NCBI RefSeq assembly: GCF_004136635.1
Contig: NZ_NOIU01000003.1
Span: 248,001-312,000 of the forward strand
Origin: Rothia halotolerans
Lineage (GTDB): Bacteria > Actinomycetota > Actinomycetes > Actinomycetales > Micrococcaceae
DNA: 64,000 nucleotides
Direction of reading: 5' to 3'
Every line of letters begins with the position of its first letter. Position 1 is the stretch's first letter. The translations under genes were made by a program, and so were the position numbers. The notes under the pieces were generated by a model. The model was given only the letters and a program-made list of their open reading frames with translations, did not search any database and was not told where the DNA came from. Shown here one piece after another: positions 1 to 64,000 of the stretch.

Positions 1-20
1 GATCTGAGCCGGGGCCCCGC

Positions 21-611
21 TCAGGCCAGCGCGGTGCGCCGCGTCCGCGGGCTGGAGACCGTGGGGTCCCCGGGGATCCAGAAGCGCAGCGGGGCGTCCA
101 CGTTGCGCGAGATGCCGATGCGGCGCCCGCGCACCCCCTCGACCCGCCGCGTCGGCGCCTCGAGGTGGAACGCCGCGCTCTTGGCCGGGCCGAACTGGCC
201 CAGCAGCGCGCCGTCGTCCTCCAGGCTCAGGCCCAGCGCCGAGCCGAGGTTGCCGGGGCCACGGGCCAGGCCGGCGTCGAGCGCCCGCTCGCCGCGGCGG
301 GAGCGGACCTCGTCCCAGCCGGAGAGCACCTCGCCCGCGCGCATGAGCACCCCGGAGCCGGTGCCCTCGGGCGCGCAGACGAGGTTGCCGGCGCGGTGGA
401 TGCCGTAGGAGGCGTAGACGTAGACGTGCGAGGGCGGGCCGAACATCGTGGCGCAGCGCGGCGTCGGCCCCTTGTAGGAGTGCGACGCCGGGTCGCCCAC
501 GCCGAGGTAGGCCTCCACCTCCGTGAGGCGGATCGCGACGTCGCCGCGGCTGATCACGGCACCCAGCAGCTGCGGGGCCACGACGTCGGCGGTTGCGGTG
601 AAATCGATCAT
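21..611 (-). CDS. mpg: DNA-3-methyladenine glycosylase (AAG/MPG family)
   Basis: Base-excision repair enzyme of 196 aa that removes alkylated purines such as 3-methyladenine. It contains the AAG signature: EVEAYLG near residue 31, where Glu33 aligns with the catalytic Glu125 of human AAG, then [10 protein letters not shown] and the Tyr-rich YVYASYG strand, and a glycine-rich AGNLVC segment. The ATG at 611 was chosen because the family fold begins there; the frame stays open upstream only because of G+C content, and the upstream residues are Arg/Pro-rich junk. It is transcribed away from rpsO. Its ribosome site is weak (GGATGGGA). The length is normal for bacterial MPG. Confidence 0.93.
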
Positions 612-667
612 CGTCCCATCCTGGCACGCCGCGGGGCCGCCGGGCGGTGACGTCCCGGTCACACGCC

Positions 668-696
668 TTTCACCCGCCCCGGCGATCCGATAGACT
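668..696 (+). promoter_or_regulatory. Putative rpsO promoter
   Basis: TTTCAC (668-673), a 17-base spacer and TAGACT (691-696) form a good sigma-70-like promoter for an actinobacterium. The start site would fall near 703, giving a structured leader of about 155 nt before rpsO that includes the self-complementary CCGGCGCGCGCCGG. Inferred from spacing and consensus only. Confidence 0.45.
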
Positions 697-856
697 GGGA
701 CGCGCGTCTGGCTGCGGTCCGTGGTTGCCGGGCGCCCCTCCCATGCCCCTTCCCGGTGACCGGCGCGCGCCGGACCGGGACGCGGCCCAGGGCGGGTCCC
801 CCGGCGGCACACGCCGCATCGGGGCCGTTCACGGCACTGACTCTAGGAGTTATTCA

Positions 857-1126
857 GTGGCACTCGATCCCGCTGTCAAGCAGGAAATCATCAAGGAGTA
901 CGCGACCGTCGAGGGCGACACCGGCTCGCCCGAGGTCCAGGCCGCGGTCCTGACCCGTCGGATCTCCGATCTGACGGAGCACCTCAAGTTCCACAAGCAC
1001 GACCACCACTCCCGTCGTGGTCTGATGATCCTCGTCGGCCGTCGCCGCAACCTGCTCGGTTACCTGCGCCGCGTCGACATCGAGCGGTACCGTACGCTGA
1101 TCCAGCGTCTCGGCATCCGCCGCTAG
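857..1126 (+). CDS. rpsO: 30S ribosomal protein S15
   Basis: S15 binds the central domain of 16S rRNA early in small-subunit assembly. The 89-residue product has the expected length and the family core ([11 protein letters not shown] near residues 21-31, then [11 protein letters not shown] and RRRNLLGYL in the RNA-binding face). The start is GTG at 857, seven bases after AGGAG at 845-849; earlier in-frame codons give a non-homologous Pro/Arg-rich extension. It precedes pnp, the same pairing as in E. coli and mycobacteria, separated by two stable hairpins. A long structured leader is compatible with S15 autogenous control but does not prove it. Confidence 0.98.
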
Positions 1127-1141
1127 GACGTCGCAGGCGAG

Positions 1142-1187
1142 GGGCGGCGCTCCGCGATCCCGTGAGGGGACCGCAGGGGCGCCGCCC
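1142..1187 (+). terminator. Hairpin between rpsO and pnp (first)
   Basis: GGGCGGCGC at 1142-1150 pairs perfectly with GCGCCGCCC at 1179-1187, and a smaller TCCC/GGGA stem sits inside. There is no T-tract. It may attenuate or be a processing site in the rpsO-pnp transcript. Confidence 0.5.
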
Positions 1188-1203
1188 GCATCGCTTGACG
1201 CAG

Positions 1204-1233
1204 GCGCCGGCCCGGCAGGAGCCGGACCGGCGC
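1204..1233 (+). terminator. Hairpin between rpsO and pnp (second)
   Basis: A 13-bp stem with one mismatch and an AGGA loop (1204-1216 with 1221-1233). Paired stems at this position resemble the RNase III-processed rpsO-pnp leader of E. coli. The role here is inferred. Confidence 0.45.
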
Positions 1234-1375
1234 GCAGAACATCCCAGCGCGGCCCGTACCGACGTGCGGTCCTCGGTAGTGGCCTCCGGAGTCCTGGAAG
1301 GATTCCGTGGGCCTCGATCGAAGACCGAGTCTCGTGATGCGGCGCCGCGCGACCAACGAGAAACGGAGGTGACCC

Positions 1376-3622
1376 GTGGAGGGTCCCGAGATCCAGTTCG
1401 CAGAAGCCGTCATCGACAACGGCGCATTCGGCAAGCGCACCGTGCGCTTCGAGACCGGCCGCCTCGCCCAGCAGGCCGCCGGCTCCACCCTCGTCTCCAT
1501 CGACGAGGACACCACCATGCTCTCGGCCACGGCCGTGGGCAAGAACCCTCGCGAGGGCTTCGACTTCTTCCCGCTGACGGTCGACGTCGAGGAGCGGATG
1601 TACGCCGCGGGCCGCATCCCCGGCTCGTTCTTCCGCCGCGAGGGCCGCCCGTCCACCGACGCGGTCCTGGCCTGCCGGCTCATCGACCGCCCGCTGCGTC
1701 CCGCCTTCACCAAGGGCATCCGCAACGAGGTCCAGGTCGTCGTGACGGTCCTGACCATCGATCCGGACGAGATCTACAACACCGTGGCGATCAACGCCGC
1801 GTCGATGTCCACCGTGCTCTCCGGCCTGCCCTTCCAGGGCCCGGTCGGCGGCGTGCGCATCGCTCTGATCGACGGCCAGTGGGTCGCCTTCCCCAAGCAC
1901 TCGCAGCTCGAGAACGCCGTGTTCGACATGGCCGTCGCGGGCCGCATCGTGACCAAGGCGGACGGCACCGAGGACGTCGCGATCATGATGGTCGAGGCCG
2001 AGGCCACCGACCAGTCCTGGAACCTCATCCAGGGCGGCGCCCAGGCTCCCACCGAGGACGTCGTCGCCGACGGCCTCGAGGCCGCCAAGCCCTTCCTCAA
2101 GGCCCTGTGCCAGGCGCAGGCCGACCTGGCCGAGCGCGCCGGGAAGCCCCGGATGGAGCTGCCCCGCTTCGGCGTCTACGGCGACGACGTCGCCGAGGCC
2201 GTCGAGTCCCGCTTCGCCCAGAAGATCAAGGACGTCTACTCCATCGCCGGCAAGCAGGAGCGGGAGACCGCCTCCGCCGAGCTGCAGCAGGAGATCTCCC
2301 AGGCCCTGGCGGGCGAGGACGGCGAGTTCGCCGGCCGCGCCGAGGAGGTCAACGGCGCGTTCAACGCGATCAGCAAGCAGACCGTGCGCCAGCGCATCCT
2401 GACCGACCAGGTCCGGATCGACGGCCGCGGCCTGACCGACATCCGCCAGCTCACCGCCGAGGTCGAGGTCCTGCCGCGCGTGCACGGCTCCGCGATCTTC
2501 GAGCGCGGCGAGACCCAGATCATGGGCGTGACCACGCTGAACATGCTCAAGCTCGAGCAGCAGATCGACTCGCTCTCCCCGGTGAAGTCCAAGCGGTACA
2601 TCCACCACTACAACTTCCCGCCGTACTCCACCGGCGAGACCGGCCGCGTGGGCTCGCCCAAGCGCCGCGAGATCGGGCACGGCGCGCTCGCCGAGCGCGC
2701 GATCACCCCAGTCCTGCCCTCGCGCGAGGAGTTCCCCTACGCGATCCGCCAGGTCTCCGAGGCGCTGGGCTCCAACGGCTCGACGTCGATGGGCTCGGTC
2801 TGCGCCTCGACCCTCTCGCTGCTCAACGCCGGCGTGCCGCTGCGCGCGCCGGTCGCGGGCATCGCGATGGGCCTGGTCTCCGACGAGGTGGACGGCGAGA
2901 CCCGCTACGCCGCCCTGACCGACATCCTGGGCGCCGAGGACGCGCTGGGCGACATGGACTTCAAGGTCGCCGGCACCTCCGAGTTCGTCACCGCGATCCA
3001 GCTCGACACCAAGCTCGACGGCATCCCCGCCTCCGTGCTCGGCGCCGCGCTGAAGCAGGCCCGCGAGGCCCGCCTGCACATCCTCGACGTGCTGACCGCC
3101 GCGATCGACGCCCCGGACGAGATGAGCGAGTTCGCCCCGCGGATCATCACCGTCAACGTGCCCGTCTCCAAGATCGGCGAGGTCATCGGGCCCAAGGGCA
3201 AGATGATCAACCAGATCCAGGAGGACACCGGCGCGGACATCTCCATCGAGGACGACGGCACCGTGTTCATCGGCGCCGTGGACGGCCCCTCGGCCGACGC
3301 CGCGCGCTCGGCGATCAACGCGATCGCCAACCCGCAGGTCCCCGAGGTCGGCGAGCGCTACCTGGGCACCGTGGTCAAGACCACCACCTTCGGCGCGTTC
3401 CTCTCGCTGACCCCGGGCAAGGACGGCCTGCTGCACATCTCCGAGCTGCGCAAGCTCAACGAGGGCAAGCGCGTCAACGACGTCGAGGACGTCCTCGGCG
3501 TGGGGCAGAAGGTCCAGGTCGAGATCACCAAGATCGACGACCGCGGCAAGCTCTCGCTCGCTCCCGTGGGCGAGGACTCCGAGGAGACCGAGTCCGAGGT
3601 CCTGGAGGACGCGGAGGCGTAG
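1376..3622 (+). CDS. pnp: Polynucleotide phosphorylase / guanosine pentaphosphate synthetase
   Basis: Trimeric 3'-5' phosphorolytic exoribonuclease of the RNA degradation machinery, 748 aa. Domain order: first RNase PH fold (about 15-150), all-helical linker, second RNase PH fold (about 345-560), KH domain with GPKG at 605-608, and S1 domain from about 658. Asp522 and Asp528 in the [14 protein letters not shown] stretch correspond by spacing to the catalytic Asp486/Asp492 of E. coli PNPase. The start is GTG 1376 behind GGAGGTGA. In actinobacteria this enzyme is also called GpsI because it can form pppGpp; that activity cannot be read from sequence. The acidic C-terminal tail after S1 is short. 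Confidence 0.98.
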
Positions 3623-3643
3623 TCCGCCCCGGCCGCATCGCCC

Positions 3644-3704
3644 GACGCCGTCCGTCCCTTCCCCCAGCGCCTGCGGTGCTGGCGGGGGAGGGGCGGGCGG
3701 CGTC
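3644..3704 (+). terminator. Strong hairpin after pnp
   Basis: GACGCCG (3644-3650) pairs with CGGCGTC (3698-3704). Inside, a C-rich arm (TCCCTTCCCCC) pairs with a G-rich arm (GGGGGAGGGGCGGG). No T-run follows, as is common for actinobacterial terminators. The rest of the 231-bp gap is C-rich with no gene. Confidence 0.55.
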
Positions 3705-3853
3705 GTCGTCCCGGCCCCCTGCTGCCGTAGGCCCGCATGCGGCTCGACGCCGCTCGGGCCCGGCCCGCCCTCCCGCGTCCTCCGCCGCTCCGGGCCGCCG
3801 CTGCCCGGCCCACCCGCCCTTCCCGCCCACCTCCCGAAAGCTGAAGCATCCCC

Positions 3854-5188
3854 ATGCCCTACGACCTTCCCCTCGACCCGCAGCGCCTGACCGAGGAGCT
3901 CGACTACCGCACCGGCCGCCTCGTCTTCTCCGGGGAGGTCGGCAACGACGTCCGCCGCTCGGTGCTGCCCGGCGGCGTGCGCGTGGTGACCGAGCGCATG
4001 CCGAGCCAGCGCAGCGTCGCGCTGGGCTTCTGGATCGGCGTCGGCTCCCGGGACGAGGAGCCGGGGATGCTGGGCTCGACCCACTTCCTCGAGCACCTGC
4101 TCTTCAAGGGCACCGCGAGCCGCACGGCGCTGGACATCGCCGAGGCCTTCGACGCCGTCGGCGGGGAGTCTAACGCGCTCACGGCCAAGGAGCACACCTG
4201 CTACTACGCCCGCGTCCTCGCCGAGGACGTGCCGATGGCCGTGAGCGTCATCGCCGACATGGTGACCTCTGCGGTCCTGGAGCCCTCCGAGCTCGAGCAG
4301 GAGCGCGGGGTGATCCTCGAGGAGATCGCGATGGACCTCGACGACCCCACCGACGTCGCCTTCGAGAGCTTCACGGGCCAGGTCATGGGCCGCCACCCGC
4401 TAGGCCGTCCGATCGGCGGGACCCCCGCCGAGATCACCGCGGTGGAGCGCGACGCCGTGTGGGAGCACTACCGGCGCCACTACACCCCGGACCGCCTGGT
4501 CATCTCCGCGGCCGGCGGGCTGGAGCACCAGGAGATGGTGGAGCTGGTCCTCGACGCGCTCGAGCGGGCCGGCTGGGACCTGAGCGAGGGCACGACGCCG
4601 CGCCCCCGCCGGGAGCGCCGCCCCTCCCCGCTGACCCCCGACTTCGGGGAGCACCGGGTCAGCCGCACCTTCGAGCAGGCCAACGTCATCCTCGGCACCA
4701 CCGGGCTGATCGCGGGGCACGAGCGCCGCTTCGCGATGTCGGTGCTCAACGCGGCCCTGGGCGGCGGGATGTCCTCGCGGCTGTTCCAGGAGATCCGGGA
4801 GCGGCGCGGGCTGGCCTACAACACCTTCTCCTTCGCGGGCTCCTACTCCGACGCCGGCTACTTCGGCATGTACGCCGGCTGCACCCCGGAGAAGGTGGGC
4901 CTGGTGACCGACCTGATGCGGGCCGAGCTCGAGCGGCTGGCGGAGACGGAGATGCCCCCGGCCGAGCTGGCGAAGGTGACCGGCCAGCTGGGCGGGGCCA
5001 CCGTGATGGGCAGCGAGGACGTCGGCTCCCGGATGTCCCGGCTCGGCCGCTCCGAGCTGGACACGGGCCACTTCACCGACCTCGACGAGCTGCTGGCCTC
5101 CCTGCGGGCCGTCACGGCGGCGGAGGTCCGCGAGCTCGCCGCCGACCTCGTCTCGCGCGAGACCGTGCTGACGGTCGTCGGGGCCTGA
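3854..5188 (+). CDS. pepR: M16 family zinc peptidase
   Basis: Processing-type zinc metalloprotease of 444 aa, related to mitochondrial processing peptidase beta and to mycobacterial PepR, which also follows pnp. The inverted zinc motif HFLEH is at residues 77-81 (His77, Glu80, His81) in the N-terminal half, with the downstream acidic helix ELEQERGVILEEI supplying the third metal ligand. The C-terminal half carries the R/Y segment (RRGLAYNTFSF) typical of an active chain. The start is ATG 3854, preceded by a weak GAAAG/GAAG ribosome site. It is probably cytosolic, with no signal peptide. It converges on the acyltransferase gene only 28 bp away. Confidence 0.93.
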   Translation: MPYDLPLDPQRLTEELDYRTGRLVFSGEVGNDVRRSVLPGGVRVVTERMPSQRSVALGFWIGVGSRDEEPGMLGSTHFLEHLLFKGTASRTALDIAEAFDAVGGESNALTAKEHTCYYARVLAEDVPMAVSVIADMVTSAVLEPSELEQERGVILEEIAMDLDDPTDVAFESFTGQVMGRHPLGRPIGGTPAEITAVERDAVWEHYRRHYTPDRLVISAAGGLEHQEMVELVLDALERAGWDLSEGTTPRPRRERRPSPLTPDFGEHRVSRTFEQANVILGTTGLIAGHERRFAMSVLNAALGGGMSSRLFQEIRERRGLAYNTFSFAGSYSDAGYFGMYAGCTPEKVGLVTDLMRAELERLAETEMPPAELAKVTGQLGGATVMGSEDVGSRMSRLGRSELDTGHFTDLDELLASLRAVTAAEVRELAADLVSRETVLTVVGA

Positions 5189-5216
5189 GGGAGGGGCGCC
5201 CCGTGGCCGCCCGCGG

Positions 5217-7139
5217 TCAACCGGACGCGGCCTGGAGCTCCGACTTGGCCTGCCCCACGGCGTCGGCCACCGTGCGCGCGTACAGCTCCTGGCCCGCCGG
5301 CTGCGGGTGCACGCCGTCGGAGACCAGCAGGTCCGGGCGTCCGTCGCTGGCGGCCGCCCAGTCGGCCAGCACGAGGCGGTCGGAGCCGCCGACGGCGTCC
5401 CGCACGGCCGCGTTCGAGGCCCCGACCCACGCCAGGGAAGGGGGAGCCTGCCCCGTGACCAGCACGACCTGGCGCATCCGGCCGTCCTCGGCGACGTCGA
5501 GGAGCCGGTCGATCTGCTCCCGCGTCATCTCGGAGTTGGTGGACAGGGAGACGACCACGATCCGGCCGAGCCGACCGGCGTCGCGGCGCCGCTCGAGCGC
5601 CTCCAGACCCGCCGGCACGTCGCGGGAGACCTCGGCGTCGACCGTCGCCCCGGGCAGCGCCGCCTCCAGCGCCGGGGCGGCGGCGAGCGTCACCGAGTCG
5701 CCGACCACGGTCACGTCCTCGCCGCCGGGCGAGGGGACGTAGGCCTCAGGGCCTTCCGCCGGGGAGCCGTCCCCGGCCGGCGGCTCCGAGGAGGCCCCGC
5801 CCCCGCCGCCCCGGGCGACCGACTCCGCGCCCTCGGCCACCACGCGCTGGGCCTCCGTCATCGACGGCGCGTTGACCCACGCCGCCGCGGTCCCGGCGAT
5901 CCCCAGCAGCCCCGCCGTCAGCGCGAGGGCCGTCGCCGCCTGGCATCGCCCGGGCCGGCGCAGGCCGCCCAGCAGATCCGCCAGCGCCCCGCCGAACCCG
6001 CGCCGCCGCACGGGGTTCTCGACCCAGCGGTACGAGGCCGCGGCGACGGCCACGGTCACCGCCAGCACCAGGACGCCGCGCACCGCAGGAGCCGCCCCCG
6101 GCATCGCGTAGTGCGCGAGCGCCCACAGGGGCCAGTGCCACAGGTAGATCCCGTAGGAGCGGGCACCGACCCACGCCAGCGGCCGGATCGAGAGCAGCCT
6201 CCGCAGTCCCTCGGCCCCGATGCCGCGCACGTCCGGCAGCAGGCACTGGATGACCCCCAGGGCCAGCAGCGAGGCCGCGAGCAGCCCCCACGGGAAGAGG
6301 ATCCGGGGCTGCGCCTCGGAGAGCAGCAGCGCGGCCGGGACGAGCAGCGCGAGGCTGAGCCATCCCAGCAGGATCCGTCCCGCGTTGGCCGCCCCGGGGC
6401 GGTTCGGCAGGGCCGCCTCGGAGGACGGCGGGTACATGCTCCACGGGATGCTCAGCGCCAGCGCGGCTCCCAGCATGAGGCCGAAGGCGTGGGTGTCCAG
6501 GCCGTAGTAGACCCGGGTCGCGTCGCCGGTGGCCCAGAGGACCACGGCCATCGCCAGGATGGAGGCTGCGGCCAGCGCGGCCGGCACGCGCCGGCGCCCC
6601 CGCCAGGTGACCACCAGCATGCAGGTCAGGACGAGGACCACAGGCCACAGGAGGTAGAACTGCTCCTCCACCGCGATCGACCAGAAGTTGGTGAACAGCT
6701 CCGGCGAGGTCTGCCGGAAGTAGTCGTGCTCCGAGGCGATGCCGGTCCAGTTGGTGGTGTAGGTCAGGGCGGAGAGGATCTGCCGCGGCATCCCGGCGAG
6801 CGCGTCCCCGCCGAGCAGCGCGGCCAGCCCCGCGCAGGCGGCCACGCACACGAGCATGGCCGGCACGAGCCGCCGCAGCCGCCGCATCCAGAACTGGGGC
6901 AGGCGCATCCGATCGGTGTAGGCCGCCTCGCGCAGCAGCAGCGCGGTGATCAGGTAGCCGGAGATGACGAAGAAGACGTCGACGCCGATCAGCCCGCCCG
7001 GCAGGCCCCCCGGCCACAGGTGGAAGAGCACGACGCCGGCCACGGCCAGCGCCCGCAGGCCGTCCAGCCCGCGCAGCCTGAAGCGTGGGTCGCCGTCGTG
7101 CGGGGCGACGGCGCTGCTGAAGGGGGTGGGACTGGGCAT
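5217..7139 (-). CDS. Membrane acyltransferase 3 fused to SGNH hydrolase-like domain (OafA/YrhL type)
   Basis: Predicted O-acyltransferase of 640 aa that would move acyl groups across the membrane onto an extracellular sugar polymer. The N-terminal acyltransferase-3 domain has about ten hydrophobic helices and the conserved Arg-x10-His, with His40 in VVLFH. A Gly/Pro-rich linker (about 440-475) leads to an SGNH domain with GDS (Ser482), Asn534 in LSTN, and Asp608-x2-His611, so the esterase-type triad looks intact. ATG 7139 is preferred because it has GAGGAA upstream; longer frames add an Arg-rich, non-membrane segment. It stands alone between pepR and dapB. Acceptors could be peptidoglycan, teichoic acid or capsule; the sequence does not say. 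Confidence 0.85.
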   Translation of the reverse strand: MPSPTPFSSAVAPHDGDPRFRLRGLDGLRALAVAGVVLFHLWPGGLPGGLIGVDVFFVISGYLITALLLREAAYTDRMRLPQFWMRRLRRLVPAMLVCVAACAGLAALLGGDALAGMPRQILSALTYTTNWTGIASEHDYFRQTSPELFTNFWSIAVEEQFYLLWPVVLVLTCMLVVTWRGRRRVPAALAAASILAMAVVLWATGDATRVYYGLDTHAFGLMLGAALALSIPWSMYPPSSEAALPNRPGAANAGRILLGWLSLALLVPAALLLSEAQPRILFPWGLLAASLLALGVIQCLLPDVRGIGAEGLRRLLSIRPLAWVGARSYGIYLWHWPLWALAHYAMPGAAPAVRGVLVLAVTVAVAAASYRWVENPVRRRGFGGALADLLGGLRRPGRCQAATALALTAGLLGIAGTAAAWVNAPSMTEAQRVVAEGAESVARGGGGGASSEPPAGDGSPAEGPEAYVPSPGGEDVTVVGDSVTLAAAPALEAALPGATVDAEVSRDVPAGLEALERRRDAGRLGRIVVVSLSTNSEMTREQIDRLLDVAEDGRMRQVVLVTGQAPPSLAWVGASNAAVRDAVGGSDRLVLADWAAASDGRPDLLVSDGVHPQPAGQELYARTVADAVGQAKSELQAASG

Positions 7140-7311
7140 GGACGCGGTGGTTCCTCGGCGCGTGAGACGTTCGGCGACCCGGGCGGTCGGCCGTGCGCGG
7201 GCGGGCCGGCGCGCGGCCGGGTCGCGGGCGCTGCCGTCCATCGTACCGAGCCGGGGCCGTGGCGAGCGTCTCGATGACCTCGTGCTGACCGGTTGTGTCG
7301 CGCTCACCCGC

Positions 7312-7317
7312 TAAGGT
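7312..7317 (+). promoter_or_regulatory. dapB -10 element, leaderless arrangement
   Basis: TAAGGT lies seven bases before the dapB ATG at 7325, so transcription should start at or next to the A of ATG. Confidence 0.5.
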
Positions 7318-7324
7318 GGGGACC

Positions 7325-8080
7325 ATGACTGACGTGATCAAGGTAGCCGTCCTGGGCGCCGCCGGCCGCATGGGCTCGGAGGCCGTCGAAGCCATCAACT
7401 CCGCCGCCGACATGGACCTCGTGGCGGCCCTCGGCTCGGGCGACGCGATCGAGTCCCTCGAGGGCTCGGGCGCCGAGGTCGTTGTGGACCTCACCGTGCC
7501 CGCCGCGAGCGAGGCCAACGTCCGCTACGCCGTCGAGCACGGGATGCACGCCGTGGTGGGGACCACGGGGTGGGACGAGGCCAAGCTGGAGCGGCTGCGC
7601 GCGCTGCTGGGGGAGCACCCCGGCGTCGGCGTGCTGATCGCGCCGAACTTCGCGATCGGGGCGGTGCTGGCGGGCAAGTTCGCCGCCGCGGCGTCCCGGT
7701 ACTTCGAGTCGGTCGAGGTCATCGAGCTGCACCACCCGAACAAGCTGGACGCGCCCTCCGGCACGGCCCGGCACACCGCGCAGCAGATCGCGGAGTCCCG
7801 GCGGGCGGCCGGCCTCGGGCCCAGCCCGGACGCCACGGAGTCGGATCCCGAGGGCGCCCGCGGCGCCGTGATCGACGACGTCCACGTCCACGCGGTGCGC
7901 CTGCGCGGCCTGGTGGCGCACGAGGAGATCCTGCTGGGCGACACCGGCCAGCAGCTCTCGATCCGCCACGACTCCTTCGACCGCGTCTCCTTCATGCCCG
8001 GCGTGCTCCTGGGCGTCCGCCGCGTGGGCTCCGCCCCGGGCCTGACCCACGGCCTCGACGGCTATCTCGACCTGGACTGA
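7325..8080 (+). CDS. dapB: 4-hydroxy-tetrahydrodipicolinate reductase
   Basis: Second step unique to lysine/diaminopimelate synthesis, reducing HTPA with NAD(P)H; 251 aa. The N-terminal Rossmann motif is VAVLGAAGRMG (7-17). The catalytic segment has His136, His137 and Lys140 followed by DAPSGTA, matching His159/Lys163 of the E. coli enzyme. GTTGW at 79-83 belongs to the cofactor site. ATG 7325 was chosen over an upstream frame extension because a -10 element sits exactly seven bases upstream. dapA lies about 640 bp downstream beyond a membrane-protein gene, so the two enzymes are near neighbours but dapA also has its own promoter. Confidence 0.97.
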   Translation: MTDVIKVAVLGAAGRMGSEAVEAINSAADMDLVAALGSGDAIESLEGSGAEVVVDLTVPAASEANVRYAVEHGMHAVVGTTGWDEAKLERLRALLGEHPGVGVLIAPNFAIGAVLAGKFAAAASRYFESVEVIELHHPNKLDAPSGTARHTAQQIAESRRAAGLGPSPDATESDPEGARGAVIDDVHVHAVRLRGLVAHEEILLGDTGQQLSIRHDSFDRVSFMPGVLLGVRRVGSAPGLTHGLDGYLDLD

Positions 8081-8083
8081 AGG

Positions 8084-8698
8084 GTGAGGTCGCTGCGCAT
8101 CTTCACGGCCGTGGTGGCCGTCCTGGCGGCGGTCACGGTGTGGCTGCTGCCGCTGCCCTCCGGCACCCGGCTGTTCCTCCTCGTCATCCTCGCCTTCAGT
8201 GCGGTCTTCGTCTTCGTGGACTCGACCCGGAAGGGCCGGACCTTCGCGGCGATCACGATCGCCCTGCTGGTGCTCTACCTCGGCGTCACCGCCCAGCGCG
8301 GGATCCTCCTGCTGCTGGTCGGCGGCTGGATCCCCTCGCTGCTGGGGATCGGCATGGTCATCCTCCCGGCGGTCGGCGCGTGGGCGCTGATCCGCGAGGT
8401 GCTCTTCGGCGTGCGCGTGCAGCAGCTGGCCGGGCGCCTGGAGGAGGAGGGCGGGCTGCCCGAGGACCGGCTCCCGCGCACCGACTCGGGCCGGGTGGAC
8501 CGGGAGGCGGCCGACGCCGAGTTCGCCGCCTACCGCCGCGAGGTCGAGGAGGACCCGGAGGACTGGCGCCGCTGGTTCCGGCTCTCCCTGGCCTACGATG
8601 CCTCGGGGGACCGCAAGCGCGCGCGCAGGTCCATGCGCGACGCCGTCGGGATCTGGCGCGGGCGGACGCCGCATGCCCTGTTCGACGGGGAGAAATGA
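8084..8698 (+). CDS. Membrane protein with C-terminal TPR-like tail
   Basis: Unnamed 204-aa protein between dapB and dapA. Residues 1-110 carry about four hydrophobic helices (for example WLLPLPSGTRLFLLVILAF and ILLLLVGGWIPSLLGIGMV). A charged cytoplasmic tail follows, containing EDPEDWRRWFRLSLAYDASG near 155-175, which resembles a single tetratricopeptide unit. The start is GTG 8084, three bases after the dapB stop, so it is translationally linked to dapB. I recall similar proteins at this place in other Micrococcaceae, but no function. A protein-interaction role at the membrane is inference. Confidence 0.75.
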   Translation: MRSLRIFTAVVAVLAAVTVWLLPLPSGTRLFLLVILAFSAVFVFVDSTRKGRTFAAITIALLVLYLGVTAQRGILLLLVGGWIPSLLGIGMVILPAVGAWALIREVLFGVRVQQLAGRLEEEGGLPEDRLPRTDSGRVDREAADAEFAAYRREVEEDPEDWRRWFRLSLAYDASGDRKRARRSMRDAVGIWRGRTPHALFDGEK

Positions 8699-8709
8699 TG
8701 GATGTGCGG

Positions 8710-8715
8710 TACCCT
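8710..8715 (+). promoter_or_regulatory. dapA -10 element, leaderless arrangement
   Basis: TACCCT followed by seven bases and then ATG 8723. No Shine-Dalgarno sequence lies in that interval. Confidence 0.5.
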
Positions 8716-8722
8716 GGGCTGT

Positions 8723-9652
8723 ATGTCTGAGACTACGTTCGGAAACCGTTCCGCCACAGAGCCCATCTTCGGCCGTCTGCTGACGGCCATGGTCACCCCG
8801 TTCGCAGAGGACCGGTCCGTGGACGAGGAGGCGACCGCGAAGCTCGCGGTCGAGCTCGTGGAGCGCGGCAACGACGGACTCGTCGTCTGCGGCACCACCG
8901 GCGAGTACTCGACCATGACCGACGAGGAGAATGCCCGCGTCTTCCAGGTCGTCAAGGACGCCGTGGGGGACCGGGCCAAGATCGTCGCCGGCGTCGGCTC
9001 CAACGACACCGCGCACACGCTGCACCTGACCGAGCTGGCGGAGAAGGTCGGGGTGGACGGGCTGCTCGTCGTGACCCCGTACTACAACAAGCCCACTCAG
9101 ACGGGCCTGCTGGCGCACTTCCGGGCGGTCGCGGACGCCGCCGAGACCCCGGTGATGCTCTACGACATCCCCGGCCGGGCCGGCATCCCCATCGCCCCGG
9201 AGACCCTCGTGGAGCTCGCGGAGCACCCGAACATCGTGGCCGTGAAGGACGCCAAGGCGGACCTCGCGGCCGGCACCGAGGTCATGTCCCGCACGGACCT
9301 GCAGTACTACTCCGGCGACGACGGGCTCACGCTGCCCTGGCTCTCGGTCGGGGCCGTCGGCCTGGTGGGAGTGACCACCCACGTCGCCCCCGAGCAGTTC
9401 CGCGGCATGATCGACGCCGCCGTGGCGGGCGATCTCGACGAGGCCCGCAGGCTGCACCGGGAGCTGCACCCGGTGGCCAAGGCGACCATGACCCGCGCCC
9501 CGGGCGCGGTGGCCGCCAAGACGATTCTCAAGTGGCAGGGACGGCTCGCATCCGACGAGGTGCGCCTGCCCCACGTGAAGCCGACGGATGAGGAGCTGGC
9601 GCTGATCCGCTCCGATCTGGAGGCCTCGGTGATCGCCTCGACCATCAGCTAG
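8723..9652 (+). CDS. dapA: 4-hydroxy-tetrahydrodipicolinate synthase
   Basis: Condenses pyruvate with aspartate semialdehyde in the lysine/DAP pathway; 309 aa (beta/alpha)8 barrel. The GTTGE motif near residue 55, the catalytic Tyr121 in TPYYNKP and the Schiff-base Lys175 in VAVKDAKAD are present. ATG 8723 is taken rather than the ATG seven codons earlier because the -10 TACCCT overlaps that longer version, which would leave it untranscribed. It is followed at once by a very strong terminator, so rnj is a separate unit. Confidence 0.97.
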   Translation: MSETTFGNRSATEPIFGRLLTAMVTPFAEDRSVDEEATAKLAVELVERGNDGLVVCGTTGEYSTMTDEENARVFQVVKDAVGDRAKIVAGVGSNDTAHTLHLTELAEKVGVDGLLVVTPYYNKPTQTGLLAHFRAVADAAETPVMLYDIPGRAGIPIAPETLVELAEHPNIVAVKDAKADLAAGTEVMSRTDLQYYSGDDGLTLPWLSVGAVGLVGVTTHVAPEQFRGMIDAAVAGDLDEARRLHRELHPVAKATMTRAPGAVAAKTILKWQGRLASDEVRLPHVKPTDEELALIRSDLEASVIASTIS

Positions 9653-9661
9653 AGAGACATC

Positions 9662-9692
9662 GGGCCCGGCCGCCACTGAGGCGGCCGGGCCC
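9662..9692 (+). terminator. dapA terminator
   Basis: Perfect 13-bp stem GGGCCCGGCCGCC / GGCGGCCGGGCCC with an ACTGA loop, followed by TCTC. It lies between the dapA stop and the rnj ribosome site. Confidence 0.85.
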
Positions 9693-9711
9693 TCTCACAG
9701 AAAGGGGTCCC

Positions 9712-11418
9712 GTGACCCAGATCCAATACGACCTGCCCAAGCCTCCCAAGCTCGGGCGCAACACCCTCCGGGTGATCCCGCTCGGCGGGCTGGGCGAAGT
9801 GGGCCGCAACATGACGGTCTACGAGCTCAACGGCAAGCTGCTGATCGTCGACTGCGGGGTGCTCTTCCCCGAGGAGACCCAGCCCGGGGTGGACCTGATC
9901 CTCCCCGACCTGAACTACGTGCTGGACCGCCTGGACGACGTCGTCGGCATGGTGCTGACCCACGGCCACGAGGACCACATCGGGGCCGTGCCGTACCTGC
10001 TCAAGCGCCGCCCGGACATCCCCCTCATCGGCTCCCAGCTCACGCTGGCGCTGGTGGAGGCCAAGCTCCAGGAGCACCGCATCCGCAGCCGCAGCCTGGC
10101 CGTGGTGGAGGGCGACGTCGAGGACCTCGCCCCCTTCGAGTGCGAGTTCGTCGCGGTCAACCACTCCATCCCGGACGCGCTCGCGGTCTTCATCCGCACC
10201 CAGGCCGGGAACGTGCTGCACACCGGCGACTTCAAGATGGACCAGCTGCCGCTGGACGGCCGCCTGACCGACCTGCGGCACTTCGCCCGGCTGGGCGAGG
10301 AGGGCGTGGACCTGTTCCTGCCCGACTCCACCAACGCCGAGGTCCCCGGCTTCACGCCCACCGAGAAGAACATCGGCGGGGTGCTCTCCAGCGTCATGCG
10401 CGATTCGCCCAAGCGGATCATCGTGGCCTCCTTCTCCTCGCACGTGCACCGCGTGCAGCAGGTCATCGACGCCGCGGCCGAGCACGGCCGCAAGGTGGCG
10501 CTGGTGGGCCGCTCGATGGTCCGGAACATGTCCATCGCGGAGAAGCTCGGCTACCTGCAGGTGCCGAAGAACATCCTGATCGACCTCAAGAAGGTCGGCG
10601 ACTACCGCGACGATCAGGTGGTCCTGATGTGCACCGGCTCCCAGGGCGAGCCGATGGCCGCCCTGTCCCGGATGGCCTCGGGCGACCACCAGATCCAGAT
10701 CGAGCCGGACGACACGATCATCCTGGCCTCGTCCCTGATCCCCGGCAACGAGAACAGCGTCTTCCGGATCATCAACGGACTGCTGAAGCTGGGCGCCAAC
10801 GTCGTCCACAAGGGCAACGCCAAGGTCCACGTCTCCGGCCACGCCGCTGCGGGCGAGCTGCTGTACTGCTACAACATCCTCGAGCCCGGCTACGTCATGC
10901 CGGTGCACGGCGAGGTCCGGCACCTGCTGGCCAACGGCAAGCTCGCGGTGGAGACCGGCGTGCCCGAGGAGAACGTGCTGCTCGGCGAGAGCGGCATCGT
11001 CGTGGACATGAAGGACCACCAGGCGAAGATCGTGGGCGCGGTGGAGTGCGGGTACATCTACGTGGACGGCAAGTCCGTCGGCGAGATCACCGACACCGAC
11101 CTGCGGGACCGCCGGACGCTGGGCGAGGAGGGCTTCGTCTCCATCGTCACGGTCATCGACCGCCAGGCCCGGCGCGTCATCGCGGGCCCGGACATCCACA
11201 CCCGCGGCGTCGCCGAGTCCGACTCGGTCTTCTCCTCGATCATCCCCAAGATCTCCGACGCGGTCGAGGAGGCCCTGAAGGAGTCATCGGGGAAGAAGCC
11301 CACCGCTCACCAGCTGCAGCAGGTGGTGCGCCGCACCATGGGGCAGTGGGTCGGGCGCAAGCTGCGCCGCAAGCCCATGATCATCCCCGTGGTCGTGGAG
11401 TCGAAGCGCGAGAAGTAG
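9712..11418 (+). CDS. rnj: Ribonuclease J
   Basis: Metallo-beta-lactamase/beta-CASP ribonuclease combining endonuclease and 5'-3' exonuclease activity in mRNA decay and rRNA maturation; 568 aa. Zinc ligands are visible: HGHEDH at 84-89 (His84, His86, Asp88, His89), His151 in VNHSIP and Asp173 in HTGDFKMD. The beta-CASP region spans about 215-375, with a later zinc-site stretch VSGHA, and the C-terminal domain ends in a basic patch (GRKLRRKP). The start is GTG 9712 behind AAAGGGG. The dapA-rnj-ftsK order matches mycobacteria. Confidence 0.97.
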
Positions 11419-11501
11419 GCCCTCTACGGGTCGCTCGGGCGCGGGCCCGGGGGATGGCGCACTTCACCGTCGCCGTCTCCCGGGCCCGTTGCCGTATCAA
11501 G

Positions 11502-11507
11502 TACCCT
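11502..11507 (+). promoter_or_regulatory. ftsK -10 element, leaderless arrangement
   Basis: TACCCT eight bases before the ftsK ATG at 11516, with no ribosome-binding sequence between. Confidence 0.45.
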
Positions 11508-11515
11508 TGAGTGAT

Positions 11516-14500
11516 ATGGCGACTCGAACTTCCCCCACTTCCAAGAAGGGCGCCTCCGCATCGGGCCGTAAGACGGGCGGATCCAGCAAGTCCACCCGCC
11601 GGTCGTCCTCGGCGCCCGCGCGCTCACCCGAGCAGCCCCCCTGGCTGGTCCGGGTGGTCGTCGGCGCCTGGCTGGGCGTCGCCCACGTGGTCGGCGGCGC
11701 GATCCGCCGCATGGGCACTCTGCGCACCGAGATCCGGCCCGAGGAGCGCCGCGACGGCGGCGCCCTGCTCATGCTGATCCTCGCGCTGATCACCGCGGCC
11801 GTCGAGTGGTGGAACTTCGCCGCCGTCGGCGTACAGGCCGCGGCCTGGCCCGCGCAGGCGTGGCACGCCGTCGCCGCCGGGACCTTCGGCCTGATGGCGC
11901 TCGCGGCCCCCGTCCTGCTGGGCGGATTCGCGATCCGCGCCTTCCGGCACCCCACCGAGATGGGGGCCAACAACCGGATCGCCATCGGCCTGATGCTGAT
12001 GACCATCGCGGGCTCCTCGCTGTTCGACCTCGCCGCCGGCTCCCCGGCCATCGGGGACGGTCTCGGGGCGATCCGCGGCGGGGGCGGCATCGTCGGCCTG
12101 CTGGCCGGGGGGACCGTCGCCAAGCTGATCACCGGGCCGGGCGCCGTCGTGCTCCACATCCTGCTGCTGCTCGTCTCCGTCCTGATCGTCACGGCCACCC
12201 CCGTGCGGCAGATCGTCCCCCGGCTCCGCGGCGCCTTCGCCCGGCTGATGGGCGAGAAGCCCGCCTCGGGCGCGGCCTCCGGCGCGCAAGGGGCGCACGA
12301 CCGCAGCTACCTCGAGGAGACCTACTCCTCCGACTCCGCCCCGGTGGCCCCCCGCAAGCGCGGCCTGTTCGGGCGCCGGAAGAAGGAGAAGGCCAAGAAG
12401 GAGCTCGACTCCTACACCGGCGACGAGGCGTTCACCCGCGCCCTCCTCGAGGAGGAGACCGGTCCCATCGCCCCGGCCGAGGACGCCGCCGCCCCGAGCG
12501 GGGGAGGGGACGACGCCCGGACGCGGCTGTTCGACCAGAGCTCCGCCGCGCAGGGCTCCCGCGGCGAGGACCGGAAGGGGCGCCGGAAGTCCGAGCTGTT
12601 CGACCTCGGCAAGTTCAACCGGGCCCGGGGGGTCGAGCCGCGCCAGGAGACCGGCGAGGAGCCGGATCGCGCCGCCGAGGCAGGGGGCTCCACTGCGGCG
12701 GGTGCGGCTGGTGCCGTGGCCGGCGCCGCGGGTGCGGCCGCCGGCTCGGCCGCGGGAGCCGCCTCCACCGCCTCCGCCCCCGAGGCGGCTGGCGGCGCCG
12801 CCCCGTCGGCCCCCGCAGCCTCCGGGACCCCCGCCCCCGCCTCGGACAGTGCCTCCGCCTCGGGCAGTGCCTCCGCCTCGGGCAGCGCCTCCGCACCGGC
12901 CCCCGCCTCCGGCGAGGCCCTCGTGGGCTCCGGCCCGGCCGGATCCGCCCCCGTCGAGGATCCCCACCGCGGCGTCTCGCCGCTGGTGGAGGGCGAGGAC
13001 GCGCAGGAGACCGAGGTGCTGGACGCGGGCCCGGCCGGCACCGCGCCGGGCGCCGTGTCGATGCCCCACGCCCAGCCCCAGCCGGGCGCTGCCCGCGAGG
13101 CGGCCCTGGCGACCACGGCGTACTCCCTGCCGAACCAGCGGGTGCTCACGCAGGGCCCGCCGGCCAAGGAGCGCTCCGAGGTCAACGACGCCGTCGTCCA
13201 GTCGCTCACGGACGTGCTGCAGCAGTTCAACGTCGACGCCGAGGTCACCGGCTTCTCCCGCGGCCCCACGGTGACCCGCTACGAGATCGAGCTCGGCTCG
13301 GGCACCAAGGTCGAGCGCGTCACGGCGCTGAGCAAGAACATCTCCTACGCCGTGGCCAGCGCCGACGTGCGCATCCTCTCGCCGATCCCCGGAAAGTCCG
13401 CGATCGGCATCGAGATCCCCAACACCGACCGCGAGACGGTCTCCCTGGGCGACGTCCTGCGCTCCTCCAAGGCCCACGCCTCGACCCACCCGATGGTCAT
13501 GGGCGTCGGCAAGGACGTCGAGGGCGGGTACGTGGTGGCCAACCTGGCCAAGATGCCGCACATGCTGGTCGCCGGCGCGACCGGCGCGGGCAAGTCCTCC
13601 TTCGTCAACTCCATGATCACCTCGATCCTCATGCGCTCGACGCCGGACGAGGTGCGCCTGGTCATGGTCGACCCCAAGCGCGTGGAGCTGACCGCCTACG
13701 AGGGCGTCCCGCACCTGATCACGCCGATCATCACCAATCCCAAGAAGGCCTCCGAGGCGCTGCAGTGGGTGGTCCGCGAGATGGACGCCCGCTACGACGA
13801 CCTCTCGCACTACGGCTTCAAGCACATCGACGACTTCAACAAGGCAGTGCGCGAGGGCAAGGTCCAGCCGGAGCCGGGCTCCAAGCGGACCATCCGCCCC
13901 TACCCGTACCTGCTGGTGATCGTGGACGAGCTCGCGGACCTCATGATGGTCGCCCCGCGCGACGTCGAGGACGCCATCGTGCGCATCACGCAGCTGGCGC
14001 GCGCGGCCGGCATCCACCTGGTGCTGGCGACCCAGCGGCCCTCGGTCGACGTCGTCACCGGCCTCATCAAGGCCAACGTCCCCTCGCGGATGGCGTTCGC
14101 GACCTCCTCGGTCACCGACTCCCGCGTGGTCCTGGACCAGGCGGGAGCGGAGAAGCTGATCGGCCAGGGCGACGCGCTTTTCCTGCCGATGGGCGCCTCC
14201 AAGCCGATGCGCGTGCAGGGCGCCTGGGTCTCCGAGTCGGAGATCCACGAGGTGGTCCAGCACGTCAAGCAGCAGATGCCCGTCAGCTACCGGGCGGACG
14301 TGGTCCAGGAGCAGCCCAAGAAGCAGATCGACGAGGACATCGGGGACGACCTGGACGTGCTCCTGCAGGCCACCGAGCTGGTGGTCAACACCCAGTTCGG
14401 CTCGACGTCGATGCTGCAGCGGAAGCTGCGCGTCGGCTTCGCCAAGGCGGGCCGGCTGATGGACCTGCTGGAGTCCCGCGAGATCGTCGGGCCCTCGGAG

Positions 14501-14713
14501 GGCTCCAAGGCGCGCGACGTCCTGGTGGCCCCGGACCAGCTGCCCGCCGCGCTGGCCCGCATCCGCGGCGAGGAGCCGCCCGCCGCGGCGGCCCCGGCTG
14601 AGACCGCGCCGCAGGAAACCGTGGGAGAATCGTCCCAGGAGCCCGTCGCCGACTACTACGACGACGCGGACTCCTCCGGCGGGGAGGACGCCTGGCAGCT
14701 GACCGGTCGCTAG
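11516..14713 (+). CDS. ftsK: DNA translocase FtsK
   Basis: Septum-anchored dsDNA pump that clears the chromosome terminus during division; 1,065 aa. A Ser/Lys-rich N-terminus leads to four membrane helices (about 75-235). A low-complexity linker (about 245-555) rich in Ala, Gly and Ser follows, then the RecA-type motor with Walker A GATGAGKS at 687-694 and Walker B ending Asp804-Glu805 ([11 protein letters not shown]). The C-terminal winged-helix gamma domain (about 950-1020) is followed by a short acidic tail. The linker holds three 18-bp tandem repeats. ATG 11516 fits the -10 spacing. It is probably co-transcribed with pgsA. Confidence 0.96.
12839..12892 (+). repeat. Three 18-bp tandem repeats in the ftsK linker
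   Basis: Three head-to-tail copies of GCCTCGGGCAGTGCCTCC with single-base differences encode a six-residue unit ASGSAS (first copy ASDSAS). They lie in the unstructured linker, so copy number could change without breaking the motor. Confidence 0.85.
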
Positions 14714-14748
14714 ACTCCCGCCGCCCGCCACGCACCGAAGGAGCCGCC

Positions 14749-15348
14749 ATGAGCCCGGAGCAGAAGCCCTCCAACCTGAACCTGCCGAACGTGCTGACCA
14801 CCGTCCGGATCGTGATGGTCCCCTTCTTCGTCTGGTTCCTCTGGGCGGGCGGGCCCTTCGGGGGCGACTCGATGGCGATGCGGTGGACCGCCGTCGTCGT
14901 CTTCGGGCTGGCGATGTACACCGACAAGCTGGACGGCGACATCGCCCGGTCCCGCAACCTGATCACCGACTACGGCAAGATCGCGGATCCCATCGCGGAT
15001 AAGCTGCTCACCGGTGCGGCCTTCGTGGTCCTGTCGATGCTCGGCGAGCTGTGGTGGTGGGTCACGATCGTGATCCTGGTCCGGGAGTGGGGCATCACCG
15101 TGATGCGCTTCGTCGTCATCCGCTACGGGGTGATGGCGGCGTCGAAGGGCGGCAAGCTCAAGACCGTGCTGCAGACCGTGGCGCTGGTCCTGATGCTGCT
15201 GCCGCTCGGGGCGCTCGGCACCTGGGCGCTGGTGCCCGGCTGGATCGTGGTCGGGGCGGCGCTGGTGGTCACCGTGGTGACCGGCGTTGACTACGTCGTC
15301 AAGGCCATCGCGCTGCGGCGCGGCTACCTCCGCGAGCACGGACGGTGA
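14749..15348 (+). CDS. pgsA: CDP-diacylglycerol--glycerol-3-phosphate 3-phosphatidyltransferase
   Basis: Makes phosphatidylglycerol phosphate, the first committed step to phosphatidylglycerol and cardiolipin; 199 aa, multi-spanning membrane enzyme. The complete CDP-alcohol phosphotransferase motif D-x2-DG-x2-AR-x8-G-x3-D-x3-D is present (Asp59, Asp62, Gly63, Ala66, Arg67, Gly76, Asp80, Asp84). ATG 14749 follows AAGGAG. The stop codon overlaps the GTG of cinA (GTGA). The ftsK-pgsA pairing is also found in mycobacteria. Confidence 0.95.
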   Translation: MSPEQKPSNLNLPNVLTTVRIVMVPFFVWFLWAGGPFGGDSMAMRWTAVVVFGLAMYTDKLDGDIARSRNLITDYGKIADPIADKLLTGAAFVVLSMLGELWWWVTIVILVREWGITVMRFVVIRYGVMAASKGGKLKTVLQTVALVLMLLPLGALGTWALVPGWIVVGAALVVTVVTGVDYVVKAIALRRGYLREHGR

Positions 15349-15839
15349 GCGCGGCGGGTCCCCGCCCCGAGGAGCTCGTCCGCCTCCTGGGCGATCGCGG
15401 GACGAGCCTGGCCACGGCCGAGTCTCTGACCGCCGGCATGCTCGCCGCGACCGTGTGCGAGGTCCCGGGGGCCTCCGCCGTCTACCTCGGCGGCGTCGTC
15501 TCCTACGCGAACTCGGTCAAGCAGGGGCTGCTGGGGGTCGACGGCGCGCTGCTCGCCAGCCGGGGCTCGGTGGACCCCGACGTCGCCCTGGCCATGGCCG
15601 AGGGGGCCCGGTCCGCCTGCGGCGCCGGCTACGGGGTCTCGACGACGGGCGTCGCCGGCCCGGACCCGCACGACGGGAAGCCGGTGGGCCGGGTCTACCT
15701 GGGCCTCGCCGGCCCCGGGACGGAGCGGGTCCTCGAGCTGGACCTGGAGGGCGACCGCGCCTCGATCCGCTCGCAGACCGTGCGGCGGGCCCTGGGGATG
15801 CTCCTCGAGGAGCTGGGCGGGCGCGACGACGCCGCGTGA
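15345..15839 (+). CDS. cinA: CinA C-terminal domain protein (nicotinamide-nucleotide amidohydrolase type)
   Basis: Stand-alone 164-aa CinA domain of the PncC type, which deamidates NMN in pyridine nucleotide salvage. Recognisable segments are ATAESLTAGMLAATV near the N-terminus, YLGGVVSYAN, and the glycine-rich STTGVAGPDPHDGKPVG. The N-terminal molybdopterin-binding domain of full-length CinA is absent, as in many actinobacteria. The start is GTG 15345, overlapping the pgsA stop by four bases, implying translational coupling. Confidence 0.92.
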   Translation: MSAAGPRPEELVRLLGDRGTSLATAESLTAGMLAATVCEVPGASAVYLGGVVSYANSVKQGLLGVDGALLASRGSVDPDVALAMAEGARSACGAGYGVSTTGVAGPDPHDGKPVGRVYLGLAGPGTERVLELDLEGDRASIRSQTVRRALGMLLEELGGRDDAA

Positions 15840-16027
15840 CCGCCCCGTGACCTCGTGCTCGGCTGATTGCCAGTCTTCTCCCAGGCGCTTGGCCGGGCTC
15901 GCGGGAATGAACTCACAGGATCATCCGTTGGAATGGCTGTGACGGTTCGGAAAAGAACCTGCAGGGGTCCATCCGGACGCCGAAGGAAAGAATCGTCATA
16001 TGCGTAGAGGGTCTGAACCGACCCGGC

Positions 16028-16062
16028 TAGGCTTTGAGTACATCGCAACGCCCGGAAGGGCG
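16028..16062 (+). promoter_or_regulatory. Putative clgR promoter with inverted repeat
   Basis: TAGGCT at 16028-16033 could be a -10 element. CGCCC-GGAA-GGGCG at 16049-16062 is a perfect inverted repeat just downstream, in the 253-bp gap after cinA. A regulator site, possibly for ClgR itself, is a guess: the spacing does not match the published corynebacterial ClgR operator. Confidence 0.25.
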
Positions 16063-16092
16063 CATGTGTCTACCAGGGAGATTGGCATCAAG

Positions 16093-16545
16093 ATGACGAA
16101 GCAACCCGTGTCCGTGAACGGTGTCGTCCGTTGGAAGGACGTGGGACAGGCTGACCATTCCGCGCCCGAGCACCAGGAGCCCCGGATGATCGTCCTGCGC
16201 CACGAGATCGGAGAGGTGCTGCGCGACGTCCGTCAGCGTCAGGGCCGCACGCTGCGCGAGGTCTCGCACAGCGCCCGCGTGTCCCTCGGCTACCTGAGCG
16301 AGGTGGAGCGCGGCCAGAAGGAGGCATCCTCCGAGCTGCTGGCCTCGATCTGCTCCGCCCTCGACGTCCCCATGTCCCAGATGCTCCGCGAGGTCTCCGA
16401 ACGGCTCGCGGAGGCCGAGGGCATGCAGGTCCCGGACACCGTTCCCAACGAGCTGGCCGAGGAGTTCCGTCGCGAGTACGGGACCTCCGCCGTCAGCGCC
16501 GAGGACCTGCCGGCGGCCCGCGGCCGCTCGGTGGCCGGACAGTAA
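16093..16545 (+). CDS. clgR: XRE-family regulator ClgR
   Basis: Predicted 150-aa transcription factor of the ClgR family, which activates clp protease and stress genes in actinobacteria. A helix-turn-helix spans about residues 32-92 ([17 protein letters not shown], then [20 protein letters not shown]). The position after pgsA and before recA matches mycobacterial clgR. The start is ATG 16093; a weak GGGAG lies 12 bases upstream, and an alternative GTG at 16066 would add nine residues. The C-terminus, where ClgR proteins are degraded by Clp, ends in VAGQ. Confidence 0.88.
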
Positions 16546-16578
16546 ACATCGGCGAGCGGCGCCCCCCACGGCGCCGCC

Positions 16579-16623
16579 GGGCCCGCTCCCGATCCGACCT
16601 CCTCAGGTCGCGGGCGCGGGCCC
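16579..16623 (+). terminator. clgR terminator
   Basis: GGGCCCGC (16579-16586) pairs with GCGGGCCC (16616-16623). A nested perfect stem CGACCT-cctc-AGGTCG sits within it. It separates clgR from the DUF3046 gene. Confidence 0.7.
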
Positions 16624-16665
16624 TCGCGCGTTAAGGAGCAGGATGCACAGGGGAGGGGACCTCGG

Positions 16666-16887
16666 ATGAAGCTCTCGGAGTTCTGGCGGAGCATGGACGA
16701 GGAGTTCGGCCGCGGGTACGCCAGCGTGGTCGCGGACCAGACGGTGCTCGACGCGGTGGGGAATCGGACCGCGCGGGAGGCCCTCGAGGAGGGGGCCCCA
16801 CCCCTGGCGGTCTGGCAGGCTGTCTGCGCCCAGCACGAGCTGCCCGAGTCGAAGTGGCTCGGGGTGGACCCGGGGGAGCCCCGCTGA
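16666..16887 (+). CDS. DUF3046 protein
   Basis: Small soluble protein of 73 aa of the actinobacterial DUF3046 family, nearly always found beside recA (Rv2738c in M. tuberculosis). Family features are the start MKLSEFW and the segment LPESKWLG near the C-terminus. ATG 16666 follows GGGAGGGG. No function is established. Its location between the clgR terminator and the recA promoters makes it a short separate transcript or a read-through leader of recA. Confidence 0.9.
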   Translation: MKLSEFWRSMDEEFGRGYASVVADQTVLDAVGNRTAREALEEGAPPLAVWQAVCAQHELPESKWLGVDPGEPR

Positions 16888-16934
16888 CCCCCTCGGCTGA
16901 GGTTCGTCCGGCGGGAAAAACTTTCCCCCGAACC

Positions 16935-16964
16935 TTCGAAAATATGTTCGAAGTGCGGTACAGT
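16935..16964 (+). promoter_or_regulatory. recA promoter P1, overlapped by the SOS box
   Basis: TTCGAA (16935-16940) and TACAGT (16959-16964) are separated by 18 bases. The -35 region is inside the LexA box, so LexA should block RNA polymerase directly. Confidence 0.6.
16936..16951 (+). promoter_or_regulatory. LexA (SOS) box of recA
   Basis: TCGAAA-ATAT-GTTCGA differs at one position from the actinobacterial SOS consensus TCGAAC-N4-GTTCGA. Confidence 0.9.
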
Positions 16965-17023
16965 GGAGCAGGAGAACAGCGGTGCCGGACGGAGCGTCCA
17001 CAGGGAGCCGGACGGCGCTTAAC

Positions 17024-17046
17024 TTGTCAGTCCTCCCCACTACAGT
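17024..17046 (+). promoter_or_regulatory. recA promoter P2, RecA-NDp (PafBC-type) motif
   Basis: TTGTCAGTC, then exactly eight bases, then TACAGT. This fits the mycobacterial motif tTGTCRgtg-N8-TAnnnT of LexA/RecA-independent DNA-damage promoters. The 11-base gap between TTGTCA and TACAGT is too short for an ordinary sigma-70 promoter but is typical of this class. Confidence 0.75.
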
Positions 17047-17112
17047 GGGAAACGGATCGCAAGATATTCATTCGCTCGCACCCGGCGGGGCGGGCAGGGA
17101 AATGAGGTAATC

Positions 17113-18252
17113 ATGGCTGCTAAATCGCGCAATACGGCTCCGGCCACCCGTGCCGCGGAATCGGACCGGGAGAAGGCGCTCGAGACCGTCCTGGCCCAGA
17201 TCGACAAGAACTACGGCAAAGGATCCGTGATGCGGCTCGGCGACCGCGAGGCCGTCAAGACCGAGACCGTCTCCACCGGCGCCCTCTCGCTCGACGTCGC
17301 GCTCGGCATCGGCGGGCTGCCCCGCGGCCGCGTCGTCGAGATCTACGGCCCCGAGTCCTCCGGCAAGACCACGGTGGCGCTGCACGCGGTCGCCAGCGCC
17401 CAGAAGAACGGCGGGATCGCTGCGTTCATCGACGCTGAGCACGCCCTGGACCCGGTCTACGCGGAGAAGCTCGGGGTGGACACCGACGCCCTGCTGGTCT
17501 CCCAGCCGGACACGGGCGAGCAGGCCCTGGAGATCATGGACATGCTGGTAGGCTCCGGCTCCATCGACATCATCGTGATCGACTCCGTGGCCGCCCTGAC
17601 TCCCCGCGCGGAGATCGAGGGCGAGATGGGCGACTCCCACGTCGGCCTGCAGGCCCGCCTGATGTCCCAGGCGCTGCGCAAGATCACCGGCCGCCTGTCC
17701 CAGACCGGCACCACCGCCATCTTCATCAACCAGCTGCGCGAGAAGATCGGCGTGTTCTTCGGCAGCCCGGAGACCACCACCGGCGGCAAGGCGCTGAAGT
17801 TCTACGCCTCGGTGCGCATCGACATCCGCCGCATCGAGACCCTCAAGGACGGAGCCAACCCGGTCGGCTCGCGGACCAAGGCCAAGATCGTCAAGAACAA
17901 GATGGCCCCGCCGTTCAAGCAGGCGGAGTTCGACATCCTCTACGGGGAGGGAATCTCCGTGGAGGGCGGCATCATCGACATGGGGGTCGAGCACGGCATC
18001 GTGAAGAAGTCCGGCGCCTGGTTCACCTACGGGGGGGACCAGCTGGGGCAGGGCAAGGAGAACTCCCGCCGCTTCCTCAAGGACAACCCCGAGCTGGCCG
18101 AGGAGATCCAGCACAAGACGCTGATCAAGGCGGGCATCATCGACACGGAGGAGGACGGCTCCCAGGAGGCTCCGGCTCCGGCCGCCGCCGCTGAGGGCGC
18201 AGCCGAGGAGCTCGGCGACGATCCCCTGGACGCCCTGCCCGAGAACTTCTGA
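17113..18252 (+). CDS. recA: Recombinase RecA
   Basis: Strand-exchange ATPase and SOS co-protease of 379 aa. Walker A is GPESSGKT at 79-86; Walker B is [12 protein letters not shown]; the L2 region with [14 protein letters not shown] is intact, and no intein interrupts it, unlike M. tuberculosis recA. The C-terminal tail is acidic and Ala/Pro-rich as expected. ATG 17113 follows GAGGT. Two promoters lie upstream, one LexA-controlled and one RecA-NDp type. The stop overlaps the recX ATG (TGATG). Confidence 0.98.
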
Positions 18253-18998
18253 TGACCCTCTCCTCGGGTCGCGGCGGCGGCCGGAACCGGTACGGTTCTG
18301 GCCGCCGCCGTCGTGGTTCCAGGCTGGGCGGCGCCCCGGAGGGACCTTCGGGGCCCCGGCGGACGGGGGAGGGGACCGCGGAGGGGGCGGGGTCCGCCTC
18401 TTCGCCTCCTGCTGAGCCCCCGGCCCCCACTACTGCCGGGCAGGCGGGTGACGGCGGTTCTCCCTCGTCCGCTCCGGGGAACGGCTCCGGCGAGTACGAG
18501 CAGGCCAAGGAGATCGTCCTGCGCCAGCTCGCGGCCTCGGCGAGGAGCCGAGCCCAGCTGGAGGAGAAGCTCCGCCGGAAGGAAGTCTCCGAGGCGGTCA
18601 TCGCACGGGTCCTGGACCGCTTCGAGGAGCTCGGGCTGGTGGACGACCGCCAGTACGCCGAGATGTACGTCCGCTCCCGCGCCTCCAGCCGGAAGCTGGC
18701 CCGCCCCGCCCTGCGGCGCGAACTGGCGCAGAAGGGCGTGACGGGCGAGCTGGCCGAGGAGGCGCTGGCCCAGCGGGAGGACGAGGACGAGCGGGAGGAC
18801 GCCCGCGAGCTGGTCCGCAAGAAGCTGGCCCACGAGGGCGAGCTGGCCGACCGCGTCGCCCGGGAGAAGGTCGTGCGGAGGCTGGCGTCGATGCTCGCCC
18901 GCCGGGGATACTCGCCGGGCATGGCCTTCGAGCTCATCCGCGAGGAGCTGGAGGCGCGCGGCGCGGAGCCGCCGGAGGACGACGACGCCGGCCTCTGA
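18252..18998 (+). CDS. recX: Regulatory protein RecX
   Basis: RecX binds RecA filaments and limits their growth. The C-terminal 165 residues hold the three-helix repeats of the family (for example RSRAQLEEKL, FEELGLVDDRQYAEMYV, SRRKLARPALRRELAQKGV-like stretch). The first 80 residues are a Gly/Arg/Pro/Ser-rich low-complexity extension, making the protein (248 aa) longer than typical RecX of about 150-170 aa. The start at ATG 18252 overlaps the recA stop, so expression should be coupled to RecA. No clear alternative ribosome site supports a shorter form. Confidence 0.93.
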   Translation: MTLSSGRGGGRNRYGSGRRRRGSRLGGAPEGPSGPRRTGEGTAEGAGSASSPPAEPPAPTTAGQAGDGGSPSSAPGNGSGEYEQAKEIVLRQLAASARSRAQLEEKLRRKEVSEAVIARVLDRFEELGLVDDRQYAEMYVRSRASSRKLARPALRRELAQKGVTGELAEEALAQREDEDEREDARELVRKKLAHEGELADRVAREKVVRRLASMLARRGYSPGMAFELIREELEARGAEPPEDDDAGL

Positions 18999-19124
18999 CG
19001 CCCTCTCGCGCCCTGGCGGGGCGCTCGGGGACGGGCCCGCCTGATCTCCCAAGCGGCGGCCCCGCCGACTCCGCCGTCCCTGTGGCCGGGATCAAGCCGT
19101 TCTCTCCCGCCGCGGCGCATCTTG

Positions 19125-19130
19125 TACCCT
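19125..19130 (+). promoter_or_regulatory. miaB -10 element, leaderless arrangement
   Basis: TACCCT six bases before the GTG at 19137. This placement excludes the in-frame TTG at 19122 as a usable start. Confidence 0.5.
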
Positions 19131-19136
19131 GGCAGG

Positions 19137-20708
19137 GTGAGTGCCAACGTGATCGACCAGCCGACCCTCAGCCCCCAGACCGCCGACGCGCCCCAGCCGG
19201 GGATCGACGCCGAGACGGGCGAGCACCGCACCTATGAGGTGCGGACCTTCGGCTGCCAGATGAACGTCCACGACTCCGAGCGCATCTCCGGGCTCCTCGA
19301 GTCCGCCGGCTACGTTCCCGAGCTCGGCGGCGCCCCGGACCTCGTCGTCTTCAACACCTGCGCCGTCCGGGAGAACGCGGACAACAAGCTCTACGGCCAC
19401 CTCGGCCAGCTCGCGCCGGTCAAGCGGTCCCGCGAGGGGATGCAGATCGCCGTCGGCGGCTGCCTCGCCCAGAAGGACCAGAACACGATCGTGGAGAAGG
19501 CCCCGTGGGTCGACGTCGTCTTCGGCACCCACAACATCGGCTCGCTGCCGACGCTGCTGGAGCGATCCCGCCACAACGAGCGCGCGGCCACCGAGCTGCT
19601 GGAGTCCCTCGAGGTCTTCCCCTCGACCCTGCCCACCAAGCGCGACTCCGTCTACTCGGGCTGGGTCTCCATCTCCGTGGGCTGCAACAACACCTGCACC
19701 TTCTGCATCGTCCCCTCCCTGCGCGGCAAGGAGAAGGACCGGCGCCCGGGCGACATCCTCGCCGAGGTGCAGGCCCTGGTCGACGACGGCGCCATCGAGG
19801 TCACGCTGCTGGGGCAGAACGTGAACTCCTACGGCGTCGAGTTCGGCGACCGGCAGGCCTTCTCCAAGCTGCTGCGGGCCTGCGGGCAGATCGAGGGGCT
19901 CGAGCGGGTCCGCTTCACCAGCCCCCACCCGGCGGCCTTCACCGACGACGTCATCGACGCGATGGCCGAGACCCCCAACGTGATGCCGGTGCTGCACATG
20001 CCGCTGCAGTCCGGCTCCGACCGGGTCCTCAAGGCCATGCGGCGCTCGTACCGCTCCAAGAGGTTCCTCGGCATCCTGGAGCGGGTCCGCGAGCGGATCC
20101 CGCACGCCGCGATCACCACCGACATCATCGTCGGCTTCCCCGGAGAGACCGAGGAGGACTTCCAGGCGACGCTCGACGTCGTGGAGCGCGCCCGCTTCTC
20201 CTCCGCCTTCACCTTCCAGTACTCGATCCGACCCGGCACGCCGGCCGGCGAGATGGAGGACCAGGTCCCCAAGGCCGTGGTCCAGGAGCGCTACGAGCGG
20301 CTGGTCGCGCTGCAGGACCGGATCAGCGCCGAGGAGAACGCGGCGCAGCTGGGACGCACGGTGGAGGTCATGGTCGCCGCCGACTCCGGCCGGAAGTCGG
20401 AGAAGACCCATCGCCTCTCCGGCCGCACCCCCGACCAGCGCCTGGTCCACTTCTCCGTCCCCGCCGGGGCCGAGCAGCCGCGCCCCGGCGACCTCGTGAC
20501 GCTGAAGATCACCGAGACGGCCCCGTTCCACCTCATCGCGGACCCGGAGCCCGAGGACTACTCGGTCCGCCGCTCCCGCGCCGGGGAGGCCTGGGACCGC
20601 TCCCAGCTGGAGTCCTGCGGCGCCGGGGAAGCGCAGCCCGGCACCACCAATCTCGGCATGCCGAGCATCCCGCGCCGGCCCTCGCTGGGCCTGCCCGGGG
20701 CGGGGTAG
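19137..20708 (+). CDS. miaB: tRNA-2-methylthio-N6-dimethylallyladenosine synthase
   Basis: Radical-SAM methylthiotransferase that adds 2-methylthio to i6A37 in tRNA; 523 aa. The N-terminal auxiliary cluster cysteines are Cys40 (TFGCQMN), Cys75 (FNTCAVREN) and Cys109 (GGCLAQ). The radical-SAM cysteines are Cys183, Cys187 and Cys190 (CNNTCTFC). A TRAM domain follows at about 390-455, then a tail of about 60 residues beyond the usual end. The next gene, miaA, makes its substrate, and the two are four bases apart. Confidence 0.97.
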
Positions 20709-20712
20709 CGGC

Positions 20713-21765
20713 GTGACGGAGGCCGGCCGGGCCGAGAGCGGATCCGCTGAGGCCGGGCTCACCGAGGCCGTGCGCTCTCAGACCACCGGCGGTGCCGCCG
20801 ATCGTCCCGAGCCCGGCCGCACCGGCGCCGGCCGAGGGGGGACCGAACGGGCTGGCGCGGAGCGTCCCGTCGTCGCCGTCGTGGGTCCCACCGGCACCGG
20901 CAAGTCCGACCTGGGGGTCGCGCTCGCCCGGGAGCTGGACGGCGAGGTCGTCAACGCCGACTCGATGCAGTTCTACCGCGGGATGGACATCGGCACGGCC
21001 AAGCTCGCGCCCGAGGAGCGGGGCGGCGTCGCCCACCACCTCCTCGACGTGCTGGAGGTGACCGAGGAGGCCTCGGTCGCGCTCTACCAGGAGCAGGCGC
21101 GCGCCGCGATCGACGCCGTCCTGGCGCGAGGGCGGGTCCCGATCCTGGTCGGCGGCTCGGGCCTCTACGTCCGGGCGGCTCTGGACCGGCTCGAGTTCCC
21201 GGGCACCGACCCGCGGGCCCGGGCGGAGATCGAGGAGGACCTCGCCCGGCGGGGGCGGAGCGCGCTGCTGGCCGAGCTGCGCGAAGTGGACCCGGAGTCC
21301 GCCGAGCGCGTGGCCGACGACCGCCGACTGGTCCGCGCGCTCGAGGTCCACCGGATCACCGGCCGCCCCTTTACCTCCTTCATGCCCCGGCGCGAGTACG
21401 TGCGGCCGGCGGTGCAGATCGGGCTCGGCGGCCCGCGGGGCGCGCTGAACGAGCGGCTCGCCCGGCGGGTGGACCGGATGGTGGAGCGCGGTCTCCCGGA
21501 GGAGGTCGCGCGGCTCGACGCCGTCGGGCTGCGCCGGGGGCGGACCGCCTCGCGCGCCCTGGGCTACCGCCAGTTCCTGGAGGTCCTCGACGGCCTCAGC
21601 ACCGTGGAGGCCGCCGCCGAGGCGACGACGACGGCGACCCGCCGGCTCGCCAAGCGCCAGGTGACCTGGTTCTCCGCGGATCCGCGGGTGGAGTGGACCG
21701 ACTTCCGGGAGCCCCCGGAAGAGCAGCTGCGGCGGGCCCTGCGCCGGATCGCGGAGGCGGGCTGA
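20713..21765 (+). CDS. miaA: tRNA dimethylallyltransferase
   Basis: Transfers a dimethylallyl group to A37 of tRNAs reading UNN codons, providing the substrate of MiaB. P-loop GPTGTGKS at residues 58-65; [15 protein letters not shown] motif follows, and GGSGLY and KRQVTWF sit further on. The product from GTG 20713 is 350 aa with about 50 residues of Ala/Gly/Arg-rich sequence before the conserved domain, longer than usual. No better-spaced start with a ribosome site is seen closer in. It probably forms an operon with miaB. Confidence 0.95.
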
Positions 21766-21810
21766 GCCGGCGGCCGGTGTTCGCGCCGGTTCCACCTCGC
21801 CCTCTCGTAC

Positions 21811-21840
21811 GTGACGGTCCCCGCGCCGCGCGGCTAGAAT
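21811..21840 (+). promoter_or_regulatory. dapF promoter, leaderless arrangement
   Basis: GTGACG (21811-21816), an 18-base spacer and TAGAAT (21835-21840), then seven bases to the GTG at 21848. This is the most complete of the leaderless promoters in the window. Confidence 0.6.
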
Positions 21841-21847
21841 CGTGAGC

Positions 21848-22840
21848 GTGACTTCAACGCAGCCGCAGACCCCGCCCAGCCCCTCCGACCGACCCGCCGA
21901 GCCGGGTGATGCCCCCCGCGCCGACGCGGCCTGGGGCGAGCTGGCCGGCGTCGAGCTGACCAAGGGCCACGGCACGGGCAACGACTTCGTGCTGCTGACC
22001 GACCCCGAGGCCGAGCTGGCCCTGGACGCCGCCCTCGTGGCCGCCGTCTGCGACCGGCACCGCGGCGTGGGCGCCGACGGCCTGATCCGCGCGGTGCGCT
22101 CCGAGAGCCTCCCCGAGGGGCGCGAGCTGCTGGCCGCCTCGCCCGAGGCGGAGTGGTTCATGGACTACCGCAACGCCGACGGCTCGATCTCGGAGATGTG
22201 CGGCAACGGCGTGCGGGTCTTCGTCCACTACCTGCTCCGGCGCGGCCTCGCCGAGCCGGGCGGGGACGGGCGCCTGACCATCGGCACCCGCGGCGGCGCC
22301 AAGACGGTCGCGCGGACCGAGACCGGCTACGCGGTGGACATGGGCCCCTGGGGGTTCATCCACGGCGACGAGGCGCGGGAGGGCGGCAGCGACTCCACGG
22401 TGACCGCCAGGGGACTGCGCACGCCCCGGCCGGCGCTGTCGATCTCGATGGGCAACCCGCACACGGTCGTCGCCCTGGCGGGGGAGGCGAAGCTGGATAA
22501 GCTGGGCCTCTCCGAGGCGCCCGGCGTCCGGCCCGCTCCGCCGCACGGGACGAACGTCGAGTTCGTGGTCCCGGTGGAGACCGACGAGGAGGAGACGGTC
22601 GGCAGCATCGCGATGCGCGTGCACGAGCGCGGCGTCGGCGAGACCCAGTCCTGCGGGACCGGTGCCTGCGCCGCGGCTGCCGCGACCCGCTTCTGGGCGG
22701 GAGAGGACGCCCCGGACGAGTGGGTCATCGAGGTGCCGGGCGGCACGCTCGGCGCGACCTTCGTCCTCGGCCCGGACGAGCTCGAGCACGTGGTGCTCTC
22801 GGGGCCGGCGACGCTGGTCGGGCGCGTGGTCCTCGACTGA
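21848..22840 (+). CDS. dapF: Diaminopimelate epimerase
   Basis: Interconverts LL- and meso-diaminopimelate for peptidoglycan and lysine; 330 aa. The two catalytic cysteines are Cys118 in SEMCGNGVR and Cys269 in QSCGTGAC, each in its conserved frame. GHGTGNDFV at about 40-48 marks the start of the conserved fold. A Pro/Asp-rich N-terminal extension of about 35 residues precedes it. GTG 21848 is preferred to GTG 21842, which is only one base from the -10 element. It converges with the flavoprotein gene beyond a duplicated hairpin. Confidence 0.96.
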   Translation: MTSTQPQTPPSPSDRPAEPGDAPRADAAWGELAGVELTKGHGTGNDFVLLTDPEAELALDAALVAAVCDRHRGVGADGLIRAVRSESLPEGRELLAASPEAEWFMDYRNADGSISEMCGNGVRVFVHYLLRRGLAEPGGDGRLTIGTRGGAKTVARTETGYAVDMGPWGFIHGDEAREGGSDSTVTARGLRTPRPALSISMGNPHTVVALAGEAKLDKLGLSEAPGVRPAPPHGTNVEFVVPVETDEEETVGSIAMRVHERGVGETQSCGTGACAAAAATRFWAGEDAPDEWVIEVPGGTLGATFVLGPDELEHVVLSGPATLVGRVVLD

Positions 22841-22861
22841 TCCGGCCCGCCGGCCTCGCGC

Positions 22862-22924
22862 GGCGGATCCCCGCCACTCGGCGGCCGGCCCTCCTGGGCG
22901 GCGGACCCCCGCCACTCGGCGGCC
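22862..22924. repeat. Direct repeat of a 25-bp hairpin-forming sequence
   Basis: Two copies (22862-22886 and 22900-22924) are identical except for one T/C change and start 38 bp apart. Each copy has GGCGG facing CCGCC around a short loop. They lie in the 134-bp gap between the convergent dapF and flavoprotein genes, where terminators for both would be expected. Confidence 0.7.
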
Positions 22925-22974
22925 CCCCGGGAGACGGACCCGGGCACGCGAAGGCCGCGCCTCCCGCACGTCCC

Positions 22975-25848
22975 TCAGCTCAGCGCCTCGGCCAGCAGCT
23001 CCAGCACGTGGCGGTAGGGCCTGCCGGTCGCCCGCGTCATGCCGATCTCGCACGTGCGGTTGGCGGCGGCGTGGGTCTCGGATCCCAGCCCCGCCACCTC
23101 GGCGGCCTCGGCCTCGGTGGCCGAGGCGGTGAGCTCCGGATGGAGCATCCCTCGATCCCCGGCGAAGGCGCAGCAGCCCCAGGAGTCCGGCACGCGCACG
23201 TCCCCGGCGACCGCCTCGGCCACCTGCTGGACGGCTCCGTTCAGCTTCATCCGGGTGGAGGAGCAGGTCGGGTGGATCGTCACCGACCCCAGGGGCCTCG
23301 TCCCCGCGGCGGGGAGCTCGCCCGCCGCGACGAGGACCGGCAGGACCCGCTCCGCGGTGAAGGCCACGGCGTCGACCACGCGGATCGGCCGGTCCAGGCC
23401 GGCCGCGCCCTTCGTCCCCTCCGCCGAGCGGAGCATCTCGGCCAGCCCCTCGGTGCAGGAGCTGGCGTCGGAGACGACGGGCAGCCGTCCTCCCTCGGTG
23501 GCCGCCGCCAGGGCGTCGAGCACCGTGCGGCGCATCTGCGCGTACCCCTCCCGGTGGCCCTTGGACTTCCAGGGGGTGGCGCAGCACAGCGACCCGATGC
23601 CCTCCGGCGTCCTGATCCGGACGCCGGCGCGCTCGCAGAGGGCGCGGAGGGCCGGGCCCACCCCGGATCCGCCCTCGGCGGGGCCGAAGAGGGTCGCCGT
23701 GCAGCTGGGGAACCACACCGCCTCGGCCGCCGGATCCTCGACCCGGCCGCGCGGCCGCCCGCCCGCGGGGAGGTCGGCCGTATAGCGCGGGACGGTCTCC
23801 GCTCCCACGACGCCGCGGGCCAGGTCGGTGGCGAGCCGGGGCAGGGCGGGCGGCACGGCGTCGGCGGCGCTGAGGGCCAGCCCGCCGCCCCGGCTCATGC
23901 CCCGCCAGGACTTGGCCGCCGCGAGCCAGGCCTTCTCCTCCACCCGGCCGGCCTCCTCCGCCCGCAGGCGGCGCACCAGGTCCCCGGTGTTGATGAGGAC
24001 GGGGCAGGAGGTCTGGCACATGCCGTCCACCGCGCAGGTCTGCACCCCGTCATAGGCGTACTCGCGCCTGAGGGTCCGCGCCAGCTCGTGGTCCCCCTGG
24101 GCCTCGGCGCGGGCCGTCTCGCGGCGCAGGACGATCCGCTCCCGCGGCGTCAGGGTGAGGTCCTTGCTGGGGCAGACCGGCTCGCAGTATCCGCACTCGA
24201 CGCAGCGGTCGACCTCCTCCTCCACGGGCGGGGCCACCTTGAGGTCCCGGAGATGGGCGTCAGGGTCCTCGGAGAGCAGGACGCCGGGGTTGAGCAGGCG
24301 GTCCGGGTCCACGAGCCGCTTGACCCGCCGCATCACCTCGTACAGCTCGGCGCCCACCTGGCGCTCCACGAAGGGGGCCATGATGCGCCCGGTGCCGTGC
24401 TCGGCCTTCAGCGTGCCGCCCTGGGCGAGGACCAGCTCCACCATCTCCTCGGTGAACTGCGCGTAGCGGCGCAGGTGGGAGAGGTCCCGCGGGTTCGGGT
24501 CATCGCCGAACTCCTCGGTGATCATGAAGTGGATGTTGCCGTCCTTGGCGTGGCCGAAGATGACGGCGTCGGCGTATCCGTGCCGGTCGAACAGCTCGAT
24601 GAGCCGGGAGCAGGTGGCTCCCAGCCGCTCCACCGGGACGGCGATGTCCTCCAGCAGGGCCGTGGTGCCCGGCGCCCTGTTGCCGGCGACGGCCGCGAAG
24701 AGCACCTTGCGCGTATGCCACAGGGCGGCCCGCCGGGCGGGGTCGGTGGTGAACGCCGCGGCCGCGTGGAGGTCCAGCCGGGGCCAGAGCGGCTCCGCGC
24801 CGCGGAGCCGCTCCTCGAGGGTCCCTTCGTCCGCCTCCTGGAACTCGACCAGCAGGGAGCAGTGCTCTGCCACCTCCAGGGAGGAGATCTCCTCGGGGCA
24901 GTCCGGGTCCCTCTGCGTCACGCGCAGGCTCGTGGCGTCCATCAGCTCCACGGTGGCGGGGCCGCAGGCGATCAGGTCCGGGAGGCAGGCGGTCGCCGCC
25001 GCCAGATCGGGGAACACCAGCAGCGCGGTGGCGGCGCATGGCTTGATCGGGACTGTGCGGAAGACGGCCTCCGCCACGAAGGCCAGGGTGCCCTCGCTGC
25101 CGACCACGAGGTGCTCCAGGATCCTCACCGGCTCGGTGTGGTCCAGGAAGGAGTTCAGGCCGTAGCCCATCGTGTTCTTGATGGAGTGCAGCCTGCGCAG
25201 GGTCTCCACGCTCCCGGGGTCGGCGCGCAGCTCGTCGCGGATCCGGGCGAGCCCCGCGTGCAGCCGGGGCTCCGCCGCGCGCAGGCGCTCGTCGGCGTCG
25301 TCGGCCCCCGTGTCCACCACGGTGCCCGAGGGCAGGACCAGCACGGCCGACTCGAGGGTCCGGTAGGTGTTCGCCTTGATGCCGCAGGCCATGCCGGAGG
25401 AGTTGTTGGCCACCACGCCGCCGACGGTGCACGCGATCTCGCTGGCGGGGTCGGGTCCCAGCTTGGTGCCGTGCCGCAGCAGGCGGGCGTTGACCGCGCG
25501 CACCACGGCGCCGGGGCCGCAGCGGACGCGGGCGCCATCGTCGAGGACCTCGATGCTGCGGAAGGCCTTGCGGGTGTCGAGCAGGACGGCGTCGGTGACG
25601 CTCTGCCCGGAGAGGCTGGTGCCGCCGGAGCGGAAGGTGACGGTGAAGCCCTGCCGCCGTGCCGCTGCGAGCAGAGCGCCGACCTCCTCGGCGCTGGTCG
25701 GCGTCGCGACGGCCTGCGGGGTGAGCAGGTAGTGCGAGGCGTCGTGGGCGGAGGCCAGCCGGTCCACCGCGCGGACGCCGACGTCCTCGACGACGGCGCG
25801 CAGCGCCTCGACCAGCCCCTCCTCGACCTCTGGCAGCAGTGCGCTCAT
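22975..25848 (-). CDS. FAD- and Fe-S-containing D-2-hydroxyacid (D-lactate type) dehydrogenase
   Basis: Large 957-aa membrane-associated-type flavoprotein resembling quinone-linked D-lactate and D-2-hydroxyglutarate dehydrogenases. Domains in order: FAD-binding PCMH fold (about 40-220, with FRSGGTSLSGQS and GGVVANNSSGM), FAD-oxidase C-terminal domain (about 225-500, with IFGHAKDGNIHF), then ferredoxin motifs Cys549-x2-Cys552-x2-Cys555-x3-Cys559 and Cys605-x5-Cys611-x3-Cys615. Two cysteine-rich CCG modules follow (CCATPWKSKG; CCAFAGDRG). All expected ligands look intact. ATG 25848 has GGAGGAG upstream. It is the last gene of the minus-strand operon, 41 bp after the GMC gene. The physiological substrate is unknown. 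Confidence 0.88.
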   Translation of the reverse strand: MSALLPEVEEGLVEALRAVVEDVGVRAVDRLASAHDASHYLLTPQAVATPTSAEEVGALLAAARRQGFTVTFRSGGTSLSGQSVTDAVLLDTRKAFRSIEVLDDGARVRCGPGAVVRAVNARLLRHGTKLGPDPASEIACTVGGVVANNSSGMACGIKANTYRTLESAVLVLPSGTVVDTGADDADERLRAAEPRLHAGLARIRDELRADPGSVETLRRLHSIKNTMGYGLNSFLDHTEPVRILEHLVVGSEGTLAFVAEAVFRTVPIKPCAATALLVFPDLAAATACLPDLIACGPATVELMDATSLRVTQRDPDCPEEISSLEVAEHCSLLVEFQEADEGTLEERLRGAEPLWPRLDLHAAAAFTTDPARRAALWHTRKVLFAAVAGNRAPGTTALLEDIAVPVERLGATCSRLIELFDRHGYADAVIFGHAKDGNIHFMITEEFGDDPNPRDLSHLRRYAQFTEEMVELVLAQGGTLKAEHGTGRIMAPFVERQVGAELYEVMRRVKRLVDPDRLLNPGVLLSEDPDAHLRDLKVAPPVEEEVDRCVECGYCEPVCPSKDLTLTPRERIVLRRETARAEAQGDHELARTLRREYAYDGVQTCAVDGMCQTSCPVLINTGDLVRRLRAEEAGRVEEKAWLAAAKSWRGMSRGGGLALSAADAVPPALPRLATDLARGVVGAETVPRYTADLPAGGRPRGRVEDPAAEAVWFPSCTATLFGPAEGGSGVGPALRALCERAGVRIRTPEGIGSLCCATPWKSKGHREGYAQMRRTVLDALAAATEGGRLPVVSDASSCTEGLAEMLRSAEGTKGAAGLDRPIRVVDAVAFTAERVLPVLVAAGELPAAGTRPLGSVTIHPTCSSTRMKLNGAVQQVAEAVAGDVRVPDSWGCCAFAGDRGMLHPELTASATEAEAAEVAGLGSETHAAANRTCEIGMTRATGRPYRHVLELLAEALS

Positions 25849-25889
25849 CTTCTCCTCCTCGAGCTGATGCGGTCGGCTTCCTCCCGATA

Positions 25890-27500
25890 CTAGAGGGGCC
25901 GGGTCCCGCCGGAGCGGAGCTGATCGGCGATGTACTCGGCCTGCCGGATCGCCAGTGCGACGATCGTCAGGGTCGGGTTGGCCGCCGCTCCCGTGGTGAA
26001 GACCGAGCCGTCGGAGATGAACAGGTTCGGCACGTCGTGCGCCCGCCCCCAGCCGTCCACCACGCCGTCCTCCGGGCGCTCGCTCATCCGGGCGGTGCCC
26101 AGGTTGTGGGTCGAGGGATACGGCGGCGTCCGGTGGGTCGACGTCGCCCCCACCGCCCCGAAGACCTTCTCGCCGGAGGCGTAGCCGTGCTCGCGCATGG
26201 CGACGTCGTTGGGATGGTCGTCGAAGTGGACGTTCGGCACGGGGAGGCCGTTCTCGTCCTTCACGGTGGTGTTGAGGGAGACCCGGTTGGTCTCCTGCGG
26301 CATGTCCTCGCCGACCACCCACATGCCGGCGGTGTTGAGGTACCTGTCCAGCAGGGCGGCGAAATCCGGGCCCCAGGAGCCGGGGTCGGCGAAGGCCGCC
26401 ATGAAGGCGGGGCCCAGGGAGATCGTCTCCATGTAGTAGCCGCCGGCGAAGCCGCGGTCCGGGTCGTGGAGGGACTCGTCGGCGATCATCCCGGCCATCG
26501 TCTCCCCCCGGTACATGCGCACGGGCTTCTCGAAGTGCCCCCAGACGGTTCCGGTGGTGTGGCGCATGTAGTTCCGTCCCACCTGGCCCGAGGAGTTCGC
26601 CAGGCCCTGGGGGAAGCTGGGGGTGCCGGAGAGCAGCAGCAGCCGCGGCGTCTCCACGGAGTTCGCCGCCAGGCACACCGTCGCGGCGGCCTGCCGGTGC
26701 AGGTTCCCCTCCGAGTCCAGGTAGAGGACGGCGTCGGCGCGGCCCTCGGCGTCGTGGGTGATCTGGACGGCCTGGGACTCCGGGCGCAGGTCCAGCAGCC
26801 CCGTCGCGGCGGCGCGCGGGATCTCCCGGACCAGGGTGGACCACTTGGAGCCGTTCTTGTCGCCCTGGAAGTTGAAGCCGTCCTGGATGGAGGCCGGGCG
26901 GCCGTCGTACTCCTCGGCGTTGGTGGCGTACGGGCCCGTGGCGTAGAACCTGTAGCCGGCCCGCTCGGCGCCGGCCGCGAACACTTTGTAGTTGTTGTTG
27001 GCCGGCAGCGGCTTGCGCCCGTGGACGTGGGTGGAGCCCATCGCCTTCTCCGCGCGGTCGTAGTACGGGGCGAGCTCCTCCAGGCCGATCGGCCAGTCCA
27101 GGAGGTTGGCGCCCTCGATCCGCCCGTAGGTGGCGCGGGCCTTGAACTCGTGGGCCTTGAACCGGGGAGTGGCCCCGGACCAGTGGGTGGTGGTGCCGCC
27201 GACCGCCTTGACGATCCAGGCGGGCAGGTTGGGGAAGTCCCGCGCGATCCGCCAGGACCCGGAGGTGGTCCGCGGGTCCAGCCAGGCCATCTGGTTGAAG
27301 GCCTCCCACTCGTCGTTGACGTAGTCCTCGTGGGTCAGGTGCGGTCCCGCTTCCAGGACGACCACGGGGATGCCCCGTGCCGTGAGCTCGTAGGCGAGGG
27401 TGCCGCCGCCGGCACCGGACCCGATGATGACGACGGCCTCCTCCTCGACGGGGACGCTGTAGCCGGTGGTGCTCCGGCCGGGCCGGGTCTGCTCGGTCAT
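25890..27500 (-). CDS. GMC family oxidoreductase (gluconate/sorbose dehydrogenase-like flavoprotein)
   Basis: FAD-dependent alcohol or polyol dehydrogenase of 536 aa. The dinucleotide-binding motif GSGAGGG is at 27-33, GGTTTHWSG is the second family signature, and the C-terminal catalytic region has His465 (THNLGTARM) and Asn508 (AANPTLTIVA). It most resembles the large subunit of membrane gluconate 2-dehydrogenase-type enzymes, which matches the adjacent subunit-3-like gene. The ATG overlaps that gene's stop (ATGA), so the two are coupled. No Tat signal is visible on this chain. A cytochrome c subunit gene is missing from the cluster, so the electron acceptor is unclear. Confidence 0.88.
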   Translation of the reverse strand: MTEQTRPGRSTTGYSVPVEEEAVVIIGSGAGGGTLAYELTARGIPVVVLEAGPHLTHEDYVNDEWEAFNQMAWLDPRTTSGSWRIARDFPNLPAWIVKAVGGTTTHWSGATPRFKAHEFKARATYGRIEGANLLDWPIGLEELAPYYDRAEKAMGSTHVHGRKPLPANNNYKVFAAGAERAGYRFYATGPYATNAEEYDGRPASIQDGFNFQGDKNGSKWSTLVREIPRAAATGLLDLRPESQAVQITHDAEGRADAVLYLDSEGNLHRQAAATVCLAANSVETPRLLLLSGTPSFPQGLANSSGQVGRNYMRHTTGTVWGHFEKPVRMYRGETMAGMIADESLHDPDRGFAGGYYMETISLGPAFMAAFADPGSWGPDFAALLDRYLNTAGMWVVGEDMPQETNRVSLNTTVKDENGLPVPNVHFDDHPNDVAMREHGYASGEKVFGAVGATSTHRTPPYPSTHNLGTARMSERPEDGVVDGWGRAHDVPNLFISDGSVFTTGAAANPTLTIVALAIRQAEYIADQLRSGGTRPL

Positions 27501-28078
27501 CACTTCTTCACCTCCTCCATGTCGGAGGCTGTCGCCCCGGGCTGGTTCACCGAGTCCGCGGGCGGGGTCGGGCCGCCCGGGGGCAGCGGAGCCGCGCCGG
27601 CGGCGATCTCCGGAAGCACGGCGTCGGGCGGGAACTCGATCCGGGGCTCCGGCAGCCAATCCAGGTCGTCGAACCCGCGGTGGAGGTAGCCGCCCTGATC
27701 GAAGGAGGCGCCCTCGTAGCCCAGCGCCTCCCAGACCTCGGCGTCGTCGTAGAGGTTCAGGACGGCGGTGCGGCGAACGAAGCCGAAGAACTCGGTGCCC
27801 CCCACGCGGCGCAGGGTCCGCAGCGCGGCGTCGTCGTCCAGGGCGCGGAAGTCCCCTCCCGCGAGCTGGTTGAGCGAGAGCAGGCCCTGGGACAGGGCGA
27901 CGCGGAACCAGGTCTCGGCCTCGGCCTCGGTGAGGATCCGGTCGGCGGTGCGCTCGTAGGGGCCGTCGGGCACGCAGGTGTGCGGGAAGGCGACGCGGAG
28001 GACGCGGATGAGCGTCTCGCGGGCCTCGTCGGTCATCTGGACGGCGTTGAGCGAGGGGTACTTGGCGGGGAACACCAT
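27500..28078 (-). CDS. Gluconate 2-dehydrogenase subunit 3 family protein
   Basis: Small partner subunit of 192 aa for the GMC flavoprotein encoded immediately after it. The family region covers about residues 10-130 (TLIRVLRVAFPHTCVPDG, LTEAEAETWFRVALSQG, FFGFVRRTAVLNLYDD). The C-terminal 45 residues are Pro/Ala-rich. Many homologues are exported through a Tat signal, but none is visible here, so the complex is probably cytoplasmic. ATG 28078 follows AAGGAG. It is the first gene of the minus-strand operon and faces the IclR regulator across 241 bp. Confidence 0.82.
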   Translation of the reverse strand: MVFPAKYPSLNAVQMTDEARETLIRVLRVAFPHTCVPDGPYERTADRILTEAEAETWFRVALSQGLLSLNQLAGGDFRALDDDAALRTLRRVGGTEFFGFVRRTAVLNLYDDAEVWEALGYEGASFDQGGYLHRGFDDLDWLPEPRIEFPPDAVLPEIAAGAAPLPPGGPTPPADSVNQPGATASDMEEVKK

Positions 28079-28226
28079 GGTGGCTCTCCTTCGGCTGATC
28101 TCCATCGATCTGACGGGCGACGACGACGTGCAGGGTGCCGCGGGCGCTCCTGCGGGGCGCCCGGGGCCGACATACGCCGTGGAACCGCCTTCCCGTGTGG
28201 ACACGAGGCTATGTGACCTGGGATAC

Positions 28227-28240
28227 ACCGATCCATCGGT
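28227..28240. promoter_or_regulatory. Candidate IclR operator
   Basis: ACCGAT-CC-ATCGGT is a perfect inverted repeat in the divergent region between the redox operon and the IclR gene. A TATTCT box overlaps its right edge (28240-28245) in the direction of the IclR gene, and TAGCCT on the opposite strand (28206-28211) could serve the redox operon. Operator assignment is inference. Confidence 0.45.
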
Positions 28241-28319
28241 ATTCTCGTGAGATGAGAACCGAGGCCGGGCGGGGCGTGGGGAGCCGAGCGGTTCGAGGAC
28301 GAGGTCGAGGAGGCCCGGC

Positions 28320-29072
28320 ATGGCGCAGATCGCAGTGGTGCAGCGGACGTTCGCCGTCCTGGAGGCGGTGGCCGCCTCGGGCAGCGCGAGCGCGAAGGAG
28401 GTGGCGGGCCGCCTGGAGATCCCCCTGCCCAGCGTCTACCGGCTCCTGCAGGAGCTCGTGGTCGCCGGCTATCTGGTGCACCTCAGGGAGCAGGGGAGCT
28501 TCGAGCTCGGGCCGAAGTGCTTCGACCTCGGCCTCTCCTTCCGTCAGAGGGTCATCGCGCCGCAGTCCATCCGCCACGCCGCGGACCAGGTGCACCGCGC
28601 CCTCGGGGCCGCCGCGTACTTCGCCGTCTACCGGGGCGAGGACATCGTGCTCACCTACCTGTCCGACTGCGAGAAGCACCCGCGGCTGCGCCCGCTGCGC
28701 TTCGGCTTCCACGAGGCGGCGCACGCGACGGCCTTCGGCAAGATCCTGCTGGCCGGCATGGAGCAGGAGCAGCGGGAGGTCTACCTCCGCGCTCGCGGGA
28801 CGCCTCGGCTCACGCCGCAGACCCTGGTGGACTCCGCCGGCATCGAAGCCCATCTGGACGAGGTGGCCGCGCGGGGCATCGCCTGGGAGCACGAGGAGTT
28901 CCTGCCCGGCCAGACCTGCGCGGCCGTGCCCGTCCGCAACGGCACGGGCATGGCGGTGGCGGCCATCGCGATGAGCATCCGCACCCCCGACGCCGCCCAC
29001 CGGCACCGGCAGATCGAGACCGTGCTGAGGGAGCACGCCGGACGCTGCTCGCGCTACCTGCGCATGGGCTGA
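28320..29072 (+). CDS. IclR family transcriptional regulator
   Basis: Predicted 250-aa regulator with a winged helix at about 5-65 (VVQRTFAVLEAVAASG, PLPSVYRLLQELVVAGYLV) and the IclR effector-binding domain at about 75-245 (HATAFGKILLAG is the family hallmark). IclR members usually sense small carboxylates or aromatic acids. ATG 28320 follows AGGAGG. Divergent from the gluconate-dehydrogenase-like operon and upstream of the SDR gene, so it most likely controls both. Its last 32 bases are nearly duplicated 61 bp downstream. Confidence 0.92.
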   Translation: MAQIAVVQRTFAVLEAVAASGSASAKEVAGRLEIPLPSVYRLLQELVVAGYLVHLREQGSFELGPKCFDLGLSFRQRVIAPQSIRHAADQVHRALGAAAYFAVYRGEDIVLTYLSDCEKHPRLRPLRFGFHEAAHATAFGKILLAGMEQEQREVYLRARGTPRLTPQTLVDSAGIEAHLDEVAARGIAWEHEEFLPGQTCAAVPVRNGTGMAVAAIAMSIRTPDAAHRHRQIETVLREHAGRCSRYLRMG

Positions 29073-29136
29073 GCCGGCGAGGCAGCGGCTGGGTCGCCGC
29101 CTCGGCCGCTCGTGCTATCCGCGCATGGGCTGAGCC
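29044..29136 (+). repeat. 32-bp near-duplicate of the IclR gene end
   Basis: Copy one (29044-29075) includes the IclR stop codon; copy two (29105-29136) is non-coding. They match at 28 of 32 positions and all four differences are transitions. The arrangement suggests an old tandem duplication between the regulator and the SDR gene. Confidence 0.65.
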
Positions 29137-29256
29137 CGAGCCGCTCGAAGGCGGCGCGGGGGCCGTTCTCGCCCCATGAGAAGGGGCGTTCCGCAACCGC
29201 CGGGCACCTGCCCACACTGGTGTCCCACTGCTTCAAGGACGAAGAGGAGCCTCACC

Positions 29257-30042
29257 ATGAGCAGCACGCAGACAGTCGCCGTCGTCACCGGCGCGGCGCG
29301 AGGGATCGGCAGGGGGATCGCCGAGCGCCTGGGCGCCGACGGCCATCACGTCGTCGCCGCGGACCTTCCCCACATGGCCGCCGGCACGACGGAGACGGTG
29401 GAGGGCATCCGGAGGGCCGGCGGGACGGCGACCGCCGCGGAGGCGGACGTGACCGACGAGGAATCCACCGGGGCGCTCGTCCAGGCGGCGGTCGCGGCGG
29501 GAGGGCGGCTGGACGTCTTCGTCGCCAACGCGGGGATCGCGCAGGTGGAGGCCCTCGTGGACTACTCGAAGGCGGACTTCGAGCGGATCCTCAACGTCAA
29601 CGTCACCGGCCTCTTCCTCTCCTACCGGGCGGCGGCGCGGCAGATGATCGCCCAGGGCGGCGGCGGCAAGATCATCGGGGCCGCCTCCATCGTGGCCTTC
29701 CGGCCCTTCGCCCTGCTCTCGCCGTACTCCGCCACCAAGTGGGCGGTGCGGGGCCTGACGCAGGGCGCCGCGATGGAGTGGGCCGAGCACGGGATCACGG
29801 TCAACGCCTACGGCCCCGGCATCGTCGGCACCGCGATGTGGGACCTGATCGACGAGAAGCTCGCCGCCGAGGAGGGCCTGGAGAAGGGACAGGCGCTGAA
29901 GAAGTACTCGCAGGACATCCTCCTGGGCCGCGTCTCCGTGCCCGAGGACGTCGCGAGCCTGGTCTCGTACCTGGCCGGCCCGGACTCGGACTACGTCACG
30001 GGCCAGACCATGCTCGTCGACGGCGGCATGCAGTTCTCGTGA
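29257..30042 (+). CDS. SDR family oxidoreductase, acetoin/2,3-butanediol dehydrogenase-like
   Basis: Classical short-chain dehydrogenase of 261 aa. Cofactor motif TGAARGIG is at 11-18; the catalytic residues Ser144, Tyr157 and Lys161 are in place. The C-terminal half (ITVNAYGPGIVGTAMW, PDSDYVTGQTMLVDGGM) is strikingly like meso-2,3-butanediol dehydrogenase/acetoin reductase. The ATG at 29257 follows GAGGAG and is preferred over an upstream frame extension lacking homology. Placed after the IclR gene and before a small monooxygenase; it may act on a ketose or hydroxyketone in the same pathway. Exact substrate uncertain. Confidence 0.85.
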   Translation: MSSTQTVAVVTGAARGIGRGIAERLGADGHHVVAADLPHMAAGTTETVEGIRRAGGTATAAEADVTDEESTGALVQAAVAAGGRLDVFVANAGIAQVEALVDYSKADFERILNVNVTGLFLSYRAAARQMIAQGGGGKIIGAASIVAFRPFALLSPYSATKWAVRGLTQGAAMEWAEHGITVNAYGPGIVGTAMWDLIDEKLAAEEGLEKGQALKKYSQDILLGRVSVPEDVASLVSYLAGPDSDYVTGQTMLVDGGMQFS

Positions 30043-30109
30043 CCCGCCGCCCCGGCCGCGCGGTTCCCGTCTCCGCCCACCCAGCACCTGATTCTCAAGG
30101 AGCAGAGCC

Positions 30110-30439
30110 ATGATCCTGATCGTCGTGAAGTTCCCCGTCAGACCCGAGAAGGCCGAGCAGTGGCCCGCCATCGTGAAGGACTTCACCGAAGCGACGCGGG
30201 CGGAGCCCGGCAACAAATGGTTCGAATGGTCCAGGAGCCTGGAGGACCCCCACGAGTTCGTCCTGGTGGAGGCCTTCGACGACGACGCCGCCGGGCCGCA
30301 CGTCGAATCCGAGCACTTCCGCCAGGCGACCTCCGCCGACGGCGAGATGCGCCGGGCCCTCACCGCGACGCCGAAGATCATCTCACGGCAGGTGGAGGGC
30401 GAGGGCTGGGACGAGATGGGGGAGATGAAGGTCGGCTGA
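30110..30439 (+). CDS. Antibiotic biosynthesis monooxygenase (ABM) domain protein
   Basis: Small dimeric ferredoxin-like-fold protein of 109 aa, similar to YgiN-type putative quinol monooxygenases. It begins MILIVVKFPVRPEK, has the ABM core NKWFEWSRSLEDPHEFVLVEAF, and the His of SEHF matches the conserved C-terminal helix. ATG 30110 follows AAGGAG. It is 67 bp downstream of the SDR gene and likely in the same transcript. The role could be quinone redox cycling or detoxification of a pathway intermediate; this is a guess from family and context. Confidence 0.8.
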   Translation: MILIVVKFPVRPEKAEQWPAIVKDFTEATRAEPGNKWFEWSRSLEDPHEFVLVEAFDDDAAGPHVESEHFRQATSADGEMRRALTATPKIISRQVEGEGWDEMGEMKVG

Positions 30440-30572
30440 CGACCTCGCCTGCCCCGCCCCGCACCGCGTCTCGGAGAGGCTCGGGGCGCCGAAGGGGCCC
30501 GGTGCGCCCTCGGGGCGGCTCGGAGAGGTCGGAGGAGGCGCGGGGCCCGTGGGGCGTCCCGGCCTCCCCGGG

Positions 30573-31178
30573 CTAGTCCGCGCGGAGGACCCAGAGGATC
30601 CGGAACCCCTTCGACGTCGTCAGGCGCGCCACGGAGAAACCCTCGCCCAGCGCCGTCCCCAACCACGCCGCGAGCGAGTCGGAGCCCAGGTTCTTCTGCA
30701 CCACCAGATAGGCGGCGCCGCCCGGGCTCAGCCGCGGCAGCCAGGTCAGCAGGATCTCGTGCAGGACCTCCTTGCCGACGCGGATCGGCGGATTGGACCA
30801 GATCGTGTCGAACCTCAGCTCGGGGTCCACGTCCTCCGGCAGCCGCGCCGCGACGTTCCCCAGCCCCAGCTTCTCGGCGTTCATCTCCGTCAGGGCCAGG
30901 CTGCGCTCGTTGACGTCGACGCCGAGCACCTCCGCCCCGGGGTTCTGCAGCGCCATCGCGAGGCTCAGCGGCCCCCACCCGCAGCCGACGTCGAGCATCC
31001 GGCTCCCGCGCGCGGCGGGGACCTCCTTCAGCAGCACGGCGGTGCCCTTGTCGAGCCCCTTCGGGCTGAAGATGCCCGGCGCGGTGAGGACCTCGCGGGT
31101 CGCCCCGGCCAGGTCGACGCTCAGCGGCCGCGGCGTGAAGTCGCGGCCGGTCTGCGAGGAGAAGTAGTGCTCGGCCAT
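30573..31178 (-). CDS. RsmC-like class I SAM-dependent methyltransferase
   Basis: 201-aa enzyme of the MTS (methyltransferase small) family. SAM-binding motif I is LDVGCGWGP (62-70), and the catalytic SNPPIRVG (128-135) marks exocyclic-amine N-methylation as in 16S rRNA G1207 methyltransferase RsmC. The N-terminal half-domain of E. coli RsmC is absent, as is usual in actinobacteria. The start is ATG 31178, divergent from hflX. Confidence 0.88.
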   Translation of the reverse strand: MAEHYFSSQTGRDFTPRPLSVDLAGATREVLTAPGIFSPKGLDKGTAVLLKEVPAARGSRMLDVGCGWGPLSLAMALQNPGAEVLGVDVNERSLALTEMNAEKLGLGNVAARLPEDVDPELRFDTIWSNPPIRVGKEVLHEILLTWLPRLSPGGAAYLVVQKNLGSDSLAAWLGTALGEGFSVARLTTSKGFRILWVLRAD

Positions 31179-31239
31179 GGTCCACGATCTTACGCCAGCG
31201 CCGCCGCGGGCCGTGCCGCATCCCCAGGGACGCCGATCA

Positions 31240-31269
31240 CTGACGCTCCGGGGCGGACGGCGATAGAAT
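31240..31269 (+). promoter_or_regulatory. hflX promoter
   Basis: CTGACG (31240-31245), an 18-base spacer and TAGAAT (31264-31269). It predicts a leader of about 50 nt with a ribosome site (GAAAGG) before ATG 31328. Confidence 0.55.
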
Positions 31270-31327
31270 ACAGATACGAGGGAACGCCGGAAGCACGGCG
31301 GGCCCGCTCACACAGAAGAAAGGCACT

Positions 31328-32881
31328 ATGCCCCACGACAACTCAACCGAACCCGCTGATCGCGGCGCCTCGCAGCCCAGCGACGCGCAGCTGCGGGCCA
31401 CGGTGGATCGGGTGCTCGGACGCTTCTCCCCGGAGGAGGAGCACCGCGCGTCGATCCTGGACCGCAAGGCGCAGGAGCTCGCCGGGCGGGACGAGCACAC
31501 CACCGCCGACGGCGAGCAGCGCGAGCTCGAGGAACGCCGCGCGCTCAGCCGCGTCGGCGGCCTCTCCACGGAGCTCGAGGACGTCACCGAGGTCGAGTAC
31601 CGGCAGCTGCGCCTGGAGCGCGTGGTCCTGGCCGGCGTCTGGTCCGAGGGGACCCTGGCCGAGGCCGAGAACTCGCTGCGCGAGCTCGCGGCGCTCGCCG
31701 AGACCGCCGGCTCCCAGGTCCTGGACGGGCTCGTCCAGCGCCGCCTCAAGCCGGATCCCGGCACCTTCCTGGGCTCGGGCAAGGCCCTGGAGCTGAAGGA
31801 GATCGTCAGCTCGACGGGCGCCGACACCGTCGTTGTCGACTCCGAGCTGGGCGCCTCCCAGCGCCGCGCGCTGGAGGACATCGTCAAGGTCAAGGTCATC
31901 GACCGCACGGCGCTGATCCTGGACATCTTCGCCCAGCACGCCAAGTCCCGCGAGGGCAAGGCGCAGATCGAGCTCGCGCAGCTCGAGTACCTCCTGCCCC
32001 GCCTGCGCGGCTGGGGCGAGTCGATGTCCCGTCAGGCGGGCGGCCGCGCCGCCGGCGGCGAGGGCATCGGCTCCCGCGGCCCCGGCGAGACCAAGATCGA
32101 GCTGGACCGCCGTCGCATCCGCACCCGGATGGCCAAGCTGCGCCGCGAGATCGCGGCGATGAAGCCGGCCCGGGAGACCAAGCGGCTGAACCGGCGTCGC
32201 AACCGGGTGCCCTCGGTGGCCATCGCCGGCTACACCAACGCGGGGAAGTCCTCGCTGCTGAACCGGCTCACCGACGCCGGGGTGCTGGTGGAGAACGCCC
32301 TGTTCGCGACCCTCGACCCGACCGTGCGCCGGGCCGAGACCCCGGACGGCATCGGCTACACCCTCTCGGACACCGTCGGATTCGTCCGCTCGCTGCCGAC
32401 GCAGCTGGTGGAGGCCTTCCGCTCCACCCTGGAGGAGGTCGCCGACTCGGATCTGATCCTGCACGTCGTCGACGCCTCCCACCCCGACCCCGAGGGGCAG
32501 ATCCGGGCGGTCCGCGAGGTCATGGCCGACGTCGATGCCGGCGGCGTCCCGGAGATCATCGTGCTCAACAAGGCCGACGCCGCCGACCCGTACGTGGTGG
32601 AGCGCCTGCGCCAGCGTGAGCCCCGCCACGCGATCGTCTCCGCCAAGACCGGCGAGGGCATCGAGGAGCTCAAGCAGCTGATCTCCGAGACCATCCCGCG
32701 CCCGGACGTGCGGATGGAGATCCTGGTGCCCTACACCCAGGGCGCGGTGGTCTCCCGCCTGCACTCCTGGGACGCGGAGATCCTCAGCACCGAGTTCGAG
32801 GAGGGCGGCACCCGCATGTCCGTCCTCGTCCGGCCCGAGATGGCGGCCGAGCTCGGGGACTTCGCGGTGGCCGGTCAGTGA
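31328..32881 (+). CDS. hflX: GTPase HflX
   Basis: Ribosome-associated GTPase that can split stalled or heat-damaged 70S particles; 517 aa. The N-terminal HflX domain contains the glycine-rich segment GSGKALEL and RQAGGRAAGGEGIGSRGPGE, the linker is coiled (RIRTRMAKLRREIAAM), and the G domain has G1 GYTNAGKS at 301-308, G3 DTVGF, and G4 NKAD. ATG 31328 follows GAAAGG. Its stop overlaps the GTG of the downstream helicase gene (GTGA). Confidence 0.96.
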   Translation: MPHDNSTEPADRGASQPSDAQLRATVDRVLGRFSPEEEHRASILDRKAQELAGRDEHTTADGEQRELEERRALSRVGGLSTELEDVTEVEYRQLRLERVVLAGVWSEGTLAEAENSLRELAALAETAGSQVLDGLVQRRLKPDPGTFLGSGKALELKEIVSSTGADTVVVDSELGASQRRALEDIVKVKVIDRTALILDIFAQHAKSREGKAQIELAQLEYLLPRLRGWGESMSRQAGGRAAGGEGIGSRGPGETKIELDRRRIRTRMAKLRREIAAMKPARETKRLNRRRNRVPSVAIAGYTNAGKSSLLNRLTDAGVLVENALFATLDPTVRRAETPDGIGYTLSDTVGFVRSLPTQLVEAFRSTLEEVADSDLILHVVDASHPDPEGQIRAVREVMADVDAGGVPEIIVLNKADAADPYVVERLRQREPRHAIVSAKTGEGIEELKQLISETIPRPDVRMEILVPYTQGAVVSRLHSWDAEILSTEFEEGGTRMSVLVRPEMAAELGDFAVAGQ

Positions 32882-34923
32882 CGCAGACGGTCGCGCCCAC
32901 GGGGGACGAGCCGGAGACCCTCCCCGGGGCGAAGCCCGCGCTGGAGCTGCTGGACACGGCGATCGAGCGCACCGGCGGCCAGCGGCGCGAGGGCCAGCGC
33001 CGGATGGCCGCCCACGTGGCCCAGGCGCTGGAGCTCAAGCGGCACCTGCTAGTGCAGGCCGGAACGGGGACCGGCAAGTCGCTGGCGTACCTGGTCCCGG
33101 CCATCCAGCGCTCCATCGAGGCGGAGAAGCCGATCGTCGTCGCCACGGCGACGCTCGCGCTGCAGTCCCAGATCGTCAACCGGGACGTCCCGCGGCTGCT
33201 GGAGACCCTGGAGGACCAGCTGGAGCGGCCGGCCGAGGTCGCGCTGCTGAAGGGGCGCAACAACTACGTCTGCCTGCACAAGCTCGAGGGCGGGTACCCG
33301 GAGGAGGACGACCCCAGCGCCCTGTTCTCGCTGAACTCCGAGGGCGGCTCGGCGTCGGGCCATCCCTCCGTCGCGCCCTCGAGCCTGGCGGAGGAGGTCA
33401 CGCGCCTGCGCGCCTGGGCGGAGACCACCGACACCGGCGACCGCGACGAGCTGCTGCCCGGCGTCGGGGACCGGGCGTGGCGGCAGGTCTCGGTGACCGC
33501 GGCCGAGTGCCTGGGCCGGAAGTGCCCGCTCGTCGAGGAGTGCTTCTCCGAGCTCGCGCGGCAGCGGGCGGGGGAGGCCGACGTCGTCATCACCAACCAC
33601 GCGCTGCTGGCCATCAACGCCTTCGAGGGGATCGGGGTGCTGCCCGAGCACGAGACGGTGATCGTGGACGAGGCCCACGAGCTGGTGGACCGGGTGACCG
33701 GCGCCGTGACCGGGGCCCTCTCGGTCCAGATGGTGCGCGCGGCGGCCCGCGGGGTGCGCAAGCACACCTCGGCGTCCTCGGATCCGCTGAGCGCCGCGGC
33801 GGACGCCCTCGAAACCGCCTGCGAGGGCAAGCCCGCCGAGCTGATGCCCTCCGGCCTGGTGCCGGACGTGGCCCGCGCCATGGAGCTGGTGCGCGACGCC
33901 GCCCGCGCCGCGCTCTCCGACACCAAGCCGGACGGCAAGGACTCGGACGCCGGCCGGCAGATGGCCCGCTCCCGGCTGAGCGAGACCCTCGAGCTGGCGG
34001 AGCGGATGCTGGGGGCGGACGGCCGCTTCGAGGTCGTGTGGATCAGCCGCGTCGGCGGCTGGCAGCCCGGGGCCGGCTACGTGCCGGCGGCGGACACCGA
34101 GCCGGCGACCCTCCACGTCGCCCCGCTCTCCGTGGCGGGCCGGCTGCGGGAGGGACTGTTCGAGGACCGCACCGTGGTGCTGACCTCGGCGACCCTGGCG
34201 ATCGGAGACTCCTTCGACGCCGTCGCCGGCTCGCTCGGCCTGCGCGGGGAGAAGGCTCCCCGCTGGGAGGGGCTGGACGTCGGCTCGCCCTTCGACTACC
34301 CGAGGCAGGGGATGCTGTACCTCGCCTCCGACCTGCCGAAGCCGGCCCGCGGGGTGTCGGAGCAGCAGCTCGAGCGGATCCTGCAGCTCGCCGAGGCCTC
34401 CGGCGGGGGAGCGCTCGGCCTGTTCTCCTCCAAGCGGGGCGCGGAGCAGGCGGCCGCGTACGTGCGCGAGCACTCGGACCTGAACGTCCTGGTCCAGGGC
34501 GAGTCCTCGCTGCGCGGCCTGGTCAAGGAGTTCTCGGAGGACGACGACGCCTGCCTCTTCGGCACCATGAGCCTGTGGCAGGGGGTCGACGTCCCGGGAG
34601 CGGCGTGCCGCCTGGTGATCATCGACCGGATCCCCTTCCCGCGCCCGGACGACCCGCTCTCCTCCGCGCGGACCCGCGCGGTGAGCAGGTCCGGGGGCAA
34701 CGGCTTCATGGCGGTCTCCGCCTATCACGCCGCCATCAGGCTGGCGCAGGGCGCCGGCCGCCTGATCCGCGCCGCCGACGACCGCGGCGTGGTGGCGGTG
34801 CTCGACTCGCGGCTCGCGACGGCGCGCTACGGCGGGTTCCTCCGGGCGGCTCTGCCGCCGCTGTGGACCACCGACCGGCTGAGCACCGTGACGGGGGCCC
34901 TGCGGCGCCTCGCCGAGGGGTAG
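32878..34923 (+). CDS. dinG: ATP-dependent helicase, DinG/XPD family
   Basis: Superfamily 2 5'-3' helicase of 681 aa. Walker A AGTGTGKS is at 61-68, DEAH at 264-267, and motif VI-like QGAGRLIR near the C-terminus. Cys132, Cys211, Cys216 and Cys222 have the spacing of the XPD/DinG 4Fe-4S cluster, so it should be a redox-sensitive iron-sulfur enzyme. The start is GTG 32878, overlapping the hflX stop by four bases. It converges on lexA and ends at a perfect bidirectional hairpin. A role in R-loop or replication-conflict resolution is known for the family. Confidence 0.92.
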   Translation: MTQTVAPTGDEPETLPGAKPALELLDTAIERTGGQRREGQRRMAAHVAQALELKRHLLVQAGTGTGKSLAYLVPAIQRSIEAEKPIVVATATLALQSQIVNRDVPRLLETLEDQLERPAEVALLKGRNNYVCLHKLEGGYPEEDDPSALFSLNSEGGSASGHPSVAPSSLAEEVTRLRAWAETTDTGDRDELLPGVGDRAWRQVSVTAAECLGRKCPLVEECFSELARQRAGEADVVITNHALLAINAFEGIGVLPEHETVIVDEAHELVDRVTGAVTGALSVQMVRAAARGVRKHTSASSDPLSAAADALETACEGKPAELMPSGLVPDVARAMELVRDAARAALSDTKPDGKDSDAGRQMARSRLSETLELAERMLGADGRFEVVWISRVGGWQPGAGYVPAADTEPATLHVAPLSVAGRLREGLFEDRTVVLTSATLAIGDSFDAVAGSLGLRGEKAPRWEGLDVGSPFDYPRQGMLYLASDLPKPARGVSEQQLERILQLAEASGGGALGLFSSKRGAEQAAAYVREHSDLNVLVQGESSLRGLVKEFSEDDDACLFGTMSLWQGVDVPGAACRLVIIDRIPFPRPDDPLSSARTRAVSRSGGNGFMAVSAYHAAIRLAQGAGRLIRAADDRGVVAVLDSRLATARYGGFLRAALPPLWTTDRLSTVTGALRRLAEG

Positions 34924-35100
34924 GCGTCCTTCTCCTTCTGAGGACGCGAACCCTCCGAGGGTGCGCCTTCGCCGGCCGGGCAGTCCGGCGCGAGGGGCGA
35001 GGGGGGGGCGGTGCCCTCCCGCGGGCCTCCTCGACCCCCTGCTGAGGGGCCGACGGATCCGTCGAACGCCGGGCGGCTCGGTCGGGCCACTGCGCGCGAA

Positions 35101-35140
35101 GACGCCGGGCGGACCCGTGGGGACGGGTCCGCCCGGCGTC
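35101..35140. terminator. Bidirectional terminator between dinG and lexA
   Basis: Perfect 18-bp stem beginning GACGCCGGGC with a GGGG loop (35101-35118 pairs with 35123-35140). Both flanking genes end toward it. Confidence 0.88.
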
Positions 35141-35152
35141 GAGGAAGGTCCC

Positions 35153-35881
35153 TCAGACGGAGCGCAGGACGGAGACGACCTTGCCCATGATGCTGGCGTG
35201 GTCGCCGAGGATCGGCTCGTACTGCCGGTTCTGGGGGAGCAGCCAGGTGTGGCCGTCCCGCTGCCGGAAGGTCTTCACGGTGGCCTCGTCGTTGAGCAGC
35301 GCCGCGACGATGTCGCCGTTCTCGGCGGTGCTCTGCTGTCTGACCACGACCCAGTCGCCGTCGCAGATCGCGGCCTCGACCATCGAGTCCCCGCGCACCG
35401 CGAGCATGAACAGCTCGCCCTGGCCCACCAGCTGGCGCGGCAGGGAGACGACGTCCTCGATGTGCTGCTCGGCCGTGATGGGCATGCCGGCGGCGATGCT
35501 GCCGACCAGCGGGACGCGCGTGACGGCCTCTCCGCCCTCGGGGGCGGGGAGGAGCTCGACGACCTCGGCCCCCTGGGCATCCGCCGGCTCCGAGTCCGCG
35601 ACCGGGCCCGCGCCGGACGCGGGCTCGGCCGCCTCCGGCTCGCACAGCACCTCGATGGCGCGCGGGCGCTTCGGATCCCGCCGGATGTAGCCGAGGGCCT
35701 CCAGGCGGGAGAGCTGGTGCGTGACGCTCGACAGGCTCGAGAGCCCGACGACGTCGCCGATCTCCCGCATCGACGGAGGGTACCCGTGGGCGGCGATGGA
35801 GGAGGATATGGCCCGCAGGATCCTCGCCTGCCGTTCGGTCAGCGGCTTGCGCGCGCCCTGTGCCGAGAGCTTGTGTGCCAC
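35153..35881 (-). CDS. lexA: SOS repressor LexA
   Basis: Autocleaving repressor of the DNA-damage regulon, 242 aa. The winged helix (about 12-72, [19 protein letters not shown]) is followed by an acidic linker, the cleavage bond Ala131-Gly132 in the AAGMP context, and the Ser166/Lys203 dyad (GDSM; TVKTF). The start is GTG 35881 with GAGGAAGGG upstream. Its own promoter (36003-36031) is overlapped by an SOS box, so it is autoregulated. Divergent from the LysM gene. Confidence 0.98.
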
Positions 35882-36002
35882 CGGGATCCCTTCCTCGAAG
35901 ACTTCTGCGATGAGGCGTCTGCGCGCCGGCCGTCCACGCCCGGCAGGACGGTGCCTCCGTCCTGCCGCGGTCGCCGGAACCGGTGCGCCGCCTCACCCTC
36001 CA

Positions 36003-36031
36003 GGCTAGGCGATCGGGTGTGGCAGATCAAA
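36003..36031 (-). promoter_or_regulatory. lexA promoter
   Basis: Read on the minus strand: TTTGAT (36031-36026), 17 bases, TAGCCT (36008-36003). The -35 element overlaps the adjacent SOS box. The predicted leader is about 115 nt. Confidence 0.65.
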
Positions 36032-36042
36032 CACATGTTCTA
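36027..36042 (-). promoter_or_regulatory. SOS box of lexA
   Basis: On the plus strand TCAAAC-ACAT-GTTCTA, two mismatches from TCGAAC-N4-GTTCGA, symmetric about the centre. It covers the lexA -35 element. Confidence 0.65.
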
Positions 36043-36089
36043 TTTTCCTCGACAGTGTTCGAGAAAGCTGATAGAACATCTGTACTAGT

Positions 36090-36105
36090 TCGAACACGCA
36101 TTCGA
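36090..36105 (+). promoter_or_regulatory. SOS box of the LysM gene
   Basis: TCGAAC-ACGC-ATTCGA, one mismatch from consensus, 33 bp before the LysM start codon. Further half-sites (GTTCGA 36057-36062, AGAAC 36073-36077) lie between the two boxes. Confidence 0.85.
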
Positions 36106-36137
36106 ACTAGGTCACTCGACCCAGAAGGAAGCATCTG

Positions 36138-36512
36138 ATGAGTCAGACCCTCGTCCGTCCCGACGCCAAGGCCTCCCGGCCCGGCACCGGCACCTCGCAC
36201 CTCATGCTCACCCGGCGTGGCCGCTTCGTGTTCATCGGGCTGCCCGTGCTGCTCAGCGCCGCCGCGCTCCTGGCCGCCGTGCTGATCCTGCTGTCCAACG
36301 GCACCGCGCACGCCGAGGCGGAGCCCGTCTCGCAGGTCACCGAGCAGGTGGTCGTCACGGAGGGGGACACGCTGTGGAGCATCGCCGACCGCGTGGACCC
36401 GGCCCCGGACCCCCGCGACACCGTCACGATCATCGCCGAGCTCAACGACCTGACCCCCGGCCCGCTGACCCCCGGCCAGCGACTCGTCGTCCCCGTGATT
36501 TCCGAGGGCTGA
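36138..36512 (+). CDS. LysM membrane protein, probable SOS cell-division inhibitor
   Basis: 124-aa protein with one transmembrane helix (about 30-52) and an extracellular LysM domain (about 70-120, VVVTEGDTLWSIADRV and LTPGQRLVVPV). It is divergent from lexA with an SOS box in the shared promoter. The same arrangement is found for YneA of Bacillus, DivS of Corynebacterium and Rv2719c (ChiZ) of M. tuberculosis, which stop septation during the SOS response. That function is inferred from position, topology and operator rather than from sequence identity. ATG 36138 follows GAAGGAAG. Confidence 0.85.
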   Translation: MSQTLVRPDAKASRPGTGTSHLMLTRRGRFVFIGLPVLLSAAALLAAVLILLSNGTAHAEAEPVSQVTEQVVVTEGDTLWSIADRVDPAPDPRDTVTIIAELNDLTPGPLTPGQRLVVPVISEG

Positions 36513-36523
36513 GCATCTGTCAT

Positions 36524-36529
36524 TAAGAT
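36524..36529 (+). promoter_or_regulatory. hisC -10 element, leaderless arrangement
   Basis: TAAGAT six bases before GTG 36536. The GGGAG between them is too close to the start codon to serve as a normal ribosome site. Confidence 0.5.
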
Positions 36530-36535
36530 GGGAGC

Positions 36536-37642
36536 GTGACTGACTCTCTGGATGCACTCGACCGGCTGCCCCTCCGCGACGATCTGCGCGGGCGCTCGCC
36601 CTACGGCGCGCCCATGATCGACGTGCCCTACGCGCTGAACGTCAACGAGAACACGCATCCGATGCCGCCCGAGGTGGCCGAGGCCATCGCCGAGGGCGTG
36701 CGGGAGGCCGCCACGGGGCTCAACCGGTATCCGGACCGCGACTTCCGCGAGCTGCGCGCCGCCCTCGCCGAGTACCTCGGCCACGGACTGGCCGAGGAGA
36801 ACCTCTGGGCCGCCAACGGCTCCAACGAGATCCTGCAGCAGATCCTCCAGGCCTTCGGCGGCCCCGGCCGCAGCGTCCTGAGCTTCATGCCCACCTACTC
36901 CATGTACCCCCTGCTCGCGCTCGGCACCAACACCGAGTACGTCGCGGGGGAGCGCGCGGCGGACTACTCGCTCGACGCCGCCCGCGCCGCAGAGCAGGTG
37001 CGCGAGCACCGCCCGGCGGTGACCATCCTGTGCTCGCCGAACAACCCCACCGGCACGGCCCTCGGACTCGACGTCATCGAGGCCGTGTACGAGGCCGCCT
37101 CCGAGTTCAACGGCATGGTGGTGGTGGACGAGGCCTACGCGGAGTTCGCCCGGGATCCCGAGGACACCGCGCTGAACCTGCTCGCCGGGCGCGAGCGGCT
37201 CATCGTCTCCCGCACCATGAGCAAGGCCTTCGCCCTGGCGGGCGCCCGCGTCGGCTACTTCGCCGCCGCGCCCGCCGTGGTCGACGCCGTGACCCTCGTC
37301 CGGCTGCCCTACCACCTCTCCGCGATCACCCAGGCGACGGCGCTGGCCGCCCTGCGGCACCGCGAGGGACTGCTGGCCAACGTCGAGGACATCCGCCGCC
37401 AGCGGGACCGGATCGTCGCGCGCCTGACCGAGCTGGGGCTGGAGCCGGCGTCGTCGGACTCCAACTTCGTCTTCTTCGGGGGCGTGGGGGACAGCCACGG
37501 GCTGTGGGAGGACCTCCTGGCCGACGGCGTCCTGATCCGCGACGTCGGCATCGCCGGCCGGCTGCGCGTGACGGCCGGCACCCAGGAGGAGACCGCTGCC
37601 TTCCTCGACAGCCTCGAGAAGCACCTCGACGACCGCCGCTGA
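36536..37642 (+). CDS. hisC: Histidinol-phosphate aminotransferase
   Basis: PLP enzyme of fold type I converting imidazole-acetol phosphate and glutamate to histidinol phosphate; 368 aa. Lys230 in SRTMSKAFALAGARVGY binds PLP; NPTGT and VDEAYAEF supply other cofactor contacts. N-terminal NVNENTHP is typical. The start is GTG 36536, fixed by the -10 element. It is the first gene of the his cluster here: hisD, often found just before hisC in related bacteria, is not present upstream. Confidence 0.95.
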   Translation: MTDSLDALDRLPLRDDLRGRSPYGAPMIDVPYALNVNENTHPMPPEVAEAIAEGVREAATGLNRYPDRDFRELRAALAEYLGHGLAEENLWAANGSNEILQQILQAFGGPGRSVLSFMPTYSMYPLLALGTNTEYVAGERAADYSLDAARAAEQVREHRPAVTILCSPNNPTGTALGLDVIEAVYEAASEFNGMVVVDEAYAEFARDPEDTALNLLAGRERLIVSRTMSKAFALAGARVGYFAAAPAVVDAVTLVRLPYHLSAITQATALAALRHREGLLANVEDIRRQRDRIVARLTELGLEPASSDSNFVFFGGVGDSHGLWEDLLADGVLIRDVGIAGRLRVTAGTQEETAAFLDSLEKHLDDRR

Positions 37643-37690
37643 ACCGCCGCCACCGCGCCACCGCCTAAGCGCCACCGCCTAAGGAGCCAC

Positions 37691-38305
37691 ATGCCCACCA
37701 CCGCCGACGGCCGCCGGGCCTCCCTGACCCGGCAGACCAGCGAATCCTCGGTCAGCGTCTCGATCGACCTCGACGGCACCGGCCGCTCGTCGATCGACAC
37801 CAGCGTGCCGTTCTACGACCACATGCTCACCGCGCTGTCCAAGCACTCCCTGATCGACATGGACATCCAGTGCAGCGGGGACACCCACATCGACGTCCAC
37901 CACACCGTGGAGGACACGGCGATCGTCATCGGCGAGGCGCTGCGCGAGGCCCTGGGCGACAAGCGCGGCATCCGCCGGTTCGGGCAAGCCGCCGTGCCGC
38001 TGGACGAGGCGCTGGCCCGCGCCGTCGTCGACATCTCCGGGCGGCCCTACCTGGTGCACTCCGGGGAGCCCGCCGGCTACGAGTTCCACCTGATCGGCGG
38101 CCACTTCACCGGCTCCATGGTGCGGCACGTGCTGGAGGCCATCGCCTACCACGCCGGGATCTGTCTGCACATCGAGCTGGTCTCCGGGCGGGACCCGCAC
38201 CACATCGCCGAGGCCCAGTTCAAGGCGCTCGCCCGGGCGCTGCGCGAGGCCGTGGAGCCCGACCCCCGGGTGGACGGCGTCCCCTCCACGAAGGGTGCCC
38301 TCTGA
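37691..38305 (+). CDS. hisB: Imidazoleglycerol-phosphate dehydratase
   Basis: Mn-dependent dehydratase of histidine synthesis, 204 aa, monofunctional (no HAD phosphatase domain as in E. coli HisB). The two metal-binding His clusters are evident: [10 protein letters not shown] and [10 protein letters not shown], with [12 protein letters not shown] earlier. ATG 37691 follows AAGGAG. The stop overlaps the hisH ATG (TGATG). Confidence 0.96.
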
Positions 38306-39105
38306 TGGCCGGGACGACGACGGACGCCTCGAGGAGGGGTGGAACGGCGGAGGACGGGGCCGCCGAGCGGCGGCCCGCCGTGACCGTCCTCGACTACGGC
38401 GCGGGCAACGTCCGCTCGGCCGTGCGGGCGCTCGAGGCGGCCGGCGCCGACGTCGTGCTCTCCCGCCGCGAGGCCGACGTCATGGACGCCGACGGCCTCG
38501 TGGTCCCGGGCGTCGGGGCGTTCGACGCCGTGATGAAGGCGCTGCGCGCGGTCGACGCGCCCCGGATGATCGGGCGCCGCATCGCCGGCGGTCGTCCCGT
38601 GCTGGGCATCTGCGTCGGTCTGCAGGTCTTCTTCGAGCGCGGCGTCGAGCACAGCATCGCCTCGGAGGGGCTGGGGGAGTGGCCCGGGACCGTCGAGAAG
38701 CTGCCGGCCGCGGTGACGCCCCACATGGGCTGGAACACCGTCGAGCCGCCCGAGGGGTCGGTGCTGTTCCGCGGGATCGAGGACGAGCGGTTCTACTTCG
38801 TGCACTCCTACGGCGTGCAGACCTGGGACTTCGACCAGAGCATCGAGGTCATGGCCCCGCCGAGGGTCACGTGGTCCGAGCACGGCGCACGCTTCATCGC
38901 GGCGGTCGAGAACGGCCCGCTGAGCGCGACCCAGTTCCACCCCGAGAAGTCCTCGGCGGCGGGCCTGCGCCTGCTGCGGAACTGGATCGAGGCGCTGCCC
39001 CGCACCGGGCGGCTGGCCACCGGCTCCGGACCGGCGAGGACCGAGCCGGGCGAGCCGGCGCCGGGAGCCCCGCAGGACCCCGCCCCCGAGGAGGGAGCCG
39101 CGTGA
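38305..39105 (+). CDS. hisH: Imidazole glycerol phosphate synthase subunit HisH
   Basis: Glutaminase subunit that feeds ammonia to HisF; 266 aa. Class-I amidotransferase triad Cys103 (GICVGLQ), His212 and Glu214 (FHPEKSS) is intact. There is an N-terminal extension of about 24 residues and a Pro/Ala-rich C-terminal tail of about 35 residues beyond the usual end. The partner hisF is not in this window. The stop overlaps the GTG of the next small gene. Confidence 0.95.
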
Positions 39106-39269
39106 GCCCCTTCGTCTCGGGACTGCTGCTCATGGTGGTCGGCGCGTTCTTCGCCGGCGGCGCCATCTCCTTCAACCGCCAGAAGCTGCCGGTCGTGGTG
39201 CAGGTGATCCTGTGGGTCATCGCCGTCGGCCTGTTCGCCTACGGGGCGTACGTGCTGACCCTGGCCTGA
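39102..39269 (+). CDS. 55-residue two-helix membrane protein in the his operon
   Basis: Short gene starting at GTG 39102, overlapping the hisH stop by four bases (GTGA). Two hydrophobic helices span about 5-22 and 30-52, separated by the basic turn FNRQKLP. It is easy to miss by length cut-offs, but the overlap, codon use and membrane pattern support it. Similar small membrane proteins sit between hisH and hisA in related Micrococcales as I recall; no function is known. Confidence 0.75.
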
Positions 39270-39371
39270 CCGGCCGGCGCCCTCCCCGGTCGGCTCCGAC
39301 CGGGCGGCCTCGGCCGCACCGCTCTCCCGACCGCCCCTCCCGCAAGACCCACCGAAAGATCGAGGAACCCC

Positions 39372-40115
39372 ATGCCCCACTCCGCAGAACGCCTGGAACT
39401 GCTGCCCGCCGTCGACGTCGTGGACGGCCAGGCCGTGCGCCTGGTCCAGGGCGAGGCCGGCTCCGAGACCGGCTACGGCGATCCCGTCGAGGCCGCCCTG
39501 GCCTGGCAGGAGGCGGGCGCGGAATGGCTGCACCTGGTCGACCTGGACGCGGCCTTCGGGCGCGGCGACAACGTCGAGGTGCTCTCCCGGGTCTCCGACG
39601 CGCTGGACATCAGGATCGAGATGTCCGGGGGGATCCGCGACGACGAGTCCCTGGCCCGCGCGCTGAGCCTGCGCCCCCACCGCATCAACCTGGGCACCGC
39701 CGCCCTGGAGAACCCCGAGTGGACCCGCCGGGTCATCGCCGAGCACGGCGACCTGATCGCCGTGGGGCTGGACGTACGGGGGACCACCCTCGCCGCCCGC
39801 GGCTGGACCCAGGAGGGCGGCGACCTCTGGGAGGTGCTCGAGCGGCTCAACGCGGACGGCTGCGCGCGCTACGTGGTCACCGACGTCACCAAGGACGGGA
39901 CGCTGCAGGGCCCCAACACCGAGCTGCTGGCCGAGGTCGCGCGGCGCACCGACAAGCCCGTGGTGGCCTCCGGCGGGGTCTCCAGCCTGGATGACATCCG
40001 GGCGCTGCGGGCCATGGTGCCGCACGGCGTCGAGGGCGCGATCGTGGGCAAGGCGCTCTACGCCGACAAGTTCACCCTGCCCGAGGCCCTGGAGATCGCG
40101 GGACGGCCCGAGTAG
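39372..40115 (+). CDS. priA: Phosphoribosyl isomerase A (HisA/PriA)
   Basis: 247-aa (beta/alpha)8 barrel isomerising ProFAR in histidine synthesis. In actinobacteria lacking TrpF the same protein also isomerises PRA in tryptophan synthesis; whether a separate trpF exists cannot be seen here. Candidate catalytic aspartates are Asp15 (LPAVDVVDG), Asp134 (VGLDVRG) and Asp175 (VTKDGT). ATG 39372 follows GAGGAA. The SseB-like gene starts two bases after its stop. Confidence 0.94.
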
Positions 40116-40117
40116 CC

Positions 40118-40972
40118 GTGTCCGAGCCGCGCGAACTCCCCGCCCACATCCAGGCCCAGCTCGCCAGCGCGGGCCGGGAGACCGACACCGGCGGCCAGCC
40201 CTGGGAGGGCCGTGACCTGGGCGAGGGCACCTCCCACACCCACGGCTACCCGGACGACGACGGGCGCACCCCGGCCCCCGTGGCCGAGGCGCTGGAGAAG
40301 TTCGCGCGGGCGGAGCTGCCGGAGGAGGGCGTCGTCGCGGCGCTCGCCGGCACGCGGCTCTTCGCCCCGATCCTGGCGGAGGTCTCCCGCACCGAGCTGA
40401 CCGAGGACGGGCTCGTCTCCGACAAGGAGGCGGACATGTCCCTGGTGAGCATCAGCGCGCCGGACGGGCGCAAGGCGCTGCCGGTCTTCACCCGCGTCGA
40501 CGCCCTGACGGACTGGCACCCGCAGGCCCGGCCCGTGGCCGCCGACGCGCGGAAGACGGCGCTCGCCGCGGTCGAGGACGGGAACCAGCTGATGGTGGTG
40601 AACCCGGGAGCCGAGCTGACCTTCGTGCTGCGCCGCCCGGCCCTGTGGGCCCTGGCCAAGGGCGAGCAGTGGCTGCCCTCCTACTCCGACCCCCGCGTTC
40701 AGGCCGCGCTGGAGGCCTGCGCCGCGGCGGATCCGCTCATCGCCTCGGTGGGCATGACCCCCGGGCGCGGGGTGGCCAGCCGGGACGCCGAGGGCCGGAT
40801 GCTGCCGGGCGGAGGCCCGGGGCCCGAGCTGAGCATCGAGCTCGGCGTGCGGCCGGGTCTGGACCGCGCGGCGCTGGACGCGGCGGTGACGGCGTTCCAG
40901 GAGCGGCTGCGGGCCGACGACGTCGTCGCGGAGCGGGTGGACTCGATGGAGCTGCGGCTGAGGCCGGCCTGA
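40118..40972 (+). CDS. SseB family protein
   Basis: Soluble 284-aa protein with an SseB N-terminal-type domain at about 60-190 (RLFAPILAE, ALPVFTRVDALTDWHP, NPGAELTFVLRRPALWAL). Such genes conventionally follow priA in Micrococcales. Function unknown; enhanced-serine-sensitivity links come from E. coli SseB and may not apply. The start is GTG 40118, coupled to priA. It ends at the palindromic terminator shared with the DUF1844 gene. Confidence 0.82.
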   Translation: MSEPRELPAHIQAQLASAGRETDTGGQPWEGRDLGEGTSHTHGYPDDDGRTPAPVAEALEKFARAELPEEGVVAALAGTRLFAPILAEVSRTELTEDGLVSDKEADMSLVSISAPDGRKALPVFTRVDALTDWHPQARPVAADARKTALAAVEDGNQLMVVNPGAELTFVLRRPALWALAKGEQWLPSYSDPRVQAALEACAAADPLIASVGMTPGRGVASRDAEGRMLPGGGPGPELSIELGVRPGLDRAALDAAVTAFQERLRADDVVAERVDSMELRLRPA

Positions 40973-41002
40973 GGCCCCGGCGCTCATCGGGCCGCCGGCG
41001 AA

Positions 41003-41044
41003 CGCAAGGACCCGCCCCTCCTCGAGGAGGGGCGGGTCCTTGCG
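41003..41044. terminator. Perfect 42-bp palindrome, bidirectional terminator
   Basis: Each 21-base arm is the exact reverse complement of the other (left arm starts CGCAAGGACC, centre CTCGAG). It lies between the convergent SseB-like and DUF1844 genes. Confidence 0.9.
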
Positions 41045-41061
41045 CTCTCGGGGGACCGGCG

Positions 41062-41532
41062 TCAGTAGACGGGGCCGGTGAACTTCTCGCCGGGGCCCTT
41101 GCCCCGCTCGTCGGGGACCGCGGAGCCCTCGCGGAAGGCAAGCTGCAGCGAGCGCAGGCCGTCGCGCAGCGGTCCCGCGTGCTGCGAGCCGATCTCGGGC
41201 GCGGCGGCGGTGATGAGGCCGGCCAGGGCGGTGATCAGCTTGCGGGCCTCGTCGAGGTCCTTGACCTGCTCGGCGTCCTGCTCCGCGGCCAGGCCGCACT
41301 TCACGGCGGCCGCGCTCATCAGGTGGACGGCCGTGGTGGTGATGACCTCCACCGCCGGGACGTCGGCGATGTCGCGCAGCTGGGCGTCGACGGCGGCCTG
41401 GGCCTCGCGGGAGGCCTGCTCGGGGGTGAGGCCCTCGCTCGCCGGCGAGGCGTCGGCCGGGTCGAACGCCTGCGCGGGATCCGCCGGGTCGAAGCGGTAC
41501 GTGTTGTGGTCCTCTGACGGGGTATTGCTCAT
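41062..41532 (-). CDS. DUF1844 protein
   Basis: 156-aa soluble acidic protein of the DUF1844 family. The conserved core is at about 55-120 (VEVITTTAVHLMSAAAVKCGL, DLDEARKLITALAGLI). ATG 41532 is preferred to ATG 41541 because GGGAGG is correctly spaced only for the inner codon. It flanks the infC operon, as is common in actinobacteria. Function unknown. Confidence 0.88.
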   Translation of the reverse strand: MSNTPSEDHNTYRFDPADPAQAFDPADASPASEGLTPEQASREAQAAVDAQLRDIADVPAVEVITTTAVHLMSAAAVKCGLAAEQDAEQVKDLDEARKLITALAGLITAAAPEIGSQHAGPLRDGLRSLQLAFREGSAVPDERGKGPGEKFTGPVY

Positions 41533-41704
41533 AACCGCCATCCTCCCACATCCGCGCCGGGGCCGGATCCGGGCCCGAGGCAGGGCGCGACGCCGTGCGC
41601 GGCGGGCCGACGCCCCGGCCCGGGAGTGCGCTCATCGCGGTCCAGGGCGGGCGCCCGCAGCGATCGGGGAACGCCTCCGCGGCAGTTCGAGGGCTCACAT
41701 CGCC

Positions 41705-41733
41705 TTCACCGGCGGCCCCGGCCATGCTATGGT
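41705..41733 (+). promoter_or_regulatory. infC operon promoter
   Basis: TTCACC (41705-41710), 17 bases, TATGGT (41728-41733). A start near 41740 gives a leader of about 205 nt. The upstream part of this 414-bp gap (41533-41704) shows no gene. Confidence 0.6.
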
Positions 41734-41739
41734 GTATGG

Positions 41740-41946
41740 AGTCTCAAGCGGAGCCTTCGTTACAGAAGCTCCCACCCGCGCCGGCCTCTTCGGCCGCCGG
41801 GTCGTCGCCGCGGCACGCGGCACCCCGTCAGGGGTGTCTCCGTCGAGCCGGGGGAGCGCCTTCGCCTGTGACTGGGCGGAGGCTTTTTTCATGCCCTCGC
41901 CGCAGAGATTTTGTACGGGGAAACCCAACGATGACAGGAGCATCAC
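41740..41946 (+). ncRNA. Structured infC-rpmI-rplT mRNA leader
   Basis: Leader containing several stems, among them CACCCC-gtca-GGGGTG at 41821-41836 and GGCC-tctt-cGGCC-type pairs, ending in an intrinsic terminator about 55 bases before infC. The layout is that of the L20 or infC leaders that control this operon in other bacteria by premature termination. Which ligand acts (L20, IF3 or another) cannot be told from sequence. Confidence 0.6.
41858..41889 (+). terminator. T-tailed attenuator upstream of infC
   Basis: GCCTTCGCC (41858-41866) pairs with GGCGGAGGC (41875-41883) through one wobble, directly followed by six T residues. It is one of the few textbook intrinsic terminators in the window and lies inside the leader, not after a gene. 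Confidence 0.85.
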
Positions 41947-42663
41947 ATTAGCGATCCACGCATCAACGACCGTATCCGCGTCCCGGAGGTCCGTCTGGTC
42001 GGCCCCGGCGGTGAACAGGTCGGGATTGTCCGCGTAGAGGACGCCCTGCGTCTGGCGCGCGAGTCGGATCTTGATCTGGTGGAGGTGGCCCCTTCCGCCA
42101 AGCCGCCGGTGTGCAAGCTCATGGACTTCGGGAAGTACAAGTACGAGGCCGCCGTCAAGGCGCGCGAGTCCCGCAAGAACCAGACCAACACGGTCCTCAA
42201 GGAGGTCCGTTTCCGTCTCAAGATCGACAGCCACGACTACGAGACGAAGGTCGGCCACGCGAAGCGGTTCCTCGCCGCCGGAGACAAGGTCAAGGCGATG
42301 ATCCAGTTCCGCGGCCGCGAGCAGCAGCGCCCCGCCATGGGCGTGCGCCTGCTCGAGAAGCTGGCCGAGGACGTCGCCGAGGTCGGGACGGTCGAGTCCA
42401 GCCCGCGCCAGGACGGTCGCAACATGGTGATGGTCATCGGCCCCGTGCGCAACAAGGCCGAGGCACGGGCGGAGGCCCGCCGCGAGCAGCAGCGCAACGA
42501 GCAGTCCGGCGGTCGCAGCAAGGGCCGGGAGCGGGTCGACACCAGCTCCGCGGAGCCCGTGACCAACAGCATGGCCGACGCCATGCCGGACGAGCTCAAG
42601 CAGCAGTCGAGCGAGCAGGCGGCCCCGTCGCCCCAGCCTCCGAAGCCAGGTCCGGCCCAGTAG
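41947..42663 (+). CDS. infC: Translation initiation factor IF-3, AUU start
   Basis: IF3 checks the start codon and initiator tRNA on the 30S subunit; 238 aa. From the ATT codon at 41947 the product begins [19 protein letters not shown], the normal IF3 N-terminus. AGGAG at 41936-41940 is six bases upstream and an in-frame TGA at 41932 blocks any earlier start. The first ordinary start codon is GTG 42079, which would delete 44 conserved residues. AUU initiation is the classic device for IF3 self-regulation in E. coli. The N domain, helical linker ([17 protein letters not shown]) and C domain are complete; a Ser/Gln/Pro-rich tail of about 50 residues follows. Confidence 0.93.
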
Positions 42664-42819
42664 GGTCCGGCCCGACGAGGCCAGCGCCGCCGCGGTGCAC
42701 CGGTTCGGTCCGGACCGCGGCGGGGCGCCACGAACAGCAGCGGCTCGAACGGCCGTTGCACGAACACCCGGCCATGCCCGAGGCGGGCGGGGGAAGAACA
42801 CGTTAGGAGAACGGCAGAC

Positions 42820-43014
42820 ATGCCGAAGCACAAGTCTCACTCTGGTGCCAAGAAGCGCTTCAAGCTCACCGGGACCGGCAAGGTCAAGCGTCAGCAGGCC
42901 AACCGCCGTCACTACCTGGAGCACAAGTCCTCCCGGCTGACCCGCCGTCTCGCCTCCGACCAGATCGTCGAGGGCGGCCAGGCCAAGGTCATCAAGAAGA
43001 TGCTGGCCAAGTAG
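42820..43014 (+). CDS. rpmI: 50S ribosomal protein L35
   Basis: Basic 64-aa ribosomal protein with the family start [15 protein letters not shown] and the segment [14 protein letters not shown] 42820 follows TTAGGAG. Second gene of the infC operon, 156 bp after infC. Length and spacing are normal. Confidence 0.98.
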
Positions 43015-43105
43015 GCCCACCCCTCTTCCGGCGGCCCGTCCGCCGAACACCCGAAGGATTGCAGGTCTCGCAGGTGCGCGACCTCGAGAAGTTAGGAGCA
43101 CACAC

Positions 43106-43489
43106 GTGGCACGTGTGAAGCGGGCGGTCAACGCCCACAAGAAGCGTCGTACAACCATGGACCGCGCGTCCGGCTACCGCGGACAGCGTTCGCGCCTGTA
43201 CCGGAAGGCGAAGGAGCAGGTCACCCACTCGCTCGTCTACAGCTACGACCACCGCCGCAAGAAGAAGGGCGACTTCCGCCGCCTGTGGATCCAGCGCATC
43301 AACGCTGCCGCCCGCGCCGAGGGCCTGACCTACAACCGCTTCATCCAGGGCCTCAAGGCCGCTGAGGTCGAGGTCGACCGCCGCATGCTGGCGGAGCTGG
43401 CCGTCAACGACGCCACCGCCTTCCGCGCGCTGGTCGAGATCGCCAAGCAGAACCTCCCCGAGGACACCTCCGCTCCGAAGGCCGCCTGA
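43106..43489 (+). CDS. rplT: 50S ribosomal protein L20
   Basis: 127-aa 23S rRNA-binding protein essential for early 50S assembly, and the autogenous repressor of this operon in several bacteria. Starts [14 protein letters not shown] at GTG 43106 behind TTAGGAG; contains [17 protein letters not shown] and the C-terminal domain with [21 protein letters not shown]. The operon ends with a strong hairpin just after it. Confidence 0.98.
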
Positions 43490-43511
43490 GCAGGGCCCCC
43501 CGACGCAGCGC

Positions 43512-43559
43512 ACGACGGCGCCGCCGCACCCTCTTCCGCGGGTGAGGCGGCGCCGTCGT
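43512..43559 (+). terminator. rplT terminator
   Basis: Perfect 14-bp stem ACGACGGCGCCGCC / GGCGGCGCCGTCGT with an inner CACC/GGTG pair. No T-run. Confidence 0.85.
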
Positions 43560-43591
43560 CGTACCATCGTCCCGCGCCCCGGCCCGTCGGG

Positions 43592-43597
43592 TAGTCT
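43592..43597 (+). promoter_or_regulatory. -10 element of the rRNA methyltransferase gene, leaderless
   Basis: TAGTCT six bases before GTG 43604, with no ribosome site between. Confidence 0.5.
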
Positions 43598-43603
43598 TGC
43601 GCC

Positions 43604-44524
43604 GTGTCTACCTACGAATTGCTCTCCCGCGAGCGGACCCTGACCAACCCGACCGCCGACCGCGTCAAGGACGTCGCCTCGCTGTCCCGTTCCCGGCAGC
43701 GGTCCAAGCGCGGGCTCTTCCTGGTGGAGGGGCCTCAGGCCGTGCGCGAGGCCCTCGCGGCCCACGCCGAGCACCCGCTCCTGGACGCCCTCTACGTCAC
43801 CGAGGCGGCGCTGGAGCGGCACCCCGACCTCGCCGAGGGCATCGGCGAGGCGGCCGGGAGCCGGGCCCCGGGGGAGGGCCGCCGGGTCTTCGCCCGCCTG
43901 GTCAGCGACGAGGTGCTCGAGGCGATGTCCGACGCCCTGACGCCCCAGGGCGTGCTGGCCGTGGCGCACGCCGCCAGCGTCCTGAGTCCCGGCCCCTGGG
44001 GCGATGATCCCTCCCCGCGGCTCGTCGCGGCCATGGTCCGCGTGCAGGACCCCGGCAACGCAGGCACGCTCATCCGGGCCGCTGACGCCGCCGGCGCGGA
44101 CGCCGTCGTCTCCTCCTCCGGCAGCGTGGACGTGCTCGGCCCCAAGACCGTCCGCTCCACGGCGGGCTCGCTCTTCCACCTGCCCGTCAGCGCCGGCCTG
44201 CACCTCAAGGAGTGCGCCCGAGAGGCCCGCGAGGCCGGCCTGCAGATCCTGGCGGCCGACGGCTACGGCGACCACGACCTCGACGACCTCGCCGACGCCG
44301 CCGCCCGTGCCGAGGGCCCCGTGCCGTCGCAGGGCGTGGACCTGCGCCGCCCGACGCTGTGGCTCTTCGGCAACGAGGCCCGCGGCCTGACCGGCGCCGA
44401 GAAGTCGCTGGCCGACGCGCGCGTCGCCGTGCCCGTCTACGGCCGGGCCGAGTCGCTGAACGTCGGCACCGCCGCCACCGTGTGCCTCTACGCCAGCGCC
44501 CGCGCCCAGCGCGGCGGCCGGTGA
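43604..44524 (+). CDS. TrmH/SpoU family rRNA or tRNA 2'-O-methyltransferase
   Basis: Knotted SPOUT methyltransferase of 306 aa. An N-terminal substrate-binding domain (about 20-120, SRQRSKRGLFLVEGPQAV) is followed by the SPOUT core with RVQDPGNAGTLIRAADAAG (motif 1), LWLFGNEARGL (motif 2) and SLNVGTAATVCLYA (motif 3). In many bacteria this type sits between rplT and pheS. GTG 43604 fits the -10 spacing. The stop overlaps the Nudix gene start (GTGA). Substrate not determinable. Confidence 0.92.
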   Translation: MSTYELLSRERTLTNPTADRVKDVASLSRSRQRSKRGLFLVEGPQAVREALAAHAEHPLLDALYVTEAALERHPDLAEGIGEAAGSRAPGEGRRVFARLVSDEVLEAMSDALTPQGVLAVAHAASVLSPGPWGDDPSPRLVAAMVRVQDPGNAGTLIRAADAAGADAVVSSSGSVDVLGPKTVRSTAGSLFHLPVSAGLHLKECAREAREAGLQILAADGYGDHDLDDLADAAARAEGPVPSQGVDLRRPTLWLFGNEARGLTGAEKSLADARVAVPVYGRAESLNVGTAATVCLYASARAQRGGR

Positions 44525-44988
44525 GCGCGGTGGCCGAGCCCGCCCGGTACCCCGTCCAAGTGGTCGGAGCGGCCCTGATCGACGACGCCGCCCGCCTCCT
44601 GGTGGCCCGCCGCTCCTACCCGGCGGCCCTGGAGGGGCTGTGGGAGTTCCCCGGCGGAAAGGTCGAGCCGGGGGAGGGATGCCGCGACGCGCTGCGGCGC
44701 GAGCTCGTGGAGGAGCTGGGCGTCGGGATCGAGGTCGGCGAGGAGCTCGCCGGCCCGCATCCTCAGGGCTGGCCCCTGGGCGAGCGGGCGGCGATGCGCG
44801 TCTACACCGCCCGGCTAGCCTCCGGCGTCCCGCGCGCGGGCGAGGACCACTCCGAGCTGCGCTGGATGGACCTCTCCGCCGGCGAGGCGCTGCTGAGCCT
44901 GGACTGGATCCCGGCGGACCTGCCGATCGTGCGGGCGCTGCTGGGCCGAGTGGGCGGGCAGGCCAGAGCAGCCCGTTCCATCCCCTAG
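44521..44988 (+). CDS. Nudix hydrolase, MutT-like
   Basis: 155-aa NUDIX pyrophosphatase. The Nudix box is perfect: Gly46-x5-Glu52-x7-Arg60-Glu61-x2-Glu64-Glu65-x-Gly67 (GKVEPGE, RELVEELGV). WEFPGGK and the C-terminal EDHSELRW suit 8-oxo-dGTP-type sanitising enzymes, but the substrate is inferred. GTG 44521 overlaps the upstream stop by four bases. Confidence 0.92.
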   Translation: MSAVAEPARYPVQVVGAALIDDAARLLVARRSYPAALEGLWEFPGGKVEPGEGCRDALRRELVEELGVGIEVGEELAGPHPQGWPLGERAAMRVYTARLASGVPRAGEDHSELRWMDLSAGEALLSLDWIPADLPIVRALLGRVGGQARAARSIP

Positions 44989-44991
44989 AAT
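44986..44991 (+). promoter_or_regulatory. pheS -10 element
   Basis: TAGAAT at the very end of the Nudix gene. If used, transcription begins near 44998, giving a G+C-rich leader of about 100 nt before pheS. An ATG at 44996 in the pheS frame lies only four bases from the box. Confidence 0.4.
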
Positions 44992-45097
44992 GGACATGCT
45001 CTTCCGGGGGCGCCGGCCGGCCGTGGCCGTGCCGGGCGCCGGGACGCACCCCGCCCGCGGCGAGCCCACCGAATCCGATCCGAGAGATGAGTTGTTC

Positions 45098-46228
45098 ATG
45101 ACTGAGACGTCGCCGGAGCGCGCCGAGACAGCGCCGGACCCCGAGCGGGTCCTGGCCGAGATGACCGACGTGCTGGAGAACGACCCGGACCGCGGGCTCG
45201 AGCGCGTGCGCAAGGCCCTGTCCGCCGAGGTCGAGCGGGCGCTGGGGAGCATCGGCTCCGAGACCCCCGACTTCGAGGCCCTCAAGGCCGTCAGGCTCAG
45301 GTTCACCGGCGAGAAGTCGCCCATCTCCCTCGTCAACCGCCAGATGCGCGCGCTGTCCAAGGAGCACAAGAAGGAGATCGGAAAGGTGCTCGGGCAGGCC
45401 CGCGGCCGGCTCACCCAGGCGCTCGAGGCCCGCAACGCCGAGCTGGAGGCCGAGCACGCCCAGCGGATCCTCGTGGAGGAGACCGTGGACGTCACCGCCT
45501 CGGCCGGGCGCCGCGGCATCGGGGGGCGCCACCCCGTCAACACCCTCCAGGAGCGCGCGGCGGACGTCTTCGTGGCCATGGGCTGGGAGGTCGAGGACGG
45601 CCCCGAGGTCGAGTCCGAGTGGTACAACTTCGACTCTCTGAACTTCAAGCCGGACCATCCCGCCCGTGAGCTGCAGGACACCTTCTTCCTCGAGCCGGTC
45701 GGCGCGCACACGGTGCTGCGCACCCACACCTCGCCGGTGCAGATGCGCTCCCTGCACCGCCGCCGGCTGCCGCTCTACGTCGTGTGCCCCGGGCGGGTCT
45801 ACCGCACCGACGAGCTCGACGCGACCCACACCCCGGTCTTCCACCAGATCGAGGGCCTGGCCGTGGACCGCGGCCTGACCATGGCGGACCTCAAGGGCAC
45901 CCTGGAGCACTTCGCGCGCCAGATGTTCGGGCCCGAGGCCATGATCCGGCTGCGTCCCAACTTCTTCCCCTTCACCGAGCCCTCCGCCGAGATGGACGTG
46001 TGGCACCCGGGCGCCAAGGGCGGCCCGCAGTGGATCGAGTGGGGCGGCTGCGGCATGGTCCACCCCAACGTCCTGCGCGCCGCCGGCGTCGACCCGGAGA
46101 CGCACTCCGGCTTCGCCTTCGGCATGGGCATCGACCGCACGCTGATGTTCCGCAACGGCGTGCCGGACATGCACGACATGGTCGAAGGCGACATCCGCTT
46201 CAGCGAACACTTCGGGATGGAGATCTAA
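45098..46228 (+). CDS. pheS: Phenylalanine--tRNA ligase alpha subunit
   Basis: Catalytic subunit of the alpha2beta2 class II synthetase, 376 aa. An N-terminal coiled-coil (about 30-120) binds tRNA; the class II core includes HPVNTLQERAADVF, motif 2 (VYRTDELDATHTPVFHQIEG) and motif 3 (GFAFGMGIDRTLMF). ATG 45098 was chosen because translation from the in-frame ATG 44996 would add 34 residues with no family counterpart; the ribosome site is weak (GAGAGATGAG). pheT starts three bases after the stop. Confidence 0.95.
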   Translation: MTETSPERAETAPDPERVLAEMTDVLENDPDRGLERVRKALSAEVERALGSIGSETPDFEALKAVRLRFTGEKSPISLVNRQMRALSKEHKKEIGKVLGQARGRLTQALEARNAELEAEHAQRILVEETVDVTASAGRRGIGGRHPVNTLQERAADVFVAMGWEVEDGPEVESEWYNFDSLNFKPDHPARELQDTFFLEPVGAHTVLRTHTSPVQMRSLHRRRLPLYVVCPGRVYRTDELDATHTPVFHQIEGLAVDRGLTMADLKGTLEHFARQMFGPEAMIRLRPNFFPFTEPSAEMDVWHPGAKGGPQWIEWGGCGMVHPNVLRAAGVDPETHSGFAFGMGIDRTLMFRNGVPDMHDMVEGDIRFSEHFGMEI

Positions 46229-46231
46229 AGC

Positions 46232-48784
46232 ATGCGTATCCCCCTTTCCTGGCTGCGCGAGTACGCGCCGCTGCCCGCCGGCGCCAGCGCCGAGTACCTG
46301 ATGGAGACCCTGGTCCGCGTCGGGCTCGAGGAGGAGGCCGTGCACCGGCCCTCCGAGGAGATCACCGGCCCGGTCGTCGTCGGGCAGGTGCTCACCGCCG
46401 AGCCGGAGACCCACTCCAACGGCAAGACCGTGAACTGGTGCACCGTCCGCGTCGTCCCCGAGGGACAGCCGCAGACCCTGACCGGCGAGGGCATCGAGCC
46501 CTCCGGCGTGCAGGGCATCATCTGCGGGGCCCACAACTTCGGCCCCGGGGACAAGGTCGTGGTCAGCCTGCCCGGCGCGGTGCTGCCCGGCGGCTTCGCG
46601 ATCTCGGCCCGGAAGACCTACGGCCACACCTCCGCCGGCATGATCGCCTCGGTGCGCGAGCTGGGCATCGGCGATGACCACGACGGCATCCTGGTGCTCT
46701 CCAGCCTCGGCCTCGATCCGGAGGTCGGTGCCGACGCCCTGCCGCTGCTGGGGCTCGACGACGAGGCCGCCGAGATCAACGTGACCCCGGACCGCGGCTA
46801 CGCCTTCTCGATGCGCGGCGTCGCCCGCGAGTACTGCCACGCCGTCGACGCCGAGTTCACCGACCCGGCCGCGGCCCTGGCCGAGCGTGCCCCCGCGGAC
46901 AACGGCGAGGGCTACGTCGTGGCGATCCGGGACGAGCGGCCGATCCACGACAAGCGCGGGGCGAGCCGCTTCGTCGCCCGCTCCGTCCTGGACATCGACC
47001 CGGGCCGCCCGACGCCGGTCTGGATGGCCTCGCGGCTGCGCCTGGCCGGCATCCGCCCGATCTCCCTGCCGGTGGACATCTCCAACTACGTGATGCTCGA
47101 GCTGGGCCAGCCCCTGCACTTCTACGACGCCGAGAAGATCCACGGCCCCATCGAGGTGCGCCGCGCCGAGGCCGGCGAAACGCTGGAGACCCTCGACGGG
47201 AAGTCCCGCGAGCTGGACCCCGAGGACCTGGTCATCGCCGACAGCGAGGGCCCGGTGGGCCTGGCCGGCGTCATGGGCGGGGCCTCCACCGAGGTCACCG
47301 GCGCGACCCGCCACCTGCTCGTCGAGGCCGCGCGATTCGAGGAGGTCTCGATCGCCCGGACCCGGCGCCGGCACCGGCTGCCCTCCGAGGCGTCCAAGCG
47401 CTTCGAGCGCGGCGTGGACCCGGAGGTCGCCCCCGCGGCGGCCCAGCGCGCCGTCGAGCTGCTCGTCGAGCTCGCGGGCGGCACCGCGGACGAGGGCGTC
47501 ACCGACGTCCGGGACCGCCGCTACCCGCACGAGATCGCGATGTCCGTCCACTACCCCTCGGCCCGGATCGGGCTGGAGTTCACCGAGGCGCAGGTCGAGC
47601 GGGCGCTGACCGAGGTCGGCTGCACGCTCGCGCGCAGCGGGGAGATCCTCCAGGTCACCGTGCCCTCCTGGCGCCCGGACCTGGTGGAGAAGGAGGACCT
47701 GACCGAGGAGGTGGCCCGCCTCGTCGGCTACGAGAACATCCCCTCGCGCCTGCCGGTCCCGCCGGCCGGCCGGGGGCTGACCGTGGAGCAGGCGGCCCGC
47801 CGCCGCGTCCTCGACGCCCTGGCCGCGGCCGGGATGACCGAGGTCATCTCCTACCCGTTCGTGACGCAGGAGGAGAACCGCCTGTTCGGCACGGACGACG
47901 CCGAGCAGCCCGTCCGCTCCCTCAAGCTCGCCAACCCGATCAGCGAGGCCAGCGGCTACCTCCAGCGCTCGCTGCTGCCCGGCCTGGTGCAGGTCCTCAG
48001 GCGCAACCACTCCCGCGGCTTCCGCGACCTCGCGCTGTTCGAGACCGGCAACGTCTTCCTGCCGGGGGAGCAGAGCGGCACCTCCACGATCCCGCCGGTG
48101 GGCGCCAAGCCCGCCCAGGGCATCCTGGACGAGCTCAACGCCGGCCTGCCGGAGCAGCCGCGGCACCTCGCCGCGATCCTGACCGGCCACGACGCGCAGC
48201 CCGCACCCGGCGTCGTGCCGCGGGCCTACGACTGGCAGGACGCGCTGGACGCCGCCCGGATCGCGGCGGAGGCCATCGGCGTCGGGCTCACGGTCCGGCA
48301 GGGCCGGCACCAGGCCTTCCACCCGGGGCGCACCGCCGAGCTGCACGACGACGCCGGGCACCTCGTGGGCTACGCCGGCGAGCTGCACCCGCAGGTCCTC
48401 AAGGACCTCGACCTGCCCGAGCGGACGGTCGCCATGGAGCTCAGCTTCACCGGGCTGGTGCAGGGCGCGGGGGAGCCCGTGACGGCCCGGCCCATCTCCG
48501 GCTACCCGGCGACCACGCAGGACGTGGCGCTGATCGTGGCCGAGGACCTGCCCGCCGCCGAGCTGCTGGCCACCCTGCGCGAGGGCGCCGGCGAGCTGCT
48601 CGAGGACGTCCGCGTCTTCGACGACTACCGCGGCGCCGGGATCGAGGAGGGCCGGAAGTCGATCGCGTGCGCGATGCGCTTCCGGGCGCCCGACCGGACC
48701 CTGACCAACGACGAGGCCAGCGGCTACCGCGAGGCGGCCATCGACCTGGCGCGTTCGCGCCACGACGCGGTCCTGCGCGGATAG
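46232..48784 (+). CDS. pheT: Phenylalanine--tRNA ligase beta subunit
   Basis: 850-aa beta subunit. Domains: N-terminal region with tRNA-binding OB fold (about 40-155, NWCTVRVVPEG, CGAHNFGPGDKVVV), B3/B4 editing domain (about 215-375), B5 (about 415-490), catalytic-like domain, and the C-terminal anticodon-binding ferredoxin fold (about 755-850). The family-typical GVMGGASTEV and RRHRLPSEASKRFERGVDP are present. ATG 46232 is coupled to pheS. Length is typical for actinobacteria. Confidence 0.97.
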   Translation: MRIPLSWLREYAPLPAGASAEYLMETLVRVGLEEEAVHRPSEEITGPVVVGQVLTAEPETHSNGKTVNWCTVRVVPEGQPQTLTGEGIEPSGVQGIICGAHNFGPGDKVVVSLPGAVLPGGFAISARKTYGHTSAGMIASVRELGIGDDHDGILVLSSLGLDPEVGADALPLLGLDDEAAEINVTPDRGYAFSMRGVAREYCHAVDAEFTDPAAALAERAPADNGEGYVVAIRDERPIHDKRGASRFVARSVLDIDPGRPTPVWMASRLRLAGIRPISLPVDISNYVMLELGQPLHFYDAEKIHGPIEVRRAEAGETLETLDGKSRELDPEDLVIADSEGPVGLAGVMGGASTEVTGATRHLLVEAARFEEVSIARTRRRHRLPSEASKRFERGVDPEVAPAAAQRAVELLVELAGGTADEGVTDVRDRRYPHEIAMSVHYPSARIGLEFTEAQVERALTEVGCTLARSGEILQVTVPSWRPDLVEKEDLTEEVARLVGYENIPSRLPVPPAGRGLTVEQAARRRVLDALAAAGMTEVISYPFVTQEENRLFGTDDAEQPVRSLKLANPISEASGYLQRSLLPGLVQVLRRNHSRGFRDLALFETGNVFLPGEQSGTSTIPPVGAKPAQGILDELNAGLPEQPRHLAAILTGHDAQPAPGVVPRAYDWQDALDAARIAAEAIGVGLTVRQGRHQAFHPGRTAELHDDAGHLVGYAGELHPQVLKDLDLPERTVAMELSFTGLVQGAGEPVTARPISGYPATTQDVALIVAEDLPAAELLATLREGAGELLEDVRVFDDYRGAGIEEGRKSIACAMRFRAPDRTLTNDEASGYREAAIDLARSRHDAVLRG

Positions 48785-48810
48785 CGCGGGGACCGCAAGG
48801 AGGGAGCACG

Positions 48811-49428
48811 GTGAGCGAGCAGTTCTTCGGATTCGACGAGGACGACGACCAGCCCGGGCGGGAGCCGTACCGCCGGTCGCCCTGGCGGTGGATCTGCGTC
48901 GTGATCGTCGCGGTGGGGCTCCTGCTGACCGGCTTCCTCCTCGTCACGGGCATGCGCACGGTCCAGGCGGCGGGCGAGAACCAGCCCTTCGTGGGGCACT
49001 CGTGGGTCATCTCCGGCAGCTACTCGGACCTCACGCACGACCTCGAGTTGCAGAGCTACAACGGCGTCTACTCCGGGACCCTGCCGGACGACTCCAACGT
49101 CGGCTACCAGCCCTTCGACAACGGGCTGGGGGACCCGGCCGAGGCGCAGCCCGGACAGCAGGTGCAGTTCCGCGGCACCCAGACCGGCGGCCAGGCGGAG
49201 GACTTCCCCGAGGAGGTCGACGCCCTGCTGGCGGTGGACGACGGCGTGCTGAAGGTCGTCCGCACCACGGACGCCGGCTCGATGTCGCCGATCACCAGCG
49301 ACGGCATCGCCGACCAGCGGCGCAACGGCTGGCTGCTGGTCGGCGGCGGCGTGCTGGTCTTCGCGGCGGGCGCGGCCGGGACGGTCTACTGCGTGCGCCG
49401 GGTGCGCCGGGAGGAGCGCGGCCTCTGA
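48811..49428 (+). CDS. Uncharacterised two-helix membrane protein
   Basis: 205 aa from GTG 48811 behind AAGGAGGGAG. A charged, acidic N-terminus (EDDDQPGREPYRR) precedes membrane helix one (about 27-48). An extracytoplasmic domain of about 125 residues rich in Gly, Asp and Gln follows, then helix two (about 172-193) and a basic end RRVRREERGL. I do not recognise the family; the topology loosely resembles DUF3592-type proteins. It trails pheT by 26 bp and converges with the quinone oxidoreductase gene. Confidence 0.72.
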   Translation: MSEQFFGFDEDDDQPGREPYRRSPWRWICVVIVAVGLLLTGFLLVTGMRTVQAAGENQPFVGHSWVISGSYSDLTHDLELQSYNGVYSGTLPDDSNVGYQPFDNGLGDPAEAQPGQQVQFRGTQTGGQAEDFPEEVDALLAVDDGVLKVVRTTDAGSMSPITSDGIADQRRNGWLLVGGGVLVFAAGAAGTVYCVRRVRREERGL

Positions 49429-49471
49429 GACCAGCGCCCTCCGCGGAGCGGCCCGCCCGACTCCTCCGCGC

Positions 49472-50464
49472 TCACGGCACCAGCAGGACCTTGCCCCGCG
49501 TGCGCCGATCCTCGAGGTAGGCATGCGCCTTCGCCGCATCGGCCAGCGGGAACTCCTGGTCGAGGCTCACGGTGAGCCTGCCGGAGGCGACGGCGTCGAA
49601 CAGCTCGCCCATCCGCCACTCCAGCTCCTCGCGGCTGCGCAGGTACGCGCCCATCGAGGGCCGGGTCACGTACAGCGAGCCGAGCGCGTTCAGCCGCTGG
49701 AGGTCGAACGGCGGCACCTGCCCGCTGGACCCGCCGAACAGCACCGCCATGCCGCGCGGCCGCAGGGTCCCCAGCGACTCCTCGAAGGTGTCCCTGCCCA
49801 CCGAGTCGTAGACGACGTCGACGCCGCGGCCCCCGGTGATCTCCCGGACGCGCTCGCCGAAGCCCTCGTAGCGCAGCACGTGGTCCGCGCCGTGCTCGCG
49901 GGCGATCCGCTCCTTCTCGTCGGTGGAGACGGTGGCGATGACGGTCGCGCCGATCGACTTGAGCAGCTGCACGGCCAGTCCGCCGACCCCGCCCGCGCCG
50001 GCGTGGAAGAGGACCATGTCCCCCTCCGACACCTCGTAGGTGGAGCGCACGAGGTAGTGGGCGGTGACGCCCTGAAGCGGCAGGCAGGCCAGGATCTTCG
50101 GGTCGATCCCCTCCGGGGCGCGGACGGCCTGGGCGGCGTCGACCAGGAAGTACTGCGCGTAGGTGGCGCTCGCCTGGGAGGTGGCCACGCGGTCCCCGGG
50201 GGCGAGGGAGTCGACGCCCTCACCGAGCTCCTCGACCACGCCCACGGCCTCGCCGCCGGGGGTGAAGGGGTACTCGACGTCGTACACTCCCGAGCGCTGA
50301 TAGGTCTCGATGAAGTTCACCCCGGCCGCCTCGGTGCGGACGAGGACCTGCCCGCCGCCGGGCCGGGGGACGGGGGCCTCCTGGGCCTCGAGGACCTCCG
50401 GCCCTCCGGCGGCCGATGCCCGGACCGCCGTCATGGACTGCGGGGCGCTGCTCTGCTGGGTCAT
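49472..50464 (-). CDS. Quinone oxidoreductase-like zinc-independent MDR protein
   Basis: 330-aa NADPH:quinone reductase-type member of the medium-chain dehydrogenase superfamily. Visible: GVNFIETYQRSGVY, NADPH-binding AGAGGVGGLAVQLLK (about residues 145-160), and YDSVGRDTFE. Catalytic and structural zinc cysteines are absent, as in the QOR branch. ATG 50464 has AAGGAA upstream and is chosen over one 14 codons earlier. Divergent from argC with 121 bp between them. Confidence 0.9.
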   Translation of the reverse strand: MTQQSSAPQSMTAVRASAAGGPEVLEAQEAPVPRPGGGQVLVRTEAAGVNFIETYQRSGVYDVEYPFTPGGEAVGVVEELGEGVDSLAPGDRVATSQASATYAQYFLVDAAQAVRAPEGIDPKILACLPLQGVTAHYLVRSTYEVSEGDMVLFHAGAGGVGGLAVQLLKSIGATVIATVSTDEKERIAREHGADHVLRYEGFGERVREITGGRGVDVVYDSVGRDTFEESLGTLRPRGMAVLFGGSSGQVPPFDLQRLNALGSLYVTRPSMGAYLRSREELEWRMGELFDAVASGRLTVSLDQEFPLADAAKAHAYLEDRRTRGKVLLVP

Positions 50465-50536
50465 GGGATTCCTTCCGGTCGGATGATGCTGTGTCCCACG
50501 TCCCATCGTAGGTCTCGGGAGGGTGGTGGCACCTGA

Positions 50537-50574
50537 TGTGCATAATTATTTAGCTCTTTGTATAAATCTGCGGT
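50537..50574 (+). promoter_or_regulatory. ARG-box operator of argC
   Basis: TGTGCATAATTATTTAGC (50537-50554) fits WNTGNAT-N4-ATNCANW with one core mismatch. A second, weaker site (TGTAT half-site from 50559) follows about 20 bp on. The block is strongly A+T-rich in a 70% G+C genome and runs up to the -10 element. Binding by the ArgR encoded at 56099 is inferred. Confidence 0.7.
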
Positions 50575-50579
50575 AGGGT
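50574..50579 (+). promoter_or_regulatory. argC -10 element, leaderless arrangement
   Basis: TAGGGT six bases before ATG 50586. The ARG boxes cover the -35 region, so ArgR binding should exclude RNA polymerase. Confidence 0.55.
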
Positions 50580-50585
50580 GGCGCC

Positions 50586-51635
50586 ATGACTCTTACGGCA
50601 GCAGTTTCGGGCGCCACCGGGTACGCCGGCGGCGAGGTCCTCCGCCTTCTGGCCCAGCACCCCGAGGTCGAGGTGCGCACGGTCACCGCCCACTCCTCGG
50701 CGGGCCGGCCGCTCGCCGAGGCGGCCCCCCACCTTCGATCCTTCGGCGACCTCGAGGTCCGGGAGACCTCCCCGGAGGTCCTCGCCGGGCACGACGTCGT
50801 GTTCCTCGCCCTCCCGCACGGCGCGAGCGGCGAGATCGCGGCGCAGCTGCCCGAGGGCACGCTGGTGATCGACGCCGGCGCCGACCACCGCCTGACCGAC
50901 GAGGCCGCGTGGCGGCGGTTCTACGGCACCGGCTACGCCGGCAGCTGGCCCTACGGCCTGCCCGAGCTGCTCGTCTCCCCGGAGGGGGAGAAGCAGCGGG
51001 AGGCGCTGCGGGGCGTGCGCCGCGTCGCGGTCCCCGGCTGCTATCCGACCAGCGCGCAGCTCGCGCTCGCCCCCGGCTTCGCGGCCGGGCTGCTGGAGCC
51101 GGACGACGTCGTCATCGTCGCGGCCTCCGGGCTCTCCGGCGCGGGGAAGTCGCTCAAGCCGCACCTGCTGGGGGCCGAGGCGATGTCCAGCATGTCCCCC
51201 TACGGCGTCGGCGGCGTGCACCGGCACATCCCCGAGATGGAGCAGGGACTCTCCGGCGCGGCCGGCCGGCCGGTCTCCGTGAGCTTCACCCCGACGCTGG
51301 CGCCGATGCCCCGCGGCATCCTCGCCACCGCCACCGCCCGCCTCGCCCCCGGCGTCGAGGAGGCGCAGCTGAGGCGGGCGTGGGCGCAGGCGTACGACGC
51401 CGAGCCCTTCATCCACCTGCTGCCCGAGGGCCGCTGGCCCGCGACCAAGTCGGTGCAGGGCTCCAACCACGCCGAGCTGCAGATCGCGCTGGACCGCCAC
51501 GTGGGGCGCGTGATCGTGACCTGCGCGATCGACAACCTCGCCAAGGGCACCGCCGGCGGTGCCATCCAGTCCATGAACCTCGCCCTCGGCCTGCCGGAGA
51601 CCGCGGGCCTCGCCTCGGAAGGACTCGCGCCGTGA
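50586..51635 (+). CDS. argC: N-acetyl-gamma-glutamyl-phosphate reductase
   Basis: NADPH-dependent reduction step of the acetylated arginine pathway; 349 aa. Rossmann motif SGATGYAGGEVLRLL at 8-22; catalytic Cys152 in VPGCYPTSAQLAL; HRHIPEMEQ near the C-terminus. ATG 50586 is fixed by the -10 element. First gene of argCJBDFR; its stop overlaps the argJ GTG by four bases. Confidence 0.97.
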   Translation: MTLTAAVSGATGYAGGEVLRLLAQHPEVEVRTVTAHSSAGRPLAEAAPHLRSFGDLEVRETSPEVLAGHDVVFLALPHGASGEIAAQLPEGTLVIDAGADHRLTDEAAWRRFYGTGYAGSWPYGLPELLVSPEGEKQREALRGVRRVAVPGCYPTSAQLALAPGFAAGLLEPDDVVIVAASGLSGAGKSLKPHLLGAEAMSSMSPYGVGGVHRHIPEMEQGLSGAAGRPVSVSFTPTLAPMPRGILATATARLAPGVEEAQLRRAWAQAYDAEPFIHLLPEGRWPATKSVQGSNHAELQIALDRHVGRVIVTCAIDNLAKGTAGGAIQSMNLALGLPETAGLASEGLAP

Positions 51636-52849
51636 CCGCAGACCCCCAGGAGATCACCCTGCCCGTTCAGACCGGGACCGGCCTCGCCGCCGTCGCGGGC
51701 TTCGAGTACGCCGGCGTGGAGGCCGGGCTCAAGGCCAGCGGGGGGCGCGACGTCGCCCTGGTGCGCAACCTCGGCCCCGAGTTCACCGCCGCGGCCGTGT
51801 TCACCTCCAACCGTTTCGCGGCGGCGCCGGTCGAGTGGTCCAGGCAGGTGGTGAGTGACGGGCGGGCGGACGTCGTCGTGCTCAACTCCGGCGGGGCCAA
51901 CGCCTGCACCGGACCCGAGGGCTTCCAGAACGCGCACCGGACCGCCGAGGAGGTCGGCGAGCTGCTGCACGCGGCCGCCGGCGACGTGCTGGTCTGCTCG
52001 ACCGGGCTGATCGGCGTCCAGCTGCCCATGAACCTGCTCTCGGCCGGGGTGGGCCGGGCCGCGTCCTCGCTCGCCTCCGGCGCCGAGGCCGACCGGGCCG
52101 CGGCCGAGGCGATCATGACCACCGACACCGTGCCCAAGCGCGCCAGCGTGGTCCTGGAGACCGAGGACGGCCCCGTGGCGATCGGCGGGATGGCCAAGGG
52201 CGCCGGGATGCTCGCGCCAGGGCTCGCGACGATGCTGGTGGTCCTCGCCACCGACGCCTCGCTGCCGGCCGAGGACCTCGACGCCGCCCTGCGCACCGCG
52301 ACCGCCTACAGCTTCGACCGCACCGACTCGGACGGCTGCATGTCCACCAACGACACGGTGACGCTGATGGCCTCCGGCGCGAGCGGGGCGACCCCGGAGC
52401 GCGGGCGCTTCGCCGAGGCCCTCACCCAGGTCTGCGTCTCGCTCGCCCTGCAGCTGATCGGCGACGCCGAGGGCGCCAGCCACGACATCCACGTCACCAC
52501 CGTCAACGCCGCGACCGAGGGGCAGGCCCTCGAGGTCTCCCGGGCGGTCTCCCGCTCCAACCTGGTCAAGACCGCGATCTTCGGCAACGACCCCAACTGG
52601 GGCCGGATCCTCTCCGAGGTCGGCACCACCCGGGCCGACTACGAGCCGGAGCAGGTGGACGTGAGCATCAACGGCGTCACGATCTGCCGGGGCGGGGCCA
52701 TCGGCGAGGACCGCTCGCTCGTGGACCTCGCCGGGGGCCGCCGGGTCGACGTCGTGATCGACCTCGCCGCCGGCTCCGAGCGGGCCACCGTCTGGACCAA
52801 CGACCTCACCCACGACTACGTCGAAGAGAACTCGGCCTACTCGAGCTAG
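51632..52849 (+). CDS. argJ: Glutamate N-acetyltransferase / amino-acid acetyltransferase ArgJ
   Basis: 405-aa self-cleaving Ntn hydrolase that recycles the acetyl group from N-acetylornithine to glutamate. The autoprocessing site is between Ala199 and Thr200 in KGAGMLAPGLATML, Thr200 becoming the nucleophile. SDGCMSTNDTV and FGNDPNWGRI are other hallmarks. Whether it also uses acetyl-CoA is not visible. The start is GTG 51632, translationally coupled to argC. Confidence 0.97.
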   Translation: MTADPQEITLPVQTGTGLAAVAGFEYAGVEAGLKASGGRDVALVRNLGPEFTAAAVFTSNRFAAAPVEWSRQVVSDGRADVVVLNSGGANACTGPEGFQNAHRTAEEVGELLHAAAGDVLVCSTGLIGVQLPMNLLSAGVGRAASSLASGAEADRAAAEAIMTTDTVPKRASVVLETEDGPVAIGGMAKGAGMLAPGLATMLVVLATDASLPAEDLDAALRTATAYSFDRTDSDGCMSTNDTVTLMASGASGATPERGRFAEALTQVCVSLALQLIGDAEGASHDIHVTTVNAATEGQALEVSRAVSRSNLVKTAIFGNDPNWGRILSEVGTTRADYEPEQVDVSINGVTICRGGAIGEDRSLVDLAGGRRVDVVIDLAAGSERATVWTNDLTHDYVEENSAYSS

Positions 52850-52858
52850 GAGATGACC

Positions 52859-56098
<3,240 letters not shown>

Positions 56099-56099
<1 letters not shown>

Positions 56100-56572
56100 T
56101 GGCCTTCCCCTCGACCAAGGCCGCCCGGCAGGGGCGCATCGTCGAGCTGCTCGAGGAGCACCGGATCCGCTCCCAGTCGGAGCTGGCCGAGCACCTGGCG
56201 GCCGACGGCATCCAGGTCACCCAGGCGACGCTGTCCCGGGACCTGGTGGAGATCGGCGCGGAGCGGATGCGCGGGCCCGACGGCGTGCTGGTCTACGCCG
56301 TGCGCGGCACCGAGCTCTCCCGCGGCCAGGAGGCCACGGACAAGCTGGCCGGGCTGTTCCGGGACCTGCTGGTGACCGCGGAGGCCAGCGGCAACATCGT
56401 GATGCTGCGGACCCCGGCCGGGGCGGCGCAGTTCCTGGCCTCGGCGCTGGACCACACCAGCATCCCGGAGGCGATCGGCACCATCGCCGGGGACGACACG
56501 GTCATGGTCGTCTCCCGGGACCCGCACGGGGGAGAGGCGCTGGCCCGGAAGTTCCTGGACTGGTCGGCCTGA
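56099..56572 (+). CDS. argR: Arginine repressor ArgR
   Basis: 157-aa hexameric regulator. The winged-helix DNA-binding half (about 8-75, RSQSELAEHLAADG, VTQATLSRDLVEIGA) and the arginine-binding half (about 85-155, GNIVMLRTPAGAAQFLASALD, GTIAGDDTVMVV) are both complete. Last gene of the argCJBDF series, overlapping argF. Its likely targets are the A+T-rich operators before argC and argG. Confidence 0.96.
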
Positions 56573-56669
56573 GGCCCTGCGCCGGAGCCGGGGGCGCGGC
56601 CTCAGGCCCTCGCCAGAGCCGGGAACGGCCCGGTCCTCCGCCGGATCCGGCGGCCGGCTTGCGTCCCGC

Positions 56670-57107
56670 CTAGCGGATCCCGTGCTCGGCCAGCAGCTCG
56701 GACATGTCCTCCAGGCCGAAGAAGGCGGCGACGGCCGCGGGGGTCTGCGAGCCGAGCGAGGCGTCGGCGCCGGCGTCGATGAGCATCCGCGTGATCAGGG
56801 CGTTGTTGCGGAAGACCGCGCTGACCAGCGCCGTCTGGCCCCGGTCGTTGAGCCGGTCGAGGTCGGCGCCGCGCTGGACGAGGGCGTGGACGACGTCGGG
56901 CTGCTCGCGGTAGGCCGCCAGGATCAGCAGGGTGTCGCCCTTGGCGTTGGTGAGGTTCACGGGCAGGCCCTGGTCCAGCAGGGCCTCCAGCTCCTCGGCG
57001 CGGCCCTCCCGGGCGAGGTCGAAGACGGCGTTGAGCGCCTCGATCTCGCGGTCGTCGAGCTCGGGGGCCGCGCCGGGCGCGGTCTCGGGGTTCGGTTCCT
57101 GCGTCAT
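56670..57107 (-). CDS. Ankyrin-repeat protein
   Basis: 145-aa soluble protein with about three ankyrin repeats (about 30-130), each with the usual pattern, for example GDTLLILAAYREQPDVVHAL, GADLDRLNDRGQTALV and NNALITRMLIDAGADASLG. The N-terminus is acidic. ATG 57107 has AAGGAA upstream. It lies antisense between argR and argG, with its promoter region facing that of argG. It is probably a protein-binding adaptor; the partner is unknown. Nothing in the sequence links it to arginine metabolism. Confidence 0.85.
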   Translation of the reverse strand: MTQEPNPETAPGAAPELDDREIEALNAVFDLAREGRAEELEALLDQGLPVNLTNAKGDTLLILAAYREQPDVVHALVQRGADLDRLNDRGQTALVSAVFRNNALITRMLIDAGADASLGSQTPAAVAAFFGLEDMSELLAEHGIR

Positions 57108-57286
57108 GGGGAGAGTTCCTTCCGTAATTGTTAGTCACTCATAATAACGCATGGCGGAGCTCCGCGCGGGTACGGCCGCACCGATGGGACGGCACCGCGT
57201 CGCCTCGCAGTACAGTGGGAGGCGGTGCGGGCTGTGACGGCGCTCTCGCGGGAGCCTCGGCCTCGATGTGAATAAATAATATCTTG

Positions 57287-57304
57287 TATGTATACTCATA
57301 CATG
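57287..57304 (+). promoter_or_regulatory. ARG-box operator of argG
   Basis: TATGTATACTCATACATG contains a perfect TGNAT-N4-ATNCA core (57289-57302). A second A+T-rich half-site block, TGAATAAATAAT from 57269, lies about 20 bp upstream. A TATACT box (57291-57296) inside the operator could be the -10 element. Confidence 0.75.
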
Positions 57305-57357
57305 ATCGTGTTGTGTGCCGCCGGGACCGGTCGGCACGGAGGAGAAAGGCTTCGTCC

Positions 57358-58560
57358 ATGACGGAACGTATTGTGCTCGCGTACTCGGGAGGGCTCGACA
57401 CCTCCGTGGCCATCGGCTGGATCGGGGAGGCCACCGGCGCCGAGGTCATCGCCGTCGCCGTCGACGTCGGGCAGGGCGGCGAGGACCTGGAGACCATCCG
57501 CCAGCGCGCCCTGGACTGCGGCGCCGTCGAGGCCTACGTGGCCGACGCCCGCGACGAGTTCGCCAACGAGTACTGCATGCCCGCGCTGCAGGCCAACGGG
57601 CTGTACATGGACTCCTACCCGCTGGTCTCCGCGGTCTCCCGCCCGGTCATCGTGAAGCACCTGGTCCAGGCCGCGAAGCAGTTCGGCGCCACCACCGTGG
57701 CCCACGGCTGCACCGGCAAGGGCAACGACCAGGTCCGCTTCGAGGTCGGCATCCAGACCCTGGGCCCGGACCTGAAGTGCATCGCCCCGGTCCGGGACCT
57801 CGCGCTGACCCGCGAGAAGGCCATCGGCTACGCCGAGCAGAACAGCCTCCCGATCGTCACCACCAAGAAGAACCCCTTCTCGATCGACCAGAACGTGTGG
57901 GGCCGCGCCGTGGAGACCGGGTACCTCGAGGACATCTGGAACGGTCCCACCAAGGACGTCTACGACTACACCGACGACCCGAGCTTCCCGCCGCCGGCCG
58001 ACGAGGTCGTCATCTCCTTCGAGCGCGGCGTCCCGGTCGCGATCGACGGCGAGGCGGTCACCCCCCTCGAGGCCATCCAGATCATGAACCGCCGCGCCGG
58101 CGCCCAGGGGATCGGCCGCATCGACATCGTCGAGGACCGGCTGGTGGGCATCAAGTCCCGCGAGATCTACGAGGCGCCCGGCGCGATGGCGCTCATCGCC
58201 GCCCACCGCGAGCTGGAGAACGTCACGATCGAGCGCGAGCAGGCCCGGTTCAAGAGGACCGTGGGCCAGCGCTGGACCGAGTTGGTCTACGACGGCCAGT
58301 GGTTCTCCCCGCTCAAGCGCTCGCTGGACGCCTTCATCGCCGACACCCAGCAGATGGTCAACGGCGAGATCCGGATGGAGCTGCAGGGCGGGCGCGCGAC
58401 CGTGACCGGCCGCCGCTCCAAGACCTCGCTCTACGACTTCAACCTCGCGACCTACGACGAGGGCGACAGCTTCGACCAGTCCCAGGCCCGGGGCTTCATC
58501 GAGCTGTTCGGCATGTCCTCCAAGGTCGCCTCGGCCCGGGACCAGCGGCTCCAGGGCTGA
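57358..58560 (+). CDS. argG: Argininosuccinate synthase
   Basis: ATP-pyrophosphatase of 400 aa joining citrulline and aspartate. The PP-loop SGGLDTS is at residues 10-16; [14 protein letters not shown] and [15 protein letters not shown] follow. ATG 57358 follows GGAGGAGAAAGG; an upstream frame extension has no homology. It has its own ARG-box promoter and is followed by a strong terminator, so argG is a single-gene unit. Confidence 0.97.
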
Positions 58561-58580
58561 TCCGAGGCCGGAAGGCCGCG

Positions 58581-58624
58581 GGGTCCGGCTCTCCCCGACC
58601 GAGTGGTCGGGGAGAGCCGGGCCC
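58581..58624 (+). terminator. argG terminator
   Basis: Perfect 16-bp stem (58585-58600 with 58605-58620, left arm starting CCGGCTCTCC) closed by a GAGT loop and extended by GGG/CCC. Confidence 0.9.
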
Positions 58625-58654
58625 CGGACGGCCATCCAGCCGGTGAACCGGTGA

Positions 58655-60229
<1,575 letters not shown>

Positions 60230-60252
60230 CGCCTCACCCGCCCGCCCTGCAC

Positions 60253-60288
60253 GGGCCCGGTCCTCCTCGCGGGGGACCGGGCCCTTTT
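60253..60288 (+). terminator. argH terminator
   Basis: GGGCCCGGTCC (60253-60263) pairs perfectly with GGACCGGGCCC (60274-60284), followed by TTTT. Confidence 0.92.
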
Positions 60289-60317
60289 CATCCGTGCGCG
60301 AAGCGGGAGCCCGGCAC

Positions 60318-60346
60318 TGTTCGGGGGCCCCGCGGTGGCGTACCCT
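60318..60346 (+). promoter_or_regulatory. apt promoter
   Basis: TGTTCG (60318-60323), 17 bases, TACCCT (60341-60346). An in-frame GTG at 60352 is five bases downstream and could be a leaderless alternative start. Confidence 0.45.
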
Positions 60347-60402
60347 ATTGTGTGCACTTTGCGTCCAGGGGACCCCTGCGCAGCCGAGAGCGGAAGCGAG
60401 CC

Positions 60403-60954
60403 ATGCACGAATCCTCCACCCCCACCGCGGACCGCGCGGTAGCCCGCACCATCGAGCGGGTCTGCGCGATCATCCCCGACTATCCCGAGCCGGGCATCGT
60501 CTTCCGCGACCTCACCCCCCTCTTCGCCCACGGCGCCGCCTTCCGGGAGACGATCGACGCCCTGCTGGCGGAGTTCGAGGGGCAGTACGACGTGATCGCC
60601 GGCGTCGAGGCCCGCGGCTTCCTGCTGGCCTCGGCGGCGGCCTACGCGGCCGGCGTCGGCGTCATGCCGGTGCGCAAGCAGGGCAAGCTGCCGCGCGAGA
60701 CCTACGCCGAGACGTACCAGCTGGAGTACGGCACCGCGACGCTGGAGATCCACCGCGACGACGTCCCCGCCGGCAGCCGCGTCCTGATCCTGGACGACGT
60801 GCTCGCCACGGGCGGCACCCTGGCGGCGGCGACCCGGCTCATGGAGCGCGCCGGGCTGAGCACGGCGGGGATCGGCGTGGTGATGGAGCTCGACGGCCTC
60901 GGCGGGCGCGAGGCCCTGGGCGGACAGCGGGTCAGCGCGCTGTACACCGCCTAG
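60403..60954 (+). CDS. apt: Adenine phosphoribosyltransferase
   Basis: Purine salvage enzyme making AMP from adenine and PRPP; 183 aa. The PRPP-binding loop VLILDDVLATGGTL is at 127-140, and the substrate-side IPDYPEPGIVFRDLTPL and GVEARGFL are typical. ATG 60403 gives the usual length with a GGAAG ribosome site; GTG 60352 would add 17 basic residues. It is placed next to helD here rather than beside rel as in mycobacteria. Confidence 0.94.
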   Translation: MHESSTPTADRAVARTIERVCAIIPDYPEPGIVFRDLTPLFAHGAAFRETIDALLAEFEGQYDVIAGVEARGFLLASAAAYAAGVGVMPVRKQGKLPRETYAETYQLEYGTATLEIHRDDVPAGSRVLILDDVLATGGTLAAATRLMERAGLSTAGIGVVMELDGLGGREALGGQRVSALYTA

Positions 60955-61178
60955 GCCCCGCCCCGCCGCCGGCCCCGCACCGCGCCGGCGGCACCGGCGG
61001 CCCCCTCCGCCCGGCCCCGGCGGCACCGCCGATCCCCGCCGCGAGGCCCGACCGCACCGCCCGCCCCGTCCGCCGGACCCGGCCGCACCGCCCGCCTGAC
61101 CCGCCGAGCCCGGCGGCATCTCCCGCGGGGGCGCGATCCGCCCTCCACACCTTCGCACCCGATGAGGAACGCACACCC
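60955..61178 (+). other. C-rich spacer between apt and helD
   Basis: 224 bp with strong C-over-G bias on the plus strand and few A or T, including two copies of CCGCACCGCCCGCC (61052-61065, 61083-61096). No gene is credible here. Unstructured C-rich RNA after a stop codon is what Rho-dependent termination uses; this reading is inference. Confidence 0.4.
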
Positions 61179-63512
61179 ATGTCTGACATCGCCGACACCA
61201 CCCCCAGCACAGTCTTCGAGGACGACGAGCAGCGGACCGAGCAGGAGCTCCGCGAGCGGCAGCTCGAGGAGGCCATGGCCCACGAGGGCGCCTACGTGGA
61301 CCGCCTCTACGAGCGTCTCGAGGCGGTCCGCGAGGAGACCCGCGGGAAGCTCGCCCAGGTGCGCCGCGACGCGCCGGGCGGGAGCCACCAGAACCGCTCC
61401 GAGCGGGACGCCTACGCGACCCACTACGAGGACCGGCTCGCCCAGCTCGACGCCGTGGACCACCGCCTGGTCTTCGGCCGCCTGGACCTCGACGACGGCT
61501 CGACCCGGTACATCGGCCGCATCGGCCTGACCGACGAGGACTACGAGCGGCTCATGGTGGACTGGCGCGCCCCCGAGGCCGGCACCTTCTACCAGGCGAC
61601 GGCCTTCGACCGGCAGGGCGTGCAGCGGCGTCGCCACCTGATCCTCGAGCGCCGGGCGCTGCGCAACATCGAGGACGACGTGCTGGACCCCGAGTTCCTC
61701 GACGGCGAGGAGGTGCTGCACGGCGAGGGCGCGCTGCTGGCCGCGCTGAACCGCAAGCGCACCGGCCGGATGGGCGACATCGTCGCCACGATCCAGGCCG
61801 AGCAGGACCGGATCATCCGCTCCGAGCTGCCCGGCGTCCACGTGGTGCAGGGCGGGCCCGGCACCGGCAAGACCGCCGTCGCGCTGCACCGCGCGGCCTA
61901 CCTGCTGTACACCAACCGGGAGCGGCTGGAGAAGTCGGGCGTGCTGGTGGTCGGGCCGTCCTCCTCGTTCATGTGGTACATCGAGCGGGTGCTGCCCTCG
62001 CTGGGGGAGACCGGCGTCGTCATGTCCTCCCTGGCGACCCTGTACCCGGGGATCCGCGCCGTGCCGGAGCGCGACGTCGAGGTCGCCCGGCTCAAGGGCT
62101 CCCTGCGGATGGCGGAGGTCGTGAGGAAGGCCGTGGCCGACCGGCAGAAGGTCCCCGAGCAGACCCAGCGCCTGCGCGTGGACTCCTCGACCGTGGAGCT
62201 GACGCCGAAGCAGGTCAGGCACGCCCGCGAGCGGGCCCGCGCGACCGGCAAGCCGCACAACCAGGCCCGCGAGACCTTCGTGAAGACGCTGGTCAATCAG
62301 CTCGCCGACCAGCTGGAGAAGCAGCTCAACGAGTCGAGCGGCAACGACGCCGAGCGCCCCTACCTGGCCGAGGACGTGCGGCAGTCCCGCGACGTGCGGG
62401 TGGCCCTGAACCTCGCCTGGATGCCGCTGCGCGCCGAGACCCTGATCCGGGACCTGCTCAGCAAGCGCCGGTACCTGGACTCGGCCGCCCCGTGGCTCGA
62501 CGACGCCCAGGCGGAGGCCCTGCTGCGCTCGCCGGAGGCACCGTTCACGGAGGCCGACGTGCCGTTGCTCGACGAGGCGGCCGAGCTGCTCGGCGACTTC
62601 GAGTCGGCCGTGGGCCAGGCCGCCGCCCGGGCCGCGGCGGAGCACGCCGCGAACCTGGAGAACGCGAGCAAGACGCTGGAGAACGTCGACGCCGCCCTCG
62701 AGGAGTTCGGGGTCAACGGCGTCGTGACCGCGGAGATGCTGGCGGGGATGAACCGGACCGGGGCAGCCCGGATGACCGCCGCCGAGGCCGCGGTCTCCGA
62801 CCGGACCTGGGCCTACGGGCACGTGGTGATCGACGAGGCGCAGGAGCTCTCGCCGATGCAGTGGCGCCTGCTGATGCGACGCTGCCCGATGAAGTCCTTC
62901 ACGATCGTCGGCGACATCGCGCAGGCCTCCGCCGCGGCGGCCTCGAGCAGCTGGGACGAGGCGCTGGAGCCCTTCGTGGGGGACCGCTTCGAGCTCGACG
63001 AGCTCACGGTCAACTACCGGACCCCGGCCCAGATCTCGGACGCGGCCGTCGCGATGGCCCGTGCCGCGGGGCTTGAGGTCTCCGCGCCGAGGGCCGTGCG
63101 CGAGGGGGAATGGGCGCCGCGGGTGATCCGCACGGACGACGTCGCGGCCGAGGTGGCCCGGCGGGTCGCGGACGACCTCTCGCTCGTGGCCGGCGGGCTG
63201 GTCGGCGTGATCGCGGCCGAGCCCGAGTACGCCGAGGTCGCCCGGGCGGTGACCGAGGCCCACCGGGACGTGGTGGGCAGCAGCGAGACCGCCCTGGAGC
63301 GCCAGGTTCTGGTCCTGACCCCGTGGGAGGCCAAGGGGCTGGAGTTCGACACGGTGGTCATCGCCGAGCCCGCCTCGGTGATCCGGGCGGGCCACGGCGT
63401 CGTGGGCGACCTCTACGTCAGCATGACCCGCCCGACGCAGCGGCTGAGCATGGTGTGCTCCGGGGAGGTCCCGGCCGGACTGGAGCCCTGGACCGCCGAC
63501 GCCGGGGCCTGA
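61179..63512 (+). CDS. helD: HelD-like UvrD/Rep superfamily 1 helicase
   Basis: 777-aa SF1 ATPase. An N-terminal antiparallel coiled coil (about 17-75, RELQLEEAMAHEG-type helix and LYERLEAVREETRGKLAQV) precedes the motor with Walker A GGPGTGKT at 225-232, Walker B VVIDEAQE (Asp552-Glu553) and NYRTP. Domain order matches HelD proteins, which pull RNA polymerase off DNA; actinobacterial relatives also affect rifamycin sensitivity. That role is family knowledge, not shown here. ATG 61179 follows GAGGAA; the long open frame upstream is C-rich spacer. Confidence 0.9.
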   Translation: MSDIADTTPSTVFEDDEQRTEQELRERQLEEAMAHEGAYVDRLYERLEAVREETRGKLAQVRRDAPGGSHQNRSERDAYATHYEDRLAQLDAVDHRLVFGRLDLDDGSTRYIGRIGLTDEDYERLMVDWRAPEAGTFYQATAFDRQGVQRRRHLILERRALRNIEDDVLDPEFLDGEEVLHGEGALLAALNRKRTGRMGDIVATIQAEQDRIIRSELPGVHVVQGGPGTGKTAVALHRAAYLLYTNRERLEKSGVLVVGPSSSFMWYIERVLPSLGETGVVMSSLATLYPGIRAVPERDVEVARLKGSLRMAEVVRKAVADRQKVPEQTQRLRVDSSTVELTPKQVRHARERARATGKPHNQARETFVKTLVNQLADQLEKQLNESSGNDAERPYLAEDVRQSRDVRVALNLAWMPLRAETLIRDLLSKRRYLDSAAPWLDDAQAEALLRSPEAPFTEADVPLLDEAAELLGDFESAVGQAAARAAAEHAANLENASKTLENVDAALEEFGVNGVVTAEMLAGMNRTGAARMTAAEAAVSDRTWAYGHVVIDEAQELSPMQWRLLMRRCPMKSFTIVGDIAQASAAAASSSWDEALEPFVGDRFELDELTVNYRTPAQISDAAVAMARAAGLEVSAPRAVREGEWAPRVIRTDDVAAEVARRVADDLSLVAGGLVGVIAAEPEYAEVARAVTEAHRDVVGSSETALERQVLVLTPWEAKGLEFDTVVIAEPASVIRAGHGVVGDLYVSMTRPTQRLSMVCSGEVPAGLEPWTADAGA

Positions 63513-63565
63513 GCGGGACCGCCGGAGCCGAGGAGACGAGGGGAGGAGCACGGGATGGTCAGTGG

Positions 63566-63571
63566 TAGCCT
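63566..63571 (+). promoter_or_regulatory. tyrS -10 element, leaderless arrangement
   Basis: TAGCCT seven bases before GTG 63579, with no ribosome site between. Confidence 0.5.
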
Positions 63572-63578
63572 GAACCCC

Positions 63579-64000
63579 GTGACGGAGAATCAGGTGATCG
63601 AAGCGGTCCACGGGCTCGAGGAGCAGTCCAACGACCCGAGCTTCGCGAATGTGTGGCAGGAACTTCAGTGGCGCGGGCTGGTCCACGTCTCGACCGACGT
63701 CGAGGCGCTGGAGAGGGCCCTGAGCGAGGAGAGGATCACCTATTACTGCGGGTTCGATCCCACGGCGGCCTCCCTGCACCTCGGCCACCTGGTCCAGTTG
63801 CTGCTGATGCGCCGCCTCCAGCTGGCCGGCCACAGCCCCCTCGGGCTGGTGGGCGGCTCGACAGGCCTGATCGGGGACCCCCGGCAGACCTCGGAGCGCA
63901 CGCTGAACCCGCGCGAGGTCGTGGAGGAGTGGGTGGACGCCCTGCGGGGGCAGGTCCAGCGCTTCCTCTCCTTCGAGGGGGACAACGCCGCGCGGATGGT
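63579..64000 (+). CDS. tyrS: Tyrosine--tRNA ligase (N-terminal part, runs off the window)
   Basis: Class I synthetase; the first 140 residues are present and the rest lies beyond the right edge. [18 protein letters not shown] contains the HIGH-type motif HLGH at 67-70, and [11 protein letters not shown] is the second ATP-binding segment. GTG 63579 was chosen from the -10 spacing; it gives an N-terminal extension of about 25 residues ([16 protein letters not shown]) ahead of the usual start near [12 protein letters not shown]. Confidence 0.95.

Follow-up and report, generated by a model that had tools for sequence, protein, structure and literature searches.

A six-gene island in Rothia halotolerans as a probable actinobacterial regulon for C3 diol and hydroxyketone use

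Introduction

What would a compact group of dehydrogenase genes, lodged in an otherwise conserved core block of an actinobacterial chromosome, oxidize? The question is raised by a locus in the window, as we call the whole 64,000-nucleotide stretch of the Rothia halotolerans contig NZ_NOIU01000003.1 that was analyzed. The gene set is widespread in actinobacteria (Brevibacterium, Arthrobacter, Nesterenkonia, Microbacteriaceae and others) and matches only general oxidoreductase families. We propose that the island is probably a regulon for a C3 vicinal diol and/or hydroxyketone as carbon source, most likely 1,2-propanediol together with acetol.

Gene Content and Insertion Site

The six genes predicted at 22975–30439 are all present as open frames, including the long FAD/Fe-S protein (Table 1), and the predicted lack of any transporter or cytochrome is borne out for all six; nor is there a mobile-element gene, a glyoxalase I (VOC) gene or an acetone/propane monooxygenase among them. 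Five of the six proteins reach a Pfam family above cut-off, the exception being the small protein.

Table 1. Features of the island and its right-hand neighbor (positions in the window)
Feature	Position	Strand	Description
FAD/Fe-S protein	22975-25848	-	957 aa; open frame at or near the predicted position
GMC protein	25890-27500	-	536 aa; open frame at or near the predicted position
Small protein upstream of GMC	27500-28078	-	192 aa; 201 aa with alternative start 28105
Palindrome TTCTCGTGAGATGAGAA	28242..28258	.	between the small protein/GMC/FAD/Fe-S operon and iclR; proposed operator
IclR	28320-29072	+	250 aa; HTH_IclR and IclR_C (Pfam)
Palindrome TTCTCGCCCCATGAGAA	29166..29182	.	75 b ahead of SDR-ABM; proposed operator
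SDR	29257-30042	+	261 aa; acetoin/2,3-butanediol dehydrogenase group
ABM protein	30110-30439	+	109 aa; PF03992
Methyltransferase	30573-31178	-	followed by hflX

The island had been described as lying between dapF and hflX in an otherwise conserved block. The left flank is indeed dapF, but on the right the methyltransferase gene stands before hflX. Of 34 other genomes of the genus, 15 were examined at this site: in 14, dapF leads to methyltransferase–hflX without interruption, the sole island carrier among the 15 being G024. The alignment ends at the empty site lie 18–149 bases apart in 12 genomes and about 630 and 800 bases apart in two. A recent insertion of odd composition is unsupported: the three 2-kb steps that fall entirely within the island have a GC content of 0.718–0.726, as against 0.68–0.77 across the window. 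In R. koreensis, a homolog of the FAD/Fe-S protein (58% identity) is placed elsewhere in the genome.

Linkage in Other Genomes

The full six-gene set recurs in 7 of 86 loci (the window, R. santali, two Nesterenkonia and three Brevibacterium), a count that, like those below, rests on one gene-calling run and protein clustering, leaves L006–L013 (own and kin copies, distant homologs) out of a total of 94 loci, and follows lineages where co-occurrence and exclusion are concerned. Thus, the genes are not merely scattered in relatives, the outcome that had been named as speaking against a functional unit. The small-protein gene lies directly upstream of that for the GMC protein in 90 of the 94 loci. 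Further neighbors in actinobacteria, with counts over all 86 loci, are IclR (63), ABM (45), the FAD/Fe-S dehydrogenase (21, with ABM present in all 21) and diol-type dehydrogenases, either SDR or GldA.

A different company is kept by nine alphaproteobacterial relatives, whose GMC proteins are 74–78% identical to that of the window. Clustering places a lactoylglutathione-lyase-like VOC gene in eight of them, and tblastn finds one in the ninth (L061); five have the D-lactate dehydrogenase Dld. The Dld representative scores 818.7 bits against a D-lactate dehydrogenase cut-off of 391, and the VOC representative 124.1 against 165, below all glyoxalase cut-offs. In three genomes (Methylocella silvestris, Azospirillum B510 and G139), propane/acetone-type monooxygenase clusters adjoin the VOC–small protein–GMC unit; a tblastn search with the Azospirillum hydroxylase gave no match in 80 core loci, which extend about 8 kb to each side and do not include the window. 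Three further neighbors have no obvious place in the pathway proposed below. Among Brevibacterium, 11 loci carry an HpaI/GarL-like aldolase; 14 of the 86 loci encode a PEBP protein; and the dihydroxyacetone kinase Dak1/Dak2 adjoins the set in Cryobacterium Y57 and, as judged by eye, similarly in Y29.

A Palindrome Common to Both Operons

The original prediction of a co-regulated set oxidizing one compound stepwise gains support from a palindrome, TTCTCR-N5-YGAGAA, that precedes both operons and has no further strict copy in the genome; the looser form TTCTC-N7-GAGAA has five. The window holds two sites, as against 0.00 in 100 shuffles. Across 81 core loci (the plasmid loci L001–L005 being also set aside, and 25 kb of the window used), 43 of the 46 strict sites and 68 of the 75 with one mismatch fall within 400 bases before an island-type gene, the strict form having been written after the sites had been seen; six scrambled palindromes gave no site in the same loci. 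The presence of the palindrome before both operons, and before island-type genes at these 43 sites, points to one regulon, and its likely regulator is the IclR protein, which we infer to bind the palindrome and control both operons. The palindrome also precedes a DJ-1/PfpI gene in two Microbacterium, a MIP channel gene adjoining GldA in L063 and, with one mismatch, a weakly GloB-like hydrolase in L057.

The GMC Enzyme and Its Small Subunit

The GMC protein (GMC_oxred_N/C domains) is 62% identical over 510 residues to Msil_1641 of M. silvestris, which we located by means of the knockout primers that PMC7364539 prints: the inner two bracket its open frame, and the outer two lie to either side of it. 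According to that report, cells in which Msil_1641 is deleted build up acetol and no longer grow on 2-propanol and acetone; the role thus assigned rests on the mutant phenotype rather than an enzyme assay. In a GMC tree built by a quick method with midpoint rooting (114 rows, L006, L098–L127, L148, L149 and the duplicate L150 being omitted and gluconate dehydrogenases not included), the Msil_1641 group (23 rows, support 85) adjoins a mainly actinobacterial group (88 rows, support 87), within which the nine alphaproteobacterial proteins nest (own support 98). The His/Asn region is conserved in the alignment. Since the family is versatile, 62% identity does not fix the substrate; we propose the GMC protein as the large subunit of an acetol dehydrogenase.

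The small protein has core residues conserved across 43 sequences and is 27.5% identical to the protein encoded upstream of Msil_1641. Scans against Pfam and NCBIfam assigned it to no family at the thresholds applied, and its profile found a single PDB match at the level of chance (E 0.65). The earlier statement that it lacks a Tat signal stands: the Pfam Tat model finds none, and by eye no hydrophobic stretch follows its arginines. The model, however, fails as well on the Tat-like N-terminus of the Neorhizobium small protein, so its silence alone says little. The protein is probably the small subunit of the GMC enzyme, and the complex is probably cytosolic.

These observations bear on the polyol or aldonate substrate that was originally predicted, and on the kindred idea of a sugar-acid- or polyol-oxidizing complex of the gluconate dehydrogenase kind. 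The layout of a GMC protein with a small partner recalls such complexes, glucose and fructose dehydrogenases come nearest among the solved GMC enzymes (E about 1e-48 to 1e-45), and one relative, from Neorhizobium, is annotated ‘2-keto-gluconate dehydrogenase’. Two alphaproteobacterial homologs of the small protein were also scanned: one gave a weak Gluconate_2-dh3 (PF13618) match (E 0.0038; 18.0 bits against a cut-off of 23.4) and the other matched the Tat signal model. The small protein of the window, however, has no PF13618 match, and neither a cytochrome gene nor a Tat match is found in the island. Moreover, the GMC protein is close to the acetol-linked Msil_1641, and its close relatives adjoin glyoxalase-like, D-lactate dehydrogenase and propane monooxygenase genes. 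We therefore find the polyol or aldonate substrate unsupported and consider a sugar-acid- or polyol-oxidizing complex of the gluconate dehydrogenase kind the least probable of the readings weighed here.

Partner Dehydrogenases and the Proposed Pathway

The FAD/Fe-S protein (FAD_binding_4, FAD-oxidase_C and Fer4_8 in Pfam) is a fusion, in one gene, of a GlcD-like FAD part and a GlcF-like 4Fe-4S part. Its nearest solved chain is the D-lactate dehydrogenase LDHD (8jdc, E 1.9e-28), followed by glycolate oxidase (9qgz, E 1.9e-22). Among the NCBIfam models for glycolate, 2-hydroxyglutarate and other 2-hydroxyacid dehydrogenases it reaches no equivalog cut-off, scoring 176.2 against 567.9 bits for GlcD and 155.2 against 1350 for YdiJ. 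We propose it as a candidate D-lactate dehydrogenase. A C2 route would instead run from ethylene glycol or glycolaldehyde through glyoxal, glycolate and glyoxylate, with the GlcD–GlcF-like protein as a glycolate oxidase. The sub-cut-off matches to both the GlcD and the GlcF models favor it, as do two others below cut-off: BhcR as the best NCBIfam match of the IclR protein, and the glycolaldehyde reductase model matched by the GldA representative (446.5 against 550 bits). Yet the alphaproteobacterial version carries Dld, among solved structures the FAD domain comes closest to a D-lactate dehydrogenase, with glycolate oxidase following, and the phenotype of Msil_1641 concerns acetol (PMC7364539); hence we hold the C2 route to be quite improbable.

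The alcohol dehydrogenase partners vary between loci: the SDR is found in 25 of the 86, GldA in 11 and a secondary-alcohol-dehydrogenase-like Zn enzyme in 29. All three come from families of the secondary-alcohol or vicinal-diol type, and no locus has both SDR and GldA. The SDR scores 291.7 bits for TIGR02415, just below the cut-off of 304.35, and its nearest solved relatives are L-2,3-butanediol dehydrogenase (3a28) and diacetyl reductase (3wye), with acetoin reductase (1geg) also among them; we propose it as a 1,2-propanediol (vicinal diol) dehydrogenase. The GldA representative exceeds the glycerol dehydrogenase cut-off (500.9 against 336 bits), which, along with the MIP channel adjoining GldA in L063 and Dak1/Dak2 adjoining the set in L036, lends some color to a glycerol or dihydroxyacetone route. 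Here the SDR or GldA would yield dihydroxyacetone, the GMC enzyme hydroxymethylglyoxal, and the FAD/Fe-S enzyme would act on a glycerate-like acid. However, the same GldA also matches the 1,2-propanediol/glycerol dehydrogenase model below cut-off (415.5 against 700 bits), five alphaproteobacterial loci have Dld as the partner, and the mutant phenotype is one of acetol (PMC7364539). We consider this route unlikely.

For the favored 1,2-propanediol and acetol pathway, the VOC and Dld genes beside the alphaproteobacterial GMC gene are most simply explained if the GMC enzyme yields methylglyoxal and D-lactate is the final acid. Briefly, the SDR would convert the C3 diol to acetol with NAD(P), and the GMC enzyme, together with the small subunit and probably in the cytosol, would oxidize acetol to methylglyoxal. 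Rearrangement of the latter would give D-lactate, whose oxidation to pyruvate by the FAD/Fe-S enzyme would feed electrons into the respiratory chain, with IclR controlling both operons via TTCTCR-N5-YGAGAA. The gene set, linkage, insertion, shared site and homology to a genetically characterized acetol enzyme are computed, and from them we infer the substrate, direction, location, electron acceptors and the methylglyoxal-to-lactate enzyme.

The ABM Protein and the Methylglyoxal Step

Methylglyoxal is a toxic aldehyde, and genomes elsewhere that encode a GMC protein of this type have a VOC or DJ-1/PfpI gene linked to it where the island has ABM, making the ABM protein a candidate glyoxalase. 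No VOC gene occurs in the 45 loci with ABM; 28 of the 86 have none of ABM, VOC and PfpI within the stretch examined, some being cut by contig ends. The protein belongs to the ABM domain family alone (PF03992, 67.2 bits), scoring 19.5 against a cut-off of 135 bits for the LsrG equivalog NF007791; its profile finds LsrG (2gff/3qmq, E 3e-7 and 1e-6) after four uncharacterized ABM-type chains. Given the same palindrome upstream and the presence of ABM in all 21 FAD/Fe-S loci, we tentatively suggest, as a possibility we ourselves doubt, that it represents a new methylglyoxalase family converting methylglyoxal, free or as a thiol adduct, to D-lactate in place of glyoxalase I. If so, it bears on which enzymes give D-lactate from methylglyoxal in bacteria lacking glutathione. 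The step could also fall to the nine PF00903 proteins encoded outside the island in this genome. For mycothiol synthesis, the best MshA-like match in the genome reaches 313.4 bits against a cut-off of 462.5.

Comparison with Known Systems

The island had been put forward as the best candidate in the window for an undescribed pathway, which holds in part. Our literature searches brought up no article describing the gene set from actinobacteria, but earlier work proposed the chemistry in methanotrophs (PMC7364539, PMC8630023), and an acetol-to-methylglyoxal step by different enzymes in one actinobacterium (PMC7176365). In the latter, Actinomycetospora, acetone degradation likewise is proposed to pass from acetol to methylglyoxal, but the enzymes put forward there are the Mim monooxygenase, alcohol dehydrogenase Adh1 and aldehyde dehydrogenases, not a GMC set. 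Corynebacterium glutamicum shares the conversion of methylglyoxal via D-lactate to pyruvate, with the glyoxalase-like enzyme stated to be unidentified; there the conversion is a side route of strains producing 1,2-propanediol, and the portion of the article available mentions no GMC island (PMC10893638, which also refers to a glyoxalase I of Streptomyces coelicolor that depends on mycothiol). An LsrG-like ABM protein, ArqI, is encoded with the glyoxalase gene gloA2 in Pseudomonas aeruginosa and induced by a 2-oxoaldehyde; unlike the role suggested here, its part is reported to be in signaling (PqsA), with little effect on glyoxal resistance (PMC12274486). Its structure (8ecx) is a weak match of our ABM profile (E 0.0067).

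The closest parallels come from the methanotrophs. The Msil_1641 system shares the GMC protein and the small protein encoded directly upstream, for which acetol to methylglyoxal was proposed (PMC7364539), but its surroundings hold a VOC glyoxalase, a c-type cytochrome, an RHH protein, a sigma-54 regulator and a nearby propane monooxygenase, where the island has the FAD/Fe-S enzyme, SDR, ABM and IclR. The C3 cluster of Methylacidiphilum IT6/SolV, up-regulated on C3 compounds and compared here by its description, likewise groups GMC large and small subunits with Fe-S and FAD lactate dehydrogenase genes; it differs in having the Fe-S and FAD parts as two genes, lactoylglutathione lyase, PEP synthase, PmoCAB3 and a proposed Tat export (PMC8630023, PMC12235487). 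Of this methanotroph module, the island thus possesses the FAD and Fe-S 2-hydroxyacid dehydrogenase, in fused form, and lacks the VOC protein and monooxygenase. In conclusion, the core pathway is known from methanotrophs, and the island is a variant of it without a linked glyoxalase I, Tat signal or cytochrome, whereby a widespread gene set gains a proposed substrate, pathway and regulatory code, each of them testable.

Island layout and distribution in the genus

All six genes of the original prediction are borne out as open frames with the described family matches, and they form two divergent groups (see Table): small subunit–GMC–FAD/Fe-S, in which base 27500 is common to the first two genes, and IclR–SDR–ABM. 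The R. halotolerans genome (3.04 Mb) belongs to the Rothia group, in which Rothia santali carries the same island at the same site with a 97% identical GMC; a GMC at least 80% identical is found in 5 of 35 same-genus genomes, the window's own counted. Across 15 same-genus genomes, the insertion site holds the island in one (G024) and dapF abuts methyltransferase–hflX in the other 14, three of which (G003, G006, G022) code for the GMC elsewhere. Two same-genus loci (L173, L174) show about 630–800 bases from dapF to the methyltransferase between alignment ends, wider than the other twelve.

A scan of species genomes confirmed 170 stretches, of which the best 80 (GMC 72–97% identical) were kept; the window and five loci from plasmids bring the set to 86. 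By in-house gene calling and clustering, these 86 loci (best 80 of 170, window and plasmid five) hold IclR in 63, ABM in 45, Zn-ADH in 29, SDR in 25, FAD/Fe-S in 21, PEBP in 14, GldA and HpaI-like genes in 11 each, VOC (glyoxalase I-like) in 10 and the D-lactate dehydrogenase Dld in 5; the small subunit adjoins GMC in 90 of the 94 extracted loci. The full six-gene set recurs: seven of the 86 loci (best 80 of 170) have it, namely the window, L014, L021, L024, L026, L028 and L029. Neither SDR with GldA nor VOC with ABM occurs together in this set (best 80 of 170), patterns that follow lineages and are not independent. The island is real, conserved and catabolic, and its genes are apparently under common control.

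Features of the island and of loci from relatives (L###; C, contigs of the same genome)
Feature	Position or locus	Strand	Remark
FAD/Fe-S dehydrogenase	22975-25848	minus	
GMC	25890-27500	minus	
Small subunit	27500-28078	minus	
Strict palindrome	28242..28258		
IclR	28320-29072	plus	
Strict palindrome	29166..29182		
SDR	29257-30042	plus	
ABM	30110-30439	plus	
Looser palindromes	C3:504619, C4:180667, C4:484610, C4:712310, C6:204535		elsewhere in own genome
DJ-1/PfpI	L064:6672-7235		Microbacterium
DJ-1/PfpI	L080:6632-7195		Microbacterium
HpaI/GarL-like aldolase	L018:10598-11356		Brevibacterium
YbhB/YbcL PEBP	L040:9630-10163		
Strict palindrome	L045:11233-11249		IclR on one side, DsbD/thioredoxin-like gene on other
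MIP (aquaglyceroporin-like)	L063:5407-6165		beside GldA
Nested alphaproteobacterial GMCs	L001, L002, L003, L061, L066, L070, L072, L076, L085		three plasmid-borne

A palindrome ahead of the operons

The palindrome TTCTCR-N5-YGAGAA was first seen on comparing 21 small subunit–IclR spacers. The window has two copies, one ahead of each operon, against 0.00 in shuffled sequence; the looser TTCTC-N7-GAGAA occurs seven times in the genome, and the strict form fits only the island's two. Among 81 core loci (best 80 of 170 plus the window; 1.33 Mb), 32 contain a total of 46 strict sites, 43 of them within 400 bases ahead of an island-type gene, as are 68 of 75 one-mismatch sites; at least one site of either kind is present in 64 loci. 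These counts are not a blind test, since the motif was discovered in part of the same loci and its strict form fixed after viewing sites. The stronger support comes from six scrambled palindromes matched in composition, which gave no site in the 81 loci, and from sites before ADH, GldA and ABM in loci other than those of the 21 compared spacers. With up to one mismatch, 27 sites lie within 300 bases ahead of ABM and 20 ahead of SDR. The six alphaproteobacterial core loci, all devoid of an IclR gene, have no strict site. Ten sites are without a nearby island-type gene, and some of these, e.g., in L015, may be start-calling errors.

In L063, the MIP gene has a palindrome in common with an ADH–small–GMC operon and is the only transporter-type gene identified adjoining a site. 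Although labelled Verrucomicrobia, this contig encodes a GMC that falls among actinobacterial ones; it may be mis-binned, or the GMC may have been transferred.

A proposed route and its enzymes

We propose that a C3 diol is oxidized to acetol by the SDR and thence to methylglyoxal by the GMC, with the FAD/Fe-S enzyme oxidizing the derived D-lactate to pyruvate. Among solved structures, the SDR is closest to 2,3-butanediol dehydrogenase and to diacetyl/acetoin reductases. In other loci the gene present is GldA or one for a secondary-ADH-like enzyme (closest solved 1h2b, then Rhodococcus ADH-A), and the palindrome also precedes these. The FAD/Fe-S protein is closest to the D-lactate dehydrogenase LDHD, then glycolate oxidase, and its alignments display GHxxDGNxH-like and EHG motifs. 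Unlike proteobacterial forms, which were seen with one or the other, the window's enzyme has no Tat signal and no cytochrome and hence should work in the cytosol; menaquinone, an unlinked protein or oxygen might serve as its electron acceptor.

For the GMC, the excerpted text of PMC7364539 reports that a Methylocella silvestris mutant deleted for the GMC gene Msil_1641 builds up acetol and no longer grows on 2-propanol or acetone. We located this gene via the published knockout primers: the first is present in 1 of 397 family genomes drawn, and a single GMC open frame lies between the two inner primers on a 4,305,430-base contig, with the outer two flanking. The window's GMC is 62% identical to it over 510 residues. 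Of 397 genomes drawn from one alphaproteobacterial order, 81 contain a GMC matching at E 1e-150 or better.

In a GMC tree (114 rows, quick method, midpoint root), the Msil_1641 group (support 85) stands beside a mainly actinobacterial group (support 87), within which nine alphaproteobacterial GMCs, 74–78% identical to the window's, are nested (support 98). A lactoylglutathione-lyase-like VOC gene adjoins the GMC in all nine loci, picked up through clustering in eight and by tblastn in L061; five of the nine also have Dld alongside. From this nesting and these neighbors, we read an apparent transfer of the GMC across phyla, from actinobacteria to alphaproteobacteria; in our reading, the recipients carried out the same two later steps with enzymes of their own.

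Some enzyme would have to convert methylglyoxal to lactate; in alphaproteobacteria the VOC protein would do so, and nine VOC genes elsewhere in the R. halotolerans genome are also candidates. In two Microbacterium loci lacking ABM, a DJ-1/PfpI gene is divergent from small–GMC across the palindrome; its products match TIGR01382 at 146.8 and 145.4 bits (cut-off 139.05), and an excerpt of PMC11987610 reports PfpI of P. aeruginosa, from the same family, as a methylglyoxalase. L057 has a weakly GloB-like metallo-hydrolase (63.5 bits, cut-off 200.8) across a one-mismatch site. None of ABM, VOC and PfpI was seen in 28 of the 86 loci (best 80 of 170) within the stretch covered. The ABM protein, present in 45 of the 86 loci (best 80 of 170), is a further candidate for this step; its profile matches LsrG, a dicarbonyl isomerase, among structural relatives after four uncharacterised chains. 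A P. aeruginosa ABM protein is co-operonic with a glyoxalase, but its reported signaling role and little influence on glyoxal resistance (PMC12274486, in excerpt) weigh against such proteins being glyoxalases in general. For C. glutamicum, the excerpted PMC10893638 states that the enzyme making D-lactate from methylglyoxal is unidentified, and cites for Streptomyces coelicolor a glyoxalase I that depends on mycothiol.

Certain neighbors do not fit the proposed route: an HpaI/GarL-like aldolase follows GMC in the same direction in 11 Brevibacterium loci (best 80 of 170); Dak1/Dak2 genes adjoin the set in Cryobacterium Y57; and a PEBP gene lies directly 3' of GMC in 14 of the 86 loci (best 80 of 170), never together with ABM in that set, and has this place in Microbacteriaceae and R. 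koreensis. Given these neighbors, dihydroxyacetone or another compound may be the substrate.

Comparison with known systems

Literature searches of open-licence PMC papers found no description of the actinobacterial form, with its own palindrome, diol dehydrogenases and ABM; acetol-to-methylglyoxal conversion has been proposed for one actinobacterium with other enzymes (PMC7176365, in excerpt). In M. silvestris, Msil_1641 is preceded by genes for a small protein (27.5% identical to the window's, 31% to Neorhizobium's), VOC, a cytochrome, RHH and a sigma-54-type regulator, and then by propane monooxygenase genes; the VOC–small–GMC trio also adjoins a propane-type monooxygenase in Azospirillum B510 and genome G139. 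Excerpts of PMC8630023 and PMC12235487 place GMC, glyoxalase I and an Fe-S/FAD lactate dehydrogenase of verrucomicrobial methanotrophs in one cluster and assign it the same pathway. The core chemistry is already known from methanotrophs.
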